A stretch of DNA of 64,000 nucleotides from Saprolegnia diclina VS20. Taxonomy: Eukaryota > Oomycota > Saprolegniomycetes > Saprolegniales > Saprolegniaceae. A program made the position numbers and the translations under genes. Below are positions 1-64,000 of the stretch, in pieces; the first letter of the stretch is position 1; each line of letters starts with the position of its first letter. The stretch lies in the NCBI RefSeq assembly GCF_000281045.1, contig NW_008246081.1, forward strand, positions 1,991 through 65,990. The letters run 5' to 3'. Under the pieces are notes generated by a model. The model saw only the letters and a list, made by a program, of their open reading frames with translations. It made no database searches and had not been told where the DNA came from.

Positions 1-1
1 C

Positions 2-1146
2 TTTGTGTATTGCCTTTCGGCCCGCTTGGCGAGCCTGTACGAGCGTCGAGAGCAAGCCGAGGTCATCGACGATCGAACGACAAGGGCGGCCCGGCGCAGA
101 GCTGCTCCAAGCAACGTCGGCGAGAGGTTGGCCGTCACCCGCGATCGCTTCCTTGTACTCGATCGGCGCAGGCGTGACCGCGAGCATGCTCTTGCGCAAC
201 AAGCGCTGCCGACGCGCCTCGAGCTCTTGCTTGTCGTTCTCGACCTTCTTGGTTGTCGCGCTCGGGTCGGCGGCTCACTTCCGCGCGAGATTTTCACATT
301 TCACAAACCTGCGCCTCCAAGCGGCCTTCTACGTCTTGGTGTACAGAGCGTCGTCCGCGCGCAGCCAATGTCGGCGTCGCCGCTTTAAACGTTGGTAATA
401 GTTGGTGCCTCGAGCGTCGTGGCCACGTGCGACTGAATGAGGTTGCTCAAGAGGAGCGCTTCGCCCATGCCGTCGCCACCAAACGCGAGAAGCGTCGCAA
501 TTGCACACTGCGCGCCCAAGGTGCGATGCGGCGTGAAGCTTGGCCTTGAGACCCGGTGCTGCGTGAAATGGTCGTCGACGTGGTCGCGCACAATCTCATC
601 ATCTTTGGGCGCCTTCGATGCGGCGACGCGAGGTCGACACGAACCGATCCATGTGGCGCGTCCACTAGCTCACAATGGCATACTTGCGCCCGTGCACGTC
701 AAGCGGGTGGTGCGAGCACGAGAAGGCGCGGAAAAAGCGCAAAAATCCCGAGCTCGTGTGTCATGGGCAAACACGGAACCTAGTCAATCTGTGAGACCCA
801 AGTAGCGCTAAAGACCTGTGGTGCCTTGCGCCAAACGCGAACGAGCGCAGCGCCGACGCCTTGGAGAACAAGGTAAGTGCCGAGCACGACGAGGATCATA
901 GGCGCACGGCCACGGTAGGTGGAGGGCTAAAAGCTCCACTCGATTGAAATCGAGTAGAGATCGCATCTGGCGCACCGCTGAGTGAGAGGTTCGCGGCGGG
1001 CGAGAGGTCGCCGCGGTCTCAATGCTGGCTGTCGTGTGTAAGCCGTTGGACGTCAAGCGTGAGGCGCTCGAGATGAGCGCCATTTGGCTCTGCGCCGCGA
1101 GATGACGAGCACACTCCGAACGCGACGCAGCGCGCGCAGCGCCCAA
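2..1146 (-). CDS. Unidentified minus-strand multi-exon gene, 3' end outside the window
   Basis: A protein-like reading can be followed on the minus strand. It begins MALISSASR (or slightly upstream, MGAARAAS), is rich in S, T and R like a mitochondrial presequence, and continues in frame across a 49-bp intron (GTGCGC donor, TTTTAG acceptor near 932) into PSTYRGRAPM and a hydrophobic segment VVLGTYLVLQGVGAALV followed by RVWRK (about 900-800). Further protein-like stretches follow near 700, 590-400 and 247-2. The last reads KVENDKQELEARR and stays open to the window edge. The middle exon joins are not resolved, and this could be two genes. The single membrane segment behind a basic N-terminus suggests a mitochondrial inner-membrane protein, which is inference. 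I recognise no family. Confidence 0.35.
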
Positions 1147-1250
1147 TGCTGCGCCGGCGGCGTGGTCTCGTCGCGGCGCCCATTTTGGAATGTATTTCCC
1201 TTGCTAGCGGTGTCCGGCTATTTATCCGGATGCCTCGAAACGACGCCACA

Positions 1251-3820
1251 GGCTCGATGTACGTGAAATGGGGGTCTTAAAGTTTACGTACACGATATAC
1301 AAAGAAAGAGGAGAAAGAGATTGAAAGGTCTTCAGCACGTTGACAGAGGTGGAGCCTGGCTTTCAAGTGTAGTGATGCGGCTGAAGTTGCTCGGCCTGCC
1401 TTTCAACCAATCAGGCGAAGCTTTTGATGAAAAAATCATGGTTTACGGTGTATTTCGACCAGTAGCCGCCTTAAAGCACATAAGAAGGCGCTTGGATTGG
1501 CTAAAATTCACGCAGATATCATCGCCACGACTGAGCTCCGCGATTGAGCTTCAACAGATGGGACGACTGAGCTCCACGTCCGACGCGGCCGAGGTCGCCG
1601 TCCAAGCAAGCAGCCCGCTGCTTACCGTCTTCCAATAGCTGCACCACGCGTACTATAGCATTGCCTACTTATGTCTTGCAGTGCTGACTCTTGTAGCGTT
1701 GTCGGTGAATAGGATTAGCTGCCGCAGCGTGGCGGCAGGCTGATGTGGTGCTTGGGCGCCCCGGGCCTCGTGTCGCATGTGGAGTTACCCTCGAAAACGC
1801 ATCACGAGCCATATATTAATTTTTGAGAGGCATTCGCCAAAGCCTCCGAAATTCGATCAATCGCGCGCATAAGCTCAGTCGCCCATATGAAATGCACCAA
1901 GCCACGCCACAAGCGCGACAAGGTCGAGGCGAGGCCATCGTCCGCACTCCTCGCACAAACGCTCGAGGTTGTCGCTGTCAACGTTTGCCTCGGCGCGTCG
2001 ACGGCTGCGACGCTGCTCAACACGTTTCGGATACCACCAATCGAGTGTGATGATCATCGATCCTCGACGATGCAGACCCAAGCCAATTCGCATGCTGGAT
2101 GAGGACGCTGCGATCGTTGCTTACCTGGCAAGCCGACGTCCTGTACTACAGGGATTCGCGGCGAAAGAAGGACCTCGGCCACACGAGTGTCACCGTCCAC
2201 AGTCGACAGGACGCCCGCTTGCGAGCGCTTTGCCGTGCGACGCGGTGCGGTGCGGCCGAGGCCCTGCAGCGCAAATTGCGGAATGAGCAGCGCTCAAGGC
2301 TTCTACAATTCTCTTGTAAAAACTTTTGCGTTTCTCCTTTGTCGTGCTCGCTTTTACACTTGTTTTTACAGGACATTCTCCGAGTGCCACGTCATAGAAA
2401 TTGGTTGTTTTTTGCGACCTGACATACGAGGACGCATGAATCCCATCACACGCGTTATGACAATATTGTAGATCACCGCGAGTGCGGGAGCCCGAGAATT
2501 GTGAGCTACAAGCCTCTCGTTCCAATCGCTCCACAGAACGTGCTGGACGTCGTAACTCTATGAATGTTGCTAGGAATCGCAATCTTGTTCCACTGGAGGG
2601 GGAGACCGTCGCTACAAGTGCAGAGGACGACGCGTGCCAATGCAGCCATTTGCATTTTTAACGTTTTAAAAGCGCTTTGTATCTGTGGTCGAGCATTGCG
2701 TGCGATTTAGGCCTGCAACGACGACGTATCGCAGTCTGCTCTACTCTTTAAAGTGTCTCCTATCACTGTCCCAACTTTGGGCGATTCCATTTCAAACATG
2801 ATGTTGCCGGCAAGCGACGTCGGCGTCCTGGCGTGATGCCGCTAAGATGGCACTACGATCTTAGTCTGGAGTGCGTTGTGCCTCTCAGATGGCACTACGA
2901 TCTTAGTTTGGCGCGCATCTTGGATCGCGTCTCGCTATCGCTGTACGCCTCGTACGTCGATGCGACCTCGCTTTCCGTGCTCTCTACAGCGTTCTTTTTG
3001 CTACTGTGCCAAGGTTTGGCCATTTCGTTTTCGAACGCAAAGCAGTCGATCGAGCGATGGTTTGGATGGCATGGCGCCAAGCTAAATAAGGAAAAAAGAT
3101 ACGAATATTGTGCCGCGTCCACTGGATGGTGAGTGGCACTTGTGCTTGGTGTTGTGTGATGCTTCTCTGCACAACGTAGCCCACAACAATGGCAAGACGG
3201 TAGATTTTGATTCATTCTCTGGTGCGATGCGTGCTGTGGCGTCTCGCATTTTTAAACCTATCCCTACAGTTTGGAAATCGCTATTCACTACAACCATGAT
3301 CGCTATTCACATCTGCACACGACGGCTTATCGAACCATTTCCCGCCAAGGTCGTCATCTAGACTACCGAACAGCGCGCGCGGCCGGCCTGTCGTATCTCG
3401 AAAAATGCGATACGTAGTCGCGATCTGTTGCGGTCTAGGGCTAGGGCCAGGCAATGACCTTAGACAACGGCTTGGGGCGATGCAGCCTCCGTCAAAGATC
3501 ACTATAGACGCGTCGAAAATGGTTCCCATGAGGTAGCAGCCACGCATGATGAAGTTCTCGCCAAGAACTGCCTGTTTTCATCATACATTGACGTGTCCGA
3601 GCGGACGATTACGCAAGCGCTTGCGTTGTATTGCTGCTTGGGGCCTCGAATGGGATCTTTGGCACCAGCAAATCGATATTACAGTGCCCTTTTTGTTACA
3701 AAGCCTGCCGCGACTCGGTTGTTGGGCAATACCGTTGGCTCGTAGATCATTTTCATGGACCAAAGTGTCTCTTAGGTCTATCGCTCATTCTTGTGCGAGT
3801 GTATAAGCAGCTTAGTACTA
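1251..3820. other. Gene-poor intergenic region
   Basis: Only short ORFs without recognisable domains are present on either strand. Base composition is less GC-rich than in the coding regions. It holds the small duplicated hairpin near 2842-2907. I see no transposase or RNA gene. Degraded coding relics cannot be excluded by eye. Confidence 0.5.
2842..2907. repeat. Two direct copies of a hairpin-forming 21-mer
   Basis: The sequence AGATGGCACTACGATCTTAG plus a following T occurs at 2845-2865 and again at 2887-2907, a 42-bp period. In the first copy CTAAGAT (2842-2848) pairs with ATCTTAG (2858-2864) around a 9-nt loop. The second copy has one change in the left arm. No function is evident. Confidence 0.8.
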
Positions 3821-6800
3821 CTATTCATCAAAATCAATATGCGTCGTGTGCGCGAGGCTTTCGTCGCGCTCGGCTTTGGCGCAGACCGCAATGGCGTCCG
3901 CCGTTGCTGCGTCGAGAAAGGCCAGACCCACGAACGCTTCAATCACGCGCAAGAGGCTGTCGGGAACCTTGGCCAAGCGCGTGCCTTTGAGGGCGTCGAG
4001 AAACAAGGCGCGCTGCTGCGGAAACACGTAAGCCGTCGAGAGCACGTCAACGTCCGAGTGCACGAAGTAGACGCGCAGCAGCGTCAGCTGACCTGTTTGC
4101 ATCGCGTCCTGCGCGTGAAAAGGCAAGAGTCGGTGCTGCACGGCGCTCGGGACCACGACGAGCCGGCGCGGATGCAGGTGCACAAAGCCCGTTGTCTGCG
4201 TCTGCAATGCGTGGCGCTCGGGGCAAAACACCTAGCTGTATCATAGCCAATCCGACAGTGTGCAGGTCGACGTACCTCGCGGCCGTCGCCCGTCATGCGC
4301 ACGTTGGTTCGCCCAAACGTCTGTTGGCACTCGATGGTCGGCAGCGAAATGTTCTCGGAGGCCACGACGAGCATCCCTGTGGCAACGATCGCATCGTTAG
4401 CGAGGCCCGAGCCGAGCTGCCAGAGATGTTGACCAGGATGCGTCGGCGCTTCTGGCGACACGGCATACGACTGGACTTGGCACACAACCAAAAGTCGAGA
4501 GTCTTCGTCGTTGTCACGCTCGAGCAACGGAGCAAACTCGTTTTGGAGGCAGCCTTCGTGCACGTGCTCTGGCAAGACGGGGGGTACTTCCGGCCAGAAT
4601 GGATCGAAATCGACGTTGTTCGCGGCGAGCTCGTCTCGGAAGGCGCGCTGCTGCGCCTTGGTGATCACGTCCCGAGGCCCCAAGTTGTGCTGCACTCGGT
4701 AGAGCTGCCGCAGCAAGGCCTTTGTGTCGTACGGCAGCGACAAGTCTTGCACTCGCGGACTCGGATAGGCCGTTGGATTTGCCGCCTTTTGCGCATACCG
4801 GAGCAACGGCACCATGCGCGCAACGACGCCTTCGAGGCTCGCAACCAAGTCGACGCTGTTGACATTGTTGACGTATGCCTCAAATCTCGCGGCGCCCGAG
4901 ACCTTATCGTAGGCCATCGGCGTCGGCAGCCACTGGTGCGTTGCCGAGACGTGTCGAGAGGCTGGAGAGGCACACGATGCGACGTGCTGCGCGGCACTTG
5001 CCCGACCGTCGTGGGGCGATACGCTGAAGTGCGTGTGGTTGGCCACGACGCAGTACATGTTTGGATCGAGAACGTCATGCACGTGCCGCGCCGCGTCATG
5101 AGGCGCAGCTGCCAAAAGCGGTGCCAACGCCGACGCGATAGCGGCGACGTCGACGTCGTCACAGTGGCTGACACCGTACGCTGTGTTGGGCACAAAGCCC
5201 AGCGGCGTCACACAGTGCGTCTGAAGCAGCGCGAGCTCCTCCGTGAGAAGGTCATGTGGCGCAGAAGCCAACCGGTGCGGCTGGTTGAGTGCATGGCACA
5301 GCGCATTCATGTACGCCAGCTCGACCTGCGTGTACGCAAGCGGCTTGGCGGCACCAAATCCGCACCAAAGGAGCGTGTACGCGGCTTCCAGCGCGGTGTC
5401 GGGCAGCCAAAAGACATCGCGCGTCTTAAGAGCACTTGTGGAAAAGCTGGTCTGGAGAAGAAATCTGACGATGTGGCGATGGCTACTGGATCGAGTAATG
5501 TCCAGATACGACTGGCCGTTCTAGACCATATGACGTGAGAGCCTATTTGTGGGGAATTGGGGAAACAACATGGCGATACGCCGCGACGTCGCCAGCGCGG
5601 TGCACGAGAAGCTCGACGGCTGGAAGGAGCCCGCGGCTGCATGCCTCGTGGAGCAGCGACCGGCCGTCCTTCGGTGAGGGTGCGACGTTGGTACATACAT
5701 GGAACGGTGATACCTCCAAACGGGCGTTTGGGTCTGCGCCGGCGTCGAGAAGCGACGCAAGGATCTCAGAGCTGTACAGCGCGCGAACACAGTACATCTA
5801 TCGTATATGTCACAATCCCTGGATGAAAACCAAACGCGAACCGGTCCCAAGGTGTTGAGCTCCACGAGCGGCGCGAGAAGCGCGACAATCGCTGCGCTCT
5901 CCGCGTTGATGGCGATGTACAGCGGTGTGCTGTAGACCTGGCTTTGCACTCAGCGTCCACGCACACTAAATACGTCAACGCACCGAGTCGTCAGCTGCCA
6001 AACGAGGGTCGGCGCCGTGCTGCAGCAAGCCGCGCACGAAATCCACGTCGTACACATGCATGTCGACGGCGAGTGTGAGTGGTGACTGCCCCATCTACAG
6101 AAAATAGTGTAGTCGCGACGCTCAGGGAGGCGCCAGGCTACCACGTCGAAGACGTTGAGGTTCGTCACGGGAATTAGCATGTGCGCAGACGCAAGGAGCT
6201 GGCCGCGGATCGCATCGTGCAGCGGCGTGGAGCGGTACTAGAATCCGAGTGTATAGCGGGAAGAGTGTTCACTCGACGCACATCGTTCAACGAGTTGGGG
6301 TCCGCGCCAGCTGCAAGAAGTAGCTCGAGGAGGTTGGGATACGGCGTCGCGTACCACAGCGCCTGCATGTGCGCTCAGAAATTCTCGATTCGACCACACA
6401 GTACCTCGGATACCACCGGTGCGGACGGTTGCATCGAGAGGACGAGCGACACCATGCGTTCATGGCGATTTCCAGTGTGAATCGCTGTCGACAGCAGTGA
6501 ACGACCCTCCTACCATCGCAAGGTCGTGGAAAACGGGCGGAAGAGCAGCAATTGAACCTTGTTGCGATGGTCGACGTTCGCGGTGCCACTCAACAGGAGG
6601 AGGCTCCAGATCAACTCGTTCTCCTCCCGCGGGCCTCTCTTCACAAGCGCAAACAGCGGTGTTTCTCCGTTCTACCATCCAACGCGATAGTTCAACTCGC
6701 CACTGGAAGCATGTCGAGGCACAGACCTTATTGGGCGCATTCGGGTTGGCGTCAAAGCGTAGCAAAAGCTCGACGACGTCAACACGCGCGTGCGCGACGG

Positions 6801-7245
6801 CCATGAAAAGGGCGGTTTGTTGACTCTACGCAAGCTTTATCAGCGCTGGCCCGCTGTCGCGACGTGTACGTTCGTGGCAAAGTCAATGTCGGCGCCGTGG
6901 TCGAGTAGCAATGAGACGAGGGGCGCGTGTCCTCTGGTCGCCGCAATGTGCAGCGGCGTCAAGCCTTGCTACGCAAGAGGCATTCTACGTGAGTCTAGCA
7001 GCAACGGGTATGTAGCGGACCTGGTTGGCGACGTCCAGCGAGGGCCATGGTAATTCGAGGAGCGTCGCCAGATTACCCACGTGTCCAGCCTTCGCCGCGA
7101 GGTGCAAGGCCGTGTTGCGATCCTAGGCTACGTCAGAAGAGAGGACGTATACAGTCATCGTACGCGGTCCCGCGCGCCCACGATGGCGGGCTCCACGTCG
7201 ACCTGGTGGCCGGCCTCAAGAGCTTGGGCGATGGCGTCGTCCATT
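3821..7245 (-). CDS. Ankyrin-repeat protein fused to a DUF4246 domain
   Basis: The start is MDDAIAQALEAGHQ at 7245. About ten ankyrin repeats follow, each on a small exon separated by introns of roughly 40-60 bp. Examples are NTALHLAAKAGH, QGLTPLHIAATRGH with LLLDHGADIDFA, SQQTALFMAVAHARVD, LLLAAGADPNS and DGRSLLHEACSRG. The last repeat crosses an intron (about 5569-5521) and reads NGQSYLDITRSSSHR...VRFLLQ. The same exon then runs without a break into TRDVFWLPDTALEAAYTLL and the long DUF4246-like region (about 5440-4276). A 44-bp intron (4275-4232, GTACGT...CTAG) leads to the last exon with PRRLVVVPSAVQHRLLPF and YFVHSDVDVLSTAYVFP, which resemble the C-terminal half of DUF4246 proteins. DUF4246 proteins occur in fungi and oomycetes and have no settled function; the HxxxPF core suggests a 2-oxoglutarate oxygenase-like fold (inference). 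Because one exon carries both the repeat end and the domain start, the fusion is not simply a mis-join of two genes. Confidence 0.75.
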
Positions 7246-7793
7246 GTGCAACAAAGACGAAATAATTGCGGTCTTTGATTGGCCAATTCGGGCGGAAAGT
7301 CCAGCTTAAATGCCCAATCAAACGCTGTGGGTTCATTCCAAGATCGATGATGATTGGCTGAAACGACATAGAGTGTGGACCTGAGTTGAATCGTTCGTGA
7401 TAAATTAAGCTTGCTAAAAAAATAAACTTGCTGGCCCGACAAGCAGCTTCCACACCTACAGTGCTTGATGCAAAGTCGGGGAATACGCGATGAAACGAAC
7501 GCTCGAGGCTACAACACCACAGTGAAGGCCGAGTTCACAGAGGTGATTCGGATCAAGTATTGTCGAATGCTCCGACGCGATGCTACGACGACTGCCGCAT
7601 CTTCACGATGGAGGCATGTACCGTTTTAAGCCCAAAATAGTGGCAACTCGGCACAAAATCAGCCAAAACAGTGTGTCAATGATGGCTCGTCAATACCCAG
7701 ATCTGAGTCCAGGCAAATGGGCGATCGAGAGGGCCCCGACGGTTGGTCAAGTGCCTTACCAGTGTAGCGGTGTCTCGCGGTCGACACGCAGGA
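7246..7793. promoter_or_regulatory. Intergenic region between divergent genes
   Basis: It holds the 5' flank of the ankyrin-DUF4246 gene, including the palindromic double CCAAT box ATTGGCCAAT at 7278-7287, 33 nt upstream of its start codon. The rest shows no supported gene. Confidence 0.5.
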
Positions 7794-9656
7794 TGTCCGA
7801 AGGACGCGGGCACAATCTCTTGCAAACGAAGCGCATCACCCAGAGCCGCATCCGACGTGCTACGACGTGGATCGTGAGTCTCCTCATCTCCAGTGTTGCA
7901 GCGTATTACGGTGTCGAGCCGTCGTACAACGGCCTCACGCTAACGTTTACCGGCAGCCAAATCTCACAGTCTCATGCGTTCACGGTCATCGACCCGAGCA
8001 ACCTCCGCTTCTACAACCTTCGCGTGGCGCCAAACACCCCAGCGCTAGTATCATCGCTTGAAAACCTAACCACGACGACGCAGTTTGCTGAGCCGCTTGT
8101 CTTTGCCCAGCTCGTTTCCAACGCCAGCGATTACCTCTCTTCCATGGACGCCGCGACGACCGCACGGTACTTGGCCGATCTGGATGTCGCGAGCGTCTAC
8201 GCCGGTACGCACCACACATCGCGGTCCGTGCGCTGTATTGCCACCGCCGGCTCGCCCCTTGGCTGGTCAACGGCTTCTGTGTCAGCTATGTCGAGGGCAA
8301 GATCTACCACGCGTGGACGTCGCGGTACTTTTATGACGGCGAGGAGGCGCGCGGCGGCGCCATGGCCAACGCTGTCATGCTCTTCACGTACGACGGAGAC
8401 TTCTTGGAGCGACGTCGCTCGGAGATGCTGCTGTCCGACGCGATGGCCGTCACCGGCCTTGGGTATTTTCGTGTCAACCGCGCATGGGTGCGGACGATCG
8501 ACGATCCGTTCAGCTTCCAGGGCGTTCGAGACGACGGCGCGGCGATCGTGGTGGTTAGCTTCGTCTCGGTCCTCAACTTTAACGGCGCCAAGATCCTTCT
8601 GGGCCTCCAAGCTCCGAATCCGTGCTACGATGTCTTTGAGCACATCGATTATGGCTACACCAACCTCGTGACGGCCGAGTACATTTGGCTCGGACCGCAG
8701 CTCGCGACGTACATTGCGCAGTTTGTGGTGGTGCTCGTCGCGCTTGGTTCCGTTGAGCACGACGTCTCTGTCTCGATCCTTGTCGACTTGGTGAGCGCAA
8801 CGAGCTACTCGTCGGTGCTCCTCGTCTTTTCACTTCTCGGCAAGTACTACCTCGTCTTCAACCTCAGCAGCATCCTTCCATCGGACTCGGTCCTCTCCAT
8901 TTACCTCATTTCGGTCATTTCGCTCTACCACAATCCGATCGTGTCGCACTGCTGGCCGTCCAAGCTCTTGGTTGCTTTAAACTACTCAGTCGTCAGCATC
9001 GGCATCTTCCATCGGGTGGTTTTGAACCTCTGGCGCTTGCCGTCACGGGCGCCGAAATCTTTGTCGGCTGCAGCTTCAATACCAAGCTGCAGGTCGGAAC
9101 CAATCCGACGCCGTGTGTCTTTGGCACGGGCAACTGCTTCAACGGTATCAACTCGCGCGTCCTCGTCGTCATGGGCATGCATCTCGCGGTACTTTCTCTC
9201 TATGTGCTAGCAATCACGTTACATTTTCGGCGCCACCCGCGCCAACTCGTCAAAGTCCACGGCCTCTTGGGCTACGCCAAGCACCCTATCGGATCGCTCC
9301 CCAAGGTCTCTGCAACGACGTTCGAGACGCACTGCAACGGGCAGCTCCTCGACGGAATCCTAGCGTCGCGGTATCACTGCGTCGACACGCGGCGGGAACA
9401 CGTTGGCACGTCGACCGCTGCCGTCATGACGCTCGGCTTCGTGACTATGCGTTGCGGCCTCCTGATTCGGTTCAAAGATTACGCAACACTTGTGGTCGCG
9501 CGCCTCCTCCCCATGAGCTACAAGAAGACGCTGCGCATCTCGATCCCAGTCGCGACTCTCGCTAACAACAGCGTCGAGGGCCCGCTCACCTACGTCTATA
9601 TCCACGAGCTCCCAGCCCATGATCTGTGCATTAGCCACCCGGTCTGTATTCTCTAA
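7794..9656 (+). pseudogene. Polytopic membrane protein with two apparent frameshifts
   Basis: Reading starts MSEGRGHNLLQTK at 7794. A hydrophobic segment IVSLLISSVAAYYG is followed by a large, probably extracytoplasmic, region containing NLTTTTQ and NASDYLSS. The frame breaks at about 8207-8212 (a net shift of one base, after DVASVYAG) and continues with PHIAVRALYCHRRLAPW and FYDGEEARGGAM. Several membrane segments follow (YIAQFVVVLVALG, YSSVLLVFSLLGKYYLVFN, VLSIYLISVISLY). A second one-base shift lies at about 9017-9022 in a T run, after which FEPLALAVTGAEIFVG leads to another membrane segment (VLVVMGMHLAVLSLYVLAITL) and a stop at 9656. No intron with proper borders explains either shift. 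It is therefore a recent pseudogene or carries two assembly errors. I do not recognise the family; it looks like a large saprolegnialean membrane protein. Confidence 0.55.
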
Positions 9657-9893
9657 TAAGGTCCAACAAGGTCAAGTGAACCTTGTTGATAAGGATGCTG
9701 GTCAAAACGCTTGCCATGTACCTGTATCATTTTATGCTGTATGTATTTACAAAGTTTTTACACGTGGCGCTTCGAGACGTTGGTGGTTCATCCGAACCTG
9801 TGAGGAGTGCATTTAAGTGGTCTCGATCGCAGCCTCCAGCAAGTACTATGTTGCTGTCGCAATGTAAGATGACGTATATATACGTTATCTGAG

Positions 9894-10856
9894 TTACAAC
9901 GCTGCCAGTAGCGTCGTCAGTGCGGGGTGATGGCATTGGTTGGCGAGCGCCGTCACTTTGGCCTTGTCCAAGCCGACGCGGCGCTCAAAGAGGAAGTACT
10001 TGGCGACGAGGACGCGACCATGGCGCAGCGCCGCCGCGAGCGCCGCCAACGCGTTGCCTTCGCGCCGAAACGTGTCGAGGAAGCGCACCACATAGACGTG
10101 GCCGTTCGCAGCCGCCTCGATCATCGCCCGCGCCGTGCAGCCCTCTTGGCGGCTCTTGTGCAGAAACGTCACAATGTCCAGGCGGCCGTACGCTGCTGCG
10201 AGGTCCATCGTCTCGGCCGAGAACCCTGGATATCGGTGGCGATGCAGGAACTGAACCACATTCGTGCGCCCGTGGAGCACCGCGATCGCGACCGTCGATC
10301 GGTCCCAGACACCGAGGCCGTGCGCAAGGCAGTACTCGGCCACCTTGGTATGGCCGCCGTTGCAGGCTGCCTTGAGGGTGTCGTGGGCCACGGGCGCGCC
10401 GTGCTGGTGAAGGAAGCGCAACAGCGGCATGTTGCCAGTGCTCGCCGCCGTGCGCATGACGAGCGCTGGGCAGCTGGCGGCCTCTCCGGTGGCAAAGAGG
10501 TGCTGGAAGACGCTGAGGTGCGCGTATGTCGCGGCCACCGCCCAGTGCGCGTCCGAGAGTCGATGGTCGAGGTGCACCAAGAGCGCCGTGTTGCTGTATG
10601 TGAGCGCGTAGTAGAGAAGGTGCTCGTGATAGCCGGCGGTGACGAGTTGGTCGAGGCCGCGCACGCCAAAGCGCAGGTGCCAGACGGCGAAGCGCACGTG
10701 GAAGGGCCCGAGGATCTTTGGCAGGCGCTGCGTCTGCTGCATAGAGACGCCGCGCAAGGCGCGCACGATCGCCATCGTATGCTGGTTGTAGCCCGCCTGG
10801 TAGGCTACGATGGCGAGGACCAGGTCCGGCGAGCGGAGAGCGTGCGGCATGGGCAA
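9894..10856 (-). CDS. Ankyrin-repeat protein, single exon
   Basis: A 320-residue intronless protein. The N-terminal 100 residues (starting MPMPHALRSPDLVLAIVAYQ) look like the F-box-like or helical lead-in common in oomycete ankyrin proteins. Degenerate ankyrin repeats follow, such as GNMPLLRFLHQHGAPV, GGHTKVAEYCLAHGL, GRTNVVQFLHRHRYPGF, GRLDIVTFLHKSR and GHVYVVRFLDTF. It is probably a protein-interaction scaffold; no catalytic domain is visible. It is a tandem paralogue of the next gene (11207-12292, same strand). A TCCGGATA motif sits at 10872-10879, just upstream of the start. Confidence 0.85.
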   Translation of the reverse strand: MPMPHALRSPDLVLAIVAYQAGYNQHTMAIVRALRGVSMQQTQRLPKILGPFHVRFAVWHLRFGVRGLDQLVTAGYHEHLLYYALTYSNTALLVHLDHRLSDAHWAVAATYAHLSVFQHLFATGEAASCPALVMRTAASTGNMPLLRFLHQHGAPVAHDTLKAACNGGHTKVAEYCLAHGLGVWDRSTVAIAVLHGRTNVVQFLHRHRYPGFSAETMDLAAAYGRLDIVTFLHKSRQEGCTARAMIEAAANGHVYVVRFLDTFRREGNALAALAAALRHGRVLVAKYFLFERRVGLDKAKVTALANQCHHPALTTLLAAL

Positions 10857-11206
10857 GAAATTGAGATTTTGTCCGGATAAACATCAGCTGCGACCTCAGG
10901 AGCGTGATCGGCTGCCATTCTTTGGCCACGAATGTTCTCGCTGCAGCGACGCGGCGCCGGTCGTTTTCTGTAAAGATCTGTCAATGGGATGACGACGCGG
11001 GGTCGAGTCTGCCTGTCGCAAGCATCACGTGGCAGCTCGACCACTCCGTGTCCGTCCACAAGCTGCAGACCATGAAAAAACGTCGCTTCACGCAAGATCT
11101 GTCACAAATCAACCCGATTGGCCATTATAGTTGGCAATATGCGTTGTGATTGGATGAACGTCTCCGTACGAAATGAGATGCGTGTCTATCGGACGTAAAT
11201 AAGAGC
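10857..11206. promoter_or_regulatory. Intergenic region between tandem ankyrin genes
   Basis: It holds the promoter side of the 9894-10856 gene, with TCCGGATA at 10872-10879 and GATTGGCC near 11115. No gene is supported. Confidence 0.45.
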
Positions 11207-12292
11207 TTATTGAATCGTGCACGCTGCGTCGTCGGCGGGCGGCGTCGGGCGCAGTCGCTGGAGGTACGCGACCACGGCTTCGAGCCGCTCCCTCAGCGTA
11301 CGAGAGGCGACAACACGGAGGCTTCGTCGCGCAGCTTCGAGCGCGCCGACCAAGAGCGTCTCGCCTTCGTAGTGCGAGCAAAAGTATGTCACGAGCTCCA
11401 AGTGGCCGCAGGCGGCGGCGCGACGGAGGCTGCCCGCAATGTCGTTCGCCCGGCAGTGCTTGTCCAGATACCTAACGACCTCAATGTGGTTGTGGTCGAC
11501 GGCGCCAAGCATTGCGTTGCGCGTGCCGCGGAGCCGGCGCTTGTCGTTCAAGAAGCGTATCGTCGCTAAGTCCCCTCGAGCCGCGGCAATGTCGACGGCC
11601 TCGTCCGAGAAGCCGTCGTAGCCGTTTTCGTGCAAAAAGCGCAGGACCGGAAAGTTCCCGGATCGCACCACGTCGTTGATCGTACCGGCGCCGAGCGACC
11701 GGGTGGTCTCGCGGTCGTTGGCAAATTCGGCGACGTGCAGTTGACCCGCCGTGCATGCCCAGCGCAACACGTGTGGACTCCAGTACCCGAGGTCTTCGAG
11801 GTACACGACCATCGCGAGGTTGCCCCGCATGGCCGCGGCCTTCATCGCGCGCGGGTCGTAGTTGGCCCAGTCGTGTCGGTGCAGATACTCGACCACATGG
11901 AAGTGGCCAAAGGTCGCCGCGATGATCCACTGCGAGTTGGAGATGGCGGCGCGGGACGAGGTGCGCATGCCCCGAACAACCGCAAGGTTGCCGTGGACGA
12001 GCGCGTAGTAGACGGCGGCGGGGCGGCTCTTCGTGAAGGCGACGCGCAAGAGCGAAGCTGGCAACACGCGCTTGTGAAAGGCCGCAAAGGCCGCAAAGCA
12101 TGTGGCGGGGTACGTATCGTCGGCCGCCAGCAAGAGCGCGTGGAGGCCCGCGAGGTCGATCGCGTCGAGGAGCTCGCGCAGCTCGAGAATCTCTTGGGGC
12201 GTGCCACGCTGGTAGGCGCTGACGAGCGGAAGCAGGTCGCGGGAGCCGAGCACGCGCGCTGCGGCCATCACGTCAAAATGCAATCTGGCCAA
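11207..12292 (-). CDS. Ankyrin-repeat protein, single exon, paralogue of the preceding gene
   Basis: A 361-residue intronless protein starting MARLHFDVMAAARVLGSRD. The helical N-terminal part is followed by repeats of the type GHFHVVEYLHRHDW, GNLAMVVYLEDLGYW, GNFPVLRFLHENGYDGFSDEA, GDLATIRFLNDKRR and HNHIEVVRYLDKH. The GY-GFS-E-A signature recurs in the neighbour (YPGFSAETMDLAAAYGRLD), which supports tandem duplication with later divergence. The C-terminus ends in a basic/proline tail (RLRPTPPADDAACTIQ). No catalytic domain is seen. TTCCGGAT occurs about 115 bp upstream of the start (near 12407). Confidence 0.85.
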   Translation of the reverse strand: MARLHFDVMAAARVLGSRDLLPLVSAYQRGTPQEILELRELLDAIDLAGLHALLLAADDTYPATCFAAFAAFHKRVLPASLLRVAFTKSRPAAVYYALVHGNLAVVRGMRTSSRAAISNSQWIIAATFGHFHVVEYLHRHDWANYDPRAMKAAAMRGNLAMVVYLEDLGYWSPHVLRWACTAGQLHVAEFANDRETTRSLGAGTINDVVRSGNFPVLRFLHENGYDGFSDEAVDIAAARGDLATIRFLNDKRRLRGTRNAMLGAVDHNHIEVVRYLDKHCRANDIAGSLRRAAACGHLELVTYFCSHYEGETLLVGALEAARRSLRVVASRTLRERLEAVVAYLQRLRPTPPADDAACTIQ

Positions 12293-12683
12293 AAGTGGGA
12301 CGCTTCTCTGTCACAGCGAATCAGCGGGCGCGAATCCTCCCGCGGATATCGAGCCGAAGACCGAGAAGCGCCCCAGCTGCCGAGAACACCCTACATGTAG
12401 ATATATTCCGGATCACTACTGCGAGCCTCTCTCCGTGGCCCCTCGACTCTGCTATCGTCGCGACAACCGCGCACGGCGAGCAAAAAACTGCTCCATCAAC
12501 CCAGGTCTAGCCAATCAGCGTCGAGTGTTCGATTGTGAAACCGGGCGATTTCAAGCGGCCGAGGCAAGTCCGTCCGTCGGTTCGCGCTGAGAATAACGCG
12601 GCATCCTCATCGTTCTTGTTGAAAATTTAAAAATTCGAAACTCGTGGAGGATCCTCTTGATGTTCAACGAAAGCGGTGGAGAT
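12293..12683. other. Intergenic region
   Basis: It is the 5' flank of the ankyrin gene and the 3' flank of the four-TM gene. A TTCCGGAT motif lies near 12407. I see nothing else supportable. Confidence 0.4.
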
Positions 12684-13190
12684 CTAGGCGGGCGAGGCGT
12701 CGCGGGGGTAGTCAGCGTGGGCCATCACGGGCGTATGAGCCATCTCGGGGTCCGATTCCCGCACAGAAATGATCCCGCCGAGCGTCAAGCCGATGGCCAC
12801 GAGGTGCAAGAAGGCTGCGGTGAGGAGGCATCCGATCGCGGCGTAGAACGCAGTGCAGTCGAGCAGCTTGCGTGACGTGAACTTTTGAAACGAGCACGTC
12901 TCCGTGAGCAGTGTCGACGTGAGAAGGACGATGCCGGCAATGAGCGAGAGAAGGCCCAGAACGGCGTCGAGCGAAATGAGCATCCATGGCGCCGTCACGA
13001 CGCGGGAAAACGACCGCAAGCCGAGCAAAAACGCGATGGCCACGGCAATCATCCCGACCGTGTAGCCCGCGACCATCGCAAAGTCACCCGCCGAGACGCC
13101 TGTGACGGATGTGGCCGTGAGCATGGCTGAGAAGCCGCAGATGGCTAGGAGGGCGCGGAGGAAGAAGTGGCCCATCGGCATCGTCGACAT
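12684..13190 (-). CDS. Small four-TM membrane protein
   Basis: I take MSTMPMGHFFLR at 13190 as the start. The in-frame ORF extends 38 codons upstream, but those residues look like leader. The 168 residues carry four hydrophobic segments: ALLAICGFSAMLTATSV, VGMIAVAIAFLLGL, LISLDAVLGLLSLIAGIVLL and FYAAIGCLLTAAFLHLVAIGL. A cysteine lies in the loop before the last helix (TETCSFQKF, LLDCTAF). The layout resembles MARVEL or claudin-like tetraspan proteins, but I cannot assign a family. The C-terminus is a short soluble tail. Confidence 0.7.
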   Translation of the reverse strand: MSTMPMGHFFLRALLAICGFSAMLTATSVTGVSAGDFAMVAGYTVGMIAVAIAFLLGLRSFSRVVTAPWMLISLDAVLGLLSLIAGIVLLTSTLLTETCSFQKFTSRKLLDCTAFYAAIGCLLTAAFLHLVAIGLTLGGIISVRESDPEMAHTPVMAHADYPRDASPA

Positions 13191-14090
13191 GGTGAAGCGC
13201 TTGAAAGTAAATGTGAAAATGAGAGGACGAGTCTCCTCCTGGCTAGAGCCAAGCTGGATTTGGTGTGTCACGAAACGTCCCGAGCAACATATGACGTGGA
13301 CCACCTAGCCCGCTTCAACGGCAGAATGTGAGATTGGTCTAAAAACTTGATACACTCGAATCAGTAACGTGGTCGGTCTATTCTACCAGGAGCTAGGGCC
13401 CAACGTCCATCAGCAGGTTTTGCTGAATATCAATCGCGTGGCATTGCATCTCAGGTCGGTCACTCGAAGACGCCAAAGCATGTCCCCCAACCGCCAGAAC
13501 GATTCTGGTAGCGAGAAGCTGGTAGGATAGACTTCTACAGACTTCACAATATAGAGCAGTGTCTTACGTTTGCAGCTCGTCGGACGGGAAGAGCGCACAT
13601 GCAGGGACCGATACTTTCGACACTAGATTTTCGGTGTGAATCAAAGCAGGATTTATACATGGTGCCACAACTGAGACACGGGGGGAGTGCATCTTTTTCG
13701 ACAAGGCGATCCTGGCGTCGGTATGTGGGCTACTGAATCGTTGTATATCCATCAGTGTCCAAGTAACGTTGCACACTTTCGGAGTACAGTGTATTTCATT
13801 CGGAACTGTACAACATTGTCTGTTCGCTGAAACAGCTGCGAACGACTGACCGAAAACAGCTTTAATGAAAGCAACATGCCTGCCTTTCATGTGGATATTG
13901 AATATGTAGTACTGGTATGGGGAGCCAGAGCATGCAAGCATCAGGTGACGCATTTGCTGGTCGATTCCTGTTTCAAACAAATATATTATGTACACGTGGC
14001 GTGTCTAGGTCGACGTTGCGACACCTTGTGGTTTTCTGGGCGATTGCTCTCAGCAGACTAAGCTTAAGATCGAATGTGTTTCAAAAGCCA
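13191..14090. other. Intergenic region
   Basis: AT-richer sequence with only short ORFs. A 143-codon minus-strand ORF at 13564-13995 has no recognisable domain or coding-like composition, and I do not call it. Nothing else is seen. Confidence 0.4.
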
Positions 14091-14630
14091 CTAAATTGTA
14101 CATTTATACGCACTAGTCTGCGACGGTCCCAACTCGAGGATCAAGTCCAAAATGGAGTGGTCTAGAGCATCGTAGCAACTGTCGCTCTCCAGCAGAGATG
14201 GAGTGTTGGTCGCATCCAGCAACTGAGCAGCACGCGCCTCTTGTAGCAGCTGCTTGGTGTGGGTCCAGCAGTACCCGCCCTTGCGTGCGAGGATCTTGCA
14301 GTCGTCGACTTGGCAGAGGCGGCCGCCGCCGTGGCGTGTGCACTTGCCCTTTCGATGGGCGACGCGAGGGCAGTCGGGCACTTCGCACATGCGCTTGGCC
14401 TCGAGCCGCGCGTTGTGGCGCGTGCAAAACTGCCCGCTGCGGGCCTTCCCGACGCAGTTAGGGAACTCGCAGGACTTGCGGCCGCCGTGGCCGACGCAGA
14501 GTCCGCGGGCATAGACTTGGTTCCAGCACTCGGCAATCGAGCACATGGACCGGTTGCGGTGGAAGAAGCACTTGAAGGAGCCATCGTCCATGGACGCGTT
14601 GGTGCATTCGTGAAAGCAACAGATCTTCAT
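14091..14630 (-). CDS. WRKY19-like protein with repeated short C/H zinc-binding motifs
   Basis: I take MKICCFHECTNASMD at 14630 as the start, giving 179 residues. The protein consists of repeated units of pattern C-x4-C...C-x2-H: CFHECTNASMDDGSFKCFFH, CSIAECWNQVYARGLCVGH, CEFPNCVGKARSGQFCTRH, CEVPDCPRVAHRKGKCTRH and CQVDDCKILARKGGYCWTH. This array is typical of the abundant oomycete proteins annotated as probable WRKY transcription factor 19; they have no real WRKY domain. Each unit probably binds one zinc. The C-terminus is acidic with SLLESDSCYDALDH. A role in nucleic-acid or protein binding is plausible but unproven. Confidence 0.85.
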   Translation of the reverse strand: MKICCFHECTNASMDDGSFKCFFHRNRSMCSIAECWNQVYARGLCVGHGGRKSCEFPNCVGKARSGQFCTRHNARLEAKRMCEVPDCPRVAHRKGKCTRHGGGRLCQVDDCKILARKGGYCWTHTKQLLQEARAAQLLDATNTPSLLESDSCYDALDHSILDLILELGPSQTSAYKCTI

Positions 14631-16420
14631 GACAGCAGTGAAAAAGGAAAATGATTTTGGTCGATGATGAAGACACAAGTTGATTCTAAAACAAGTGTCC
14701 TGTCACAGTCAACGCCCGAGTCCAACGGCGTCGTTACTTGCACTCGACATGTGCCACTCGCGATGGTGGACACGTTGGCGGGTGGAAATCCAGTACAAAT
14801 ACATAGAGGTAGCCTGAGGTAGCCCAAGGTCATAAAGCACAATTCACTTCAGATCCTTTACAAAACCAAGTACAATGCAGATTCAATGCACGGTGGTTGG
14901 AGGCGACACCTCGTAACCTGTGGTACGCTAATGCAGCCAAAGTCCATCAAGGGGCTTCTACTGATCCTTTGGTGGGGCGTGTGATCTCTTAAAGGCCCGT
15001 GAATCACGTTTAGTGTCAAAGAGCATGTTGCCAAGTTGAGAAAGCGATTGATTGTTGCGTACATTTGGGTGAACTAATGAGACCAGCATACCGCATCCTG
15101 GTGCGGGCAACACAAGCTGGCCGTATGCGTGCTGGTGAAATGAGATACATTGAGCAATGGTGGCCTGTTGACGAATGGGCGAGCATATCTCGGTCGGTCC
15201 CAAGTCCGCTGCGTTGCTAAGAGAAGATGTCGGAGCTCCATGCAGGGAATGCATAGCAGCGGTTTCGACATCTGGTGGTCCAAGCTGTGTCTCAACACCA
15301 CAAGTGCGCAGAGATACGGTGCTTCATGGCAATCCACTCCGGAATCAAAAAGGCCCAATCGAAAATGTTGCAGAATGGAATTCACTCCCGTTTGAATCGG
15401 GTCCCAGCTCTGTTTTCTCGCTGGGATCACTCTTGAAGAGCTGGCGCCGGGGAGGGCATAAGTTGGTGCTCGTTGGGTACTAGTACACTTCACCAAAGGT
15501 CAAAAAGAAATTTATTCATCCATGCCTCTGCGTACTCCAGCGGGCGAAGAGCGCGCATCAACCTAGGGCCATGGCTTATGGGCCCGACACAACGACTGCA
15601 AAGCAGACTGTACCCGATCAATTTCCATCGCAAACACTATTTTCGGCACTACACGGTGCCGTTCTCGAGCAGCGTGGCAAAGACGGCGGGAAAGACGGGA
15701 TAGCCGGCTGCTCATGCAGTTTTCCAGCGCCAGAGTGCAAGAGTGCATTGATTGATGTCCTCCCTGCGATAGACCAACGAGAGATTGTGCGACGACAGTG
15801 GTAGCAGCGGCCTGGTCTGGACACATGTTATACCCACAACCGTGGGCAAGATCGCGGTTGTATTGTAGACGCAGACCCACAGAGTGGCAGGTGCTCTGCG
15901 GGTGCGTCCCAGAATCCCACGCCTCCACCAGCATCTGCGCCTCCATACATTCAGCCTTCAATGCCTGCATGGGTTACAAATCAAATGCGGTTGCAATTTC
16001 TGTCTCTTCCACCAAGTCTGGGCGTTCTCTGCGTCAGCCAACGCAGTCACGAGCTATACGAGAACCCAGGCTGCGTTGGTCAGCCGATCTTGAGCTCCGA
16101 CGCGTCCAGACGGCTGGCCCCGCAGGGTGCACATCACAGGCAACTGCATCAGCCACAGCGTGACGGCAAAGCCACTGGCTGGTGACCGGGCGGGTCGCTA
16201 CGGAAGCCTCGGCAATCAGCAATCGGCGCATGGTTTGGACGACCTCCTCAATGCGTTAGCTTCAGGAAAGAGACGCTGGCGTACTCGTTCTTTCGATACG
16301 CTACGAAACTCGAGATTCTCTGAGATGTTGTTCTGCACAAAGCCCCTTGGAAAGCACAAAAGGGACACTATTTGGGCGGTTACTACTACCAGTTCGTTAG
16401 AATCGAAAGAACGAGGCCGG
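14631..16420. other. Intergenic region with broken ORFs
   Basis: Both strands carry overlapping ORFs of 60-145 codons (for example 15074-15496 minus and 15563-15970 minus). None shows a domain, and none can be joined with convincing intron borders. It could hold a degraded gene or element. I see no terminal repeats. Confidence 0.35.
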
Positions 16421-18934
16421 ATGGCTTTCTTCAGCCACAAGGAGATCGACTCGTGGAATGGCGACTACAAGGAGACAAACCTCGACTGCGTTGGCTACAC
16501 GGGCGCCGTCGTCGGTGTCCTTGGCAGCCGGTGCGTCGCGTGTTGTTTATGGCAACGTAAATGATCTTGTAGGGCAATTGTACTCGGCGGGCGGGAGACC
16601 CCGGGTGAAGACTTCAACGAGACCGCGCTCGTCCTTGTCTTTGACCTGGTAACCGAGCGAATCCTGTACGACTACGACGTCCAGGGCCGCATCTCCCGGC
16701 GCATCGGTATCGCACAAACACAAGAGGGAGATGTCGTGACGCACGTGGTGCGTAGGCCATCGCGTCGCAGCGCTGCCGTCCAAGGCGTCGCTCTTTGTCT
16801 TTGGCGGCGAAAGCATTGCCAGCGACAAACACGCCTACGAGAGCTTGGACGACGTCTACAGGGTTCAAATGGACGCCAACATCCTCACGATCGAAGCGGT
16901 GCGGTGACGCTGTCATAGTGTAGCGAGAGCTCTGCGTTGTAGATGCCGAAAAGGCACGAGGACGAGGTGCCGGCGCCGCGCGCGTGGCACTCGCTCACGC
17001 TCGTCAAGTATCGTCCCGCCCAAGACGCGACCAAGGCCAAGGGCCAGGCAGTGCCGGCGGTCGGCGAGCCCGACGAAGCGCTGTTGCTGCTCGGTGGGCG
17101 CAGCTCATCGGCGCCAGCGCAAATGAAGGACGCGTGGGTATACGTGACCGCGGACAAGGCCGACGAGCCGAGCGACGGAATTGCAGCGACGCACAAGTGG
17201 CTCAAACTGCCTGTATGGCAACGCGTGACGTAGCGGAACTGATGCGCAGTGTAGACGGATGGCGCGTCGCCACTTCCGCTCGCCCATCACTCGTGCGAGC
17301 AATTGCTCGGCGGCGAGAAGGTCCTCGTCTTTGGCGGTGTCAAAGGCGCAGGGTCCTCACACCTCAACGACGCGATCAACATTCTGGATCTCTCAACAGG
17401 CGCCGCGACGTGGAGCACGCTGGCCACATCGCCGCTTCTCGCGACCTGCTTTCACGTCGCCGTCGCCATGAGCGTCCCCGTCGATGCCGCCAATTCGTCC
17501 GACTACTTTCCTCAGGTTCCTCACACAGAATATCGCGATATAAAACTCTTCTTCTCGGTAGACAACCACGGACGCGGTGCCTCTTGACCGTATTCTGGTG
17601 CTTGGCGGCGTTGCGGCGGACGGAGCCGTCGAGAGTTCCACGTTTCTTCTGCTGAACGCTGCGACCGGCCACGTCGACCGCGTCACGGGCTGCTTGGCAC
17701 TCCAAAGGTATGGTATACGCTTCTTCGAAGTACCCTAATCTCCACCGACATAGCTCGGTGGGCCACGCGCCGGTCGCATCGCCCGACCGGCGCAAGCTCT
17801 ACCTCTTTGGCGGGACAGCGGGCCACAGCTGGCGCAACGCGACGTCGGTCGTGGACCTATGGCAGTACCAATACGAGCCCGCGCCGGATATGTCGCGCTT
17901 TGAGAAGATCCGCACCTTCCAGTACCCGAACGGCGACGTGTACATTGGCGAGCTCGACCCGGACACGGACATTCGGCGCGGCCTCGGGCGCTGCACCTTT
18001 GTCGACGGTCGCGTGTACGAAGGCCACTGGGCCGACGACGTCTTTGACGGACCTGGCGTCATGACGTACGCCAACGGAGACATCTACGATGGCGCGTGGC
18101 AGCATGGGACGCGCGACGGTCTCGGGAAGCTCACGATCGCGCCGTCGCCGTCGACCAATGTAGATATTTTCGCAAAATTGATATATTGTATCCTTATACG
18201 CGTGGCTAGGTGGCCTTTTACGAGGGCGCGTGGAAGGCCGACGCGCGCCACGGAAGCGGTGCCTTGGGCTACGTAAACGGGTCGCTTTTGCGCGGCACTT
18301 GGGCGTCCGACACCTTTGACAGCTCCCATGCGACGATCGAAGAGTTTGCTCTCGACAGCACCCGCCTCGGGACGTTCGAGGGCGAGGTCGAGAGTGCGAC
18401 CAAGGCGCCCCACGGCCACGGCCGCTTCGAGACGCACGGGTACCCGTCGCGCGGCGAGATGTACGCGGGGCGCTGGGCCCACGGCAAGCGCGACGGGTTC
18501 GCCGACGAGAAATCATTCGCTCGTCTTCATGCGTTCTTGTGCGTAGCGAAGGGATGAGCATGCTCTACGACGGCACCATTTACCGCGGCGAGTTTAAGAA
18601 CGGCAAAAAGAACGGGTTTGGCACGTGCGACTACGCGCGAACGCGGGACAAGTACGAGGGCAAGTGGGTCGGCAACCAGCGCTGCGGCCAAGGTGCGCTC
18701 GTTATCCCAATGCTTCGAGAAGCGCAATGCAGCGTAGGCAAGTGCACGTACGCCGCTGGTTTCGTCTACGACGGCCACTGGGCCGCCGACCAGCGCCACG
18801 GCTTTGGCCGCTGCACGTACGCGGACGGCACGTTCTACGAGGGCGAGTGGAAGAAAGACGACTTCACCGGCGACGGCGCCCTCGTGCTCTGCGACATGCG
18901 CGCGCCGCCGACGCCCGCGGACCGCGAGCTCTAA
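16421..18934 (+). CDS. Kelch-repeat and MORN-repeat protein
   Basis: A multi-exon gene with introns of about 20-60 bp. The likely start is MAFFSHKEIDSWNGDY at 16421, but this is uncertain. Six kelch-type GG strands follow: AIVLGGRETPG, SLFVFGGES, ALLLLGGRSSS, KVLVFGGVKGAG, ILVLGGVAADG and KLYLFGGTAGH, enough for one beta-propeller. From about 17930 the protein changes to MORN repeats: GDVYIGELD, GRVYEGHWADD, GDIYDGAWQHG, FYEGAWKADARHG, GEMYAGRWAHG, GTIYRGEFKNGKKNG, DKYEGKWVGN, FVYDGHWAADQRHG and GTFYEGEWKKDD, about nine units. A clear intron splits the MORN array at 18160-18209 (GTAGAT...GCTAG). MORN repeats often bind membranes or act as scaffolds, including in cilia; the combination suggests a structural adaptor (inference). 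It ends 183 bp before the kinase start. Confidence 0.8.
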
Positions 18935-19116
18935 GGCGCCATCGAGCCTCTCCTAATGCTGCGCTTGTGTGTTGTTGTTGCTGCGTTGCGAGCTTCCCAC
19001 AGACAGGCCGGCCAAATTGGGGCCGAATCTTCCGGATGTATAACCGGATGATTGTTATCCGGATGCGAGCAGTGTCAAGTCCCACAACGGAAGGAACGCG
19101 AGCAAGCAGACGCGCG

Positions 19117-20901
19117 ATGGACAGCGAAACGCCGCCGCCGCCACCGCCGCCGCTGCCGGTGCTGCCCGTCGAGGAGCCTCCTCGCATGGAACCGCCTCAT
19201 GCACCTGCCGTCGACGGCGAGAGCCCGCCACCGCCACCGCCTGCAGACACGCCACCTCCGCTGCCTGCCCTGTCCCCGTCGCCGCCGACCTCCAACGGCG
19301 TCGGCAGCTCGCCGGACGTAGCGGTCCCAGCGTCGCGCGTGGACGACGACAACGCGCCGGCTTCTGCCAACTACGATCCTCTGTCGTCCCTGCTACCGTC
19401 CAAGCCAGCACAGCGCCCCGGCCACGCGCCAAAGGTCGATGTCAACCCGCCGACGACCGCGTCGCGCGGCTACATGGGTCTTATCGAGAACTACACCATC
19501 ATCGACAAGGTCGGCTCTGGCACTTATGGGTACGTTTTTTGAGTTCGCGCGTCTCTTCCTCATGCGCGCCAACAGGGAAGTGTACAAGTGCCAGCACAAG
19601 ATCACCAAAGACATTGTCGCGCTCAAGAAGCTGCGCCAAGAAGTCGAGAAGAACGGGGTGCGTACATGATGGCCATCTACGCTCTCTCACGTGCAGCACT
19701 AGTTTCCCATCACGTCGATCCGCGAGATGCGCATCTTGAAGCAACTCAAGCACCCCAACATTGTCGAGCTCAAGGAGATCGTGTCCAAGCAAGGTAACGC
19801 GTCGCACGTCAGCGTCGTCGTTGACGTAAGGATAGAGGCGCCCAAGGACGGAAAGAAGCCGCCGCTGTACTTTGCCTTCGAGTACATGGAGCACGACCTC
19901 TCGGGGCTTCTCAACCACGAGAAGGTCCCTCGCTTCACGCGCACGCAGGTGCAGTGCTACATGCGGCAGCTGCTCACAGGTGTCGCCTTCATGCACGGGC
20001 ACAAGATCATGCACCGCGACATCAAGGCCTCGAACCTCCTCCTCAACAACGAGGGCATGCTCAAGATTGCAGACTTTGGCCTCTCGCGCTTCTGGAACGA
20101 GGTGAACGCCAAGGGCGGCCGGTACACGAACAAGGTTGTGACGCTGTGGTACCGTCCGCCCGAGCTACTCATGGGCTCGCAGTCGTACGACTACTCGATC
20201 GACATTTGGTCGGTCGGCTGCATCTTTGCCGAGCTCATCCTCGGGCGCGCGCCCATGCAAGGCCGGAACGAGCTCGAGCAGGTGCGTGCGATTTGAAAGG
20301 CGCCTCTGACAAGGTTGATAGCTGCAGTGCATTTACGGCCTTGTGGGGGTCCCCACCAAAGACAACTGGCCCAACTACGACAAACTCCCGAACGCCAACG
20401 TGTTTACGCCGGACGCCAAGCACGTGCACCTGCTGCAGGACCGCTTCAAAGAGTGTGGACGCTCATATTGCGCAATCTCATAGTTTGCACCTAGTCACCC
20501 GCCGGCGACGGTCGACTTGCTCTCCAAGATGCTGACGCTGGACCCAACCAAGCGCATCACGGCCCTCGACGCGCTCGACCACGACTACTTTTGGAAGGTG
20601 CCGACCTGCAAGCCCCGCGAGTACGTTGTTTATGTGAAAAGGTGTTTGTAATCGGGGGACTAGGCTGCCCAAGTTTGTCGTCGCGTCGACGCACGAGTAC
20701 CAGAGCAAGAAGCGCCAGCAGGAAGAGGCCAAGTACGACGCGCCGTCGAAACGCCACCACGCAGGCAACGCGCCCATGCCGGCGGGCCGCTCGTCGTACG
20801 CTGCGCCCGCCGCGTCCCGCCGCCTCCACCAACAGCCGCCGCACGACCGGTACGCGCGGTCACACCACGGGCGCCGCCGGTCCAACTCGCGCGAGCGCTA
20901 A
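19117..20901 (+). CDS. CDK9/CDK12-type cyclin-dependent kinase (CTD kinase-like)
   Basis: The start is MDSETPPPPPPPLP at 19117. A proline-rich, disordered N-terminal region of about 125 residues precedes the kinase domain. Visible are the glycine loop VGSGTYG split by an intron (19529-19575) then EVYKCQH, the VALKKL lysine, the cyclin-binding helix PITSIREMRIL, HRDIKASN, ADFGLSRF, VTLWYRPPELL and WSVGCIFAEL. The PITSIRE helix and RPPELL resemble CDK9/CDK12/13 and fungal Ctk1, the kinases that phosphorylate the RNA polymerase II CTD during elongation. The C-terminal tail is basic and RS/H-rich (SHHGRRRSNSRER). At least five short introns are needed. It converges on the ankyrin-PDZ gene, 82 bp away. 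Confidence 0.88.
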
Positions 20902-20983
20902 TGAAAACGATGGCGAGTAAATATGTTAAATCATCTTTCGTATGTTTGGGCAACCACGCCCGTTCGTGTTCTAGTATAAGTTA

Positions 20984-22171
20984 TTAGACGGCCATGACGG
21001 AGCTCAAGCGCAAGAGGTCCTCGACGCTCTGGACCTTGACCATGGTCTCTTCGAGCATCGAGGCCATCTTGCTGTACGCTGGTGGCAGAGTCTCCGAGTC
21101 CGAGCCCGTCGACGACGTCGAAACGTAGTGCAGCTCGTGCTCGTCGTCGTCGGTACTTGGGCTCTCTGGCCGCAGAAAGGTCAGCTTGCACGTCACGTTG
21201 GTCTTCTTGAGAAACTTGCAGATCGTTCCGAACGGGACCGTCGCGACGCTGATGTCGTTGACGGCCATGAGCACGTCGCCCGTGCGCAAGGCGTCGATGC
21301 CGAGGGCCTCGCTGCCGCCCGTGAAGCGCTTGATGCGCGCGCCAATGTCGTTCTCGTCGCCAACGAGCGCCATCCCGAGGCGGTCGCCAGGGTTCCAGAG
21401 TACGCTGTGGGTCGCCGACGGAGCAGGCGCCGAGCGCAACGCGGCGCCGAGTTGCGCGAGCTGCCCCGTGAGGTCGCGCAGGTCGCTCGAAATGTCGTCG
21501 ATCGTATCGTCCGACTCGGGCGCGTCGAGCGACGCGAGTGACGCCGAGCTGCCGACGTACGACGGCATTGTTCGCTGACTGTCAAACGCGCTGTGCGAGC
21601 TCATCGTCGATGCTTGGCTCGGACTTCGCCGGCTGCGCGCGTAGCTCTTGAGACTGGTATCGACCGACGGGGTGCGCGAGAGCGGGCCAGACTCGGACCG
21701 CAAAATCGAGCCACGCCGGTTGAGGCTGCTGCCAATGCTGCTCATGCGAGCGCCGAGGCTGGCGCGGCGGTCTGGGAGCGACACTGACTTTTTGAGCACG
21801 TTGACGCTGTGCTCGGGCAAGCGGTGCTTTCGGGCGAGCTCGGCGGGAAAGTAGCCGTCGCCGCTCTTGACAAAGACGGCGTCCGGGCACGCCAGCACGA
21901 GCACGTTGAGATGCAGCGCTGGCAGCTTGTTGGTGATGGCCACGTGGAGCGGCAGCATGCCAGAGAGGTTCTTGGTTTCGCACGCTTCGGGAAAGACCTT
22001 GATGAGCAGCTCGAGGATACTCAGGGGCACCGCGGGCTCGGTCACCGCCCAGTGCAGCGGCAGCATGCCAAACTCGTCGGCCACCATGATCGAGTGCGGG
22101 AGGTTCTCGGCGAGGTCGGCGAGCTCGGCCCAGTCGCCCTCCTCGGCGCGCTGCAGTGCCAGTTGGTGCAT
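20984..22171 (-). CDS. Ankyrin-repeat plus PDZ-domain protein
   Basis: I choose MHQLALQRAEEGDW at 22171 as the start, giving 395 residues in a single exon. Residues about 1-120 are degenerate ankyrin repeats (FGMLPLHWAVTEPAV, LSGMLPLHVAITNKLPAL, GDGYFPAELARKHRL). A serine/arginine-rich linker of about 100 residues (GSILRSESGPLSRTPS, SRRSPSQASTMSS) looks like a phosphorylation-prone disordered region. Residues about 270-350 form a PDZ-like domain with the carboxylate loop DRLGMALVGD, then IGARIKRFTGGSEALG, LRTGDVLMAVNDISV and TCKLTFLRP. It ends with an acidic/serine tail and a helix (MVKVQSVEDLLRLSSV). A scaffold role is likely. Upstream lie TCCGGAT (22251) and ACCGGATG (about 22266). Confidence 0.82.
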   Translation of the reverse strand: MHQLALQRAEEGDWAELADLAENLPHSIMVADEFGMLPLHWAVTEPAVPLSILELLIKVFPEACETKNLSGMLPLHVAITNKLPALHLNVLVLACPDAVFVKSGDGYFPAELARKHRLPEHSVNVLKKSVSLPDRRASLGARMSSIGSSLNRRGSILRSESGPLSRTPSVDTSLKSYARSRRSPSQASTMSSHSAFDSQRTMPSYVGSSASLASLDAPESDDTIDDISSDLRDLTGQLAQLGAALRSAPAPSATHSVLWNPGDRLGMALVGDENDIGARIKRFTGGSEALGIDALRTGDVLMAVNDISVATVPFGTICKFLKKTNVTCKLTFLRPESPSTDDDEHELHYVSTSSTGSDSETLPPAYSKMASMLEETMVKVQSVEDLLRLSSVMAV

Positions 22172-23114
22172 CGCGATGTGTACGCGCAGAGGCAATCTCG
22201 GAAATGGAAATTGCCGAGAAAAGCGCAAATTGGGTGCAAATTTTAACGCATCCGGATAGCGAACCACCGGATGCAGCATGCGTTTTCAAGGAATATGCCT
22301 TCTCGAGGGTTGGGATATCTTCCGAGAGGGCCCGACGGGTTGGACGTCGTGCATCCTGAAGCGTCCTAGCTTCCCAAGGAGCGCAGCTGTGCGCAAGACT
22401 CGAAACGAAGCGCCTCGCATCAAGTCAGGTGTCAGTCCGACCCGCGACATAAAATATTTGATCGCTGTGACCAAACAAATATATCGACTCTCACTTCACG
22501 CTAGTAGACTAGTTGACGCAGCCAACGAGGCCGACGACTGGCGTACCGTCGACAACCGTGCTGGAATCTGCCGGCAAGAACTGTGGCTACGCGCAAGATA
22601 CTCGAGCGCTGCGAGTATTCCGTGCGATCTGAAAATGGATTGGGACACGGCGGTATGCGTTTATAGAGGTGATTGCGGCGAATCATCCGGATAAAAGTGA
22701 TGGGCGTGGCACCATCTGCAGCGATTATGTCGGAGTGAGTCACGAGAGGGTACCTCGGGCTTTGGGCTTTCTTTGGCGAGCGGCGCAGCGACGAGCCTTG
22801 GGGACGACTGCGACGCGCCAAGCTGTCGCACGTATCCACCATTCCTACGGCTTGATCGCGTCGGTTCAGCGCGAGTAGCTCCGCCGTCAGACCCACTTTG
22901 CCCATTCAACGGTCGGCAGGCCTCAAGAAGTGCAGGTCGCGCCAGCTGACGCACGATTGGCTACTCCAGCGAGGGTGACAAGCACGACCATTCGCAGCGC
23001 CAAAAATGAAGCCACCGAATTCCTCCACTGTACCCAACCACCAAGATCGATGGTGGGCAGAGGACATCAACATAGACACGTATGTACTTGTATCGGCCGA
23101 GGAGGACGACACTC
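22172..23114. other. Intergenic region
   Basis: It holds the promoter side of the ankyrin-PDZ gene with TCCGGATA at 22251 and another copy near 22686. The rest has only shadow-like ORFs; no gene is supported. Confidence 0.4.
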
Positions 23115-25776
23115 TACTGCGCAAAGGCGCGGAGACGCTCGTCGATCCATTGCACGGGCGCGTACTCGAGCTTCTTTCCGCGGGCTTCGCGAACGTAAAA
23201 CACTAGGATCGCCGCCGCGCTACATCACACAGTCTAATCCAGTCGCCACTAAGAAGTGAGATTCTCACCGGCCGAGAAAGATGGTGGCGAGGATGACGCC
23301 AAACATCGCGTCGAGGGACATTTGGAGCATGCCGCTCTGCACGACCATTTGCAGCTGCATCGGCGACGACGTGCTTGCAATGATGAGCGACCGGGACATG
23401 AGGGCGGGGGCGCTGCCATAGTAGCACCAGTGCCAGAAGCTCCACATGTCGCCGTACGAGACACAGATACCGCTGAAGAGCAACCCGGACCCGAGGAGGA
23501 GGAAGACGACGCCGTACACGGGCGGCATACTGTTGGACAGTGCGCAGGCAAAGCAGATGAGCGACTGCCACGCCGACGTGCCGAGGATGAAGATGAGGTA
23601 GAGCGTCAAGATGGAGCGGACCGAGAGGTCGTCCCACGAGTGCCCAATGAGCGCGACGCTGAGGAGCAAGACCGAGTTCATGACGGCTTTCGGGGTCTCG
23701 ATCAGGAAGAGCGCGTAGACATACGAGTAGAAGCTGATCGCATTCGACTTGCGCTCCATCTAGGACGCAAAATGACCAACAGAATCGTCGACTAGGATAA
23801 CCTCGAGGAGCGGCCGCTCGATAAAGTACTCTGGGATGATCTCGAGGTACTCGAGCACCATGCCGTACGCTCCTAGTGCCACGTCATGTCCATGATACCT
23901 CGCTCATTTGATGCAATACCGATCGTGAACATGAGCATCACGTTCTGATACAAGACGCCGTAGTCGCGCAGCACAAGCTTGTCGGTCGCCGAAATCGTCG
24001 GGTTCTGCATCAGCTGCGTCATGGGCGACTGCACACGGTGAATGAGCCATTTCGGTCCTCAGGCGAGACATCGTACATAGGAAAAGGCCGTCGTGATGAT
24101 GATCGCGACCAAGAGCGTCTACCGCCAGCATGTCGACCAGTGTCCGAGGAGGAAGGAATGTACTTGGAGGTTGCGGAGGAGGACGTCGAGGCGCTTGGTG
24201 TACACGCGGCTGTACCGGCGCTCAAAGCACGTCCACGTCTGAACGTGGAGCCACGATTGCTTGGGCGTCTTGTAGCTCGTGTGGTCGTCGTCGTGGCCGT
24301 ACCGAGCAAGAGACCGCATCATCTGCTGGTACAAGTCGGAGGCCTGCCATTGCGACAGAAACGGCGACGCTACACCCGCGATAACTTCTGTGGGTGGAGA
24401 GGGGAAGCGTACCAGCGTTGGCCACAAGGGCCACCTGCGTCGACTCTCGCTCCGGGTCGAGCCCCAGCGCGTCAATGATAAAGTCAGCGGGGTTATCGTA
24501 CGACTCGGGGCGACGGGGCAGCGTCGGAATGCCGCTCAAATGGCCGACGACCTCGGTCTGCGGCCCGCAGTAGATGGCGAACCCGCCCTTTTCCATGAGC
24601 AGCACCTACGACTCGATGGTTTCGCACTGCCACACTCGTAGAGCTCGTACGTCGTCAAAGAGCTGGAAGATCTCGGCCCGTGGCTGGTGGATCGTCGAGA
24701 TGACCGTGAGTCCCTGCGTCGACGCGAGCTGCGCGAGCATTTGGACGAGGAGGAGCGACGACGTGGCATCAAGACCGCTTGTGGGCTCGTCCAGCAGCAG
24801 CACCGACGGCAGCCGCAGAAGCTCTGTTGCGATCGAGAGCCGGCGCTTTTGGCCGCCCGAGAGACCTTTGATGCCGCTGACGAGGCCACCGATGGGCGTG
24901 TTGGCGGCGTCATAGAGCTGGACGATCTTGAGCACCGTGTGGACGCGGCCGATCTTTTCGCGCAGGCTGAGCGTGTCGGGAAGGCGCAAATAGGCCGAGA
25001 AGAGGAGGCTCTCGCGCACCGTCAGCGTCTACGAACGTTTGCGCCGAGCTTTCCAGGCTCTGTAGCGTACCTCAATGAACGTGTCGGTCTGCTCGACGTA
25101 GCCTTGCGACGACATGAAGGTCGCAAAGTCCTTTGGCGCGACGCGGGCGTTGTTGAGGAGGCGATGGCCGTAGTACCGCCCCGAGTAGACGCGGCCGCTC
25201 AAGAGGTTGAGGAGCGTCGTCTTGCCCGAGCCCGACGCGCCCTACTCGCATCCTACGAGACGCAGGCGCGAAGAGGCGCATACCATGATGGCCGTGAGCC
25301 GCTGCGGCCGGAACGTGCCCGAGACGTCGTGCAAGATCTGCTTCTCCGCCCTACGCCTAGTCAATACCTTGGCTGTTGGTGTCGACGAGATGTACCCGGC
25401 GCCGTCGGCGGCAAAGTACGAAAGGTACGCGAACGAGAGCGTGTACGAGGGCAGCGGCCCCATCGCATCCAAAGCCAGCGCCTTCTGCTGCGTCTCGTGC
25501 TCTGGGCACACAACACAGTGGGTTACGGACGAGTTACGGGATCGTACCGAGAAGTGCAATCTCGGCGCGGACGCGGACGTGGAAGCGGTGGCTGCGGAAG
25601 AAAGCGTAGACCGAGAAGAGGCAGATGACGAGCACGACAATGAACGAGACCGCGAGAAGCCCGTTGCTGTACTGCGTCTCGACGCCCGAGAGCGACGACG
25701 TGGCGTTGGCAAACACGAGGCGCGCCTCGTCCACGTGGCAGTTGGCGAGCGCCAGCGCGTTCGCGAGCTGGTCCAT
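23115..25776 (-). CDS. ABCG-family (WHITE/half-size) ABC transporter
   Basis: The start is MDQLANALALANCHVD at 25776. An N-terminal membrane segment (SFIVVLVICLFSVYAFF) precedes the nucleotide-binding domain. The NBD is split by introns: EKQILHDVSGTFRPQRLTAIM, then an exon opening with Walker A GASGSGKTTLLNLLSG, YVEQTDTF, TVRESLLFSAYLRLP, signature LSGGQKRRLSIATELL, Walker B VLLLDEPTSGLDATSS and the H-loop STIHQP. A linker and the ABC2 membrane domain follow (YVYALFLIETPKAVMNSVLLL, VYGVVFLLLGSGLLFSGI). The last exon, after a roughly 65-bp intron, reads VFYVREARGKK and ends RLRAFAQ, stop at 23115. NBD-then-TM order and these motifs fit ABCG. The extra N-terminal membrane segment is like the plant ABCG24/28 group. 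The substrate is unknown; lipid or sterol-like substrates are usual for the family. Confidence 0.88.
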
Positions 25777-26036
25777 CGCGTCTCTTGGTGGTGGATCTTC
25801 TTGTCAACTGACGCCTGTCTGGAGCGAGCGAAACGACTCGGATACGATCTGAGGTCAGTGATCCGCTCCGCAGCGTGTCGACGGTGCATCTCGTGAAACA
25901 GCTAATGCGGTGCTTGGTGCGATGAAGAGACTGAGGTTTCGCGATGCAAGGGAGTAAATATGAGGAAATAAAAGTAATCTAATAGGGTTTTAGTATGGGC
26001 AAGCCCAGCACTAGAGCAACACTACGCAGATTGCAT

Positions 26037-27365
26037 TTACTTCTTCTTGCCGCCCTTGCCGGCAGCCTCCTTCTTGACAACGCCGTGGATGACACCGACG
26101 GCGACCGTCTGGCGCATATCACGGACGGCGAAACGACCGAGGGGCGGGTACTCCTGGAACGACTCGACCGTCATGGGCTTCGTCGGCTCGAGGATGACCA
26201 AGCAGGCATCACCCGACTTGACGAACTTGGGGTTCTCTTCGAGGACCTTACCCGAACGGCGATCCATCTTCTGCGTGATCTCCTTGAACTTGCAGGCGAC
26301 GTGGGCCGTGTGGCAATCAAGCACCGGCGAGTAGCCGTTGCCGATCTGGCCGGGGTGGTTGAGGACAATCACCTGGGCGGTGAAGTTCTCCGTGCCCTTG
26401 GCGGGGTCGTTCTTCGAGTCCGAAGCGACGTAACCACGGCGGAGTTCCTTGACCGACACGTTCTTGACGTTGAAGCCGACGTTGTCACCCGGGACAGCCT
26501 CGGGGAGCGACTCGTGGTGCATCTCGACCGACTTGACTTCCGTCTGGAGGCCGACGGGGCCGAACTGGACGACCATGCCGGGCTTGAGGACACCCGTCTC
26601 GACACGGCCGACCGGGACCGTGCCAATACCGCCAATCTTGTAAACATCCTGGAGCGGGAGGCGGAGGGCCTTGTCGGTGGGGCGCTTGGGCGGGTTGAGG
26701 TTGTCAAGCGCTTCGAGGAGGCACGGGCCCTTGTACCAGGGCATGTTGCCGGACTTCTCGATCATGTTGTCGCCCTCCCAGCCCGAGATCGGGACGAACG
26801 GGACCTTGGCGGGCTTGTAGCCGACCTTCTTGAGGTAGTTCGAGACTTCCTCCTTGATTTCCTCGTAACGGGCCTGGCCGTACATGACCGACGAGTCGTC
26901 CATCTTGTTGATGGCGACGATCATCTGGCGCACACCAAGCGTGAAGGCGAGGAGCGCGTGCTCGCGCGTCTGGCCCTCCTTGGAGATACCGGCCTCGAAC
27001 TCACCGACACCCGAGGCGACGACGAGGATGGCGCAATCGGCCTGCGAGGTACCCGTGATCATGTTCTTGATGAAATCGCGGTGACCCGGGGCGTCAATGA
27101 CCGTGAAGAAGTACTTGGGCGACTCGAACTTCCAGAGAGCAATGTCGATCGTGATACCACGTTCGCGCTCGGCCTTGAGGTTGTCAAGGACCCAGGCGTA
27201 CTTGAACGACGACTTGCCGAGCTCGAGGGCCTCCTTCTCGAACTTCTCGATCGTACGCTTGTCGATACCGCCGCACTTGTAGATCAAGTGGCCGGTCGTC
27301 GTCGACTTGCCGGCATCGACGTGACCGATGACGACGAGCGAGATATGGATCTTTTCCTTGGGCAT
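26037..27365 (-). CDS. TEF1: Translation elongation factor 1-alpha
   Basis: A single-exon protein of 442 residues, full family length. eEF1A carries aminoacyl-tRNA to the ribosomal A site with GTP. Visible are G1 [14 protein letters not shown], the switch I region [14 protein letters not shown]3 DAPGHRDF, G4 NKMD and G5 SGWEGDN, then beta-barrel domains II and III ([33 protein letters not shown]) and a lysine-rich end (AGKGGKKK). Codons are strongly C- or G-ended, as expected of a highly expressed gene. The upstream flank (27366-28283) has CCAAT-type and TCCGGATA motifs. The long plus-strand ORF opposite it is a shadow. Confidence 0.98.
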
Positions 27366-28283
27366 CTTGTGGCTTCTGCAAAGGGAAATGGAGAATGACT
27401 CGAGGGGCGAACGCGCCGGCGCCGGAACCGCAGAACCAGTAGTTTGAGGCGCGACAGGTGATTGGCTGCGATCCTACGGATACGCGACAGCAGAGCTGCA
27501 GTTCGTATGCCCACCTCCGGATACGCCCGCCCCACACACCAAATGACTGGTGAAAATGCGCGCGCGCTAATTGGCCAACGACCCAAACCAGGGGTCGGGA
27601 TGCGCGCCGATTGGCCCGAATGTGTGGCCGCCATCGGCGCCGCCCTGTCGCTTGCGCCGCGTGGGTGGCCCCGATGCGCCCGCCAATGGGATCCCGTCAT
27701 CGGCGGCGTCGGATTACGAGCGACACGCTCGCCGCGACCTCGCTCGACCTGCATGCGATGGCTTCCGCAAGTACGTAGTGGCTGCCTCGTGGTCATGGCA
27801 CCTGCACTCAGTGCTGGCAAGAAAGAGCCCGCGCCTGCGTGGTCATGCACCTGCTGCGACCAAGATCTTGTAGCCGAGAAATCGGGCGGGTCTGATGTCA
27901 TCAAGCGGGCACGCCAAGCGTTGTCATCGGGACGTGACGGGCGGGGCTGGTGCGCTTGCGTTGGCAAAAGCATGCACAGGCTACGAAAGCGCAAGCTACA
28001 TTGCAGAGCGAGGTGCGGATCCTACGGCTGTTGCATCCATCGTCATCGAGTACCACCGGTCACGATGGTTGAGATCTTGGACAGCTTCTTGGACTCTTCC
28101 GTGTGGCCGTTGGTGCATTGAGCTGCAACGACTACACTGCATGCACTCACGTTACAAGCTGCTGCACGCTTGCGACGGTAGCTCCCGACACAGCGAGGTG
28201 GCATGCTGCCACTGGATTTTGACTTCATCAACCTTCATGCTCGTGTATCCGGATCCGCAAGCGTGGCCGCACAAACCAACACG
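27366..28283. promoter_or_regulatory. Divergent promoter region between eEF1A and ferrochelatase
   Basis: About 0.9 kb without a supported gene. It contains TCCGGATA at 27516-27523, ATTGGCC near 27570 and 27610, and TATCCGGATCC at about 28246-28256, just upstream of the ferrochelatase start. These are candidate promoter elements; their function is inferred from recurrence only. Confidence 0.45.
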
Positions 28284-29665
28284 ATGGCGAAGCCCAAGGT
28301 GCGTACGGCGATCGCGATGCTCAACATGGGCGGGCCTGCGACCCTTCCGGAGGTCCCATCCTTCCTCAAGAACCTCTTTTCGGACCCGGAGATCATTCCG
28401 CTCGGGCCCTTCCAGAGCATCCTCTCGGACGTCATCTCCAAGCGCCGGTCGCCCAAGATCGCCGACCAGTACGCTGCGATCGGCGGCGGGTCGCCCATTG
28501 GCCGCTGGACCAACCACCAAGGCGACGCGATGTGCAAGATTCTCGACGAGATCCGCCCCGAGAGCGCGCCGCACAAGCACTACGCCATGTTTCGCTATGC
28601 CAACCCGCTCACGGAAGCGGCGCTCAAGCAAATGAAGGACGATGGCGCGGAGCGTGCGATCGCCTTCTCCCAGGTACAACCGACTTGCATTGCGACGTGG
28701 TGCAGAAACGAGAGATGTGTAGTATCCGCAATGGTCTTGCACGACGACGGGCTCGAGCATGAACCACCTCTGGCGTGAGCTCAAGCGCTTGGACATGGGC
28801 GAGACGTTCGAGTGGTCGCTCATTGACCGGTACGTCGCCATCCGTAGCCCTTCGGTGCAGTGTTGATCCGCCTCATGTAGCTGGAACACGCACCCTGGGT
28901 ACATTGCGGCCTTGTCGCAGCGCGTGAAGCTCGGTTTGGAGCAGTTTGCGCCCGAAGACCGCGAGAAGGTCCGGTCTCTTCTCGCAGCGCACCTCGTCAT
29001 GTCGTGTGTGTAGGTCGTGATCATGTTCTCGGCGCACTCGGTGCCGATGAAGGTCGTGTACAAGGGCGACTCGTACACGAAGGAGATCGCGTCGACGAGC
29101 GAGCACGTCATGAAGCACCTCAACCTCCCCAACGCCCACATCCTGAGCTGGCAGTCCAAGGGTACGCCCTCGACGTTGTGGGATAGCTGATAGACGCCTT
29201 TCCTAGTCGGGTATCTTCCGTGGATGGGCCCGAGCACGAGCGACGTGATCAAGGGCCTCGCCCGCCAGGGCCACAAGTGCGTATCTGCAGTCTCGCGAGA
29301 GCAGGAGGACTCACCCTCAACGTAGGCACGTGATGGCCGTCCCCGTCGCGTTCACGTCGGACCATATTGAGACCCTCTTTGAGATTGACGTTGAGTACGC
29401 CGAAGAAGCCCACGAGGCTGGCATCGAGCACTTCAAGCGCAGCCCGTCCCTGAACGACGAACCGCTGTTGGCCAAGGCGATGGCGGACCTTGTCAAGGAC
29501 CACTTGGACTCGGAGACGCTGCACTCGCCGGCCTACCCGCTCAACTGCCCGCAGTGCGAGAACCCGACGTGCCGAAGCATCATGAACCCGATCAAGCCGT
29601 ACGCGCGTCTGCGCGACGTGGCCTCGGGCGTTGCGACGCCGCAGCAGGTGGCCGACTTGCAGTAG
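28284..29665 (+). CDS. Ferrochelatase with [2Fe-2S]-type cysteines
   Basis: It inserts Fe(II) into protoporphyrin IX, the last step of haem synthesis. The start is MAKPKVRTAIAMLNMGGPA at 28284. Short introns give exons ending FAFSQ-type and resuming YPQWSCTTTGSSMN. Also visible are the catalytic histidine in IMFSAHSVPMKV, LSWQSK with VGYLPWMGPST, and VPVAFTSDHIETLFEIDVEY. The C-terminus contains NCPQCENPTCRSI. In human ferrochelatase the cluster is bound by one Cys in the PQYSCSTTGSS segment and three in C-x2-C-x4-C near the end; all four have counterparts here. There is no obvious long N-terminal presequence, so either the start lies in an unseen upstream exon or targeting is internal. It converges on uL24m (99 bp apart). 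Confidence 0.93.
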
Positions 29666-29764
29666 AGAGCGACAGACAATAGAAGCACATATGCACGACA
29701 CACACTAATACGTGTCTTATTCCTGGTGTATTCGTGGTTGGCCGAGAGTAAGGAGGCCGCTGAT

Positions 29765-30408
29765 CTAAAGGCGCGTGAGCTCGACGTCGCTGACGGTGCG
29801 CTCCAAGACATCTTCGGGCGCCGTGTCCAAGGGGCCGGTCTCTGTTCTTCTGGGGGTGTGGCGCTCCTTGAGCACCTCGGGCTTGGGGATGATCGTGCCC
29901 GTCTTCTTCGACACGCGAAGACGCTCGCCTTCCTCCGAAAAACGGATGGCAATGCGCGTGGGCTTGCTACAGAGGACGCCATTGAGCAAGCACGCGAGCC
30001 ATCTATTTCGTACCCAATGGTCTCGTCGACCAGGTTGACGTTGCTGTAGTGGATCGGGCCAGGGGCCAAGTAGATGCGACCGGGGGCGACGCCGGGCTTG
30101 GCCTTGACGTAGCGGTGGCGCTAGCATTGCACGGTCACCATAAGTATCCTGTCATGGCTTGAGGCCGCAGCGTACCATGTTGATGTCCTCGAGGATCAGG
30201 CTGTTCTTGGCGCGGACAACCTCCTTGACGACGCCCTGCTTGCCCTTGTGGGGGCCGGCCACGACTTCAACCTACGGCGAGTGAGCATTCGCAGGCGCAG
30301 GGCGGCGCGGACCTTGTCGCCGCGGAAGATGTTCCACTTGGGGATCTCGGCGATGAGCTTCTCGCGCTTGGGCATCTTGCGCATCGCGGCAGGCATACGG
30401 AAGGCCAT
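29765..30408 (-). CDS. Mitochondrial large-subunit ribosomal protein uL24 (L24)
   Basis: The start is MAFRMPAAMRKMPKREK at 30408. The first exon ends at KWNIFRGDK. A 44-bp intron (GTCCGC...CGTAG) leads to VEVVAGPHKGKQGVVKEVVRA, the KOW motif that defines L24 proteins, then NSLILEDINM. A further intron leads to RHRYVKAKPGVAPGRIYLAPGPIHYSNVNLVD, and a final exon gives PTRIAIRFSEEGERLRVSKKTGTIIPKPEVLKER with the stop at 29765. The N-terminal basic extension and the IHYSNV segment match mitochondrial rather than cytosolic forms. It is divergent from the EF-hand gene, with 192 bp between starts. Confidence 0.88.
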
Positions 30409-30600
30409 CGTTGACGTCTTGGGTTTTTGCCGATTGCTTTTGCCAACCAACGATGCCCAGCTCGGTAAAGTCCGGTTCGGATCCTCGCTCTCGGTCTTCG
30501 AACCGGTTAGCTGGTCTTATTTGAAATAGTGTGACTTGTTTGGGTTCAAATACACAGTATTTAAGGGAGAGGGAAAACACTATTTGTTGGCGATCCTGCC

Positions 30601-31198
30601 ATGCAAGCAGCGACGGCGCGGGCCGCGGTCGACGAGTGCTATCGCCATTGCGACAAGCTTCGGAAGGGTCATCATGCTGGTAGAGCCGAAGCCATAGGCT
30701 CATGAGGTGCGTAGGCTACCTGGACAAGGACGAGCTCAAGTGGGCCGTCACAGCCTTGCTCGGCAGCACGCCCACCAAGGTGCGCTTGAATCGACGATCT
30801 TGCAGGCTGACGTATGGCATGTAGCTCGTGCTTTGCCAGATGTTCGAGGAGCTCCGAGCTACGTACCCGGACGTCAAGGTGCCACGCGACCGGTTCATTT
30901 CAGTCATCTCGAGCCGCGTCCTGAACATCGACATCACCGAGACGCTGCGCCGCTGGTTCATGGCCTTTGACTCCGCGTCGCAGGGCTACATAAACTTCGA
31001 GAGCTTCTCGAACGCTTGCGCCCAGGTCGTGCCGCACATGCGCCCCAGCGTCGTGCACGAGCTCTTCCGGGAGGCCGACACGAATAGCGACGGCAAGGTA
31101 CGCCGACTCGAGTATACCCTGGCTACCATCCCTGGCACAGGTGACGTTCACTGACTTTGAGCGCGTCATGCTCATCTCGATGACGCTGCCGCCTTGAT
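30601..31198 (+). CDS. Small EF-hand calcium-binding protein
   Basis: The probable start is MQAATARAAVDECYRHCDKL at 30601. A short intron ending in GTAG near 30713 leads to GYLDKDELKWAVTALLGSTPTK, then an intron and LVLCQMFEELRATYPDVKVPRDRFI. The third part reads RRWFMAFDSASQGYINFESFSNA (degenerate EF loop) and VHELFREADTNSDGK, where an intron splits the loop before VTFTDFERVMLISM. The stop is TGA at 31196-31198. Four EF-hand positions like those of calmodulin or centrin can be inferred, with at least one canonical loop (DTNSDGKVTFTDFE). Its role is probably that of a calcium sensor. It is convergent with the next gene, whose stop is only 34 bp away. Confidence 0.8.
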
Positions 31199-31232
31199 GT
31201 GCATCAACAAAAGAGTGTATATCGATGATACG

Positions 31233-34200
31233 CTAAGTGGGAATGTCGGGCGGTGGTCGCGTCGGGTACGTTCGCATGACGGTGGCAAAGTCGCCCTAGT
31301 ACAAGGCATGAGCTCTGGGGCGTGCCGAGTGTATCGTACGGGCTTGATCTCGTGCTCGCCCTGGTCGTTCTCTTCGCCGCACATGTTGAAGATGCGCATG
31401 ATGGTGCGGTCGTCGCAGGTCGGATCGAACTTTTTGATCATCGCGCCAAACTCTACAGAGCAACCCGGTCGCTTTTTGCTCGGCTGAACCAACAGACCTT
31501 GGTACGCGAGCACGCCGTTGCCGTCTTCGTCGGCTTGCGCAAACAATAGCGTGAGACTCTCGTCGACGCTAAGTTCCAGATCGAATTGCACCACAGTGTC
31601 GTCGATTGTGGCGTGCGTACTGGGCTTGGTAGTCGTACCAGACCGTCATGACGCAGTCCAGAACGTCGTCGAAACTGAGAAAGACGTGGTGCGGGTCCAG
31701 CACAAGCGCCTTGGAGGTGCGCTTCTTGGCTGGTCGCTCGCAGATGGACGGCAGCGCCACGATACGCGCCTCGAGGTCGGCGAGAAATACGACAGGTGTG
31801 TACGGAGGAAAGATCGCGTGCGCGAGGTCCTTGGCGATGTACAGTGGCACCTGCCCCACACAATAAGTACACAGATTTGTCCATAATGTTAGTTCGCACG
31901 TAAGTGGGTTTCGAACCGTCGCCCAAACGTGTTTCGATCTCGGGCGTTGGCATGAGCAGCGTGAGCGCTTGCAGATACACGTCGATGGCCTGCGCGTTGT
32001 AGAGCTCGGGCGTCGCGCCGAGGAGGATCCCAAACCACTTGGCGCGCGAGCTATCCTTCTCAATCTACCTCTACCTGAGATATACTGATACCTTGATACA
32101 AAACGACCTTTTTGACGCCAGCGACGAGACTGCCAATGCGCTTTTGGCTCGCCGACTTGAGCCCGAGCTCCTGAATATAAAAGTCCTGGACGAGCTCCGC
32201 GAGCGAGACACGGTCGAGGCCCGAGTTGTCGTCGATCTGGTCACATAGAATTTTGCGCACGTAGAGCTTGGCGATCTCGCGTAGGACGTCCGGCCGCTCC
32301 ATCGCCGCGCCGAGCCGTCGGCGCTTGACGATATTGCTCAAAATGTTGTGCCGCTTCTTGAGTTTGGCGGTCGCGACCGTCGCTGCCGGTACAGCCATGT
32401 CTGTCCCAAGATGTGGGACGTCGCGCAGAAATCGCCGGTGTACCTGTCTGCGCCGCGCTCGAGGCCATTTTCCGGAACGCAACGGGCGCCGAGTCGAGGT
32501 CTTCGAACCGGATGGCTTGCATGAGCTGTCGGTTCGTCGTGAGGAGCGACGAGATGAGCGTCGGGTTCGCCTCCAACGGCTCCACGAGCAGGTCGGGAAA
32601 AGCCGCAAAGAGCGTCGAGAGCAGCCTCGGCTGCCGATGCGCAATGTCCACCAGCGTCTCGGGGCTCTTCTCCAAATACTCGCTCAGCGCCTAAACCGTC
32701 GAAGGATCAACATCGATCCGCAACGTGCTCTACCTGGGGGCAGTGGGCTAAGATCGCACTGAGACAGTCGTTCGTGCTTAGCACCGCAGCCACGGCGGGC
32801 GCGTGCGCCGTGCACACGTGCGTCAAGTGCACGGGCGACTCGGTCACCACCTTGCCAAAGGTCACTTTGGCATTCACGAGGACGTCCGAGAGGATCGCTG
32901 GCGTTGCCTTGACGACGCCCGGCAGCAGCGTCGGTCGGTTTAGCAGCACGTCGCGTAGAGCTTTGGGTGACTTGACGAAAAACTCCTCGAGAGCGAGCTA
33001 CGATCGCATCCTTCGCGCCTCATTCTTGCAACGGAGACATACGTACCACGTTGTCTTTGAGAGCCAGCATCAAGACGGACGCGAGCGCTTCCTGCTTGCG
33101 ACCGAGGTACATGGCGATCGCCGTGCGGTGCTGGTCCACGACCTGCTCGAGCACTTGGTGTTGCGGCGACGCCTACACCCGGTCATCAGAATCGAAAGTC
33201 GACCGCGCAAAGAACCCGAAGAATGCTGCTCAAGAGCGACGGAGCCCGTGCAAAGAGGTCGGCAAAGGCAGTGCTATGGCGCTCGAGAAGTCGCTGGACG
33301 CAGTCGCTGCCGTTGAGCGCGTCGTCGAGCGTCGCGTCGTGCTCGTCGAGGAAGGTCACGAACGCCCGCGGCTGGGCAGCAAACAACACGCGCAGAAAGC
33401 CCTGCACCTCAAAGCTCGAGCGCGACGCGGCCATCGCACGCAGGAGCTCGACTTGGTCGAAGCCGTCGCAGCTGCGGACGACGTCGCGCAGGTAGGCCAA
33501 GCCGAGCTTCGACTGCGGCAAATGGTTGCTCACGACGTGCAGCATGAGTCGGTGCTTCTCGTCGTCGTCCTAATCATCTGCATCAGAGGCAGTAGACGCT
33601 ACGACAAGCGCCTACGCGGACATCGGCGATGATGCGCGAGATTTTGTGTCCTGGCGGCGCGGCTTGGTAGACTTCGTGCGCCTGAAGGCTCTGCGCGTGG
33701 TGGCCAATCGTGGCTTCGTGCTCCCGCGTGCGCTCAAAGTAGAGCATCCTACGCGCGTTGTGAGCGACGCATCGACGTTCAACGGCGAACGGGTGGCGGT
33801 CGCTGGACGTGCCGGACACGAAGAGACCTCGCTCGAGCACGAGCTGGAGCACGCGAAGGAGGCGGCCGTGGGCGGGCAGCGCGTCTGCGAGCTTGCTCAA
33901 GCAGTCCAAGGCGACGAGGATCGCGATCCGGTTGGGCTCGTTCTCGTTGAGCGCCGTTGCCTTGAGCACGTCTACGCACACGGGTGATGCCGTTGCATTG
34001 AAGTTGGCGCGTACACGACTCTTCCATGTGGGCGTTGACCGCGTCCCAGAAGGATTCGATCTCGGTCGTCGACGCTTCGTGGCGCAGCGTCCACTCGTCC
34101 ACGACGTCGTACAAAACACTGTTGCTGCTGCTGGCAGTGCTACGCCCAGGCTTTAGATCGCTCCATACTACTCCATTTGGCCTACGCGGGGTCGACGCAA

Positions 34201-34751
34201 AAGTAGTGGTCCAGGAGAAACTGGGTTTTCCGCCGATACGCCTCTTGCCCGAGCGCCAACGAGGCGCGGCGTCCGTCCTGGTCGCGCCGAAGCGCCGCCA
34301 TCTTGGCCTCGAGCGCGTGGATGTCGACGTGGTACATGCGCGCGAGCATGCAGGCCTTGATCTCCAAGTGCTCGCGTGACGACGTATCGAGGCGCAGTGT
34401 CGCGTGCTTGGACGAGGGAGGGTCGTCGGGCGCGACGATTTTCTTGACTCCATCCTGGCGCGGCGTCGTGCGCGGACGCGGCCGGGGGCTCGACGGACAG
34501 TGAATGCGCGGCATCTGCGCAGAGTGCAGCTGGCTCGTGTACACGTTGACCTTTGAGGCGCAGGGTAACTGGACTTTGGCGAGCTTGGCGAGCATCGACG
34601 TGTCCATGACCGGGTGCGGCGACGGCGGCTGCTGGGGCACCATGACCTGGTAAAAGTTGGGCGACCGCGGCGCGGCGGTCGCAGCGCGCGGCGCCGACGC
34701 CTTTTGCACAAAGTCCACGACGGCCTTGGACGGCACGGGCTGCATGTGCAA
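31233..34751 (-). CDS. Large multi-exon protein with C-terminal EF-hand-like motif, function unknown
   Basis: A chain of minus-strand exons starts MHMQPVPSKAVVDFVQKAS at 34751. The first about 190 residues are basic/proline-rich and then helical (KTQFLLDHYFCVD). Long helical stretches follow (MLHVVSNHLPQSKLGLAYLRDVV, LRDVLLNRPTLLPGVVKATPAIL, ALSEYLEKSPETLVDIA, EIAKLYVRKILCDQIDDN), suggesting an alpha-solenoid. Near the end LTLLFAQADEDGNGVLAYQGL is an EF-hand-like loop and IMRIFNMCGEENDQGEHEIKP a second, joined across an intron to GDFATVMRTYPTRPPP, with the stop at 31233. Exon joins in the middle are approximate. I recognise no family; the layout could suit a cytoskeletal or flagellar protein, but that is speculation. 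Confidence 0.6.
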
Positions 34752-35009
34752 ATCAGATTGCCCTATTCTTAGCGCTCATGTCGTATGCAAACGGCAGCGC
34801 ACCGAAACGTCCGTTCCGTTTACTGCGCGCAGGGCCTGCCACGTCACGACGATTCCACCCCATGGAATCCTGGCACATGCGACAAAACCTCTGACAAAAG
34901 CTACTGGCAGCTACTACAGTCTCCCATCGCGAAAGACTGGCTTTGAGTAGCACAGTTAGTAGCCTGCACCGAGGTCTATAATGTAATTAGTTTATAATAG
35001 GGCGTCGAT

Positions 35010-36941
35010 CTACGTCGAGAGCGTCCGCGTCCGCGTGAACGCCTTGCCAATGTTGCCACCGGGGTGGTTCTTCTTGAACGTGCAGCGCTTGATGCCCGTG
35101 AGGGCGACGACTGACTCGGCGACCGCGTTGCAGACCGACTCCTGCGTCACAATGCTCCGCGTCGGAACGCTGTCAAAGAGCCAGTCTTCGGCCGGCGTGT
35201 AGATCGGGAAGTCGCTCGCCTTGAAGAGCGGACTGTCTTCGTTGCCGACGAGGCAGAGCACGTCGACCTCAAACTCGCGGAAGACGTCGGGCAAGTGAAG
35301 GAGCTCGGGCGTCTTGCCGCTGTTGGAGATGAGAATGACCACGTCGCCCGGGTACAAATTGCCGAGCTCGCCGTGCGTCCACTCGCTGCCGTGGATCCAC
35401 TGCGACGGCACCGAGAGCGACGCGAGTGTCGACGCAAAGCGCCGGGCGACGATGCCCGACTTGCCAATGCCGCTGAGGTACACGCGGTTGCGGTTCTCGC
35501 GGCACTGCACGATGCGCGACACGAACGCCTGGAACTGCGCAGCATACTCGAGGTTCGTAAAGAGGCGGCGCATGTGCTAACACGAGATAAGTCATTCTGA
35601 CAGACACGGATAATTCGCATACCAGGAGCGCGTCGATGTCGCGCGTGAGCGACGCGTTCGGGCCTTCGATCGCGCGCAGCACCGTCTCTTGGTCCACCGA
35701 GAGGCGCTTCGGGAGTGGGTGGAACGCCAGCGGAATGAACTTTTGGACGCGAAAGAACGACTCGTCCGTCGGGAGCGCGCCGAGCGTCTCGCAGCACGCG
35801 GCCCGGGTCGCCCCAGCCAGCTTGCCAATGCGCACGGCGCTGTCCGTGTCTTCTGGCATGCCCCAGTGGTGGAAACCGGCGATGAGCCCGCCAAAGAAGG
35901 CGTCTTCCGCACCCGCAGCGTCCGTCAACGAGACGTTCGACGGCAACGGAATGACAGCCGAGAAGCTCTTGCCGCCGCCGAGCTTGTACGCGATCACGGC
36001 GCCCGCCGCGCCGTCCGTGATTGCCACGAACGGGACTTGGAACTTTTCGCGCATGCGGATCGCAATCTCGTCGGCAGACGCAGACGGGTCGTTGGTGAGC
36101 TCTTTCGCTGCCTCCAGCGTCGCCTTGACTACCGTGCTCTTGGCGATGCAGCGCTCGAGGGTCTCCCAGTCGCCAAGCTCGGCTTCATGAATCGCGACAG
36201 ACGGAAGGAGGGCCACGTCGAGAAAGCGCATTGAGCCTGCGTGGGATATGAGTGTTGGATGATGTAGTGAGTCGATGGCACGCACCAGCATCCGTGGCGA
36301 TGTCGAGCATCTCTTCGACTGAGGCCAGAGGCACTTGGTTGATCTCGAGCGAGACGGCCTTGGCCTTCTGGATCGGCTCGGAGAAGAAGAGCTTCATGGC
36401 GTTGGAGGGCAGCTCCATCATGGAGCCGGGCGATACGATCGAGCACTTGTCGCCCGTCGAGCTCACGAACGTCTGGCACACAGAGCTCTCAAACTCGTCC
36501 TTCTGGACCATGTAGTCGGTGCTGATGTTGTGCTTGCGCATGGTTTCGCGGATCATGTCGCCATACTTGTCCGCGCCCTGGTCACACCGGCGTCATGCAC
36601 TGATACGCCGTCGAGCTATCATTTCTACCTGCAGCGACAAGAGGCTCGAGTTGACGCCGAGCACTTGGACCCAGGCCGAGTGGTGCAGCGCGCCGCCCGT
36701 GACAATCTCCTTGGGCGCTGTCTTCTTCTACATACACCGAAGCTACTAAGATGTCATGGCTTACGCCAGCGATTCGTACCGAGTTGAAGACGGTGGCGTG
36801 GGCCGCCGGGAGGCGCTTGACGTGGCTGACGACGTCGACAAGCGACGAGCCGCAGGAGAGGAGGTCGAAGGCGCTGGTCGAGTGCGACCGGCGCAGGACA
36901 TGGTGCATCGAGGACGAAGGAGCGGGCCAGACCATGTCCAT
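35010..36941 (-). CDS. PfkB sugar kinase fused to a KpsF/KdsD-type SIS isomerase domain
   Basis: It reads from about 36941 (MDMVWPAPSSSMHHV; start uncertain). The N-terminal half is a PfkB/ribokinase-type kinase: CGSSLVDVVSHVKRLP, KEIVTGGALHHSAWVQVLG, GADKYGDMIRETMRKHN and the C-terminal motif SLTDAAGAEDAFFGGLIAGF (canonical DTxGAGDxF with substitutions but the last Asp kept). After TRDIDALL a 45-bp intron (GTATGC...GTTAG) joins in frame to AHMRRLFTNLEYAAQFQAFV, which starts a SIS domain: VYLSGIGKSGIVARRFASTL, WTHGELGNLYPGDVVILIS, NSGKTPELLHL and HPGGNIGKAF. HPGG-GK/R and the GIGKSG loop are typical of arabinose-5-phosphate isomerases (KpsF/GutQ/KdsD). The two halves may make and phosphorylate related sugars, for example on a Kdo-precursor route (inference). 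Confidence 0.82.
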
Positions 36942-37689
36942 GAGCAGGTGAAATTGGATATGGCGCTGCCGTCGAAGCCGTTGGAAGCCACGTTCATGCC
37001 CGCGGGACATGTTACGGTGTTGACCAACCAAGATTTAATGTCAATATTTTATTGATTTCACCACCGGAAGCTTCGTATTCGTATGCGTATGAATTAAAAT
37101 ACACCGTATCCTGGCATTAAAAGAGGTGGTATGGCTGAAAACCTCCGTGGAACTCATTGGGTTTGGCCATTGACGCGTGCGTCTGATTGGCCATGTCCAG
37201 TATCGATGAAGGAATATTACCCAATGAGAAGGCGAGATTACTCAACCGGCAGCGTGGCGGGTGATGAGGTTACACACCAGATTCGGTTGACTGGTTCGAG
37301 TGACGTGGATTTCCAGCGCACATGGTCTTCAGCATGGGACTTGGTCTTCATCGAGCTTCGACCCGCAAGAGAAGGTCGCGACCGTGCGCCTTGTGCCCTG
37401 ATCTGGCGCGCCCATTGGATCTCGTACGACGGCTGGTGAAGACAAGCCAGATAATCACATCATCACGGCGCGGTGGCAAACGAGGGAGGCGCACGAATGC
37501 GCAGTAATTTGACTGGAACTGTCCACAGACGAAAGATGGGCAAATATCCTCCCAGTTTCGGGCGCCGACCTTTCTGGGCCGCCTTTTCCGACCGCGCACG
37601 CGTGGTCGTGCGCCGGTACGATTGGCCAAAATACTTCCTTTTAGCCAATCCAAAGCGCGAATGTTGGCGTCCTACAAACACGCAGTGTA
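36942..37689. promoter_or_regulatory. Intergenic divergent region
   Basis: No supported gene. It contains GATTGGCC near 37179 and a pair, ATTGGCCAAA at 37621 and GCCAATC at 37644, 40-70 nt upstream of the start at 37690. Confidence 0.4.
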
Positions 37690-38463
37690 ATGGCGATGGG
37701 ACTTTGCAGTGGCGCCACACAAGCACGCATGGTCGGGCCCGGTACCAACCACAAGGCGAAGCGAACGCACTGGGACGACGAGATCTTGGAGAGCGCGACC
37801 GTCGGGGCCACGTGCACGCAAGGTCTCTGGGTCGAGTGCGCGCTGTGCATCGACAAGGCTGGACAGCCCGCGCGCATTGCGAGCGACAATCCGTTTGGCC
37901 TCAAAAAATGGAAGCGCCACGAAGCGAGCAGGGTGCACCTGCGCCACCTCGGCGAACTGGAGGGCGACGTGTCGACGACCACGGTGGCGACTCTCCTCGA
38001 GCTCTCGGCAGGTGGGCTGCAGTGTCCGGGTATGTACAACGGCGAGGCCCAGCACCTGCGGTTGATGATGCAGTTTGGCGACATCAAAGACAACCGCATC
38101 GAAATTATCGTTGACGACGAGCACGCTGGCGCCTTCAGCCTCGGGTGCGCTAAGACGGCGTATGCCCGGCGCTTCGCGCGCAAAAAGTCGACCAAGCACC
38201 AGATGAAGCGTGCGTGCGCCGCCTGCTTTGCGCTCGCGGGCGACGTGTGCGACAGCTTTTGCAAGCGCGTCGACAAGATGGTGCGCGTCGAGCTCGTGCT
38301 GGACGCGATGCTGTCGGGTGAAACCAACGCCGCCGCGCGCAAGGCGATCGTCGACTTTACAAGGAGCAACCAAAAGGCCAACCCGAACTGGAACCATCTC
38401 TTGGCAAAGGCCAAAGCGTACAAGCAGTCCGTCGCTCGTGACGATAGTCTAGTACGTGGCTAA
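37690..38463 (+). CDS. Unidentified 257-residue protein with a zinc-finger-like segment
   Basis: A single exon starting MAMGLCSGATQARMVG. Residues about 49-90 read VECALCIDKAGQPARIA then KKWKRHEASRVHLRHL, a C-x2-C...H-x5-H spacing reminiscent of BED or C2H2 fingers. Later residues include KRACAACFALAGDVCDSFCKRVDKM. The central part (MYNGEAQHLRLMMQFGDIKDNRIEIIVDDEH) is mixed alpha/beta. I do not recognise a family. Length, composition and codon use are coding-like, and the opposite-strand ORF lacks such motifs. Confidence 0.6.
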   Translation: MAMGLCSGATQARMVGPGTNHKAKRTHWDDEILESATVGATCTQGLWVECALCIDKAGQPARIASDNPFGLKKWKRHEASRVHLRHLGELEGDVSTTTVATLLELSAGGLQCPGMYNGEAQHLRLMMQFGDIKDNRIEIIVDDEHAGAFSLGCAKTAYARRFARKKSTKHQMKRACAACFALAGDVCDSFCKRVDKMVRVELVLDAMLSGETNAAARKAIVDFTRSNQKANPNWNHLLAKAKAYKQSVARDDSLVRG

Positions 38464-38689
38464 ACTACGTGATCTTGGTCTCAATCGCACGCAAAGCGAT
38501 GCCAATGCACCAAATCCGCAACGCAGCAGAGCTGCCGGAGGCCATGTCATTTCTATTATGGCAGCCAATCAGACGACGGCGTTTCGATCCAAGCATTTTG
38601 GCCAATGAAATGAGAGCTTGAATCCGGAAATGCTCCGGGTTTGAACTCCGGCTGGGATTTCCGGAGCCAGCCCGAAAACAGACAGCGCG

Positions 38690-40120
38690 ATGGAGAAGCA
38701 GCTCCTGGTCCGGCTCGAGCAAGCATGGAGCTCGTCGGACGTCGGCGCGTTCTTGGACGCGCCCAAGCTCACGGAGATCATGCCTCACTTCAGCCTCATG
38801 GAGCCAAGCGCGAAGGTCCGCCTCCTCATGGCACTCCAGGTCGCCCAGCAGGAGCTCATGCGCCAGCACCTGTCGCGCGAGCGCCACTTGAACCCGCAGG
38901 CATCGTCGGGCGGCGTCGTGACCTCTGCCGGCCTGCCAATGCACCTTCTGAAGCAGATCTTGGCTCTTGCCGACTCGGACGCGGACGAATGGGTCAAAAT
39001 TGGCTCCGGGCTCGTGCGCAAAATGCTCTTTCCGGCAGTGGGCACCGAGAGCGACTTCTTCAACGACTACATGGCGTCGACGCTCAAGCAGGTGCTCGGC
39101 AAGGTTGACGCGTACCGCGGCGCCGACCTCGCGATCGACGACTGGTTCTCCCACGACCTCGCGTACTTGAACGCCGACCACCCCAAGGTCGCGAAGGGCT
39201 TCAAGACGTCGAACGATCACTTTACTGTCGTCGAAGAAAGCAAAAAGACTGCCGAAGACAAGCCCGCAGTGTCATCGCAGGCGTCACGCCAGGTGATGGC
39301 CAACCGGCGACCAGTGTCCGTCGCGACGGGGCCAGGCGCGCCAGCACCCAAGGCGCCCAAGCCCTCCGTCACGCCAACGTCCGCGATCAACGCGGGGCTT
39401 TCAAAGCGGTCGCTGACAGACATGGGCTCAGAGATCCGTCGTCAAGCCGAGTCGGGCCGCTTCAAACGGCAGCGCAACCGCATCTCAATGATCGACATTG
39501 ACGAGGTCAAGCAGATCGAGTCCGAGAAGGCGCAGAAAGCCGAAGAACGGAAGCAGCAAGCGCGACGGGCCAACAAAGCAGCGTCAGCCTCGGCGACCGA
39601 TGCCAACGCATCCGAAGCCGCGGGCGGTGAAGGCGGTGGCGACGGCGAGGCCATTGGCGACGGCGACGACGCCGCTAACGAGCAGCTCGCAGAGACAGAG
39701 GTGCCAGATGTGGCGACCTACGAAGCCAGCAACAGCCTCTCGGAGGTTGCCGAGGTCATGCAGAACTACCAAGACTACAACCAGCTCATGCAGTACGACA
39801 TGTCGGGGAACGAGTCGTTTGTCGTGCAAGAAGGTCTGCACCACTACGATCAGAACAGCAGCCAAGCCGGCATGTACCAGCGGCAACAACAAGTGCAGCA
39901 GCAAGGGCAACAAGCTCCGCCTTTCCCAGAGCCCATCTCGTATGGCCAGTACATGGACCCGGCGCAGCCAGGCTACAACAATGGCGCCATGTCCAACTAC
40001 GAAGAGGCTCGTGCGGCGCTGCTCCAAATGCAGCAAAGCGGCAACCCAAACAACGCCAACAGCAGCGACTCGTACCAGTACAACGGCGGCTTTATCGACT
40101 CGGCCAACTACTGGCGCTAA
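38690..40120 (+). CDS. NELF-A-like protein (candidate negative elongation factor subunit A)
   Basis: A single exon of 476 residues. The N-terminal about 130 residues are helical: KLTEIMPHFSLMEPSAKVRLL, LMALQVAQQELM, LLKQILALADSDADEWVKIG and LVRKMLF. This order resembles the HDAg-like N-terminal domain of NELF-A, where a VKLKLL segment is followed by an ASLDSDPWVLMVADIL segment. A middle basic segment, KRQRNRISMIDIDEVKQIESEK, recalls the NELF-A LLDISELD region. The rest is low complexity, Ala/Gly/Asp then Gln/Asn/Tyr-rich (QRQQQVQQQGQQ), ending SANYWR. NELF pauses RNA polymerase II and is released by CDK9. I base the assignment on eye-level similarity only. An alternative is an unrelated disordered nuclear protein. 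Confidence 0.5.
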   Translation: MEKQLLVRLEQAWSSSDVGAFLDAPKLTEIMPHFSLMEPSAKVRLLMALQVAQQELMRQHLSRERHLNPQASSGGVVTSAGLPMHLLKQILALADSDADEWVKIGSGLVRKMLFPAVGTESDFFNDYMASTLKQVLGKVDAYRGADLAIDDWFSHDLAYLNADHPKVAKGFKTSNDHFTVVEESKKTAEDKPAVSSQASRQVMANRRPVSVATGPGAPAPKAPKPSVTPTSAINAGLSKRSLTDMGSEIRRQAESGRFKRQRNRISMIDIDEVKQIESEKAQKAEERKQQARRANKAASASATDANASEAAGGEGGGDGEAIGDGDDAANEQLAETEVPDVATYEASNSLSEVAEVMQNYQDYNQLMQYDMSGNESFVVQEGLHHYDQNSSQAGMYQRQQQVQQQGQQAPPFPEPISYGQYMDPAQPGYNNGAMSNYEEARAALLQMQQSGNPNNANSSDSYQYNGGFIDSANYWR

Positions 40121-40155
40121 ACGCAGTGTGGTCGAAGAGACACTAGTATATATCC

Positions 40156-40718
40156 TCATGGAATCGCAAATTTAAGGGGCGTGTGCGCCTCGTTCTCACC
40201 TACGTACGATAAGCTTGCGGTAGAGCTTGAATACGCACCAACTCGAACGAGCTCGTAGACCTGGCGCGGCTTGATGACGTCGAGGCCCCGATCGCGGAGG
40301 CGCTCGTTCATTTTGACGCGGACGCCTTGGGCGTCGGCAATGTCGAGAACGGCGCTTTGACTCTCTACAGCCTACAGTCGCAGAGCGTATGCAGCGTTTT
40401 GATTGCTTGCCTTTGACGGTCTTCATGACGGCCATGAGCTCTTCCAGTTGCGCTTCGTATTTGGCTTGGAGCTCTGCGTGCAACGTCAACACACTGGACG
40501 GTGTACGTACTACCTTCGAGCTCGGCGGGCGTCTTTTCGGAGGACTCGACGAGGCCGTAGCTGTGCGCCTCGCGCTCCTTCTTGACGCCTTCGATGTCGA
40601 TGCCGATTTTGACCGACTTTTGCCGGCAGAGGTCGTCGACGTCCTTGCTGAACGAGGCCTTGACGAAGCCGAGGAGGATGTCGCACGTGACGTTCGTGTT
40701 GAACATCTTGAGCGGCAT
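40156..40718 (-). CDS. Small coiled-coil protein, unidentified
   Basis: The exon start is MPLKMFNTNVTCDILLGFVK at 40718 (an upstream exon is possible, since a GTAG acceptor precedes it). It continues KDVDDLCRQKSVKIGIDIEGVKKEREAHSYG to PAELE. A 44-bp intron (GTAGTA...CGCAG) joins to ELQAKYEAQLEELMAVMKTVKGKQ, a clear amphipathic coiled coil. After another intron comes AVESQSAVLDIADAQGVRVKMNERLRDRGLDVIKPRQVYELVRVG, and a last short exon reads ENEAHTPLKFAIP, stop at 40156. All joins are in frame. The family is unknown. Confidence 0.65.
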
Positions 40719-41210
40719 GTCGTCTACGCCACTCACTTCTTATTGCGCGTCCTATCTGCGCGCAGAAGGTGTACCAAAGCCGTACTTGATCCAGACAAAC
40801 ATCGCGCGGTATGAGCGGTTTCGCATGCAACTGATCCGGTTCACACAACCGGCTCGGTCCAACCGGTTTGCATCAATCAGGGGTAGGTGAGCCGGGTTGA
40901 ACGTTCGGCACGAATCTTTGGTATTTAAAAAACGGTACCACACAGGACATACAATTAGCTAGCTTAAATCTGCCACAATGGATTAAAATACGCACTAGTC
41001 ACTACATGCGTCAGTTGCGCACCACCTCACATTGGGTGGCGGGGACACAGAACGCCCGCTGATTGGCCAAGACTTAAATCGACGAACCAATCGTGTCGCG
41101 AGGCGTCCCTTCGATTTTTTGATTGGGATGCACTTTTGAATTTGCTCCAAGCTGCACAAGGTACCGTGATGCATTCGATGCAGTAGGAAGGGTAGTGAGA
41201 GATAGACTTT
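40719..41210. promoter_or_regulatory. Intergenic region upstream of the THI5 leader
   Basis: It probably holds the THI5 promoter. GATTGGCCAAG near 41059 and CCAATCG near 41088 lie 120-150 bp before the first aptamer. CCGGTT-type repeats occur at 40836-40870. No gene is supported, apart from a possible first exon of the small coiled-coil gene near 40830. Confidence 0.4.
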
Positions 41211-41334
41211 GAGCTGCGGGGGGTGCCTGCGGAGTGTCGTCCCATGCGAACGCATGACTATGGCGATCATTCCAGGGCTGAGATTATACCCTTTACACCT
41301 GATCCGGTTCGTACCGGCGGAGGGACAGCAGCTC
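41211..41334 (+). promoter_or_regulatory. TPP riboswitch aptamer 1 (THI element)
   Basis: P1 is GAGCTGC (41211-41217) pairing with GCAGCTC (41328-41334), a perfect 7 bp. GGGT (41221-41224) pairs with ACCC (41288-41291) as P2. An extended P3 arm follows (CTG..GGAGTG..TCG with CGA..CATTCCAG), capped by an ATGCGAACGCAT hairpin. The pyrimidine-binding CTGAGA is at 41278-41283. P4 is ACCTGATC (41297-41304), and P5 is CCGG/CCGG closing a 6-nt loop (41304-41317). The return strand GCGGAGGGA completes the pyrophosphate pocket. All conserved segments are in the canonical order. The long P3 is typical of eukaryotic aptamers. Confidence 0.94.
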
Positions 41335-41588
41335 CGAGAAGTGAATATGTTAACCAGCGAGGGGTGCTTGTGGAGTGTCGTCCCAGAGAGACTGTCTTTG
41401 TGGGTATGGCGATCATTCCAGGGCTGAGATCATACCCTTTCTACCTGATCCGGTTCGTACCGGCGGAGGGACTGCTGTGTACTAAAAGAGTGAGAGCTAA
41501 TATGTATGTGTGCTCGCCCCCAGATCCAACCCACGACGTACGTACTACGCGTATCGTGTGGTGTGCGCTAACCGCGGCGATGTGTTGA
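41244..41588 (+). promoter_or_regulatory. Upstream ORF through both aptamers, with alternative splice sites
   Basis: An ATG inside aptamer 1 (41244) opens an uninterrupted frame of 114 codons that passes through both aptamers. It stops at 41586-41588, 16 nt before the THI5 start codon at 41605. Candidate donors GTATGT (41504) and GTACGT (41538) and the acceptor CTTGCAG ending at 41597 define introns of 94 or 60 bp, and GTACC also occurs in the P5 loop of both aptamers. Unspliced RNA would present the uORF and block THI5 translation. Splicing, especially from a donor within the aptamers, would remove it. This parallels fungal NMT1 control but is inferred. Confidence 0.6.
41355..41477 (+). promoter_or_regulatory. 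TPP riboswitch aptamer 2 (THI element), tandem copy
   Basis: It begins 20 nt after aptamer 1. P1 is CAGCG (41355-41359) with TGCTG (41473-41477), including one G-U pair. The GGGGTGC start, CTGAGA (41424-41429), ACCTGATC (41443-41450), P5 CCGG/CCGG (41450-41463) and GCGGAGGGA are all present. The P3 inner stem is the same as in aptamer 1, but the apical hairpin differs in sequence (CCCA..AGAGAC / TCTTT..TGGG) while still pairing. That pattern fits selection on structure. The aptamer ends 127 nt before the THI5 start codon. Confidence 0.94.
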
Positions 41589-41604
41589 TACTTGCAGGAC
41601 CACC

Positions 41605-42651
41605 ATGGCCCCCAGCGCTCCGCTCAAGAAGACCACGTTCCTCCTCAACTGGTACGCCAACCCGTACCACACGCCCATCTTCGTCGCCAAGAAGCGCGGC
41701 TTTTACGAAGAAGAAGGCATCGACCTCGCCATCATGGAGACGACCAACCCCAGCGACGTGACTGAGATCGTCGGCTCGGGCGCCGCCGACATGGGCCTCA
41801 AGGCGATGATCCACATCCTCGCCGCCAAGGATCGTGGCATCAACATTACGTCCATGGGTGCGCTCCTCGACGAGCCCCCGACCGGCCTCATCTTCAAGGC
41901 CAGCCTCGGCATCACCAAGTTCACCGACATCGTCGGGAAGCGCGTCGGCTACATCGGCCACTTTGGCAAGATCATGATCGACGACTTGGCCAAGCAGGCC
42001 GGCCTCGCGCCGGACAGCTACACCACCGTGCGCGTCGGCATGAACGTGACGGACGCCATCATGCGCGGCGTCATCGACACGGGCATCGGCTTCACCAACT
42101 TCCAGCGCCTCGAGCTCGAGGAGCTCACGGGCGAGCCGGCGGGCATGCTGCGCATCGACGAGTGCAACGGTCTCGGCTGCTGCTGCTTCTGCTCTGTCAT
42201 GTTTGTCGCGAGCGACGCGTACTTCCAGAAGAACAAGGACACGGTCGCGGCCTTTCTGCGCGCGACGCGCCGCGCGATGGACATCGTGATCGAGTACCCG
42301 GACGTCGCGTGGGAGGACATGTGCATCATGAACCCGCGCCTCCGCTCCACCAAGCGCATGGTCAACGTCGAGGTCGAGGTCGACGGCAAGAAGGCCACTG
42401 CGCGCGTCGAGACGGGCAGCGACGTCTACGAGAAGATCTACCAGCGCACGCTGCCGTACTTTTCGCGCACGCTCCTCAACGTCGAGCGCGACTGGGCCAA
42501 GGTCGGCGACTTCTGCAAGTACCTCCACGTGCTCGAGAACGAGGTCGACCAGCACACGGTCTACTCGAACGAGCTCGTGCCCGCCATGGGCAAGGCGTCC
42601 GTCGAGCCGCTCACGCCGGGTGGCGTCCTCGGCCTCGTCTCGCAGCAGTAA
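41605..42651 (+). CDS. THI5: HMP-P synthase, THI5/NMT1 family
   Basis: A 348-residue single-exon protein close to yeast THI5 length (340). It makes the thiamine pyrimidine HMP-P from PLP and an active-site histidine in a single-turnover, iron-dependent reaction. Visible are LLNWYANPYHTPIFVAKKRGFY (substrate-fold start), the PLP lysine and donor histidine in GLKAMIH (K66, H70; four apart as K62/H66 in yeast), GKRVGYIGHFG, and the metal-binding CCCFC at residues 192-196 within CNGLGCCCFCSVMF. All catalytic features are intact. It sits directly downstream of two TPP aptamers, so end-product control is expected. Codon use matches neighbouring genes, so any transfer is not recent. Confidence 0.96.
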   Translation: MAPSAPLKKTTFLLNWYANPYHTPIFVAKKRGFYEEEGIDLAIMETTNPSDVTEIVGSGAADMGLKAMIHILAAKDRGINITSMGALLDEPPTGLIFKASLGITKFTDIVGKRVGYIGHFGKIMIDDLAKQAGLAPDSYTTVRVGMNVTDAIMRGVIDTGIGFTNFQRLELEELTGEPAGMLRIDECNGLGCCCFCSVMFVASDAYFQKNKDTVAAFLRATRRAMDIVIEYPDVAWEDMCIMNPRLRSTKRMVNVEVEVDGKKATARVETGSDVYEKIYQRTLPYFSRTLLNVERDWAKVGDFCKYLHVLENEVDQHTVYSNELVPAMGKASVEPLTPGGVLGLVSQQ

Positions 42652-42880
42652 AACGCTCCTTGGCGCCGCCTTTAACGCGATGAATCCAATTCTACGTCGT
42701 GTTGGGCCCTTGTCATTCCAGTGGTTACGACTAGCAGCAATAAGATCTCAATGACCTTGGATAGCAGGCATGGCGTAGTAGAGTTCCGGCCACACCAAGT
42801 CCTTTGATGAAGATAGATAACGTCATATTCTTCAGTAGGACGCGCTAGGCTGCAAAAGAAATCCAGCTTGGGCAGCAGCT

Positions 42881-43854
42881 TCAGCTTTTGGCTCGCTTCG
42901 GTTCTTGTGTCTTTTGTGTGGCGTCGCGGGCGCGCTTGTTCCTTGCTGCAGCTTTGGCGCCGAGCCCCGTCGTCGCTGTGAGGTTGTAGTAGTTTCCAGG
43001 AGCATCGTGTTGCGGCGTCGCCCCTGCGGCGTTTGTTTGAGCCCCTGCAAGCACAAGGCCTTGGAGAGATGTCTTCAAGTCGGCGCACGACTCGCACATG
43101 GCCGTACTCGTATGCTTGATGCGCTCCTGGATGTACTGGTATCGCGCGCACTTGGCGTGGCGGAGACGATGGCGTGAGTCCACCGAGACGTTGCCCAGCT
43201 GAAAAAAGCGAAAGAAGCGTTGCACGTCGTCGAGGCCGACGTCGGAGCTGACGAGCCCGGGGCACGCGATAAAGACCTTGCCTCTGTGCGAAATACCGCC
43301 GCCATCAAAGGCGATCATGTGCAGGTCGACTTCAATGGCGAACATCTCGAGCTCTTGCAGTAGTAGCACTGTTCGGCGCCGATCGTCTTCAAGGTCGTTG
43401 AGAGCGGCGATTTGAAGGGCGTCTAAAACGTGCTTCACTTGCTCTGTGATGCACACCTTCCGTCTCTCGATCGGATCCATAGCGCCCATCATGTACAGTG
43501 GGGATCTCAACGGCCCGTCCTTCCACTTGGCGAGAACGCGCTTGTAGTTGTGCGCGGCCTGCTCGCACGGCTGGCACCGTTTGGTCGTGGTACCCAGTGG
43601 CAGCAGGATGGGGCATCCGATCGGCCGCACGCCGTTGTGCGAATAGGCGTAGCGCTCGTGGTAACGCAGCTCGTGTGCGCCCTCCGGCAGCCCCGGGCAC
43701 GGCAGCAGCGCAGCGGTGTCGGCGGGTCTCATCAAGGCCGTCTCCGAGGCCTCCTTCCGCATGGCATCGTAGCATTTCTTGCACAAACCGCCGCTGCGCA
43801 GCGCGCGCGCGCCTCTCGATTGCACCGGCTGCACCGTGGCGATGGCTTCGCCAT
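42881..43854 (-). CDS. Cysteine-motif protein, unidentified, with a GC-run frameshift
   Basis: The natural start MAKPSPRCSRCNREARA (ATG at 43854) is in a different frame from the 300-residue body, which begins LRSGGLCKKCYDAMRKEAS. The two join perfectly if one GC unit is removed from the (GC)6 run at 43801-43812, giving paired CxxC motifs (CSRC...CKKC) of a zinc ribbon. The body continues LPEGAHELRYHERYAYSHNG, KRCQPCEQAAHNYKRV, RRKVCITEQVKHVLDALQ and FAIEVDLHMIAFDGGG, and ends in a basic nuclear-localisation-like tail (ARNKRARDATQKTQEPKRAKS). I do not know the family. The shift may be a sequencing slip or a real allele. Confidence 0.6.
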
Positions 43855-44401
43855 CGACCCCTTGTGACGTTTCGAGAGGGGGGATCTTGGTAATTAAAAT
43901 TGAGACGGGTTTGATAAATGGTGCATCGCCGACTTGAGCGCTGTGTTGTGGTGGACTCCTTTCGCTTGTAGACTCTCATATATTTGCTTTCGAAAGCCTA
44001 TTCCTCTGTCGGCCTCGCTGTACATTCTCAGTTCGGCCGCTGCCCAAAGACGCTCACTCAAATTCCTTCTCGCTTCCCTTCCGCCACTGCTTCGACCAGG
44101 AATAAAACTAGGGCTCCGTCATACACCCCACGTATTGTTCACCTCAGTAGCTTCTCGGAGTGTCATCCGTGCAGTCGTCTTGTGTTCGCTTCGCATCGGA
44201 TGGGGGGCTGAGGAGGCTGGAAAGAGTGTGTTTTGTTAAGTCTATAAAAACCCAAAATTAAGTAATTCATCCTTGGTCGCACGCGCACATTCCTTGTCGA
44301 AAGTTGCGTGTTCTCAGTCATACCTCAAAAGACCATTGACCAATCCAAAGCCGCGAAACGCGGCTTGGGAAATCCCAACAATTGGTCACGACTCGGCGAC
44401 G
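43855..44401. other. Intergenic divergent promoter region
   Basis: No gene is supported. CCAATCC near 44339 lies about 60 nt upstream of the TRM7 start. Confidence 0.4.
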
Positions 44402-45321
44402 ATGGGCAAGACCTCGGCAGACAACCGCGTACGTGGCTGCGCTTGGTGTTGCCGCGCTCATGGCTCGTAGGACATCTTCTACCGCAAGGCCAAGGAGGTC
44501 GGCTTCCGCGCCCGCTCGGCCTTCAAGCTCATGCAGCTCGACGACCAGTTCAACCTCTTCCAGAGTGCGTCCTTCTTCTGCCTCGTCGCGCAACCTCTCA
44601 CGCTTGCTTGCAGACGTGGAACGCGCCGTCGACTTGTGCGCCGCACCGGGCAGCTGGAGTCAAGTGCTGAGCCGAAAGCTCTATGAAAACCGGTCGATCC
44701 CGAACATTGAGGCCATCTCGCACGCGGACGCGGCCGAGCAGACGCAGATCCGCGTCGTGTCGGTGGACTTGCAAGAGATGGCGCCGATTCCCGGCGTCGC
44801 TACCATCCAAGGCGACATCACGTCGACCAAGACGGCGGAGCAGATCATCGCATACTTTCACGGGCAAAAGTATGCGTCGATCTATGAATCGTAGTCTGAG
44901 CACCGTGTGTAGGGCCGACATTGTCGTGTGCGACGGCGCGCCGGACGTGACGGGCGTCCATGACATTGACGAGTACGTCCAGTCGGAGCTCCTTCTCGCG
45001 GCGCTCAACATTACGACGTTCGTGCTTTCGCCGGGCGGCAGCTTCGTGGCCAAGATCTTCCGCTGCAAGCACTACGAGTTCCTCGCGGCGCAGCTCAGCC
45101 TTTTCTTTGCCGAGGTGACGTGCGCCAAGCCGCAGTCGAGTCGCGCGTCCAGCAACGAACACTTTGTCGTGTGCCGCGGGTTTCAGTTGCCGCCGGGCTA
45201 CACGCCCGTGATGACGTCGCCGCTGCTGCCGCAGTACGGCCAGCCCAGCGAGATGAAGCGTGATCCCGAGCTCATCTCGTTCTTGGCGTGCGGCGACCTG
45301 AGCAGCTACGACGAAGAGTAG
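44402..45321 (+). CDS. TRM7: tRNA 2'-O-ribose methyltransferase, TRM7/FTSJ1 family
   Basis: It methylates nucleotides 32 and 34 of the anticodon loop using SAM. The first exon is MGKTSADNR (44402). After a short intron comes [30 protein letters not shown], the classic TRM7 N-terminus with the first catalytic lysine in RSAFKL. Then follow the SAM loop [30 protein letters not shown], the catalytic Asp in [11 protein letters not shown], the second Lys in SFVAKIFR and the Glu in [12 protein letters not shown], making the complete K-D-K-E tetrad. It ends LSSYDEE. Introns are about 50 bp. It converges on CDK11 (134 bp apart). Confidence 0.93.
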
Positions 45322-45455
45322 ATGTTTACAAATAGGACGCGACTGGATGGTTTTGTATTGCCTTGGCCAAGTACACTCGGATGCTCCGACATCGTATAAC
45401 AAGGGCTGCAAAGGTGCACATCAAGGTGGGCAGCAATGTCTTAGGCCTTATTGCA

Positions 45456-46592
45456 CTAAGGGAACGTGGGCATGAGCTCGACGGGCTTGCACGCCGGTGC
45501 TTCGCTAAAGTACTCGTGTTGGAGCGCATCGGCGGCCGAGATACGCTGGTTTGGGTCGAGCGTCAAGAGCCGCTGCATCAAGTCAAACCCGGCGTTCGAG
45601 AGCGCGCTCTGACCGTACGTGAGGCTCGCGACAGGGAACTTCTCGCGCAGCACCGACCGCTTCGGGCCCTTCCACTTGACGTTGGCGACGTTTGGGAGGT
45701 CCGTGACACCCGGCCAGTTTTCTTCAGTCGGCGGCCCGAGGAGCTTAAATATTTGGTCGAGCTGGTCAATCTCGCCGCGCCCCATGAGGAGCGGCTTCAT
45801 CAAGACAAGCTCTGCGAAGATGCACCCGACAGACCACATGTCTACCGCAGTCGAGTACGACGACGTGCCAAGGAGGAGCTCTGGTGCGCGGTACCACAGC
45901 GTCACGACGAGGAGCGTGTAGTTGCGGATCGGCGACCCGTACTTTCTGGCCATGCCAAAGTCGCAGACCTTAAGGACGCCGTCGTCGTAGAGCAAGTTGC
46001 TGCTCTTGAGGTCGCGGTGAATGTACCACTTGCCGTGCATGTAGGCCATGGCCGAGAGGAGCTGGCGCAGCAGCGTCTTGATCTCAGACTGCAGGAACGG
46101 GTGGTTCTCGGCCTTCTTCTTCTCGAGCACGTGCTTCAAGTCCTTCGTCGCGTAGTCCATGACCATGTAGATCTTGTCGGGCGTCGACCCGACCACCATC
46201 TCGCGCATGCGCACGATATTCGGGTGGTCAAGCGCGAGGAGGATGTTGGTTTCCCGCAGCGCCGTCACCGGAAAGCCTTCCCGGCACATGTCCACGGTCA
46301 TCTTGACCTGCTTGAGCGCTACGATGTCGCCCGTCGCCTTGTCCCGCGCCTTGGACACGACGCCGTACGTGCCTTCGTCGATCTTGCCGATGCGCGCGTA
46401 GTTGTCGACGCCCCGACAGCGCGGCCGGCCCTTGGTCGCCCGCCGACCAGCGTCCGACGTCACGGCGTCGACTGCTGGCGCTACGTCGCTGGACTTGATC
46501 TCCTTGACGTCGACCTCGGTCTCGCGCCTGCTTCCCGCCCGGCGGTCGCTCTTGTCGTCCTCGTCGTCGCTGCTCCAGCGATTGCGCTTCAT
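45456..46592 (-). CDS. CDK11: Cyclin-dependent kinase 11 (PITSLRE type)
   Basis: A single exon. I take MKRNRWSSDDEDDKSD at 46592 as the start; the ORF extends 14 codons further. A short charged N-terminus (about 65 residues, far shorter than in animals) leads to CRGVDNYARIGKIDEGTYGVV, where the CR-SV-like lead-in and GKIDEGTYG are CDK10/11 traits. Also visible are VALKQVKM, the cyclin helix PVTALRETNIL (PITSLRE variant), VVGSTPDKIYMVMDY, HRDLKSSNLL, CDFGMARKYGSP, VVTLWYRAPELLLG, EIDQLDQIFKLLG and QRISAADALQHEYF. CDK11 acts in transcription and spliceosome activation. The plus-strand ORF opposite it is a shadow. Confidence 0.93.
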   Translation of the reverse strand: MKRNRWSSDDEDDKSDRRAGSRRETEVDVKEIKSSDVAPAVDAVTSDAGRRATKGRPRCRGVDNYARIGKIDEGTYGVVSKARDKATGDIVALKQVKMTVDMCREGFPVTALRETNILLALDHPNIVRMREMVVGSTPDKIYMVMDYATKDLKHVLEKKKAENHPFLQSEIKTLLRQLLSAMAYMHGKWYIHRDLKSSNLLYDDGVLKVCDFGMARKYGSPIRNYTLLVVTLWYRAPELLLGTSSYSTAVDMWSVGCIFAELVLMKPLLMGRGEIDQLDQIFKLLGPPTEENWPGVTDLPNVANVKWKGPKRSVLREKFPVASLTYGQSALSNAGFDLMQRLLTLDPNQRISAADALQHEYFSEAPACKPVELMPTFP

Positions 46593-47667
46593 GATGGGCG
46601 ACCCAATCCTTTGAAATGCGATCGAATCCAACAAAATCAGTTTTCAGAGGCATTTGGATTCGGCATGCATGCCGAATGTAGCACCCGTGAAAGCGGCCGA
46701 AGGGTTGAAGCTGACCGGATGCAGCTCTCGGCAACAGCCACCTGCGAGCTTTATGGCGGGCTCTCAAGACGGGAACCGCTTCACAGGATTTGGTGAGCAG
46801 TCAGTAGACTGTATGAAGACACCAAGTCTCGGACGCGACAGGAGACGAAATCGTGTGGCAGTGCAGGCCGTCGGACGAACATGCGATTGGCCTTTGCTGC
46901 ACCGCGATAGACTTGCATTCATGAGCTCGTCATGCAAACGAACGCATACCGGCCGCAACGAGCAACTCAGCTGCGGCGGTGCTTCCAACACCATCAACGT
47001 AGCGGTAGCAAGCGTCTGGCGTCACCTGGCAGAGACGGTCCCTGCTTGAGCACAACCGCGCGATCGGGATCTGGGCGCGAGGGATCGGTGAAGTCATGGC
47101 GGTGAAAAGTGGTACGACAGGGATCTTGTGCATGCTTTCGCAAGGCAGTTCTTATTTGACCAAGTCACGCCCGTGGCTGTCCCTTGTCATAGCGACGAGG
47201 CTGCCAATCAAGGCGCGGGAAAGAGACGCCGACAGGAATAATGACCAATCCCGCGGCGTGGATCCTGATGTGGCCAATCAGCGCGCGATCTTTTGGGAAA
47301 TGACCTCCTTACGTGGCAGCCACGGCGGCGATGACAGGTGACCTGGCCACCCACTTGACCTTGCCGTTTGTATTGAACTTGGGACTTTCAACAAAGTGGC
47401 CCGGATGATGGCACCCGCGCTGCTGTTTACAAATCGCTCGTCACACTCCGCGCGGTTTGTTGCATATACACACGCACCGAATAAAAAGCGTCGCAAGTCG
47501 AATTCAAGCGTATGCAATACAATTCATCCATTTAATTCATTGTCAGAGGTTTCTCAGGCTCGCGATCGCGCCTGTTGAACGCTCCATGTGGCGCCATATT
47601 CAAAGAAAGAGGTTGCGGCGACCTCGGTGGAAAGGCCCACTTGTCAATTTTTGAGACCGAGACTGCG
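46593..47667. promoter_or_regulatory. Intergenic divergent region
   Basis: About 1.07 kb without a supported gene. It has ACCGGATG near 46713 upstream of CDK11 and CCAAT-type sites near 46890, 47201 and 47274. Short ORFs lack domains. Confidence 0.4.
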
Positions 47668-50015
47668 ATGGTGGACGCGCTGAAGACGGTCGCCGACGAC
47701 GACATGAAGCTATGTATGTACGCGCCGGCTGGCGCAGGCGCCTCACGCCTCTGCTTCTATAGTGTGGACGCCGTCCAAAGAGCTGCTGGCCTCCTCCAAC
47801 TGGACCAAGTTTACGGCCTTTGTCAACAAGAAGCATCGGTACACACTGCTCTCTCAGTCGCTCCGCCACTAACACTGTCATAGCCTCCAGATTACGACGG
47901 TCGCCGAGCTCTGGCAGTGGTCAGTCGACCACATCTCGGACTTTTGGGCCGCGGTACGCTGCGATGTGATGACTATCGATGGCTAAGATTGACGCGTAGA
48001 CGTGGGAGTACACGGGCATGATCGCGTCGACGCCGTACACAAAGGTCATTGACGACGAGAAGAAGATGCCGGGCGCCAAGTTCTTTCCGGGCGCGCGCCT
48101 CAACTTTGCCGAGAACCTGCTGCGCTTCCGCGACGACCGGACCGCGATCGTGTTCAAGTCGGAGACGAGCAACACGCCGATCACGCTCACGTACAAGCAG
48201 CTTTACGCGCGCGTTGCGGCCTTGAGCCAGCGCCTGCGCGAGATGAAGGTCGTTGCTGGTGACCGTGTCGTTGGCTACATGCCCAACACGCCGGACGCGA
48301 TCATCGCGATGTTGGCGTCGACGAGGTACCTCAATTCTTCACGCTCGCATGCTCATAAGGACTAGTGTCGGCGCGGTCTGGTCGAGCTGCTCGCCCGACT
48401 TTGGCAAGAACGGCGTCCTCGATCGCTTTGCGCAGATCACGCCCAAAGTCATGTTCACCACGGACGGGTACTTTTACAAGGGGAAGCGCATCGACACGAT
48501 GCCGGGCCTGCGCGAGATCACGCACGAGCTCCCGTCGCTCGAGCGCATCGTCGTCTTCCGCTACACGATCGCCGATGCGTACGACCTCGACCTGCATAGC
48601 ATCCCGCGTGCCGTGTACGCCGACACGTTTATCGCCGAGCTCCAGGCGCCGGTGAAAACCAGTATCGAGTTTGAGAAGCTGCCGTTCGACCACCCGGTCT
48701 ACGTCATGTACTCGTCCGGCACGACGGGCCTCCCCAAGTGCATCGTGCAAGGCCCCGGCGTGCTCCTCAACCACCTCAAGGAGCACGTGCTGCACCTCAA
48801 CGTCACCCGCGACGACGTCGTCTTTTACTACACGACGACCGGCTGGATGATGTGGAACTGGCTCGTGAGCGGCCTCGCGGTCGGCGCCACGGTCGTCCTC
48901 TTTGACGGCAACCCGCTGTACCCGTCGACGGCCGCGCTCTGGAAGTTCGCCGAGGTATCTCTCTACTAGATCGTAGCGACTAAGTTGGGCGGTGTAGGAA
49001 GTGGGCGTGACAGTCTTTGGCACGAGCGCGCGGTACCTCGCGGCCGTCATGGACTCGCACTGCAAGCCCGGGAAGGAGTTTAACCTCTCGAAGCTCAAGA
49101 TGATTGCGTCGACGGGGTCGCCGGCCAGCACCAACATCTTCCGCGTGCGTCTTGTCGATCTCATGGGGTTTCTTATTGCTCATCTACCAAATGTGTCTCT
49201 AGTTTGTCTACACGGAGATCAAGACCGACGTGCAGTTTGCGTCCATCTCGGGGGGCACGGACCTCAACGGCTGCTTTGCGCTCGGGTGCACGAACCTCCC
49301 GGTGTACAACGGCGAGCTCCAGTGCCGCGGCCTCGGCCTCGACGTGCACATCTTCAGCGACGACGGCAAGAAGCTCCTGAAAGAGCAGGGCGAGCTCGTC
49401 TGCCTCAAGCCGTTCCCGTCCATGCCGCTCTACTTTTACGGCGACAAGGACGGCTCCAAGTACTTTGGCGCGTGTACGACGTCCTCACGTAGAGGATCGG
49501 AGATCTGATTTTGCGTAGACTTTGACGTGTTTCCGAACGTGTGGCGCCACGGCGACTTTGCAGAAATCACGGCCAACGACGGCATGGTGCTCTACGGGCG
49601 CTCGGACGCGACGCTCAACCCGGGTGGCGTCCGCATCGGCACGGCCGACATTTACAAGGTCGTCGAGCACATCAAGGACGTGGCCGACTGCGTCATCGTC
49701 GGCCAGGACTATGTGCTCGCCGACGGCACGCCGGACGTCAAGATCGTCCTCTTTGTCGTCATGGCCGACGGCCTCGAACTCACAAAGGAGCTGCAAAAAA
49801 AAATTTGCAGCAAGATCCGCGCCGAGAACTCGCCGCGCCACGTGCCCGGCCTCATTGTCGCGTGCCCCGACATCCCGTACACGGTGAGCGGCAAGAAGGT
49901 CGAGATCGCCGTCAAGCGCATCCTCGGCGGCAAGCCCATCACGAACGCCAGCGCGCTCCGCAACCCCGAGTCGCTCACGTGGTTTGAGGTGTACGCGGCC
50001 GAGCACGCCAAGTAG
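47668..50015 (+). CDS. AACS: Acetoacetyl-CoA synthetase
   Basis: It activates acetoacetate with ATP and CoA, and is probably cytosolic. The first exon is MVDALKTVADDDMKL (47668). After an intron comes WTPSKELLASSNWTKFTAFV, typical of AACS starts. Then follow ARLNFAENLL, VVGYMPNTPDAIIAMLAS, VGAVWSSCSPDFG, the AMP-binding P-loop VMYSSGTTGLPKCIVQG, YYTTTGWMMWNW, SISGGTDLNGCF, the A8 hinge region LYGRSDATLNPGGVRIGTADIY and the adenylation lysine in YTVSGKKVEIAVKR. Seven or so introns of 40-60 bp are needed. The stop at 50015 converges on the phosphatase gene 39 bp away. No mitochondrial presequence is visible. Confidence 0.94.
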
Positions 50016-50054
50016 TTTTAGAGTAAGTCGCCCAATATGCATGATGCTTTGGAT

Positions 50055-51004
50055 TTAGCTTAAGAGCTCGCGGAAGAGCGCGAAGATGTCGTCGCCAGTC
50101 GACCACGTGCGCACGTTGACGCTGACGGGCGACGCAGCAAGGCGCTTCGCAAGCTCGTACTCGGCGCGGGCCAGCGCATAGTCGGTCCTATCGCGTTGTG
50201 AGTTTTGGAGAGCAGAGAGGAAGGGCGTACGAGCAGAGCTCGGACGTCGGGCAAAAGTCGCCGCCGCCATCGCCTGCGATTAGGTCATCGTCATGTTCCT
50301 GCAAGACTGGTGGGCGTACCAATGTAGACGATCTTGGTGTACGACTTGGCCGCCTTGATCGAACGCAAAATGGCGCCTAGGAGCCATGAGCGACGACGAC
50401 GCAAGCAATTGTACCCTTGCACATGTTGACGGGGCACTTAGGGCAGCCGTGGAGCGCGTCGGCCTTGGGATGGAACGGGTGCACGCGCAGGATGTTGCCG
50501 TCGAACGTCCCGGGGTTGGTGAACACCGGGCGCACAATGTCCTGCAAGCCATGCAGCGCGAGCATGCTCTCGATGAAGACCGTGTTGGCGTCGCTCACAA
50601 TCATAATCTCGGCGCCTTGGGCGTGGGCGAAGCGGACCGCCTCGAGCATACCTACCCACGATGAGCGCGAGCTCCGCTGATACATCGATGGTACCAGGCT
50701 GGACGGGCACGCGCGCAATGGCCTCGATGAGCTGTTCGCGCGTCGTCGACGTCAATTGCCCAAGCGTTTGATCTAGCGGGCATGAGTCTCGACCGCATCG
50801 CCGACGTCGTACCCACGGCGTCCGTCCACTGCACGCCGCTCGCCGTGAGCTGCTTGAGGTTGTCGAGCAGCGCCGGCTGGAGCTCCTTGAAGACGAACGT
50901 ATCCGAGTTGTCGTTGATCAAGCTCCTACGCTCGGCTGCATGAGGCCACGCCCTTCGCCCGCCCGCCTGTTGCACCAGTCGTAGTCGAAGACAACCAAGG
51001 CCAT
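50055..51004 (-). CDS. PHOSPHO1/PHOSPHO2-type HAD phosphatase
   Basis: The start is MALVVFDYDW at 51004. A 49-bp intron follows at once and leads to SLINDNSDTFVFKELQPALLD; the spliced FDYDWSLINDNSDT motif is diagnostic of this family and carries the DxD nucleophile. Later exons give REQLIEAIARVPVQPG, VRFAHAQGAEIMIVSDANTVFI (motif II), NPGTFDGNILRVHPFH, HGCPKCPVNMCKG and, across an intron, YIGDGGGDFCPTSEL (acid motif). It ends DYALARAEYELAKRLAASPV and FALFRELLS. Family members dephosphorylate phosphocholine/phosphoethanolamine or pyridoxal phosphate. The substrate here is not decided by sequence. Confidence 0.88.
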
Positions 51005-51222
51005 TTTGCTGTAGTTCAGGCGGGGAATTCTAGGACTGCGGCGGTCGACCCACCGCTTGCATCCGAGATGGGTGGATTCGTTTGCATCAGGAGGGGGCGA
51101 TTATCTCACAATGCGCTGCACACGGTGGTTTTGAAACAGTAGAAATATTTATACCTGTAAATAAAATAAAATAATTGCTGGCTCTTTCCCTTTTGTACAG
51201 ATATCGTCGGCGCCCGAGTCGC

Positions 51223-52332
51223 TCACTTGAATTGGGTAAAGAAGCTCAAGCGGGACGCGGAATCTTCGCGAAGGTCCGCGCCGCCGAGGCCGCCGTTGTC
51301 CGAGGAGAGGAACCAGTCCGAGGGCGACGACGAGTCGGTCGCGTCGCCGCTGCCGCCAATCGAGACCGCCGAAAAGTCCTTCCAGAGCTCGTCGGCCTGC
51401 AGCGAGAGGTCGCGCTTGAGCGGCGACTTGAGCGACGAGCCGGCGGGAACCGTGGGCGGAAGGCCAACCTTGGGCGAGGAGGCACCGACGGTCGGCGCCG
51501 GCGCCTCGTTGTCCGGGAACGACTGCGAAAACTTGAGAAGCACGCCGATCGCGTCTTGCAAGCCGTTGTACTCGACGCTCTGGTCCAGGACGTTGCTCAT
51601 TGAAGGCGACTTCTTGGGCGGGCCGATTGGGCTCGTCTTGGGCGCGTACGTGTGCTCAGACGGGCTGCGCAAGAACGTCGGCGTCGAAGCGACTTCGCCC
51701 GAGAGCCACGTCGGCGACGATTGGCCGTTGAGCATGCCAAGGTCCGAGTTGTAAGGCATGAGGCCATTCGATGCGGGGAGGTCCGAGTTGTACTGGGCGT
51801 TGAGGAACGAGAGGTCGCCTTGGGACGTGGGGGAGATCTCGTTACGTGGAGACAAGCCACTCGACTTGTACATCGACCCCGAGCGGCCGACGGGCTCCTC
51901 TTCGTGAATGAAGCGGCAGCGGCTACCGTAAGGGCAGTGGCCCGACCCCCAGTAGGACTTGCACTTGGTGGTCTTGTACTTGGGGTGGCGGAGCACGTGG
52001 CGAAGCTCGGGCATGCCGTGAGCAAACTGGCACTTGGCGCCGTAGCGGCAGCTGCCGTACTCGGAGAAGCGCTTGCAGAGCTCGGTCTTGTAGAGCGAGG
52101 GCTTGGCGTTGTTCTTGGGCGAGACGATCTGGCCCGAGAGGTCGTACTGGTCTTCGCCGTCGTCCATGTAGTGGCCGTGGGGCATGCCCATCGAGTGCGA
52201 GTGCTCGAGCGAGAGGCTGTAGGGCGGGGGCTGGTGGTTGGCGAGGTCCAGGTACTCGGCCTCGGAGTGGTGGCTGTTCATCATCCCCATCGAGAGCCGA
52301 CGCTGCGAGTGGTCCATGGCCGTCACCAACAT
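51223..52332 (-). CDS. Tandem CCCH zinc-finger RNA-binding protein (TIS11/tristetraprolin-like)
   Basis: I take MLVTAMDHSQRRLSM at 52332 as the start (MDHS at 52317 is the alternative), giving about 369 residues in one exon. Two CCCH fingers of the C-x8-C-x5-C-x3-H type with YKTELCKRF and YKTTKCKSY lead-ins occur: CKRFSEYGSCRYGAKCQFAH and CKSYWGSGHCPYGSRCRFIH, separated by 18 residues as in TIS11. These bind AU-rich elements and promote mRNA decay. The flanks are serine/proline-rich and disordered (SPTSQGDLSFLNAQYNSD, SPLKRDLSLQ), and the protein ends RLSFFTQFK. Confidence 0.9.
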   Translation of the reverse strand: MLVTAMDHSQRRLSMGMMNSHHSEAEYLDLANHQPPPYSLSLEHSHSMGMPHGHYMDDGEDQYDLSGQIVSPKNNAKPSLYKTELCKRFSEYGSCRYGAKCQFAHGMPELRHVLRHPKYKTTKCKSYWGSGHCPYGSRCRFIHEEEPVGRSGSMYKSSGLSPRNEISPTSQGDLSFLNAQYNSDLPASNGLMPYNSDLGMLNGQSSPTWLSGEVASTPTFLRSPSEHTYAPKTSPIGPPKKSPSMSNVLDQSVEYNGLQDAIGVLLKFSQSFPDNEAPAPTVGASSPKVGLPPTVPAGSSLKSPLKRDLSLQADELWKDFSAVSIGGSGDATDSSSPSDWFLSSDNGGLGGADLREDSASRLSFFTQFK

Positions 52333-54097
52333 ACTGTTACGAAGAGCTTCTGGTAAAGTCAAATGCGGCGGACCCAAGGAGCGACTGCTTCTTGGGGCGT
52401 GCGGATTATGCGAAACAAGAGCAAATGAAAAAATGAACAATTACAAATCGGCATGCCTCTCCCGACGCGTATTTTAATAGCGTTTTTCGCACAGTCCATA
52501 CAAACCGCCATATAAATGGCACCGCTTCGGCGCGATTCTCGAAATTATGCCCGCAGCCCGTATTTTAATTCACGGCCGTACGAAATAACTACCCTCCACC
52601 AATATTCTCGTCCAATCCGTACAATCCTTCATTTTTCGAATCCTTCGCCGTACATCGTACATCCGTACAAACACTCCGTGAAAACACCGTACGGAGACCG
52701 TACAGAGCGTACATTCCCCAGCTGGGCCAGGCGTCGCCGGCCAAGACGCCCTCGGATTGGCTGCTTCCCAGGTGCTGGCTGTGCAATAAAAATGCAGTCC
52801 GTTCGGTCCTGAATTTTATTTGAAGGCCTCTCTTTTTTTAAATTCTGCGACTCGGAAACTGACCCGCGTTGCATTATATTTCGTAGTATTATTTTGGTGT
52901 GCTATTTTAAAACGAGGTCACCTGTCGCCCGACTTCGGCGCGAATCGGCGATGATTTTTTCTTGCTAGCGGCCACTTTTTTTCGTATTTTAATGCAACGC
53001 GAGGTCTCCGCCAAAGTATCCAGCCGAACGATTCGTGGCGCTGCATGATGTGGCTGCCTTGGCCAGCTGAAATGCGACATGCTGTCGAGGGCATTCGCCA
53101 GCCTTGCTTCGCCATGGACATGCGGCGCCTGTGGACTGCCGCACACGGCCGAGCTGTCGCGCCAGTCGGCGACCCTCCACAACGCCCGACGCGGCGGAAG
53201 CCTTGCCAGCCGCATACCGTTTCACAGCGTCCTGAGATATCCACGTGCGTGTGATAGCGAGGCCGATGGGCGGCTCTGAGGTTGTCGTTGCCCTTGTGCC
53301 GTCGCGCAAGACTAGCGCGTCGTGATGATAAGGCTTGAATACCGGGAAGACTTGTCGATTCCGAGGTGACGGACTTTGCAGTGCGCTCCCACAGCCCTCT
53401 GCAATGAAGGTGGCACGAAGAAGGCGGGAGAACCTTGCCAGCGGGGCGACTGATCCGTCGTTAGAAGCGCGGCGTACTGTCGCCGACCTGATAAATGCGA
53501 TGCTTGCAGCGAATGACGACGGTACATATATAGGGACAATGCGAGGCGGCGGCAGTACACGGTACTACTATTCGACGCGGGAGCAAAGGGACCTTTAACG
53601 CCGTCCTCTGCTGGAGTAGCCTACGAGCTTGACGCAGGCCCAAGCGGCGCGGCAACCGCGCCGACGCCACGCTTCGGGAATCTTCCGCACCCAAGAATGC
53701 ACGTCAGCCGCCTCCTGTTTGAAGTTGGATCGAACGCACACAATTACACAATTCACCGAGTGATCGGCTTTTCACACGCAAATACCACACGTGAAATTCG
53801 ACGCCGAGAGTGCTGGTCGATTTTGAGTGAAGGTACGGTAACCGAGCATAACCGGTTAAGCAAACCGGTTGGTGGAGGAGTCACGCGCCGACTGCACCAA
53901 GCAAGGCAGGCCAGCAGAGCAGGCTGGCAGGCCAACACACAGGGCGAATGACGTGGCAGCTAATAGCTAGCGCCATGTTAGTCATGGGCTAGAGCGTTAG
54001 CAGCTCAAGTAGCGTGGTGGGGAGTTTTCTCATTCTAGAACCTTCGATGCAACGACCTTCGAAGCATCGAGCAAGGAAGGAGGACGAGATGGTGTTA
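52333..54097. other. Long intergenic region
   Basis: AT-rich patches with repeated CCGTAC-like words at 52560-52710 and paired CCGGTT motifs near 53850-53870. Several short ORFs (for example 53335-53598) show no domain. I see no gene or element. Confidence 0.4.
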
Positions 54098-54243
54098 TTA
54101 TTGTGGATTATCATAAGCAAGCAGAAGCAGTCGCGCGGTCGGGCCGCTCGCTCGCGTCCGCTCGCAGCAATGATCCGCGAAGGGACCTAAGTACAGGAAT
54201 AGAATATATGAATGAGACGTATCTTGGGCCCTTGGCGACAAGG

Positions 54244-54263
54244 AGGGGGTCAAACCACCCCCT
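54244..54263. repeat. GC-rich hairpin at the gap edge
   Basis: AGGGGGT (54244-54250) and ACCCCCT (54257-54263) form a perfect 7-bp stem around a 6-nt loop, three bases before the N run. It may have contributed to assembly failure. Confidence 0.7.
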
Positions 54264-54265
54264 TC

Positions 54266-54467
54266 NNNNNNNNNNNNNNNNNNNNNNNNNNNNNNNNNNN
54301 NNNNNNNNNNNNNNNNNNNNNNNNNNNNNNNNNNNNNNNNNNNNNNNNNNNNNNNNNNNNNNNNNNNNNNNNNNNNNNNNNNNNNNNNNNNNNNNNNNNN
54401 NNNNNNNNNNNNNNNNNNNNNNNNNNNNNNNNNNNNNNNNNNNNNNNNNNNNNNNNNNNNNNNNNNN
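54266..54467. other. Assembly gap of 202 Ns
   Basis: A run of N. It interrupts the RS-repeat end of the SRSF1-like gene, a repetitive low-complexity region. Confidence 1.
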
Positions 54468-55057
54468 CTGCGACGGGGGCTGCGGCTACGGCTACGGCGA
54501 GGGCTACGACTGCGGCTACGACCTGCACGACCAGCTTCCTTAATACTGATCACAGAGGTACCCATCTTGCACTTGAACTCCGAGTTGTTCAGCGTGTCCA
54601 GCGCCCGGTTCAAATCTTCCTTGTTGGAGAACTCGGCATAGCCGCCACCCCCACGCGAGTTGACCTTGGTGTAGATGACTTCACCCGCGGGACGCATGTG
54701 GTCCTTGAGGTCCTGCCACGACGCGCCGTCGGGCAAGTTGGTGACATCCAGGGCGTACTTGCCGCTGCCCGGCAAGTTACGGCCGAATTGGCTCGTGTTG
54801 CGGTCACCGCGGTCACGGTAGCCGCCCTTGGTGGGCTCGACGCGCAGGCGGGCGCCGTCAAAGCGGTAGCCGTCACGGCCGCGGATGGCATCGTCAGCGT
54901 CGCGCTCGTCCTCAAACTCGACAAAGGCAAAGGCCGGCGGGCGGCTGGGCAGCTTGATGTCAATGTCCACGATGCGCCCGTACTTGTAGAAGAGGTCGTC
55001 GATCTCGCGCGTACGCACGTCCATCGGAAGGTTTCCCACGTAGATGCGGCCGCCCAT
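54468..55057 (-). CDS. SR splicing factor, SRSF1-like (3' end lost in the gap)
   Basis: The start is MGGRIYVGNLPMDVRTREID at 55057. RRM1 has RNP2 IYVGNL and RNP1-like FAFVEF. A short Gly/Arg linker follows. The pseudo-RRM2 carries the signature SWQDLKDHMR, which marks SRSF1/SF2 relatives, with GGGYAEFSNKEDLNRAL. An RS tail begins GRSRSRSPRRSRSRSPRR and runs into the gap. The sequence left of the gap does not look like its continuation. It acts in constitutive and alternative splicing. TATCCGGATCTCCGGATA lies at about 55117-55132, 60-75 nt upstream. Confidence 0.92.
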
Positions 55058-55570
55058 TGTGCAGAGTCGAAGTTTCGAAATGTGTGGCATCAATGGCGCC
55101 CGGTTTCCATTTCACTATCCGGATCTCCGGATAATAAAACCAGCCGACGCTGGCTAGTCGCACGCAACTTCAGCCACGCGGATGGCAGCTCCCTGCCCGT
55201 TGTCGGCGCCCGACGCTGAGAACCGTCCTATCGCGCGAGGCTATAGAAGATAAGATGGCGTTGATCTCGCATGCGCGCCATTCTCTGTCGACATCAGCTC
55301 GTCAAATCTGTAAAGGTTGGGTGTTTCAAGCCTACGAGGTTGGGCACGCGTCGTTGACACCTCCCTCGGCCAAAGACACGGCGACGCGGCTGGTCGCACG
55401 CAATTCACCAGGTGCCAACGGGCCAGGAGCGGTGCAGTTTAGCGCGGGCTCGTCGTGGGCCGAGGCCCTCGAGGCCTTTGGCGGTCGGCGCTCCGGGTCC
55501 GACGAGCCGGCGACGCGCGAAGAGCGAGCAGCGCTGCGTAGTCTTTACCGCCGAGAGCAACCTCTGATAC
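55058..55570. promoter_or_regulatory. Divergent region between SRSF1-like and LRRC40
   Basis: It contains the paired TCCGGAT sites. An ORF at 55255-55740 may include the true first exon of the LRR gene; I cannot decide this from sequence. Confidence 0.4.
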
Positions 55571-58308
55571 TTGATGATTGCCAACATTGCTTTATGGAGT
55601 ATTCCTATCGCATTTCGCATTTCGGCGAGCGTCATGCAGCGAGTCTTGCGGCAGTCGCGGCAGTCGGGCACGCTCAACTTGACGTCCCGCGACCTGACGC
55701 ATGTTCCGGCCGAAGTCCTCTTCCCACTCAAGCACCTTGAGGCTGTAGGTCCTACTAATGCTATCCACAGAGCTCATGCAGGCACGTAGGACGAGAAGCA
55801 TTGGGAATGCATCGATCTGTACAAACTCGACCTGAGCTACAACCAGCTGCGCAGTCTGCCCGAGGCCCTCCGCGAACTCGCAGGGCTCAAGTGGCTCAAA
55901 GTCAAGGACAACCAGCTCACGCGGCTTCCGGCGTCGCTGGGGTCGCTCCAGCTTCTCGTGTACCTTGACGTGAGCGAGTACGCCATCCGCATAGTCGTAT
56001 GTTGCATATCGTTGCTCATGGCGGCGTGTAGCAACCGACTCAATGACGTCCCCGAGTTTGTGGGCGACTTGCTTCAGCTGCGGGAGCTCTGCGTGACGAG
56101 CAACACGATCTCGTCCTTGCCGAGCTCGCTCGGTCGCCTCGAGCACCTCGAGACCTTGCGCCTCGACAACAACCAACTCACGAGCCTGCCCGAGGCCATT
56201 GGTGCGCATTCGAAGTAGGCTGCGACGCTGCATCTCAGCGTGATATGTAGGGCACCTGACGAAGCTCCGTGTGTTGAATGCGCAAAGCAACCAGCTCGCG
56301 TCGCTGCCCGCCTCGTTCGCCAACCTCTTGAGCCTCTCTTCATTGGACCTGAGCAAGAACAATCTGGGGGCGACGGTCGTTGTCCTTGACAAGATGGCAC
56401 AGCTCGAGTTTGCGGACCTCCGCAACAACGGGCTCTCGGCCTTTCCGTCGCTGCCGACGACGACGCGCTTGGACCACTTGCTCTTGGGCAACAATAAGCT
56501 TACGTCCATCGACGACGCATCGCTCGCACGCGTCGCTACGTCGCTCACGGTGCTCAACATCCACGACAACCAGCTCAACGCGCTGTCGGCGGACCTCATG
56601 TCGCAGTTTGCAAAGCTCAAGACCCTCGACCTCTCCAACAACAACCTCTCCGACCTCCCTTACGGTACCAACGACGCTGTGGCACCCAAGTTCTTATGGT
56701 ATCTTAGTGCTTGGTCACATTGGGTCGCTCAACCACATTCTCGTCGAAGGCAACCCGCTCCGGTACACTGCACGCATACGTTCTGCTTCGCTCATGGGTC
56801 CTGTAGGTCGATCCGGTTCTCGGTGTTGACGGGCGGCCACCAAGCGCTCAAGTCATACCTGCGCGGTCGCGGCCCCGCGGCTGCGACTGAGAGTGTGGAC
56901 GTTGCCGAGTCGCTCTCAGAAACGAAATCCGATCCGGCTGCACGTAGCACGCGCGCAATGACCGACGACTCGCTCTTGCATGCGTTTGAAGCCGGGACGC
57001 TGGACTTGACCAAACAACAGTATGGTTCTTATTTCTACAGCATTTCGCTACACCCAGTTGCATTAGGCTAACGCAAGTGCCCGTGATCGACGTCGACCAC
57101 ATTTGCGCGACGCTCGTCCACCTCAACCTGTCGCGCAACCTCCTCACCGAGCTGCCCGCGCACATGGGCAGCCTCATGGCGCTGCAGGTACGCACTTCGC
57201 ACGCTTGCATCCTCGTTGACACACGAGCGCAGACGCTGACGGCCGAAGAAAACTTGATCACGCGCATCGACCCGAGCATTGGTGCACTCCCGCGACTGCA
57301 ATTTCTCCGGCTCAAGCGCAACCGGCTCAACGAAAAGGCCATCGCCGCCATGCTTCCGCCCACGACCGAGGTCGTCTCGATGCTCAAGGTTCGCGTCTCC
57401 TTCCCACCGAAGTATCGTAGTAGTCCGTCTGTTTAGGAACTGGACTTGCGGAACAACGCGTTCACGCACGTACCGCCTATGGTCGTCGAGCTGCCCGTCC
57501 TCGACACGCTGCTGCTTTCGTTCAACAAAATTTCGACGCTCGACGGCGTCGAATGGGCGCAAGCCCAGAAGCTCTCGGTCGTCGCCTTCTCGGACAACAA
57601 GGTGCGCCGTGACGACACGACCGCTGGTGATGAAATGCACTGCATTGTAGCTCACGTCGCTCGGGTCGATCCACGAAGCCAAGCACTTGACGTCGCTCAG
57701 CCTCGAAAACAACAACCTTATGCATGTGCGAAAGTGCTTCGTGGTAGAGAGACTGGGCTGACATAGGCGTGTAGATCCCTCCCGAACTCGGTTTGTGCGA
57801 GCACCTCCGCGCCCTCGTCATCACGGGCAACCCGCAGCGCCGCATCCGGTTCACGATCCAGCAAAAGGGCTCGGACGCAGTGCTGCAGTGTCTTCGTGAC
57901 CAGCTTGGTGTGACCGCGCCCGTCCCTGTCGCCAACGCAGAAAACGTGCCGCCGCCCAACCGTACTCTGAGCCAGCGCAACGCAGGCCATCCTCGCCCCG
58001 CGGCCGGCCACGAGTCATCGGCGCCAGCGCCACGCACCACGGGTCCGCGTACGAGCATCACACCTCCGCAGCGGCCGCAGCAGGTTGCGCCAGTCGGCCG
58101 GAGCAGCGCCGCGCCGCCGGCCAAGCGCAAGCTCGACGCGGAGCCGGCAACGGACATGGCGCAGCTCGTGGCCAAGATCCACGAGCTCGAGGTTCAGGTC
58201 GAAGAGTGCTCGCTGAGCAACGCCAAGCGCTACGCGGTGAAGAAGGAGCTCGCGATGCTGCGCTCGCGCAAGATCCGCGAAGATCGCAAGGCGCACGCGT
58301 CGCAGTAG
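55571..58308 (+). CDS. Leucine-rich repeat protein, LRRC40-like
   Basis: The start is uncertain (a methionine near 55574 is possible). LRRC40-like landmarks run in order: LRQSRQSGTLNLTSRDLTHVP, CIDLYKLDLSYNQLRSLPEAL, many LxxLxLxxNxLxxLP units (LRLDNNQLTSLPEAI, LNAQSNQLASLPASF, LNIHDNQLNAL, LDLSNNNLSDLPY), the mid-protein cap VEGNPLRSIRF...LTGGHQALKSYLRGRG, a second LRR block (LNLSRNLLTELPAHMG, LDLRNNAFTHVPPMV), and the end cap IPPELGLCEHLRALVITGNPQRRIRFTIQQKGSDAV. A Pro-rich extension and a final coiled coil (ELEVQVEECSLSNAKRYAVKKELAMLRSRKIRED) are extra relative to human LRRC40. About nine short introns are needed. Confidence 0.85.
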
Positions 58309-58445
58309 GACTCTTGGGGCCAGCAAACCCAGATGCCCATTTAAGATTGGAAATGGACCAATCACAGCCCGTGCTGCCATTTGACTGGTCTTGAGTATGC
58401 TAGCCTATTATTCGCCAATCAATCCATCTTATTTTTGAGAAAGCG

Positions 58446-59867
58446 ATGGCAGGCGACGAGTACAAGGTGGGCAGCATCGCCGCGTCCTTCGGCGCCGAGA
58501 CGACCGGGAAGAAGGCCAAGAAGGCGGCGGCGCCAGCGGTGGCGCCGACGAACGCGCTCGCGTCCTTCTTCAGCACGAGCGAGAAGCTCTTCGCCAAGAA
58601 GCCCGAGCCGAGTATGACCCAAGCGTACGCCGACTGCCCATGGCTCATGGTACCTTGTAGAGATCGTCGCGCCTGTCGTGGTCCCGGTCGTCAAGGCGGC
58701 CAAGGCACAGGAGACGGTCGACGCGCCTAAGGCGCCCAAGGTCGTGCTCTTTGACGGCGAAGGCCCGAAGAAGGTCAAGAAGCCCAAGCACTCCAAGGTC
58801 AAGCCGGAAGCCAAGGTCGAGGCCGCGCCCAAGGAAGAGGAGGACGACGAGAAGGCGCCGCGCACGATCTTTGTCGGCAACGTCTCGCTCGAAGCGACGG
58901 CCGAAGAGCTCAAGAAGTTCTTTTCGTCCTGCGGCAAGGTCGAGTCGGCGCGTCTCCGATCCGTGCCCGTCGCGGGCTGCGCCATCGACCAGCACGGCAA
59001 GCAGAACCTCGTCAAGAAGGTGTGTGCCAACAAGAAGCTCTTCGTCGAGGGCCGTGACAACTGCAACGCCTACGTCGTGTTTGCGTCCGAAGACAGCATC
59101 GCGGCCGCCCTCGCGCTCAACGGCGCGGTACGCCCATCCCCTCGTATCTTCGTCTTATATCTATGTGGATGCAGGAGTTCCACGAGAAGAAGATCCGCGT
59201 CGACCGCAAGGTGCTCACGACGGACCCGAAGCGCACGGTGTTTGTCGGCAACATGGCGTTCGCGGCGACAGAGGACGAGATCCGCAACCACTTCGAGTCC
59301 AACTTGGAGAAGGACGACGAAGACGAAGGCTCGGCGCTCGTCGAGTCGGTGCGCATCATCCGCGACAAGGACACCCACCTCGGCAAAGGCTTTGGCTACG
59401 TCCTCCTCAAGGACGTGACGACAGCCGCGAAGGCGCTCAAGCTCGACGGTTCCAAGATCGGCAAGCGCGAGCTCCGCGTCTCGGTCTGCGGCAAGCGCTT
59501 CAAGACCACGGCCACCGACAAGACGGCTCGGCCGTTCGAGGGCCGCCGTGCCAAGCCCGCGCCCGGCGCCCAGATGCGCGTCATGAAGAAGCGCAAGCTG
59601 GACGGCGACAACGGCAAGCCGGCCTTTGTCAAGAAGCCCAAGTTTGACGGCAAACAGGCGGACGGCAAGAAGCCTGCGTTCAAGAAGACGGACGGCAAGA
59701 AGCCGTTCGAGAAGAAGCCGTTTGGCAAGTCCAAGCCGGTCGGGAAGAAGGGCGACAAGAAGTTTGCCAAGGGCGATAAGAAGACGTTTGAGAAGCCGAA
59801 GAAGCCCAAGCACGCGGCACGGAAGGCTCGTCAGGCGCTTGAGGCGCAAATGGCCACCGGCAAGTAA
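58446..59867 (+). CDS. Nucleolar RNA-binding protein, RBM34/Nop12-like
   Basis: The start is MAGDEYKVGSIAASFGAE at 58446. The first exon ends LFAKKPEP. After introns, a lysine-rich acidic segment leads to RRM1 (RTIFVGNVSLEATAEELKKFFSSCG, NAYVVFASEDSIAAALALNG) and RRM2 (RTVFVGNMAFAATEDEIRNHF, GKGFGYVLLK). The EFHEKKIRVDRK linker between the RRMs is typical of RBM34/Nop12. The C-terminal about 120 residues are a repetitive K/F/G/P-rich tail (DGKKPAFKKTDGKKPF). A role in 60S ribosome assembly in the nucleolus is likely. CCAAT-type sites at about 58358 and 58419 precede the start. Confidence 0.88.
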
Positions 59868-60160
59868 GGGTACTAGTTGATATTAATAAGATAGACAACA
59901 TTCGTCGTATACGTCGCCAGTCCATAACTGCAGCGGCACACCGATGGAGCAGGACCAGTTGGAAAGCGAACAAAGCAGCGAATAGGACGATCAGATCTTA
60001 GTCGGACAACCTTTGCAGGTCCAGTGGATGCGTTTGGCGATCTGTCTGCAGGACCAAAAAGGACGTGATCACGCTGGCTTGGAATCAGACGGCGCCGATT
60101 GGCCATTGCGACGCGCTCTGCGATTTCATTGGCGCACGCGGCCAATTTGCCTTTTGCCCA
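59868..60160. promoter_or_regulatory. Short intergenic region
   Basis: CGATTGGCCATTG near 60098 lies about 60 nt upstream of the next start. Nothing else is seen. Confidence 0.35.
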
Positions 60161-61382
60161 ATGGCGCTCATGCTGACGACCAAGCAGCTCCAGTACGACA
60201 TGGAGGTCGAGACAGCCGCCGCAGCGTCGCCGAGATCGACCGAGCAGCGGCGAAGGCGACAGCGGCAGCGCGACGCCCAGCGCCGCCACCGCCAAATCAT
60301 CGCCGACGAGATCCACGAGCTGCGCCAGACCGCCGCCTGGCTACGCACGACGCTCGCAAAAACCAACGTGCGCCGCCCGTTGAATTGGAAGGAGGTGGCG
60401 CTCGCGCTGGCCGAGACGCGCAAAGAGAGCGAAGAGGAGTACAAGGCGCTTCAGCACGACCTGCGCCGGTGGCAGCACCTCTCGTCCATCATGTTCCAGT
60501 GGGTGCAGGCAAGCGAGGCTCCGGTACAGCGAGATGGGATATGATGGTTGGCGACTGTCAGCGTACTCTGTGTAGTGCTACCAGTTGCAAGAGCAGCGGA
60601 ATTGGCGGCACCGATCGCTCTTGTCGGACCCGACGGCGCGCAAGATGGGCTACGACTGGATCATGAACCAGATGTACTACAACCTCCCACGCACTTTGGC
60701 CGAGACGGGCCTTCCGGCGTCCACGGACGCGTACTTTTCGTTCGACCTTGTCGACGTCGACGACCCGACGCAGACTGTCGTGATCGCGAGTCAGTTTCCT
60801 GTGCCCGGGAGCTTTGAAGCCACGAGCTACATCATGGAGCGCCGCTTCGACAGAGCCCACGCCCTCCAGGTAAGTTTCCATGCGATCGTAAATTTGATTT
60901 GACTCGGTTGCACAGGTGCTCGATGTCCCCGACAACGACACTCGCTACGTGCGCTTCGTGTACAACCCCGAGTGGCAGCAGAACACCATCATCCGGGTCG
61001 TCCGCGAACCGTCGCGTGTCATCTTCCTCACGCAGTCGATCCAAGAAGACGACGTCCACGGCAGCGGGGGTAGCCAAACACGCTACTGGTCAAGTTGGTA
61101 CGACCGGCTCCCAGCATTTTTGTACTATGGAAAACACGTAGGACCATCGTCGAGCGCATCAGCACGACGTGCACGCTGATCAAAAATCGGTACACGAGCG
61201 CCGCGTGGGAAACAGACGCTGGGTACGTCCCGCTGGAAGCCAACGCGTCCGTGCAAGAGCTCATGCAGACGCACCCGACCAGTTGGTTCTCCAAGCACCG
61301 GCAATCTCGCTACGACGGATGGCGCCGAGGCTTTGAAGAGGACATTGCCGACGTGAGCACTCGGCTGGCGACCCTGCAGTAA
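60161..61382 (+). CDS. Oomycete coiled-coil (bZIP-like) plus START-like protein
   Basis: I choose MALMLTTKQLQYDMEVET at 60161 as the start. A basic stretch, RRRRQRQRDAQRRHRQIIADEIHEL, runs into a leucine-spaced helix, resembling a bZIP. Then come LNWKEVALALAETRKESEEEYKAL and, after introns, YQLQEQRNWRHRSLLSDPTARKMGYDWIMNQMYYNLP, FSFDLVDVDDPTQTVVIAS, VLDVPDNDTRYVRFVYNP, RVVREPSRVIFLTQS and RTIVERISTTCTLIKNRYTSA. The second half reads like a START-type lipid-binding fold, an architecture I associate with large oomycete families (some labelled M96 mating-specific). The family name is a guess. Introns are about 45-60 bp. Confidence 0.65.
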
Positions 61383-62138
61383 TTTGTCCCTCAAGTCATT
61401 TTGTCGTTTTCTCACGCCATGGGCTCGCCTCGAGCAATCGTCGGCGTTGCAACGTCATTGGCATTGGGCTGCATCCACCGTCTACGCCCAACCAGCGAGG
61501 ACGTTGGGAAGCGGCGAGACTTGTAGCCAACCAACAAGCCTAGTGTTTTCTACATCCACCAGCTGGTGCGCATGCTACGCCGCATCCATTCAATGGGGTG
61601 GGACGGGAGCTTGGACTGTCCTGACTAAGATTTCGAGAGTAGGTTTCCGTTGTGCCTGGCAGCATATTACTCTGCATATTATGCCCCACCACCGTTCGCC
61701 ATCATCCAACCCAGTTGTCCTTTCGGCGTTTGATTGGCCAAAATGAGTTCTTAGGCTGGAGTGCTTGTTACGACCTTCATTCTTAGCCAATCCCAGTGCA
61801 GCAAAATTCGAATCAGGTCGAAATTGCACTTTCAATTGGATCCAACGTGCGCATCTACGGGCGAGCTGCTAGCGCGCTCGCTTGGCCACATTGATGGGCC
61901 TTGGTTATAAGTTTAGTCGCTCGTCGTTCTACTAAGTATATCTCCAACTGGGTTGGCGGCGACTTTCGTCGTCTGGGCTGTCGCAACACTGGTCGTGCTT
62001 GCACATCTTGCCGACCACACGTCCAGCTGCGCGACCCAGTACACCACTTGTTTTTGGTTTGTCCAAAGCCGACCGTTTGTAAACATTTTGCGACCGTCGC
62101 TCGCGGATCTTTCGGCTCGTCAGTTTGGATTTGCCGAT
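61383..62138. promoter_or_regulatory. Intergenic region
   Basis: No gene is supported. TTGATTGGCCAAAAT near 61732 and AGCCAATCCC near 61786 are CCAAT-type sites. AT-richer composition. Confidence 0.4.
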
Positions 62139-63530
62139 ATGAAGTTTGCATCCACGGTCCTCGCGCTCCTCGGCGCCGTCGTCGCCGAGCGCAAGACGTT
62201 CACGGCCTACACGCAGCCCATCACGCTCGAGCAAGGCGGCATCAGCAACGCGTTCCACGTGCTCAAGATCCCCAAGGGCCCCATCGCGGTCTACCGCTTC
62301 GCCGGCGACATTGTCGAGATCGCTGCGGACGGCACGGTCATTCCGACGCCGACGTACGACGCGTACTTGCACCACCACGTCGTGGGCTCGCGCCACAAGC
62401 GCTACGCCAACCAAGAAGGCAAGTGGACGCCCATGAAGCCCAAGGGTGCGTACCGCGGCGTCGGCTTTGGCGCCGGCACGGAGGCGCGTGGCACGCCCCA
62501 AGAGTTTCACTACCCGTACGCCTTCTTCACGACCGAGGGTGAAGACGAGTGGATCGCCAACGTCCACATCCTCAACACGCGCCAGATGTCGCCGGCGCAA
62601 GCGCACCGGTGCCTCGAGTGCCCGTGCACGGCCGAAGACGACTTTTCCAACGGGACGATCAACGGCGTCGAGAACCCGCACGAGTGCAGCCCGCAGCTGC
62701 TCTACGACAACAACACCGTGTGCAACTTTGCGACGTACACGGGCGGCCTCTGGTGCTGCAACACGGGCGAGTTTTGTCTCGAGAAGAACGAGCTGCCGGC
62801 GCCGGCGCCGCCGACGTCGACTTACTACATGCGCTACACGATCGACTATGACGAAATCCAGCCCGAGAACAAGGAGCTGTACCTAGCGGGCTGCTGCGAC
62901 GCGTCTGGCGACCTTCTCCACCACGGCGCGGTCGAGTACGACGTGCCCAAGTGCAACCCGGATGAGAACCCGGGGTGCGTCTACACCATCTCGGCGCGCC
63001 AGCACGTCGGCACGGGCAACGTGGTCTTTGACCTCGGCGAGGACTACACCCTCGACGACCGCGAGGTCGAGCTCGTCTACGCTGTCGGCCATCAGCACCG
63101 CGCCGGCCTCGGCATCCACCTCTACAACGACACGACGGACGAACATATTTGCTCGTCGATGCCGACGTACGGCAACGGCACCGTCGCCGGCAACGAGAAC
63201 GGCTACGTTATCGCGATGAGCACGTGCACCTTCGACCCGCCGCTCCGTATGCGCACAACCGACGTCCTCCGCATCGTCGCGTCCTACGACAGCACGCTCG
63301 CGCACACGGGCGTCATGAGTCTCTGGTACCTCGCGATCGCTGACGTGCCCAAGGAAACCACCACCAAGGTGCTGGCGCCGGCAGCGTCCACCGACAGCAA
63401 CGGCTGGGGCTACGTCGTCGGCGGGCTCGTCGCCGTGGCGGTCGCGGCAACGGCGGCGGTCGTCTACCGCCGCCACACGCGCCAAGGCTACGCGCAGGTC
63501 GAAGGCGACAAGACGCCCGCGACGCTCTAA
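62139..63530 (+). CDS. SURNod19-domain membrane-anchored secreted protein
   Basis: The start is MKFASTVLALLGAVVAERK at 62139, a good signal peptide with cleavage near VVA-ER, giving 463 residues in one exon. The ectodomain contains SNAFHVLKIPKGPIAVYRFAGDIVE, YLHHHVVGSRH, GVGFGAGTEARGTPQEFHYPY, paired cysteines (CLECPC, LWCCNTGEFC, LAGCCD) and YTISARQHVGTGNVVFDLG, which fit the Stress-up-regulated Nod19 family. Near the end GWGYVVGGLVAVAVAATAAVVY is a single membrane helix followed by a short basic tail (YRRHTRQGYAQVEGDK). A type I plasma-membrane or endomembrane protein is expected. The function of the family is not known. Confidence 0.85.
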   Translation: MKFASTVLALLGAVVAERKTFTAYTQPITLEQGGISNAFHVLKIPKGPIAVYRFAGDIVEIAADGTVIPTPTYDAYLHHHVVGSRHKRYANQEGKWTPMKPKGAYRGVGFGAGTEARGTPQEFHYPYAFFTTEGEDEWIANVHILNTRQMSPAQAHRCLECPCTAEDDFSNGTINGVENPHECSPQLLYDNNTVCNFATYTGGLWCCNTGEFCLEKNELPAPAPPTSTYYMRYTIDYDEIQPENKELYLAGCCDASGDLLHHGAVEYDVPKCNPDENPGCVYTISARQHVGTGNVVFDLGEDYTLDDREVELVYAVGHQHRAGLGIHLYNDTTDEHICSSMPTYGNGTVAGNENGYVIAMSTCTFDPPLRMRTTDVLRIVASYDSTLAHTGVMSLWYLAIADVPKETTTKVLAPAASTDSNGWGYVVGGLVAVAVAATAAVVYRRHTRQGYAQVEGDKTPATL

Positions 63531-63598
63531 CCGTTTTGAGTCGATAATGCATGCTTGTTGCATTTTCTTCTGTCTTATTTACATGGGGCGGACAAAGC

Positions 63599-64000
63599 TT
63601 AGTCGATGTTGGTGTAGGACGTATACGTGCGATGGTGGAGGCGGCGATACATCAGCATCGCCAATACCCCTGCCGCCAGCCATACACAAACGAGCCCGGT
63701 GCTGCCACGGTGCGTAGCGGCTCCGAGGTCCGTCGACCGAAGCGCGGCGCTGTGCTTGTTGACAGGATCTGGCGAAGCTCTGATTGGCGTCGGGCTCGGC
63801 AAGACGATATCTAGTGCACAACTCATGAGGGTTCTTGTACGACGACGAGATAAAGGACGTACGCCAAGCCGGTGCGACAGTCGTCGTCAATGGAGCGACC
63901 GGTACTGCCACGGTCAGGTCTAAGTTCTGAGCGGCGCCGCTGTCTGTGCTGTCTGGTTGTCCAAGCAGAGTCGATTCTGCGTCAATCGGCGGTGGTGTCG
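63599..64000 (-). CDS. 3' end of a minus-strand gene with a C-terminal membrane segment
   Basis: The last exon encodes DIVLPSPTPIRASPDPVNKHSAALR and a membrane helix GLVCVWLAAGVLAMLMYRRLHH, ending YTSYTNID. A 30-bp-class intron (GTACAAG...CACTAG, about 63811-63840) joins it to an upstream exon reading VAPLTTTVAPAWRTSFISS. The start lies beyond the window. It is possibly a second membrane-anchored secreted protein, convergent with SURNod19. The family cannot be told. Confidence 0.5.

Follow-up and report, generated by a model that had tools for sequence, protein, structure and literature searches.

Two tandem TPP aptamers in the THI5 leader of Saprolegnia diclina and the splicing switch they may form

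An important question raised by two riboswitch aptamers of the same class in front of a single gene is whether two sensors sharpen the response of a splicing riboswitch or divide the labour between them. The leader of the thiamine gene THI5/NMT1 of the oomycete Saprolegnia diclina VS20, found within a 64,000-nucleotide stretch of DNA that was analysed as a whole (the window), poses this question for TPP. The architecture as such is already known, for the genus as well as for the gene: two TPP aptamers inside NMT1 5'UTR introns of the genus Saprolegnia, possibly including this very locus, were reported by Mukherjee et al. (2018, PMC5882874). There, the pair clustered in a neighbour-joining tree, which was read as a duplication, and a mechanism was not inferable. 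The view of the initial annotation that a two-aptamer switch in a stramenopile would be a new architecture was thus anticipated in 2018. Its statement that known eukaryotic TPP riboswitches are all single does not hold either, since in Micromonas clade D the same gene or genes carry riboswitches at either end, in the 5' UTR and also in the 3' UTR (McRose et al. 2014, PMC4260697). In bacteria, 213 TPP representatives stand in tandem with another of their class (Sherlock et al. 2022, PMC9481103). The literature searched, with most subscription papers outside it, yielded neither a later treatment of the Saprolegnia pair nor a second eukaryotic leader with TPP aptamers side by side. As the only adjacent eukaryotic pair found, it is therefore a natural place to ask about splicing control by two sensors, and with named isoforms, named donors and a competitor helix of 12 pairs the question of mechanism becomes concretely testable.

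Two aptamers, their gene and their kinship

Scanned against Rfam 15 at the gathering threshold (cmscan), the whole window gave two matches, both to RF00059, both on the plus strand and both spanning the full model length (1-105). Aptamer 1 (41209-41343, P1 stem from 41211 to 41333/41334) scores 56.3 bits (E 2.3e-8) and aptamer 2 (41350-41489, P1 stem from about 41353 to about 41480) 58.6 bits (E 6.5e-9), with non-standard pairs marked in 8 and 6 alignment columns, respectively. Two complete aptamers in the same orientation had been annotated initially, and both do pass the RF00059 threshold of 54.3 bits, but by 2.0 and 4.3 bits rather than by the wide margin that had been expected. A scan at E<=1 added no further RNA family in 41000-42700.

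The anatomy of the two copies agrees largely with what had been described. CTGAGA, ACCTGATC and GGAGGGA are each found in both, P1 to P5 are able to pair, and P1 of aptamer 1 is indeed a perfect 7-bp stem (GAGCUGC/GCAGCUC), whereas that of aptamer 2 is shorter and interrupted. The apical P3 regions differ in sequence and fold as a hairpin in each copy; that pairing was kept despite divergence, as had been claimed, is strongly indicated for aptamer 2 (41377-41413; 0/200 shuffles fold as well or better) and weakly for aptamer 1 (41236-41266; 13/200). Folded alone, aptamer 1 as a whole reaches -50.6 kcal/mol (z -2.16, 6/200 shuffles as good) and aptamer 2 reaches -49.4 kcal/mol (z -1.12, 26/200 as good). 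By their sequence, these are two complete TPP aptamers preceding THI5/NMT1.

The coding sequence of this gene (HMP-P synthase, 348 aa, 41605-42651, plus strand; PF09084, 222.9 bits) begins 127 nt after position 41477, at the distance given initially. Its product is 100% identical across 348 aa to S. diclina VS20 SDRG_05281 (P0001, 361 aa), in line with the oomycete origin that had been proposed, and has a single match in the genome. In NCBIfam, no THI5 model came above its cut-off, the best match being an ABC substrate-binding subfamily (51.2 vs 163.5).

Searched with the Rfam model or with a core pattern that tolerates up to 3 mismatches, the 54.15-Mb assembly shows TPP aptamers at the same three places, i.e. 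the THI5 pair and one before THI4 (PF01946, 348.5 bits; L002, minus strand), and a thiamine metabolism gene thus follows both aptamer loci. The reversed core pattern matched nowhere, which excludes chance. With 49 of 838 candidates scored by the Rfam model and parts of the assembly reading N, this count is not strictly exhaustive. The THI4 aptamer (L002:1501-1650, minus strand) is single and has a long P3 as well as P1 arms identical to those of THI5 aptamer 2; its leader contains candidate donors GTGCGG (L002 1756) and GTAGTG (L002 1702) and an acceptor ending at L002 1474/1475.

The THI5 pair bears the marks of a tandem duplication. Aptamers 1 and 2 are identical at 11/13 positions of the P1-P2 5' strand, 43/56 aligned columns of P3, 50/56 of the 3' core and 11/22 of the 3' flank, and it is the similarity in P3 that points to tandem duplicates. 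In the P1-P2 5' strand, P3 and 3' core, the THI4 copy matches aptamer 2 at 13/13, 37/67 and 50/56 and aptamer 1 at 11/13, 37/71 and 47/56. Judging from these comparisons, aptamer 2 kept the P1 arms common to THI4, and aptamer 1 has a different P1, the perfect one. The contrast between a conserved 3' core and diverged flanks appears to be a stronger argument for the upkeep of both copies than the pairing in P3.

The surroundings of the locus offered a few observations of their own. Viral contigs, scanned for THI5, yielded no relative. Among the 120 relatives listed for the oomycete THI5, many are bacterial at 51-56% identity (Legionella and its kin), and Chromera velia stands at 69%; how the enzyme spread between protists and bacteria would merit a tree. 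The neighbouring protein encoded at 38690-40120 (plus strand) has no Pfam match. PF23553, the N-terminal domain of NELF-A, is present in its oomycete relatives, and the closest named relative, at 70%, is an Achlya hypogyna protein. Downstream of THI5, on the opposite strand, lies a protein kinase gene (45456-46634, minus strand; PF00069, 218.5 bits).

Splicing anatomy of the leader and a putative switch

Downstream of both aptamers lies a short proximal intron (41538-41597, plus strand) with donor GTACGT at 41538 (S4), a branch-like CTAAC at 41568 and acceptor TTGCAG ending at 41597. Once it is removed, the ATG at 41506 comes into frame and the coding sequence counts exactly 361 codons, which identifies the public gene model P0001 as the proximal-donor form, with MCARPQIQPTTTT as its N-terminus ahead of the MAPS start. 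The public N-terminus (41506-41607, via the proximal intron) may therefore describe the repressed isoform of the switch proposed below. Translation from 41605, a start in strong context, gives a protein without the 13-residue extension of the 361-aa model, which starts at 41506.

The proximal intron seems typical for this genome, as far as a small sample of 190,989 readable bases can tell, which comprised the window and 20 stretches of 10 kb (10 unmasked, 5 masked in part and 5 throughout). A strict screen kept 36 intron candidates (in part overlapping variants of the same intron), among which the donor +4 position is C in 0.58 and GTACGT is the commonest hexamer (3/36). Neither branch-point-anchored counting nor a loose coding-flank screen (383 candidates) gave a clear signal for a donor consensus.

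Upstream of aptamer 1, three candidate distal donors can be named from sequence alone, all of them imperfect: S0 (AAG/GTACCG, 41161-41166) and the two S1 sites GTAGTG (41192) and GTGAGA (41195), together covering 41192-41200. Further donor-like sites follow each aptamer, S2 (GTGAAT, 41341-41346) in the linker and S3 (GTGAGA, 41490-41495) directly after aptamer 2, with the acceptor common to both. A motif combining GCATTCGA with GTAGTG at a fixed spacing had no match, a result of little weight, as the chosen spacing fits neither THI5 nor THI4.

Donor choice would matter to the gene through upstream open reading frames (uORFs), counted here for an assumed transcript start at 41130. The unspliced leader has 10 upstream ATGs (uATGs), and every uORF ends before THI5 begins. 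Splicing at S4, S3 or S2 leaves 9, 7 or 5 uATGs, and 3, 2 or 3 uORFs, respectively, then run out of frame across the THI5 start. The two S1 forms contain only uORFs of 5 and 2 codons and the S0 form none. Thus, a short leader is obtained only with a donor upstream of aptamer 1, and all spliced forms that keep an aptamer have overlapping uORFs. One uORF runs through both aptamers (41244-41537, 98 codons up to donor S4) and after splicing at S4 comprises 153 codons in all, overlapping the THI5 start out of frame.

We consider it probable, at roughly two chances in three, that this leader is an alternative-splicing switch of fungal type, repressed by TPP, that contains two tandem-duplicated aptamers. 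When TPP is low, splicing would join a donor ahead of aptamer 1 to the acceptor at 41597 and so remove both aptamers together with the longer uORFs, allowing THI5 to be made. At high TPP, the proximal donor 41538 would be used, or the leader kept, and the uORFs would block THI5. Both aptamers, the typical proximal intron and the uORF arithmetic are established by the present analysis, and the reading draws further support from the identity of the two genes served (THI5 and THI4), from the match of the proximal intron to the 361-codon model and from the conserved cores. TPP binding itself, the choice of donor and the sign of regulation would follow known fungal THI5 switches; the uORF and donor logic corresponds to that described for Neurospora THI5 (PMC5997356, PMC5882874, PMC7404189), where the switch uses two donors and uORFs (PMC5997356, PMC5882874). 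The splicing control suggested in the initial annotation thus appears likely, given the proximal intron, the uORFs and this analogy.

Two kinds of results speak against the switch. Besides the imperfect distal donors, these are the folding predictions, in which donor 41538 is hardly unpaired either in the free leader (0.07) or with both aptamers formed (0.11). The hairpin over this donor is predicted to stay whatever the aptamers do, so that masking of the Neurospora type is not supported. The S1 donors (41192/41195) are unpaired at 0.19/0.33 in the free leader and at 0.45/0.46 with both aptamers formed, i.e. predicted to be more open with the aptamers, which is the wrong sign for S1 as the productive donor. 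With the folding span limited to 150, the aptamers changed hardly any site; at a span of 250, donor 41192 goes from 0.42 to 0.25 unpaired when both aptamers form. The idea that the L5 loop shared by the two THI5 aptamers (UUCGUA; Rfam consensus UUAAUA) evolved to pair with donor GUACGU at 41538 was rejected: in a control pattern scan of bacterial and archaeal contigs, the same loop occurred in 21 of the 119 bacterial TPP-like matches listed (16/80 as first counted), and this pairing is not used in the folds.

A candidate moving part and the roles of two sensors

When the stretch 41150-41208 was compared with the aptamers, a candidate competitor strand emerged, alpha (GUAGGAAGGGUA, 41183-41194, plus strand), which could form 12 continuous pairs with alpha' (UACCCUUUCUAC, 41433-41444, plus strand), which in aptamer 2 comprises the P2' strand and the joining bases after it. 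The putative helix is gapless, includes one G-U pair, has a predicted energy of -17.2 kcal/mol and overlaps or abuts the nearest distal donors. With aptamer 1, the alpha strand forms 8 pairs (-9.6). A helix as strong arose in 3/1000 dinucleotide shuffles of the upstream stretch and in 5.2% of 1976 real GC-rich stretches of the window. Judged by length only, 12 pairs turned up in 5% of the shuffled and 6.9% of the real stretches. Since the helix was found by looking, all such fractions flatter it.

In unrestricted folds of the leader with 25 choices of ends, the alpha helix has a probability of 0.67-0.96, and P2 forms with 0.07-0.16 in aptamer 2 and 0.67-0.91 in aptamer 1; in these ligand-free folds alpha takes the place of P2 in aptamer 2, while aptamer 1 remains intact. 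Forcing the aptamers to form costs, over six settings, 0.9-1.0 kcal/mol for aptamer 1 and 6.3-12.8 kcal/mol for aptamer 2, and without the upstream strand the latter cost drops from 10.7 to 3.8. When this strand was shuffled, aptamer 2 was as costly in 3/120 cases, and its mean native pair probability was as low in 28/120. Taken together, forcing costs, fold probabilities and the effect of removing the strand predict an asymmetric pair. As the helix spans up to 262 nt, folding spans of 150 and 250 forbid it, and the alpha model therefore depends on folds without a span limit, whose reliability is lower for an RNA this long. In the THI4 leader, where forcing the aptamer costs 5.1 kcal/mol, no such helix onto P2' was among the six best. 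The single-sequence support for alpha as a competitor may be called moderate.

If alpha is the moving part, aptamer 1 would be permanently folded inside the loop of a long-range helix and aptamer 2 would be the switching element. Without TPP, the P2' strand of aptamer 2 would be held by the 12-nt alpha strand beside the distal donors; TPP would trap aptamer 2 and release alpha's grip, with aptamer 1 tuning the trapping. The sign would fit if S0 (41161) were the donor and alpha, just inside the intron, served as a bridge, which is a conjecture. This asymmetric arrangement appears rather unlikely; if it holds, a single spliceosomal decision would employ the two copies of an aptamer for separate tasks. 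By comparison, two equal and independent TPP sensors could act on one splicing choice, either of them spoiling distal splicing, such that the response becomes steeper and pseudo-cooperative. Bacterial tandem TPP riboswitches have been described in such terms (PMC9481103) and both aptamer cores are intact, but the forcing costs in the ligand-free leader are markedly unequal. Furthermore, the linker offers at most a donor-like site and a single acceptor follows the pair, which means that separate expression platforms are not evident. Equal sensors are a real possibility, yet one that we would place well below even odds.

The two copies might also reflect nothing but a recent or passive duplication, with aptamer 2, whose P1 matches THI4, at work and aptamer 1 a spare without effect. 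Their clustering as duplicates (PMC5882874) and the 43/56 identity in P3 would be expected from such a history, which is nevertheless quite improbable in view of flanks diverged to 11/22 next to a core at 50/56, and of the perfect P1 and good fold of aptamer 1 (6/200 shuffles as good). Going solely by the genus-level report of PMC5882874, the pair is not missing from close relatives either, the situation that the initial annotation had linked to non-functional duplication. Finally, the proximal intron, which is strong, local and used by the public gene model, could always be removed, with TPP acting on a retained leader by way of uORF use or access to the start, and TPP riboswitches that do not involve splicing have been proposed for single-exon fungal and algal genes (PMC5882874, PMC4260697). 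Such control by retention or translation seems unlikely to us, as leaders bearing uORFs (9 uATGs) would then exist at low TPP too and the fungal THI5 leader that has been characterised acts through the choice of donor (PMC5997356).

The Saprolegnia leader among known TPP riboswitches

The proposed switch can be set beside several known systems. It resembles the 'Type I' riboswitch of Neurospora crassa THI5/NMT1 in its 5'UTR intron, its uORFs, its alternative donors with one acceptor and its gene for the thiamine pyrimidine (PMC5882874, PMC5997356, PMC7404189). The acceptor at 41597 and the uORFs are present in Saprolegnia, and the aptamers are intronic only if one of the candidate distal donors is used. 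In contrast to the single Neurospora aptamer, which masks the proximal donor when free of ligand, no such masking appears in the Saprolegnia folds, where 41538 is predicted to lie in a local hairpin (unpaired 0.07-0.11). Among other fungal cases, a TPP intron from Candida has been placed in a splicing reporter in laboratory Saccharomyces cerevisiae (PMC5997356).

With the 'Type II' riboswitch of Neurospora NCU01977 the alpha model shares a ligand-free long-range helix that links a segment at the distal donor with one of the aptamer strands (PMC5882874). There, however, the pairing strand is P1' and the intron of 650-900 nt lies in a transporter gene, whereas alpha would pair with P2' of aptamer 2 and the bases that follow it, in a leader of about 400 nt that belongs to a biosynthesis gene; the leader thus falls outside this type. 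Like the bacterial tandem TPP riboswitches (PMC9481103), the Saprolegnia leader has two complete aptamers of the same class in a row upstream of one gene, but each bacterial aptamer has its own expression platform, whereas here the proposed output is a choice made by the spliceosome, with one acceptor. A pair of TPP riboswitches in one eukaryotic gene is also known from Micromonas clade D (PMC4260697), where they sit not side by side but at the two gene ends. The closest counterpart is the Saprolegnia pair of PMC5882874, with the same genus, gene and leader position, the same number of aptamers and the same reading as a duplication; to that account, which offers no mechanism, the present analysis adds isoforms and donors by name, together with a putative competitor strand.
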